This document shows, piece after piece, positions 1-13,160 of a DNA stretch of 13,160 nucleotides. The position numbers were made by a program, and so were the translations under genes. Below the pieces are notes generated by a model. That model did not search any database and was not told the DNA's origin. It saw only the letters and a list, made by a program, of their open reading frames with translations. Location: the NCBI GenBank assembly GCA_023405705.1, contig JAEXXR010000369.1:1-13160 (forward strand), in the 5' to 3' direction. This DNA comes from Actinomycetes bacterium (lineage in GTDB: Bacteria > Actinomycetota > Thermoleophilia > Solirubrobacterales > Solirubrobacteraceae). Positions within the stretch are counted from its first letter, which is position 1; every line of letters starts with the position of its first letter.

Positions 1-2
1 GC

Positions 3-869
3 TCAGTCCCGTTCGAGCCGGTCGAGCGCGGCGGCGCTGGCCTGCGCGGCGGCGTCGTCGCCACGGGCCGGCGCCGGCAGCTCCACGCCGCTCGGCAGCT
101 CCATGTGCAGGGTGGTGAGCGCCTCGATCCGCAGCACGCCGGGCCCGACGGCCGCGCTGAGCACGTGGCCGCCGTGCTGCCGGTCGTCGGTGATCGCGTG
201 CAGGTGGACGCCGGGCAGCTCGACGCCCGCCGCGACCTGCGGAAAGCGGAACCCGACGAGCGTCCCGTCTGCGGAGGGAAGCATGAAGTCGCGCATCTCC
301 GCCGCGACCTCCATCAGCGGCCGGTACGGCCGCCGCTGCCGACCGACCGAGCGCGCGTGCACGACGGCGAGGCGGCCGTCGAAGCGCACTGCGAGCGTCG
401 TGGCTGCGGCGCCCGGCGCCGGCACGGCTGACGCGGCCGTCGCGCCGTCACCAGCCGACGCCGGTCCTGCCGGCGCGTGCGCGTCGACGAACGCGAGCAG
501 CTCGTCGTGCGCCAGCTCCCGGTCGACGGCGACGGTGACGTCGGCGCCGAAGGGCGTGACGACCGCGAACGGGGTCCGGGCGTCGTCGCCGACCGGCTCG
601 ACGGTCCCGTCCAGCCGGGCCCGCCAGACCCGGCCGTCAAGCGCGATCATCTCCCCGTCGAGCGCCTCGAAGGTCCCGAGCCCGAGGTCGCCGTGCGCGA
701 GCAGCTCCCCGATCGTCAGGTCGCCGTCGTATGCGCCGTCGAGCAGCGCCGCGAGCGTCGAGGTCTGGAAGACGACGTGCGGCGCGGCGTGCTCGTCGGC
801 GAGCGCGTCGTGCCGGACGGCGTGCGGATGCAGCGCGGCGATCAGCTCCGGGTCGATCGCGGTCGCCAC
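3..869 (-). CDS. budA: alpha-acetolactate decarboxylase
   Basis: Predicted cytosolic metalloenzyme (EC 4.1.1.5) that decarboxylates 2-acetolactate to acetoin, the branch from pyruvate and valine metabolism to acetoin/butanediol. The 288-aa product has the family signatures: VFQTSTLAALLDGAYDG (about residues 33-49), the GTFEALDGEM block with Glu68, and a C-terminal GVHLHAITDDRQHGGH segment whose His222, His224 and His235 match the family's zinc ligands. Family members are usually about 240-260 aa; the excess here is an Ala/Pro-rich insert near residues 133-157 plus a short tail. No signal peptide is seen. The GTG start is preceded by GAGGGG at 6-nt spacing, and TGA is at 3-5. No acetolactate synthase gene lies in the window. 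High G/C at third positions fits resident chromosome. The family call is secure; the physiological role is inferred. Confidence 0.93.
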   Translation of the reverse strand: MATAIDPELIAALHPHAVRHDALADEHAAPHVVFQTSTLAALLDGAYDGDLTIGELLAHGDLGLGTFEALDGEMIALDGRVWRARLDGTVEPVGDDARTPFAVVTPFGADVTVAVDRELAHDELLAFVDAHAPAGPASAGDGATAASAVPAPGAAATTLAVRFDGRLAVVHARSVGRQRRPYRPLMEVAAEMRDFMLPSADGTLVGFRFPQVAAGVELPGVHLHAITDDRQHGGHVLSAAVGPGVLRIEALTTLHMELPSGVELPAPARGDDAAAQASAAALDRLERD

Positions 870-1060
870 GGGAAGCCCCTCAACGGACCGCGCGAAGGCG
901 GGCGATCGCTCGGTCCGGATCCTGGACGCTCACGCCGCCCAGCGTACTGCCCGGCGCGCACCGAACGCCAGCGTCAGACGAGCCTCGCCGATCGACCCCG
1001 TTCCGAACGCCACTCCGCAAGCGCTCAGACGCCGCGAAGACGCGATCGCTCCCGCGCTGG

Positions 1061-1066
1061 TAGATT
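1061..1066 (+). promoter_or_regulatory. possible -10 box for tRNA-His
   Basis: TAGATT lies 12 nt before the tRNA 5' end, a suitable place for a -10 element in otherwise GC-rich DNA. No convincing -35 is visible about 17 nt upstream. The 870-1060 stretch between the decarboxylase start and this box shows no gene and presumably holds both divergent promoters. Confidence 0.3.
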
Positions 1067-1078
1067 TCCTGATCCCTT

Positions 1079-1152
1079 GGTGGGCGTAGCTCAGTTGGTA
1101 GAGCTCCTGGTTGTGGTCCAGGCGGTCGCGGGTTCAAGTCCCGTCGCTCACC
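1079..1152 (+). tRNA. tRNA-His (anticodon GTG)
   Basis: The cloverleaf can be folded by eye. Acceptor GTGGGCG (1080-1086) pairs with CGCTCAC (1145-1151) with one G-U; D stem GCTC/GAGC; anticodon stem CCTGG/CCAGG around loop TTGTGGT (1111-1117) with GTG at 34-36; T arm GCGGG-TTCAAGT-CCCGT. Discriminator C at 1152 and a G at 1079 provide the G(-1):C73 pair that marks tRNA-His. CCA is not encoded. From the anticodon loop onward the gene is duplicated at 10094-10136, so the 3' half present here is probably the copy carried in by the integrated element, which restored the gene. Confidence 0.96.
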
Positions 1153-1153
1153 C
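1111..1153 (+). repeat. attL core (43-bp direct repeat, tRNA-proximal copy)
   Basis: This 43-bp segment, from the tRNA-His anticodon loop to just past the discriminator base, is identical to 10094-10136. Integration into the anticodon-loop-to-3'-end part of a tRNA gene is classical for tyrosine recombinases, and the integrase gene lies 1.2 kb inside this end. Confidence 0.93.
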
Positions 1154-1160
1154 TAAGTAG

Positions 1161-1185
1161 AAGCCCCGCGTTTGCGGGGCTTTTT
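1161..1185 (+). terminator. Rho-independent terminator after tRNA-His
   Basis: A 9-bp perfect stem AAGCCCCGC/GCGGGGCTT with loop GTTT is followed by a T-run. It sits 8 nt after the mature tRNA end, inside element DNA, so the element supplies its own terminator for the tRNA gene. A counterpart lies after attR. Confidence 0.88.
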
Positions 1186-1231
1186 CGTTGTCTGGTCCTT
1201 GTTCGCCCGGGCAGTCGGCGGACGCGGTTCA

Positions 1232-1243
1232 GGCACGAGTGCC
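1232..1243. repeat. left-end palindrome GGCACGAGTGCC
   Basis: Two 5-bp inverted arms around GA, centred 18.5 bp before the first GATT of the phased array. The half-site GAGTGCC recurs at the right end (9945-9967). A different palindrome sits at the equivalent place after attR (10215-10228). It may be a binding site for an integration or regulatory protein. Confidence 0.5.
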
Positions 1244-1252
1244 TTTATTCCG

Positions 1253-1292
1253 GCGGATTGCGTCCGATTGGCTTGGATTGCGCCCGATTCGA
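1253..1292 (+). promoter_or_regulatory. left array of four 10-bp-phased GATT motifs (candidate integrase arm sites)
   Basis: GATT begins at 1256, 1266, 1276 and 1286, exactly one helical turn apart. The enclosing 10-mers are GCGGATTGCG, TCCGATTGGC, TTGGATTGCG and CCCGATTCGA. The array starts 103 bp from the att core. An inverted four-unit array lies at the right end and a same-orientation one follows attR. Tyrosine integrases of the lambda type bind short arm sites phased at about 10 bp; assigning that role here is inference. Confidence 0.6.
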
Positions 1293-1313
1293 CTGGCTGA
1301 CGGCGGCAGCCAG
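1293..1313. repeat. 7-bp inverted repeat next to the left array
   Basis: CTGGCTG and CAGCCAG are separated by 7 nt, directly after the fourth GATT unit. It could form a hairpin or a dyad operator. No counterpart is obvious at the right end. Confidence 0.4.
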
Positions 1314-1340
1314 AGCTACGGTCGCTGACCACTGCCCATA

Positions 1341-1381
1341 GGTGGCCCCGGCGGTGCAGCAACACCCCGGGGCCTGGCACC
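1341..1381 (+). other. bulged hairpin, copy 1 of a conserved left-end element
   Basis: GGCCCCGG (1344-1351) pairs with CCGGGGCC (1367-1374). After a bulged C, GGTG pairs with CACC around loop CAGCAA. An outer GGT/ACC pairing closes it across a 4-nt bulge. The same fold occurs at 10323-10363, where the inner stem is GGCG/CGCC: a T-A pair replaced by C-G. It starts 191 bp from the core here and 190 bp there. It lies upstream of the XRE gene and could be a leader RNA or a DNA site. Role unknown. Confidence 0.55.
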
Positions 1382-1398
1382 GAAGGCGCAGGCCTTCG
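1381..1398 (+). repeat. short perfect hairpin upstream of the XRE gene
   Basis: CGAAGGC and GCCTTCG form a 7-bp stem with a GCAG loop, immediately after the bulged hairpin. The copy after attR does not preserve it. The remaining 1399-1494 stretch shows no gene or clear site. Confidence 0.4.
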
Positions 1399-1505
1399 AT
1401 GCGTCAGCGATTCTCGCGCACGGCCCTCGCCACGCGCGCATCTTCGCCTGCGCGTCGCTGCTGGTCCGCGCCGTCTCGGTGCCGTCGACCACGCAGGAGG
1501 CCGAC

Positions 1506-1838
1506 ATGCCCCGCCACCCCGACCGCGCCGCTGCTCCGCCAGGCGCGGCCGTCCCGCCGAGTACCCGCGGCCCGCTCGCGCGCCCGCCGCTCGGACCCGA
1601 GTTCATCGTCCTCGGCCGCGCCGTCCGCGAGCTGCGCGCCCGCCGCTTCCTGACCCAAGCCGGCCTCGGCGAGCAGTCCAGGTTGCACCGCAACTACGTC
1701 GGCGCGATCGAACGCGGCGAGATCAACCCGACCTTCCGCATCCTCCGCAAGCTCGCTACCGGCTTGCGGCTCCCGCTGTCGGAGCTGATCGCGTTGTTCG
1801 AGGAGCGCTGGGACGAGTGGGAGGCCGAGCGATGCTGA
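1506..1838 (+). CDS. XRE-family helix-turn-helix regulator
   Basis: A 110-aa DNA-binding protein. Residues 1-30 are a Pro/Ala/Arg-rich tail. Residues 34-98 form a Cro/C1-type helix-turn-helix with the family phrase RLHRNYVGAIERGEINPTFRILRKLATGLRLPLSELI, where the recognition-helix region HRNYVGAIERGE is typical of XRE proteins. The ATG at 1506 was chosen because AGGAGG sits 5 nt before it; the frame is open further upstream to 1479 without such a site. It overlaps the next gene by 7 nt (ATGCTGA), so the two are translationally coupled. Beside the integrase in a tRNA-borne element, it probably represses integration or excision functions and its own operon; its operators may be among the palindromes at 2175-2253 or 1232-1313. 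The fold is secure; the target is inferred. Confidence 0.88.
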   Translation: MPRHPDRAAAPPGAAVPPSTRGPLARPPLGPEFIVLGRAVRELRARRFLTQAGLGEQSRLHRNYVGAIERGEINPTFRILRKLATGLRLPLSELIALFEERWDEWEAERC

Positions 1839-2062
1839 CGACCACGGTCCGCTTCGACCGCAATCTCATGGCGCGCGTGACGCTCCACGCCGAACGCCTC
1901 GACATCGCCAAGGCCGCCCTGATCCGCGACGCCACCTTCTCCTACGTCATCGCCATCGAGACCAACGACCGTCTGCTCCGCGAACAGGTCGGCGACGTGC
2001 TCGCAGCGCACGCCGCCCGGCTCGACCGGATCGAACAGTTCCTCTCCCGCCGAGGCCGGTGA
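1832..2062 (+). CDS. small ribbon-helix-helix-like protein
   Basis: A 76-aa protein starting inside the XRE gene's stop region (ATG at 1832, GGGAGG 7 nt upstream). Residues 2-8 (LTTTVRF) look like the DNA-contacting beta strand of a ribbon-helix-helix domain. Predicted helices follow at about 10-24 and 27-42, then an amphipathic helix (about 45-72) that could be a dimerisation coiled coil. Arc/MetJ/CopG-type proteins of this size act as repressors, antitoxins, plasmid control proteins or recombination accessory factors. Its position between XRE and integrase genes makes an operon repressor or a recombination directionality factor most plausible, but no toxin partner is present and I do not recognise a named family. 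The fold call is moderate; the function is unknown. Confidence 0.68.
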   Translation: MLTTTVRFDRNLMARVTLHAERLDIAKAALIRDATFSYVIAIETNDRLLREQVGDVLAAHAARLDRIEQFLSRRGR

Positions 2063-2250
2063 TCGCATGCCGCTCATGCCCCGAATCCGAGCCGATCGCG
2101 CGGTTCGCGGAGCGGTTCGCACACCGGTTCACAGACTGGTTCGTGGATCGGTTCGCAGACCGGTTCGCTCACGACTCCGGAGCGAACTCCGGAGATCGCC
2201 GACCGTGTCGGCGATCCCGCGTATCGCCCGTCCGGCGACATCTCCTATAG
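2059..2250 (+). CDS. possible small ORF with RFxx tetrapeptide repeats (doubtful)
   Basis: A GTG at 2059 overlaps the preceding stop in a GTGA junction and opens a 63-codon frame. The six 12-bp repeats at 2101-2172 read in this frame as RFAE RFAH RFTD WFVD RFAD RFAH. The 4-bp overlap and the repeat length divisible by three are compatible with a real coupled gene. Against it, another frame (from 2067) is equally open, no ribosome site is evident, the C-terminal third is Arg-rich low-complexity, and the frame runs through several perfect palindromes that look like DNA sites. I favour a non-coding regulatory tract and list the ORF so that it is not lost. Confidence 0.2.
   Translation: MIACRSCPESEPIARFAERFAHRFTDWFVDRFADRFAHDSGANSGDRRPCRRSRVSPVRRHLL
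2101..2172 (+). repeat. six tandem 12-bp repeats upstream of the integrase gene
   Basis: Six head-to-tail units begin at 2101, 2113, 2125, 2137, 2149 and 2161, consensus CGGTTCGCAGAC; the GGTTC core is kept in all six. They lie between the ribbon-helix-helix and integrase genes. Tandem short repeats of this kind can be iterons or operators for a ribbon-helix-helix protein. With no spacers they are not a CRISPR array. Confidence 0.85.
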
Positions 2251-2253
2251 GAG
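2175..2253. promoter_or_regulatory. palindrome cluster upstream of integrase
   Basis: Directly after the 12-bp repeats come two identical palindromes CTCCGGAG (2175-2182 and 2187-2194, 12 bp apart), a perfect 9-bp inverted repeat ATCGCCGAC/GTCGGCGAT with a 3-nt spacer (2195-2215), and a perfect 12-bp palindrome CTCCTATAGGAG (2242-2253). Together they form a dense candidate operator region for integrase expression, likely bound by the XRE or ribbon-helix-helix protein. The 2254-2319 remainder shows nothing further. Confidence 0.6.
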
Positions 2254-2332
2254 CAACTCTCTCCACAACTCCGCTCGGCACGCCTCGGCGCCCCGGCGCC
2301 GCCACCGTGACGCCAGTCCGGAGGTGGTCCCG

Positions 2333-3679
2333 ATGACCCGCGCCCGCAGCGGCCAGGTAGTCGAGCGCCAGTGGAAGTCCGGCCGCGGCTACGCCCTGCG
2401 CTTCCTCGCCAACGGCAGACGCGAATACGTGACCCTCGGCCTGGAGCGCGACGGCTGGGACCGCGCCAGAGCCGAAGAGGAACTGCAGAACGTCATGGCC
2501 GACGTCCGCCGCGGCATCTGGATCCCGCCAGAGCGCGGCAGAGCGACAGCCGCGGCGAACGGCGCCGCAACCGCAGCCGATCCAGTGCAGCGCCGCGCCA
2601 ACGGGCAACGCCGCACCGACGCGCGCGACGGTCACGACGCGGGTCCGACGAGCGCCGCCGGCCCGACGTTCCGCGAGTTCGCGACCGACTGGCTCGCCCG
2701 CCGCGAGGGCGAAGTCGCGCCCCGGACGGTCGAGTACGAGCGCTGGGCGCTGACCCACCACCTGCTTCCGCACTTCGCCCATACGCCCCTGACCGCGATC
2801 GACATCGCAGCAGTCGACGCCTACCGCCGCACCAAGGTCGCCGAATCGGACCGCCGCCGCCAAGCGATCGAGGCCGGCCGCCCGCTCCGCTCAGGCGCGG
2901 CTGGCAACGGCGTTCTGCGTCCGTTGTCCCCGGCGACGGTGAACAAGACGATCGACGTGCTCCAAGCGGTGCTGGCCTTGGCGCGGGAGTACGGCCACAT
3001 CACCAACAGCCCCGCGACAGGCCGCCGCCGGCGCCTGAAGGCCCCAAAGCACCGCCCGGTCCATCTGGACGCCGCAGAACCGATCCAAGCGCTGCTGGCC
3101 GCCGCGGCGGCGCTGGACGCCGACCCGCGCCACCGCATGCGCGACCGCCACGCCATCATCGCCACCCTCCTCTTCGCCGGCCTCCGCGCCCACGAACTGT
3201 GCAACCTGCGCTGGCGCGACATCGACCTCCCGGGCGCCCGCCTCCACGTCACCCGCTCCAAGACCGACGCCGGCCGCCGCACCGTCGACCTCCTCCCCAC
3301 CCTCAGAGCCACCCTGCAGGCCCACCGCGACGGCATCGACGCCACCGGCCCTGACGACCTCGTCTTCCCAACCGAATCAGGCACCCAGCGCGACAAGGAC
3401 AACCTCCGCAACCGCGTCCTCCAGCCCACGATCCCAGTTGCCGACCGCCTCCTGGCTGAGCGCGGCCACCCACCGCTCCCACGCGGCCTCACGCCCCACA
3501 AGCTCCGCCACACCTACGCCTCAATCCTCGTCGCCAGCGGCACCGACCTCGCCACCGTCATGCACCAACTCGGCCACACCGACCCCCACTTCACGCTGCG
3601 GACGTACAGTCACGTCATGCGACGGGATGCTGCGGAGCGCCGACGCCTTCAAGCCGAAGTGAATAGCTCTCTGCGCTAG
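2333..3679 (+). CDS. tyrosine site-specific recombinase (integrase)
   Basis: A 448-aa phage-type integrase expected to catalyse insertion and excision at the tRNA-His 43-bp site. Residues about 7-60 are a beta-rich arm-binding-like N-terminus (KSGRGYALRFLANGRREYVTLG). About 66-112 is a low-complexity Arg/Ala linker. About 113-235 is a SAM-like core-binding domain, and about 245-440 the catalytic domain. Catalytic residues are complete: Arg285 (AGLRAHELCNLRW), Lys310 (SKTDAGRRT), His389 and Arg392 (HKLRH), His415 (QLGHTD) and Tyr425 (TLRTYSHV). ATG 2333 is preferred over the in-frame GTG at 2324 because GGAGGT lies 7 nt before it. The gene adjoins attL and is intact, so the element may still be mobile. 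Operator-like repeats precede it and a strong hairpin follows it. Confidence 0.95.
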   Translation: MTRARSGQVVERQWKSGRGYALRFLANGRREYVTLGLERDGWDRARAEEELQNVMADVRRGIWIPPERGRATAAANGAATAADPVQRRANGQRRTDARDGHDAGPTSAAGPTFREFATDWLARREGEVAPRTVEYERWALTHHLLPHFAHTPLTAIDIAAVDAYRRTKVAESDRRRQAIEAGRPLRSGAAGNGVLRPLSPATVNKTIDVLQAVLALAREYGHITNSPATGRRRRLKAPKHRPVHLDAAEPIQALLAAAAALDADPRHRMRDRHAIIATLLFAGLRAHELCNLRWRDIDLPGARLHVTRSKTDAGRRTVDLLPTLRATLQAHRDGIDATGPDDLVFPTESGTQRDKDNLRNRVLQPTIPVADRLLAERGHPPLPRGLTPHKLRHTYASILVASGTDLATVMHQLGHTDPHFTLRTYSHVMRRDAAERRRLQAEVNSSLR

Positions 3680-3682
3680 ATG

Positions 3683-3702
3683 CGTGGGGCGCGAACTCCC
3701 CA
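3683..3702 (+). repeat. short hairpin right after the integrase stop
   Basis: GTGGGG and CCCCAC form a 6-bp stem with an 8-nt loop, 3 nt after the integrase stop codon. It may contribute to transcription termination with the stronger hairpin at 3729-3760. Confidence 0.35.
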
Positions 3703-3728
3703 CTTGGGCGCGCACCAGGCCAGCTTGC

Positions 3729-3760
3729 GTCCCGGAATCCGACGTCTCGGACTCCGGGAC
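3729..3760 (+). terminator. candidate hairpin terminator after integrase
   Basis: A 14-bp near-perfect stem (13 of 14 pairs) has a 4-nt CGTC loop: GTCCCGGAATCCGA (3729-3742) against TCGGACTCCGGGAC (3747-3760). It lies 50 nt past the integrase stop. No T-run follows, which is common for hairpin terminators in GC-rich actinobacteria; a DNA-binding site is the alternative. The rest of 3761-3940 shows no supportable gene. Confidence 0.55.
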
Positions 3761-3943
3761 ACCCCCGCCGGGGTCGCCAGCTACAACCTGACGGCCCCCG
3801 GCTCGACCTGCGCCAGCCTCTCCGCTTACAAGGGGAGTTCGCCAGCTCGGCCGGACGGGGCACTGCATCCGGATACGAGCACCGTAGCGCCGGGCAGAGC
3901 GTCTGCCTAGTCGGCTGACACCAGCTCACGGGCAAGGCGACGA

Positions 3944-4040
3944 GTATCTCCACTCTCGTATCTCGACTATCACGTTCATCACCTAGATACCCGCGGAACG
4001 GTGATACCGATGCCCGCGCACTGGTGCTACCGATGCCCGC
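3944..4040 (+). repeat. two sets of direct repeats upstream of the orphan gene
   Basis: GTATCTCCACT (3944-3954) recurs as GTATCTCGACT (3958-3968), 14 bp apart. GTGATACCGATGCCCGC (4001-4017) recurs with one mismatch at 4024-4040, 23 bp apart. They occupy the presumed promoter region of the winged-helix-like gene at 4089 and may be its autoregulatory or iteron-like sites. Confidence 0.55.
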
Positions 4041-4088
4041 AATTTGGTATGAGGTACTTCGGCACGAGGGCTCACGAGGAGCGACACA

Positions 4089-4931
4089 GTGGCATCGCAA
4101 ACAAGACGGAGAATCAGGTATGGGCCTGGAACCGGCAAGTTCCTTTTCCGGATCCGGCAGGACCACATAGCCGATCGGTACGCGCCGCTGATCGCCGGAA
4201 AAGCCGTCGGAGCAGTCAAGCTCGACCTGCTCCTCCGCGCAATTGCGCTTCTGCCAGAAGATGCAGGAGCCCGGAAACCTGGCTACGTGTTGCATCACTG
4301 GTCCTACGAGCACTTCCATGATCTGGTTCGCGGCCCTTTGGAGCATCGAGCCGATCGAATACGGACGGATCGAGAAATCCGCCACCTCAAACGGAAATGG
4401 GTGGACAATCAGCTCAGAAAGCTCGTTGGTCTGAGGCTGCTGCGAGTCGAGCCGATTCCCGGCAAGCGTCCGAGACTGATCGTGCTACGCGACGATGGAA
4501 CCGGAGAACCGTTCGATGATCCCGGGGCGACTGGGGGCCGTACCGACCGCTACGTCACAATCCGTGGAAGCGTCATTACGTCGGGCACACTCGCTAGATG
4601 GCGAGCGGCTCAAGTGGCGGCGTATCTGTCAGCGCTCTACGCGGAATTTTACACCGAGCGGCAGAGAGATCGAGTGCTCTCGGCTGACGGGACGGGCCGA
4701 TGGTGGCGGCAGCTCGCGTGGTTCAACCAAAGCGACTGGCATCCTCTCGAACGACCGCTCCTCCCGTTCTCAAAGAGCCTGCTCGAGAACGGTTTCAGCG
4801 TGCTGGACGACCAACGATTGATCAGACGAACCAAGATTTCAACAGATCCTCGGACGAAGGAGAGATTCCCAACGGCGCGCGTTCTCTATCAGAATCGGTT
4901 CGCAATCCTCGATAGGAGCGTCGAGACCTAG
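4089..4931 (+). CDS. uncharacterised protein, probable tandem winged-helix DNA-binding protein
   Basis: 280 aa, GTG start with GAGGAG 7 nt upstream, a strong ribosome site. I do not recognise the family with certainty. Residues about 60-145 resemble a winged helix: helices, then a Lys/Arg-rich recognition-like segment (HLKRKWVDNQLRKLVGLRLL), then a wing (RVEPIPGKRPRLIVLRDDGTG). Residues about 155-200 (YVTIRGSVITSGTLARWRAAQVAAYLSAL) and 225-270 repeat the helix-plus-basic-wing pattern (NGFSVLDDQRLIRRTKIS, then RVLYQNRF). This layout resembles actinobacterial replication-initiator-like or regulatory proteins. No membrane segments or enzyme motifs are seen. Direct repeats upstream suggest autoregulation. 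The gene is less GC-rich than the flanks, lies between integrase and the ATPase cassette on the same strand, and is probably its own transcript ending at the hairpin at 5011-5036. Confidence 0.7.
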   Translation: MASQTRRRIRYGPGTGKFLFRIRQDHIADRYAPLIAGKAVGAVKLDLLLRAIALLPEDAGARKPGYVLHHWSYEHFHDLVRGPLEHRADRIRTDREIRHLKRKWVDNQLRKLVGLRLLRVEPIPGKRPRLIVLRDDGTGEPFDDPGATGGRTDRYVTIRGSVITSGTLARWRAAQVAAYLSALYAEFYTERQRDRVLSADGTGRWWRQLAWFNQSDWHPLERPLLPFSKSLLENGFSVLDDQRLIRRTKISTDPRTKERFPTARVLYQNRFAILDRSVET

Positions 4932-5010
4932 TTCACCCGGCGCGCCATCGCAGCACCGACCCACGCAAGGGTGAAGTCGCGCAAGGATTCCTACCACGGC
5001 AGCCGGGTTC

Positions 5011-5036
5011 AGCTCGCTGGCCTTCGCCAGCGAGCT
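5011..5036 (+). terminator. 11-bp perfect hairpin after the orphan gene
   Basis: AGCTCGCTGGC (5011-5021) pairs perfectly with GCCAGCGAGCT (5026-5036) around loop CTTC, 80 nt past the stop at 4931. There is no T-run, so it is a likely GC-type terminator rather than a canonical one. 4932-5010 shows nothing else. Confidence 0.6.
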
Positions 5037-5056
5037 TGCTGAGCGCTTCGTCCACG

Positions 5057-5245
5057 ACGCTCAAGATGCTCCACCCGCTGCCCCGGCCGACACGCGCCGA
5101 TCTGCTCACCGAGGTCTTCGACCACATCGAGACTCCTACAACCGCGCGCCGGCGCACACTGTCCTCAGCCATCTCTCCCCGGAGAGCTCAAGGACACAGC
5201 AATCCAAGCCGCCTACTAGGCGGCCCATGCCCGCTACCGCCGGCA
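5057..5245 (+). pseudogene. remnant of an IS3-family transposase C-terminus
   Basis: Three reading frames read successively give the end of an IS3-type (DDE, IS150/IS3 OrfB) transposase. First LHPLPRPTRADLLTEVFDHIET, matching the family's VFDYIE-FYNRRRRHS region. Then, after a frameshift near 5133, SYNRAPAHTVLSHLSP. Then, after another near 5185, ELKDTAIQAAY, an in-frame TAG and AAHARYRR, matching the DTAIQAA end. No catalytic core or terminal inverted repeats remain. The first segment is fused in frame to the ATPase gene downstream, so automatic annotation may wrongly start that gene at 5036. Recognition is from family memory. Confidence 0.6.
5208..5224 (+). repeat. small hairpin in the transposase scar
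   Basis: GCCGCC and GGCGGC flank TACTA, giving a 6-7 bp stem. It falls on the degraded transposase end and includes the TAG, so it may be fortuitous. Confidence 0.25.
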
Positions 5246-5274
5246 TTGTTTCGTTGGCACGCGGGTGATGCGCT

Positions 5275-5294
5275 GGTGGCTCGGCAGAGCCACC
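5275..5294 (+). repeat. 8-bp perfect hairpin upstream of the ATPase gene
   Basis: GGTGGCTC and GAGCCACC surround loop GGCA, about 100 nt before the ATPase start. It could be a terminator insulating the cassette or a leader structure. No other signal is visible between 5295 and 5392. Confidence 0.4.
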
Positions 5295-5392
5295 GCTGCC
5301 CACATGACTTCGCGGCCGGCGCTCAACCAGCCACATGGCGCGGCGAGAGCCGAATTCCCCGTGGCGCCGGTGACCTCCACGCCGTCGCCCCG

Positions 5393-6595
5393 ATGCGAGA
5401 CAATGACAGCGTGAGCCCGCGCGCGGCATCTAAGCTCGATCGACCCGAAGGCATTACGCCGGCTGAAGAAGCGCTCCTCGACGTCAGCCGTCTCGCGCTT
5501 GAAGGCAACATTCGTTCCTTGCGGCAGAGGATCCGCAACTTGCTGCGGGATCCCGTCGGTGGTCCCGTTAGCGCCCCCGCACGCCAGTATCTGGGTGAGC
5601 TTCTCGCCACCGTCGAGCCCGTCGTGCAACCACTGCGAGCGCCGTCGCCTCACCCAATCTCTCGACAGACCGTGGGGCCGCCCCTCGACGAACGTGCTTC
5701 CGAGCTGCTGGAATTCGACGATGCGGAGCACCCGATCGCCCCGTCCCTGGTCGGACATACGCATCACCAACTTCAGCGGCTCATCGTTGAACGGGAGCAA
5801 GCCGACCGGCTCCGGCTCGCCGGTGTCGCGCCGACAACGACGGTTCTCCTCTCCGGCCCCCCGGGTGTTGGCAAGAGCATGACCGCGCGCTGGCTGGCTA
5901 GTGCCTGCCAACTTCCGCTGCTGCGGCTCCGCGCGTCGTCCGTCATGTCCAGCATGATGGGCCAGTCAGCACGCAACCTTACCCATGCGCTTCGGTACGC
6001 TCGTGACCATGCGTCGGTTCTGCTGCTCGACGAATTCGATGCGTATGCCCGTCGGCGAGATGACCAACTTGACATCGCTGAGCCGAAGCGCCTCGTCAAC
6101 TCTCTGCTCCTCGAACTTGAGCATTGGCCTGATCATGGAATGCTGATCGCGGCGACCAATCACCTTGAGGCACTCGATCCCGCGATCGGTCGACGGTTCG
6201 ACCTCCATCTTAAGCTTGACCTCCCGGACGCCCAGACACGAAGCCGTCTTCTCGAAACCGCGCTCGGATCTATGGGATGGACGGTCAGGGAGCCGCTTAT
6301 CGAGATCGTTGCTGCAGCGACCGACGGGTTGAGTGGCAGCGATCTCACCACGCGCGCACGCCAGGCGATTCGTACAGCAGTACTCGACGAGGTTTCGATC
6401 GAAGCGGCGATTGCAGAGACATTGCTTCCTGGAACATGGCAACCGGACAACCGTCGCGATGTTGCGCGCCGCCGCGACGCCGCTCGGGACCTGTGTGAAC
6501 TGCTGGACTACGATGTCGCAAAGGTCGCTTCTCTTGTCGGACTCAGCACCAGGGTTATCAGAACTGCTATCAAGCGACCCCAAGGCGCGGGTTAG
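5393..6595 (+). CDS. ietA: AAA+ ATPase, IetA-like (IetAS module)
   Basis: A 400-aa cytosolic AAA+ ATPase of the classic (FtsH/CDC48-like) clade. Residues 1-120 are a helical adaptor-like region; 121-310 the nucleotide-binding domain. Walker A is GPPGVGKS (155-162), Walker B VLLLDEFDA (209-217), sensor 1 ATNH (254-257), arginine fingers RRF (267-269), and the helical lid has GLSGSDL (312-318). Residues 372-394 resemble a helix-turn-helix (VAKVASLVGLSTRVIRTAIKR). In IetAS modules an AAA+ ATPase acts as antitoxin or regulator of a subtilase, and the pair is listed among antiphage systems. The subtilase is present here but encoded on the opposite strand, with one gene between. ATG 5393 is preferred; GTG 5411 is possible. 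The open frame back to 5036 is transposase debris. Domain call very firm; module assignment inferred from the pair. Confidence 0.85.
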   Translation: MRDNDSVSPRAASKLDRPEGITPAEEALLDVSRLALEGNIRSLRQRIRNLLRDPVGGPVSAPARQYLGELLATVEPVVQPLRAPSPHPISRQTVGPPLDERASELLEFDDAEHPIAPSLVGHTHHQLQRLIVEREQADRLRLAGVAPTTTVLLSGPPGVGKSMTARWLASACQLPLLRLRASSVMSSMMGQSARNLTHALRYARDHASVLLLDEFDAYARRRDDQLDIAEPKRLVNSLLLELEHWPDHGMLIAATNHLEALDPAIGRRFDLHLKLDLPDAQTRSRLLETALGSMGWTVREPLIEIVAAATDGLSGSDLTTRARQAIRTAVLDEVSIEAAIAETLLPGTWQPDNRRDVARRRDAARDLCELLDYDVAKVASLVGLSTRVIRTAIKRPQGAG

Positions 6596-6603
6596 TTCTC
6601 TCC

Positions 6604-7359
6604 ATGGCTTCCGCCCGTAGCAAGTATCTGACCGAGATTTCCGGTCAATGGCAGTACCTTCCAACTTGGTTGCCGGGGCGGACGGTTAGGCTCGGACAGG
6701 TTGGGCACTTCGACCGCGGAGCCGTCGAAGTCGCCGGCGACCTTGCGGCTCACGGCTTCGACATCGTCGAGGATGTCGATCAAAGCCAGAGCTCCCTCTC
6801 GTACAGTAGCGAGAGGGCAGTCGAATGGGGCTGGACAGCCGACGCCAGTCTTGCTACTGGAGAGCGTGCAGATGTCGAGGTGACGTTCTCCCGAGCGAAC
6901 GCCGTTCTGTTCCACGCATACGAGGCTGTCGAGCACCGCATATCCAACCTCGCCGAACTCAAGTCGCTGATTCTTGAACTCGATGCCAAGGACACTTGGC
7001 CATCAAGGAGCGCTGTGATCGTCAGCGTGGTGAGCGCCCGAGCAACGACGGTAATGATCTCCTCCTCGTCGGACGCTTCGGTCGTTTGCGAAGCCGAGGT
7101 AGGTGCCTCCCTTGGTAGTCTCGCCGACCCGAGACTCGGTTTGCGTCAGAGAAGTGCGCGAAACATGGATACAACCATTGTCGCCGACGGCAATTTGACT
7201 CCGCTCTACCAAGCGCTCATTTTGCGACGGGGCTTGTTCGGCAACAGATTTGTCAAGGCGCTCCGGGGCGCCGAGACCCTCGCCGCCGACGATCCCCTTC
7301 GCGCGGCGGTTGACGATGACTTCACTCTTTGCGAAGTCGACCTTGAGCCTTTAGGTTGA
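6604..7359 (+). CDS. unrecognised 251-aa cassette protein; weak gasdermin-like pattern
   Basis: It starts 8 nt after the ATPase stop on the same strand, with no clear ribosome site, so it is probably translationally coupled. No enzyme motif, signal peptide or transmembrane helix is evident. The pattern is mostly short beta-like segments: LPGRTVRLGQVGHFD (about 23-37), ADVEVTFSRANAVLFHAYEAVEHRI (about 89-113), SAVIVSVVSARATTVMISSSS (about 135-155), then TTIVADGNLTPLYQALILRRGLFG (about 192-215) and a charged tail of about 36 residues. That order, including the G-x-x-PL-x-x-A-x-x-L phrase before a short tail, recalls bacterial gasdermins, which sit beside proteases that cleave off an inhibitory tail. 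This rests on memory only. The N-terminal cysteine that is palmitoylated in characterised bacterial gasdermins is absent. Safest call: unknown partner of the ATPase/subtilase pair. Confidence 0.55.
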   Translation: MASARSKYLTEISGQWQYLPTWLPGRTVRLGQVGHFDRGAVEVAGDLAAHGFDIVEDVDQSQSSLSYSSERAVEWGWTADASLATGERADVEVTFSRANAVLFHAYEAVEHRISNLAELKSLILELDAKDTWPSRSAVIVSVVSARATTVMISSSSDASVVCEAEVGASLGSLADPRLGLRQRSARNMDTTIVADGNLTPLYQALILRRGLFGNRFVKALRGAETLAADDPLRAAVDDDFTLCEVDLEPLG

Positions 7360-9714
7360 GACGATGATCGGTGCCTCGACTCGGAGCGGGGTCAGAGCGT
7401 CCGCGGCTGCAGCGTGCACACGATCGTAGAGCTGAACGCCTGCAGGCGCCGTAACAGTTACAAGCATTGCGTACCGAAGCTCTTCGTTGCTAGTGGCTCT
7501 GGACATGCCTCCACCTGCGCGAGTGAGAAGGTGCAGGTCAAGTGCGGGCTCGAAAAGGGACTTCGCCATCAAGCGGTCATCGACGCGAACCGTCGTCTCC
7601 CACTTCCGGACGCGCTGCTCGGCTTCAGGCGCGTACTCGCTGAGTCCTCGTGAGACGGGGCGGTCGCTAGGGGTCCGACCCTGCTCAATCAGGTACTGAT
7701 ACAGCTCTGGTCCGCCCGGCTCCAGCCGATTTACCCGAATGGGCGCCTGTCCCTTCAGGTTCAGGTTAAATGTCTCAGCATGGGGGCGGAACCGCACTTC
7801 AATGCCGGCACGGGTGTAGTCAACGGGATCACTGATGTCAACTGGTGACGTGAACGCCAGAGTCCATCGGATGTCGACCTTCCGACCTCCCAATTCGCTC
7901 AGGAGGTCGCTCGGTACTGGCAACGGGAGCATCATCGTCTGGCCACGCAGCAGACGATCCTGATAGAGAATTGTCACTCCGTTAGGTTGGCACGTGAGGT
8001 CTTCCAACAGTGACCCCGGAACCCGGCCATAGCCGACCTCGACGTGAGATCTGTCTGGGCGGCGGTCAGCATGATGGACAGCGAATGCGCGCAGAACATT
8101 CTGATCAGCGCGGTCTCCTAACGCATGAGCAAGCTCCGCCAGGCTGCGCGCAACAGCAGGTGTTGCGAGACTTGTACCATGGCTAAAGCCGTATTGTCCC
8201 CCCGGGATCAAGCAGCCGAACGGAGCCTCCGGAGTGCCACCGCAGCCGAGCACCTGTGGCGCCACGCGGGCTCCAGCTCGGCCTGGCCCAATACTGCTGT
8301 ATGGGGCGCGTCCCCAGACGTCCGAGTCATGGTTGTTGCACGCTCCTACGCTGAGTCCGTTCACGATGTCGCCGGGCACTACGAGCACGTTCTCACGAGA
8401 GGTAGCGTCCCCCTCGCCAGTATTCCCGGCGGCAACACAGAACAGCACGTCGTGACGGGATGCAAGCTCGTCTAAGGCGACAGTCCAACGGTGCGGTGGG
8501 CCATCGGGTTCAACATTGAACTGTGGTCCGATGCTGAGGCTCACCAGTCTATGCTGCCCACGCCGGACTTCCTTGATGATCTCGTCGAGGACCCAATTCA
8601 TATGCTGATCCGCACGGTACTCGGCGGGCGGCGGCCAAATCCGAAAGTGATCGATGTACGCTGGAGGGGTCTGCAAACCGACTGCTGGATCAATGTTGCC
8701 AAATGTGGCTGCGGAGGCAACGGTCGTGGCATGAGCGACCGATCCTGCATCGGTCGCCGCGTCTTCAGTGAGGTCTTTGTAGGAGACGTAGCGACTAAGA
8801 GCCGGCACGGTGGTAGGCAACCCACCATCGAAGACTGCGATGCGCCGCTCGCTGCTCGGACGCTCGGACGGTGCCATCGGCTGGACCCCGCCGATACCGC
8901 GCATCTCAAGCGGCGGCAGAATCTCCATCGCCGGCATCGGGTGCAGTGCACGAAGAGGATTGAACAGCACTGCCTCGTCCAGTCGATCGCGCGGCAGCAG
9001 AACGGGTACGAAGGTCAAGCGCTGGTGTGAACGCAACCAGTCCAGATCAACTTCGCCCCCCAACTCGTCGACCCACAACTGCCACTTCTTCAAGACCTGT
9101 GCCAGCCCGCGCTGGTCTGGATGCCCGTTCTCGTCCACGACAGGGTGCAGCACAGCCTCCATCGCAACCCGGCCACCGATCTCGATGTAGTTCTCGTTAG
9201 CGCGGTTCAGGACCGTGACTGGATTGGGAGCTGCAATGTCTTGCAGTTTCACGACATCCTCGAGTACCCCTCTGCTGAGGTCACCCTCGGTAGCCTCCAG
9301 CAACTGCTCCAAGCGGCTCAGCGCTTCAACATGACCTGAGACGAGGTATGCCTTCGTTGGAGCGTTCTCCTCGCGTCTGGTCTTCGTCACGTACGTTCCG
9401 GTTTCCGCGCGAGTACCAACCCGCTGGACCCCCATGACCGACAGCAGCGCACCCGGGAAGCTCGAAGTCGCAAGGTAGTTCGGCAGGACACTTGCCTCGA
9501 ATATCAGGCGCGGACCGCGCAACCTGTCGGGCAATTCGGCAAGCTGCTGACGAACCTGCCGAATGCGTGGTCGGAGTCGAACGCCCACTTCATAGAAGCT
9601 CTGGGGTGAGTTCGAGGAGCCACCACCTGGCGGCCGCAACGTCGGAACGACAAGACGCTCACCTCCGGTCAGGAGATTGCGCGAATTGGAAGAAGGATCC
9701 GTACTCAAACTCAT
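7351..9714 (-). CDS. ietS: subtilisin-like (S8) serine protease, IetS-like
   Basis: A 787-aa intracellular-type subtilase without signal peptide or membrane anchor. Residues 1-290 are an N-terminal region typical of the large ATPase-linked subtilases; 290-550 the S8 domain; 560-787 a C-terminal beta-rich domain. The catalytic set is complete: Asp296 (RRIAVFDGG), His328 (VAHATTVAS, with Ala where HGT is usual), oxyanion Asn431 (AAGNTGEG) and Ser515 (GTSLATPA). Large subtilases paired with an AAA+ ATPase are the IetS toxin/effector component. It is convergent with the ATPase operon, overlapping the 251-aa gene's end by 9 nt. Start choice is uncertain: ATG 9714 (AAGGGG abuts it; TTG 9708 would have ideal spacing) or ATG 9825 (GGAAGG 10 nt upstream). 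The frame is open to 9996, but that reaches into the right-end att array. Confidence 0.88.
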   Translation of the reverse strand: MSLSTDPSSNSRNLLTGGERLVVPTLRPPGGGSSNSPQSFYEVGVRLRPRIRQVRQQLAELPDRLRGPRLIFEASVLPNYLATSSFPGALLSVMGVQRVGTRAETGTYVTKTRREENAPTKAYLVSGHVEALSRLEQLLEATEGDLSRGVLEDVVKLQDIAAPNPVTVLNRANENYIEIGGRVAMEAVLHPVVDENGHPDQRGLAQVLKKWQLWVDELGGEVDLDWLRSHQRLTFVPVLLPRDRLDEAVLFNPLRALHPMPAMEILPPLEMRGIGGVQPMAPSERPSSERRIAVFDGGLPTTVPALSRYVSYKDLTEDAATDAGSVAHATTVASAATFGNIDPAVGLQTPPAYIDHFRIWPPPAEYRADQHMNWVLDEIIKEVRRGQHRLVSLSIGPQFNVEPDGPPHRWTVALDELASRHDVLFCVAAGNTGEGDATSRENVLVVPGDIVNGLSVGACNNHDSDVWGRAPYSSIGPGRAGARVAPQVLGCGGTPEAPFGCLIPGGQYGFSHGTSLATPAVARSLAELAHALGDRADQNVLRAFAVHHADRRPDRSHVEVGYGRVPGSLLEDLTCQPNGVTILYQDRLLRGQTMMLPLPVPSDLLSELGGRKVDIRWTLAFTSPVDISDPVDYTRAGIEVRFRPHAETFNLNLKGQAPIRVNRLEPGGPELYQYLIEQGRTPSDRPVSRGLSEYAPEAEQRVRKWETTVRVDDRLMAKSLFEPALDLHLLTRAGGGMSRATSNEELRYAMLVTVTAPAGVQLYDRVHAAAADALTPLRVEAPIIVST

Positions 9715-9944
9715 CCCCTTGGGATTCTCACGTGTCGCGAGAGCGCGTGCCACGATACACAGCCGTTCGGTCATGCGCGTCGTTTCAAGCGCAGCCGCGA
9801 TGACGCGTGGGTAGGCGACGTCCATGTGTCCCGCGCCTTCCAACCGCTCATCGCAGATCGTGCGGGCGCTCAGTGGCGGAGGCTCCGGTGACGGCGCGCT
9901 CCCAGCGCGGGTTGGCGCGGCCTTCCCCTCGGCGCCCGGATTTG

Positions 9945-9967
9945 GGCACTCAGGCCCGCCGAGTGCC
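9945..9967. repeat. right-end inverted repeat GGCACTC/GAGTGCC
   Basis: Perfect 7-bp arms with a 9-bp spacer, immediately inside the right phased array. The arm GAGTGCC also forms half of the left-end palindrome at 1232-1243, linking the two ends. The surrounding 9826-10093 stretch has no convincing gene and must contain the subtilase promoter, which I could not pick out. Confidence 0.5.
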
Positions 9968-10006
9968 TGAATCCCGCCGAATCGCCAGCAATCCACGCCA
10001 ATCCAC
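9967..10006 (-). promoter_or_regulatory. right array of four 10-bp-phased GATT motifs (candidate integrase arm sites)
   Basis: AATC (GATT on the minus strand) begins at 9970, 9980, 9990 and 10000, exactly 10 bp apart. Minus-strand 10-mers are GTGGATTGGC, GTGGATTGCT, GGCGATTCGG and CGGGATTCAG. The array ends 91 bp from the attR core, comparable with 103 bp on the left, and is oriented oppositely. The inverted placement at the two ends of the element supports arm-type integrase sites. Confidence 0.6.
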
Positions 10007-10093
10007 CGCCGCTCGCGCGCCCCGCGACGCGCGGCACGCAGCCGCGAAATCCCTGCAAACCACGAACTTCCGCCCCACCACCAGCGCTGCTGC

Positions 10094-10136
10094 TTGTGGT
10101 CCAGGCGGTCGCGGGTTCAAGTCCCGTCGCTCACCC
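10094..10136 (+). repeat. attR core (43-bp direct repeat; tRNA-His 3' fragment)
   Basis: Identical to 1111-1153. It contains only the anticodon loop through the 3' end of tRNA-His; the 5' half is missing, so it is not a functional tRNA gene. Because DNA beyond it again looks like an element left end, it is probably at once attR of this element and attL of an older one. Confidence 0.93.
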
Positions 10137-10142
10137 CTCAAG

Positions 10143-10170
10143 AAGCCCCTGCTAGCGCAGGGGTTTCTTC
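10143..10170 (+). terminator. terminator after attR
   Basis: AAGCCCCTGC and GCAGGGGTTT form a 10-bp stem (one G-U) with loop TAGC, followed by CTTC. It is the counterpart of the tRNA terminator at 1161-1185, with a different stem sequence but the same position relative to the core. Confidence 0.7.
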
Positions 10171-10214
10171 GTTTCCGGGGCCGTTGCGAATCGCCCGTGA
10201 TCGGGCGGCCTGAC

Positions 10215-10228
10215 TGCAACTAGTTGCA
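10215..10228. repeat. 14-bp perfect palindrome TGCAACTAGTTGCA
   Basis: Centred 18.5 bp before the first GATT at 10240, exactly the palindrome-to-array distance at the left end (1237.5 to 1256), though the sequence differs. This suggests a site that co-evolved with a different binding protein. Confidence 0.55.
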
Positions 10229-10236
10229 CTTTTCCG

Positions 10237-10276
10237 GCCGATTGCCGGGGATGGGTGTGGATTCGGCCGGATTCGG
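10237..10276 (+). promoter_or_regulatory. phased GATT array of the second element
   Basis: GATT begins at 10240, 10260 and 10270, with GATG at 10250, keeping the exact 10-bp phase. 10-mers include GCCGATTGCC, GTGGATTCGG and CCGGATTCGG. Same orientation as the left array of the intact element. Confidence 0.55.
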
Positions 10277-10322
10277 CGTTGCTCGGCGCCCGGCATCGAG
10301 TTGCGGTCAGCCGGGTCTACAA

Positions 10323-10363
10323 GGTGGCTCCGGCGGCGCTGTAACGCCCCGGGGCCTGACACC
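10323..10363 (+). other. bulged hairpin, copy 2
   Basis: GGCTCCGG pairs with CCGGGGCC (one G-U), then a bulged C, GGCG/CGCC and loop CTGTAA, with outer GGT/ACC. Relative to copy 1 the inner stem shows a compensatory T-A to C-G change and the loop differs, which argues for selection on the structure. Confidence 0.55.
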
Positions 10364-10371
10364 GGAGCAGG

Positions 10372-11098
10372 TTGGCGCCCGTGGCCGTCCCGCGACGCAC
10401 CTTTGCGAAAGTGGTCGAAGGGAGCGTTGCACTTGGCTCACCGGGAGTGCCTTCCACCCAGAACCAGTTGTCAGGCGACGGCTCGTTCCGTTCCATGCTC
10501 CAGCGCTCGATGAGCGCGACGTTCCCGTCCTTGGACTCGGTGCGAGCGAGCCTGATTGGGCCCGGATCGACAGTTTCGGGTCCGATCATCAGAACAGCCG
10601 CCGGGTCGTGCGTTCGCTCGTAGGCGGATGCGCGCAGCGAGCAGGCTCAGCGTCACGGGACTGATGTCGACCGCGATGATCAAGCCCTGTGGACCGGATC
10701 ACGGGCGGTGGAAGTCCACCGCTGGCGAGCTGAAACCAAGCCTTTCGTTGGACGCAATGTGCAGTGTGTTGCAAGCCTCCGCAAGCGGATCGTCACCCTG
10801 CCCGAGCGCCTCGATCACAGCGTCGTAGACCTCGGACGGCGGCGGGTCAGCCGTCGCGATCCATGACGCAACAGCATCGGGTACCCGGTCCAAGCGCTCA
10901 CGCGCCACCGCTCGCGCAAGGCCGCCGAGGGCAGCGAGTCGCAGCCGTTCAAGCGGCGTGGGCGCCGGCGACGAGGACGCTCGACCGCACCTGCGAGTCC
11001 GCATCCGCTCTGTCTGCCGGAGCGACCGTTTCCATCCACGTGCGAACGTGACTCCGAACCGCCGAGGGCGCCGTACCCTGCTGCTTCGGCCTGTCCAT
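10372..11098 (-). pseudogene. decayed N-6 adenine DNA methyltransferase
   Basis: Fragments in the correct order of an Eco57I-like N-6 DNA methylase can be read on the minus strand. (1) From ATG 11098, MDRPKQQG...SSVLVAGAHA, then a frameshift near 10960 to PLERLRLAALGGLARAV and DPLAEACNTLHIASNERLGF, equivalent to the helical N-terminus and the RRRLGTFFTP entry. (2) A stop at 10699-10701 in place of the SAM-binding motif I region, which is missing, then in the same frame LIIAVDISPVTLSLLAARIRL, the motif II region. (3) A frameshift near 10640 to AYERTHDPAAVL and DNWFWVEGTPGEP, ending TTFAKVRRGTATGANLL, the RRG-ATGAN start of the target-recognition region. The gene stops at the junction with the second element's left end. 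Motif I and the C-terminal half are absent, so it is non-functional. Possibly an old restriction or BREX-like locus. Recognition is by family memory. Confidence 0.6.
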
Positions 11099-11190
11099 GA
11101 GAGGGCAACCATTCTCGCGGCGGCGGAGCGCAAGGTCTCGGGGTAGCAAATCGCGATGTGCGCGCGTTCGGGAGAGCGGCGGGGAGCCAC

Positions 11191-11222
11191 TTGCATCTGC
11201 CGGTCGATGTAGCGTCTAAGAT
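11191..11222 (+). promoter_or_regulatory. candidate promoter of the toxin-antitoxin operon
   Basis: TAAGAT (11217-11222) makes a good -10 box ending 8 nt before the antitoxin ATG, which would give a nearly leaderless transcript, common in actinobacteria. The best -35 is TTGCAT at 11191-11196, but the 20-bp spacing is long. 11099-11190 holds nothing recognised. Confidence 0.4.
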
Positions 11223-11230
11223 CTCTTCGT

Positions 11231-11518
11231 ATGACGCCACATGATGCAGCGATCAAGCCGGAGGTGGGGGTGCGGGAGCTGCATGACCAGCTCAGCCGCT
11301 ATGTCAGACACGCCGCTGAGGGCGGCGAGGTCGTCGTGACGATGCGCGGGCGACGGGTCGCCCGCCTGTCGGCGATCGATGAGGTCGATCCGCTCGCCGA
11401 CCTGCGCGCGCGGGGGCTCATACAGGAGCCGACTCGGCCGAAGCGGCGACGGAGCGGCAGCCGCCGGATCAAGGCCGGTGGGTCGGTGTCGGATCTCGTC
11501 GCCGAGCAGCGGCGCTGA
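11231..11518 (+). CDS. vapB: Phd/YefM-family antitoxin of a VapBC-type pair
   Basis: A 95-aa antitoxin predicted to bind and inhibit the PIN toxin encoded next and to repress the shared promoter. Residues 12-50 (VGVRELHDQLSRYVRHAAEGGEVVVTMRGRRVARL) are the Phd/YefM DNA-binding and dimerisation fold. A basic linker (68-82) precedes the C-terminal GGSVSDLVAEQRR segment that normally wraps around the toxin. ATG 11231 fits a near-leaderless transcript from the -10 box just upstream. An alternative GTG at 11270 has GGAGG 5 nt before it but would trim the front of the fold. It overlaps the toxin frame at its stop codon. High G/C third positions match the chromosome rather than the adjacent element. 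Confidence 0.88.
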   Translation: MTPHDAAIKPEVGVRELHDQLSRYVRHAAEGGEVVVTMRGRRVARLSAIDEVDPLADLRARGLIQEPTRPKRRRSGSRRIKAGGSVSDLVAEQRR

Positions 11519-11949
11519 TCGTCTACTTCGACACCTCGGCGCTGGTCAAGCTCGTCTTCGACGAGCCCGGCTCCGATCTTGTGGGCGAGCTGTGGGATCG
11601 GGCGTCGTCGGCGTTCTCGGGGCAGCTCGTCTATCCCGAGGCGCGTGCTGCGGTTGCGGCAGCGCATCGCAATGGCCGGCTCGATGCCACTCAGCTGAGG
11701 GCTGCGGTTCGCGCGATCGACGAGATCTACGAGGAGCTGACCAAGGTCGCCGTCGACGCCGCGCTCGCCAGAGCCGCCGGCGGTCTCGCCGAGCGCCGTG
11801 CCTTGCGCGGCTACGACGCGGTTCACCTCGCGTCTGCCTTCGCTATCGACAGTCCCGACGTCGTGCTGGCGACCTGGGACCGCGCCCTGGCGGCCGCGGC
11901 TGTGGAAGAAGGGCTTGCAGTCGTGCCGGCCCGGTCTGACCGGGCCTGA
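11515..11949 (+). CDS. vapC: PIN-domain ribonuclease toxin VapC, non-canonical start
   Basis: A 144-aa PIN-domain toxin, expected to be a Mg2+/Mn2+-dependent RNase that cuts tRNA or rRNA when the antitoxin is lost. The acidic active-site set is complete if translation begins at about 11515: Asp6 (IVYFDTSALVK), Glu42 (VYPEARAA), Asp101 (GYDAVHLASA) and Asp122 (ATWDRAL). No ATG, GTG or TTG exists in frame before the first motif. The candidate is CTG at 11515, overlapping the antitoxin TGA (CTGA), with ATC 11518 next. The first standard start, GTG 11581, would delete Asp6 and strand 1 and kill the enzyme. So translation is probably coupled to antitoxin termination with a CTG start, unless a start-codon mutation has inactivated the toxin. 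Confidence 0.85.
   Translation: MIVYFDTSALVKLVFDEPGSDLVGELWDRASSAFSGQLVYPEARAAVAAAHRNGRLDATQLRAAVRAIDEIYEELTKVAVDAALARAAGGLAERRALRGYDAVHLASAFAIDSPDVVLATWDRALAAAAVEEGLAVVPARSDRA
11928..11946 (+). terminator. hairpin at the end of vapC
   Basis: GGCCCGGT and ACCGGGCC form an 8-bp perfect stem with a CTG loop, ending just before the toxin stop codon. There is no T-run. It overlaps coding sequence, so this is a tentative terminator. Confidence 0.4.
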
Positions 11950-12254
11950 TCCGCGCTTTCGGCTGGCGGCCCAAGCGGGAACGTCACGGGCCACGCCAGG
12001 GCGGTCTCTGACCAGGCGGTCGCCGAGGCGGATGACCCGGCCCTCTCGGACAGAGCGATCGCACCGAGCGGTGAGCTCGTTCGTGATCGACCCCGGCGCG
12101 TCCGCAGGACTGCCGTCGATGACGCCCCCTCGCCCGCGGCCGGCAGGTCTGAGGACGGTAAGGAACGTCCCCGGCGGCCCCACGGCTGCTCGGATCGGTG
12201 ATCAACTGGATTCGAGCAAGCCGTCACGCGAGGGCCGAGACCGAGGGAGCGCCG
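11950..12254. other. intergenic region with no supportable gene
   Basis: About 300 nt between vapC and the membrane-protein gene. Open frames here are out-of-frame shadows without family features or ribosome sites. It presumably carries the promoter of the following gene, but I cannot identify a -35/-10 pair. Confidence 0.5.
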
Positions 12255-13160
12255 ATGGCAGATGCGACGGGACCGCCGCATGGCGGCACGGACGGCGAGA
12301 GACCTCATGCGCGCGAGAGCCCGCAGCCGTCGGACGGCTCGCGGGCGCGGCGCGTGTCCACGGCGCTGCTGCTCGTCACGGGCACGCTGATCGCGCTGCT
12401 GGCGATCGTCTCGCTGTGGATCGCGCGGCAGGCGCTCGACACCGACCAGTGGACGAGCACCAGCTCGAAGCTCCTGGAGAACCCCGCGGTCCAGACGGCC
12501 GTCGCCGGCTATCTCGTCGACCAGCTGTACGCCCACGTCGACGTGCAGGGGGAGATCGCGGCGGCGCTGCCGCCACGTGCCGCGCCGCTGGCCGGCCCGG
12601 CCGCGGGCGCGCTGCGCCAGGGCGCCGAGCAGGTCGCCAGACGGGCGCTGGAGACGCCGGTGGTGCAGAGCGCTTGGGAGCAGGCCAACCGGCGCGCCCA
12701 CACGCGGCTGCTCCAGGTCCTCAGAGGCGGCGGGACGACCGTCTCGACGCGCAACGGCGTCGTCACGCTCGACCTCGGCTCGCTGCTGAACGAGGTCGCC
12801 GCGCGCACGGGGATCGGGCAGCGGGCAGCCGCGGCGCTGCCGGCCGACGCCGGCACGATCACGCTGCTGCGGGCGCGGCAGCTCAGCACCGCCCAGTCGG
12901 TCGCCGACGCGCTCAAGCCGCTCGCGGCGCTGTTCACGGTGCTGGCGCTCGCCTGCTACGCGGGCGCGATCGCGCTCGCCCGCGGCCGCCGCCGGCAGAC
13001 GCTGCGCGACGCCGGCTTCGGGCTGATCGTCGCCGGCATCGCGGCGCTGATCGTCCGCCGGCTCGCCGGCGACGAGGTCGTCGCGGCGCTCGCTCCGACC
13101 GCGTCGATCCGGCCCGCCGCAGACGCGACGTGGCAGATCGGCACGTCGCTGCTGTCGAAC
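12255..13160 (+). CDS. multi-pass integral membrane protein, 3' end outside window
   Basis: The first 302 codons, open to the window edge. ATG 12255 has GAGGGAG 5 nt upstream. Residues 1-33 are a polar, probably cytoplasmic tail. TM1 is about 35-57 (STALLLVTGTLIALLAIVSLWI). Residues 58-220 form a large soluble, probably extracytoplasmic domain with phrases such as DTDQWTSTSSKLLENPAVQTAVAGYLVDQLY. TM2 is about 222-243 and TM3 about 253-268. Long-loop membrane proteins with the DTDQWT-type region after the first helix are widespread uncharacterised actinobacterial proteins. Function unknown. G/C third-position bias is strong, so it is resident chromosome. Confidence 0.85.
   Translation, partial: MADATGPPHGGTDGERPHARESPQPSDGSRARRVSTALLLVTGTLIALLAIVSLWIARQALDTDQWTSTSSKLLENPAVQTAVAGYLVDQLYAHVDVQGEIAAALPPRAAPLAGPAAGALRQGAEQVARRALETPVVQSAWEQANRRAHTRLLQVLRGGGTTVSTRNGVVTLDLGSLLNEVAARTGIGQRAAAALPADAGTITLLRARQLSTAQSVADALKPLAALFTVLALACYAGAIALARGRRRQTLRDAGFGLIVAGIAALIVRRLAGDEVVAALAPTASIRPAADATWQIGTSLLSN

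Follow-up and report, generated by a model that had tools for sequence, protein, structure and literature searches.

The ietA/iteS pair has been named a toxin–antitoxin system (PMC8160871, in the part available to us). Bacterial gasdermins are described, in the portions of two papers that we could consult, as being cut ∼20 residues from their end, with emphasis on caspase-like protease partners (PMC9612521), and as lipid-modified at an N-terminal cysteine (PMC10989679). The closest precedent for the locus presented here is the fungal HET-Q1/HET-Q2 system, which likewise has neighboring gasdermin and subtilase genes, and a short C-terminal inhibitory piece of the kind proposed below: HET-Q2, an S8 subtilase, takes ∼5 kDa off the end of the gasdermin HET-Q1. 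The same excerpts put a protease gene close to ∼80% of fungal gasdermin genes; S8 enzymes account for ∼60% of these proteases, and CHAT-type and other cysteine proteases for ∼17% (PMC10989679, PMC12881547). The fungal system differs in functioning in allorecognition and in that no AAA+ partner is mentioned in the available text of these papers; het-Q1 and het-Q2 are, moreover, alternative genes at one locus (PMC12881547, same excerpt). The CARD-NLR gasdermin systems of Lysobacter, too, are multigene defence loci of bacteria, and their gasdermin is activated by a protease, as far as the accessible part of that report describes (PMC13236601), but their CARD and NLR-like components have no counterpart among the domains of the window proteins that we scanned.

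In the literature that we searched, a scope that lies outside the primary bacterial gasdermin papers, IetAS and gasdermins are mentioned together only in tables or reference lists. Titles combining gasdermins with subtilisin or subtilase were on topic for fungi and microorganisms, the remainder dealing with toxins, plants and disease. A subtilase-linked bacterial gasdermin may already be listed in Johnson 2022.

The window, a stretch of 13,160 nt from an Actinomycetes bacterium, contains an IetA-like AAA+ ATPase (5393..6595, + strand), a gasdermin-like gene of 251 aa (6604..7359, +) and a convergent IetS-like subtilase of 787 aa (7351..9714, − strand), in that order, and ORF and translation checks indicate that all three are intact. 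The names of some subtilase relatives suggest an actinobacterial host close to Solirubrobacterales. Eight nucleotides (6596–6603) separate the ATPase stop from the middle-gene ATG at 6604. The middle gene ends with a TGA at 7357–7359 and the subtilase stop lies at 7353–7351 on the opposite strand, so that the two genes have 7351–7359 (9 nt) in common. The first-pass annotation had described an intact ATPase with all of its motifs, a 251-aa gene coupled 8 nt behind it and a large subtilase on the opposite strand with a 9-nt 3′ overlap; each of these observations is borne out, the coordinates of the coupled gene and of the overlap exactly. The starts at 5393 and 9714 are choices, and the mechanical ORFs begin upstream at 5036 and 9996. 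A search of 4900–10200 found no sigma-70-like promoter where 0.8 would be expected by chance, a weak test in a GC-rich genome, and a rough hydropathy test gave no sign of a hydrophobic N-terminus in the ATPase, the gasdermin-like protein or the subtilase. As a guess, the convergent order would permit expression of the protease separately from its target.

Judged from its sequence, the trio is the cargo of an integrative element of 8,983 bp in a tRNA-His gene. The tRNA (1080..1153, +) is recognized by ARAGORN and by Rfam (63.9 bits). Its last 43 nt (1111-1153, +) form the left att core and are repeated without mismatch as the right att core at 10094..10136 (+), a spacing that sets the size of the element. 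An integrase, a tRNA target and a direct repeat at both ends, the features by which an integrative element is recognized, are all present. Behind the tRNA are an XRE-type HTH regulator (1479..1838, +; PF13560 1.3e-10, PF01381 1.4e-9), a possible ribbon-helix-helix protein (1832..2062, +; PF01402 0.017, under the cut-off), the tyrosine integrase (2324..3679, +; PF00589 8.3e-21) and a 280-aa protein (4089..4931, +) known as an ORF, for which Pfam, PADLOC and NCBIfam gave nothing better than chance. Pfam recognized no protease gene in the element besides the subtilase. Behind each att copy lies a repeated stretch, and a pattern built from it was absent from the viral contigs searched. Of all this, the earlier description had captured the cassette genes; the mobile element, like the gasdermin fold discussed below, had gone unseen.

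The ATPase contains GPPGVGKS at residue 155, LLLDEFD at 210, AATN at 253 and GRRFD at 266, which we take to be Walker A, Walker B, sensor 1 and the arginine finger. It matches the PADLOC IetA model (PDLC02196, 5.2e-64) and Pfam AAA (8.2e-28), and the subtilase matches the PADLOC IetS model (PDLC02197, 1.5e-34) and Pfam Peptidase_S8 (1.8e-17), both PADLOC models being covered over most of their length. The subtilase residues D296, H328 and S515, already singled out in the first-pass annotation, sit in invariant columns of an alignment of 15 subtilases (the window protein and 14 picked from 120 listed relatives). With respect to IetAS, the outer genes therefore share the PADLOC families, the catalytic residues and the ATPase motifs, and the locus differs in its inserted third gene, in having the subtilase on the other strand and in scores below the NCBIfam equivalog cut-offs (199 bits against 510 for IteA and 95 against 900 for IteS). 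Because both outer proteins score under these cut-offs, we use the label 'IetAS-like'. Comparison at this level holds that the outer genes belong with IetAS as families, and not as proven equivalents; the earlier naming of an IetAS-like pair stands in that form, short of the same-function thresholds.

The idea that the middle gene encodes a gasdermin arose from the protease neighbors of its relatives, before any structure prediction. An AlphaFold2 model of the 251-aa protein (pLDDT 88.2) was compared with the PDB using Foldseek, and the best 12 matches were all gasdermins, with probabilities of 0.54–1.00 and the next match at 0.07; VIA-align also matched the model to gasdermins. TM-scores to gasdermins are modest, at 0.40–0.42. 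The model of a distant family member (P0008) likewise matches gasdermins, and on these two models the middle protein is predicted to have a gasdermin fold. The barrel-forming strands are long and confidently predicted. Its resemblance to the bacterial gasdermins (PDB 8sl0, 9a84, 7n50, 7n51 and 7n52) extends to a length of ∼250 aa, a short tail behind a variable linker and protease neighbors, whereas it differs in lacking both a sequence-profile match and an N-terminal cysteine, and in being next to a subtilase rather than the caspase-like proteases stressed in the accessible part of PMC9612521. No sequence match to gasdermins was found in Pfam, PADLOC, NCBIfam or PDB sequences, a result that counts only if these libraries contain a bacterial gasdermin model; the protein has no Pfam or PADLOC family and only a chance match in NCBIfam. 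Structure clustering has revealed unannotated gasdermin clusters, one of which resembles bacterial gasdermins, in the portion of that study available to us (PMC10584675), and the family of the middle gene, with its predicted fold, may already be grouped there.

In the family alignment, the best-conserved ten-residue block is 191–200 and the most variable is 221–230, followed by a conserved strand. We propose codons 209–236 (7228..7311, +), a linker that is variable by column entropy and partly of low confidence (pLDDT <50 at 211–214), as the cleavage zone. Codons 237–243 (7312..7332, +) would form the inhibitory tail, with D237 conserved in 45 of 52 rows, L242 in 49 of 53 and a strand at 240–243. 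Both models have a low-confidence stretch ahead of the tail, at 211–214 in the window protein and 217–232 in P0008. The pattern is compatible with a short inhibitory piece at the C-terminus, set off by a linker that a protease would cut. No cysteine occurs within the first 12 residues of the window protein, and one does in four of the 53 alignment rows. An N-terminal cysteine is seen in the bacterial gasdermins that have been studied; it is not known as a requirement for all members.

Seven close relatives of the middle protein (53–98% identity) were found among 5.8 billion proteins, and a profile search returned 55 proteins, these seven included; a chance ORF is ruled out on this basis. Searching 72,556 plasmids with tblastn gave three distant relatives, and plasmid searches with two distant members as query returned the same three records. 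The family is rare, occurring in one of 396 genomes in a phylum-level sample, the genome used as its center, and in two of 399 in a class-level sample (G754 and G588); a scan of genome contigs gave one locus (L008). In viral contigs, no gasdermin relative was confirmed with two alignments and no subtilase relative was confirmed, and phage records gave no match. Short or partial rows (P0040, P0044, P0051, P0054 and P0055) were left out of alignments A3, A4 and A6; A4 also omits L001 and L002, and A6 covers the distant branch only.

The neighbors of these relatives are frequently proteases. In Embleya, a CHAT gene (CHAT 4.7e-14) ends 182 nt ahead of the start of the relative, and in Mesorhizobium and a Streptosporangiaceae genome the relative is convergent with a gene block made up of ASCH, QueC-like, unknown and CHAT genes. 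In Gemmatirosa, 30 nt lie between the start of the relative and an upstream ORF whose transglutaminase-like match is below threshold. In G754, the relative overlaps by 16 nt with a convergent ORF that has an HExxH motif; the HExxH ORF at L045 has no Pfam match and a chance-level match to PDB sequences (E 0.94), and is a protease candidate on a motif read by eye. The G588 relative is a weak match (L046, 6e-11) beside which no protease was recognized by eye, and the IetAS pair of that genome is on another contig. Among the six other loci, a CHAT gene thus adjoins the family in three, a weak candidate in two and no recognized protease in one; here the neighbor is a subtilase. Subtilases and CHAT proteases, both partner kinds of fungal gasdermins, also adjoin the middle-gene family. 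PADLOC, applied to eight proteins from the relatives' loci, gave one match, QatC-like.

Two of the seven close gasdermin relatives are linked to an IetS relative: P0003 shares a contig of 216,869 bp with subtilase P0058, and P0007 one of 771,579 bp with P0065. The other five (P0001, P0002, P0004, P0005 and P0006) could not be linked in this way. Contig sharing was judged from equal contig size, a procedure checked once (P0077, listed with a contig of 498,124, proved to be the G614 subtilase, whose contig has that size). A subtilase tree of 39 of the 120 listed relatives, the window protein and nine loci (L005 and L006 left out) parts three gasdermin-linked rows from nine two-gene rows by one change. 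Seven unlabelled rows lie among the linked ones, and five of these, P0059–P0063, come from contigs of 8.0–16.5 kb with no gasdermin entry from a contig of equal size. Because these five have no matching gasdermin entry, the gasdermin may be optional even in the linked subtilase branch.

The IetAS pairs checked elsewhere are co-directional, in 23 of 23 plasmid pairs and seven of seven genome loci (30 of 30 places, one counted twice: the contig of L057 has the length of the L006 plasmid, 199,256, so that this locus is present in both sets), and the convergent architecture is as unusual as first supposed. The 23 pairs are the records found both among 40 listed of 1,838 matches and among 47 IetS plasmids; their genes lie within ∼2.1 kb and several are near-copies, including three from Xanthomonas and two from Kitasatospora. 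The figure of 96 in 396 genomes is not taken as an IetA count, the weaker matches probably being other AAA proteins. No gasdermin relative was found at the seven IetAS genome loci or at L004–L007, and the 47 IetS plasmids do not overlap with the three gasdermin plasmids. No gasdermin relative was thus found with the checked IetAS pairs; the middle gene, for its part, has relatives in loci that lack IetAS, for the most part next to proteases of other kinds, and two of its seven close relatives go with an IetS relative. This suggests an optional module tied to proteases rather than a fixed IetAS subunit. Of the two findings that the first-pass annotation named as refuting its reading, pairs without the middle gene were therefore seen, but the contexts of that gene are mostly protease-linked and not unrelated. 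The first-pass annotation had cast the middle gene as a third component, either substrate or effector; a predicted gasdermin would be both, although as an optional rather than a fixed part, and pairs lacking it do exist.

We consider it likely that the cassette on the tRNA-His element works as a protease switch of IetAS-like type, and that its dedicated effector is the gasdermin-like pore former. In the resting cell, the ATPase would hold the subtilase silent or off its target. Infection would release the subtilase, which would then cut the gasdermin-like protein in its linker, at about residues 209–236. Loss of the C-terminal strand would allow rings to assemble in the membrane of the cell itself; their pores would kill the infected cell before phage release. 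Two-gene IetAS pairs would have to act on some other target. Several observations count against this mechanism: five of the seven close relatives could not be tied to a subtilase, ordinary IetAS pairs do without a gasdermin, subtilases P0059–P0063 have no matching gasdermin entry, the N-terminal cysteine is missing, no protease was recognized by eye beside L046, TM-scores reach only 0.40–0.42 and no sequence library ties the family to gasdermins.

Some of these observations would also suit an element with two separate defences, in which the middle protein is a gasdermin cut by a protease other than IetS. Ordinary IetAS is a two-gene pair, gasdermin relatives adjoin other kinds of protease, and the gene and the subtilase are on opposite strands here; yet two other contigs carry a close gasdermin together with a close IetS relative despite the rarity of the family (1/396 and 2/399), and no other protease gene was recognized in the element. 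We regard this explanation as unlikely. Less likely again is a gasdermin-folded protein that acts otherwise, for instance as an inhibitor or decoy substrate of IetS. A shared fold is no proof of function, the N-terminal cysteine is absent and the first model cannot be told from a fold relative that lost pore formation, but the barrel strands are long and confident and the family as a whole retains the linker-plus-tail pattern. That the gene is an unrelated neighbor, placed by chance between ATPase and subtilase, would agree with the two-gene rule in the pairs checked and with linkage in only two of seven close relatives; the 8-nt spacing, the 9-nt overlap and, given how rare the family is, its two linked contigs make it very improbable. 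A pore former of the MACPF/CDC kind, suggested by the next-best folds (complement C9 and CDC), is scarcely credible, and as the fold of the middle protein is ruled out on match ranking.

Under the preferred reading of an IetAS-like switch with a gasdermin-like effector, the element seems to supply a dedicated substrate for a protease for which the portions of the literature available to us state no target, and this, if right, renders the IetAS mechanism testable by a simple cleavage assay. The family would add a gasdermin group that went unrecognized in Pfam, PADLOC and NCBIfam. More broadly, we lean slightly toward the view that IetAS is a general protease-activation platform that takes added effectors, the result here being an AAA+-gated subtilase–gasdermin death pathway that mirrors fungal HET-Q2/HET-Q1, and that a gasdermin family missed by sequence libraries has, on separate occasions, acquired subtilases, CHAT proteases and perhaps other peptidases as partners. 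If true, bacterial gasdermins would be linked to subtilases, the proteases that most often accompany gasdermins in fungi.

The element is flanked on the left by an alpha-acetolactate decarboxylase gene (window 3-869, minus strand; 1.5e-60). Beyond its other end lie a PhdYefM-like antitoxin and a PIN-like toxin (11231-11949), whose Pfam matches (1.4e-6 and 0.0028, respectively) both fall slightly under the cut-offs. The stretches of DNA behind the two att copies resemble one another, with 71% identity over 141 aligned positions between 1248-1385 and 10232-10367. This likeness suggests that the right att site is followed, on its right-hand side, by what is left of a second, related element in tandem arrangement.

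At two plasmid loci, L004 (1414-7380) and L007 (1083-7053), the AAA+ ATPase–subtilase (IetAS) pair directly follows an operon whose products include a protein with a multiubiquitin domain and an adenylyltransferase of the ThiF family.

In L045 (5837-7716), a relative of the gasdermin-like protein is convergent with, and overlaps by 16 nt, a 374-aa ORF carrying an HExxH motif, for which a Pfam scan returned no matches. In the Streptosporangiaceae locus L008, an Ntox4-domain protein (6277-7515; Ntox4, 6.6e-13) is encoded a little way upstream of the gasdermin relative. The same block of ASCH, QueC/QatC-like, unknown and CHAT genes, with the gasdermin relative convergent to them, recurs in two phyla, at L008 7887-14405 and at 5986-12347 of the Mesorhizobium locus L003. 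This block looks like a separate defence cassette in its own right.
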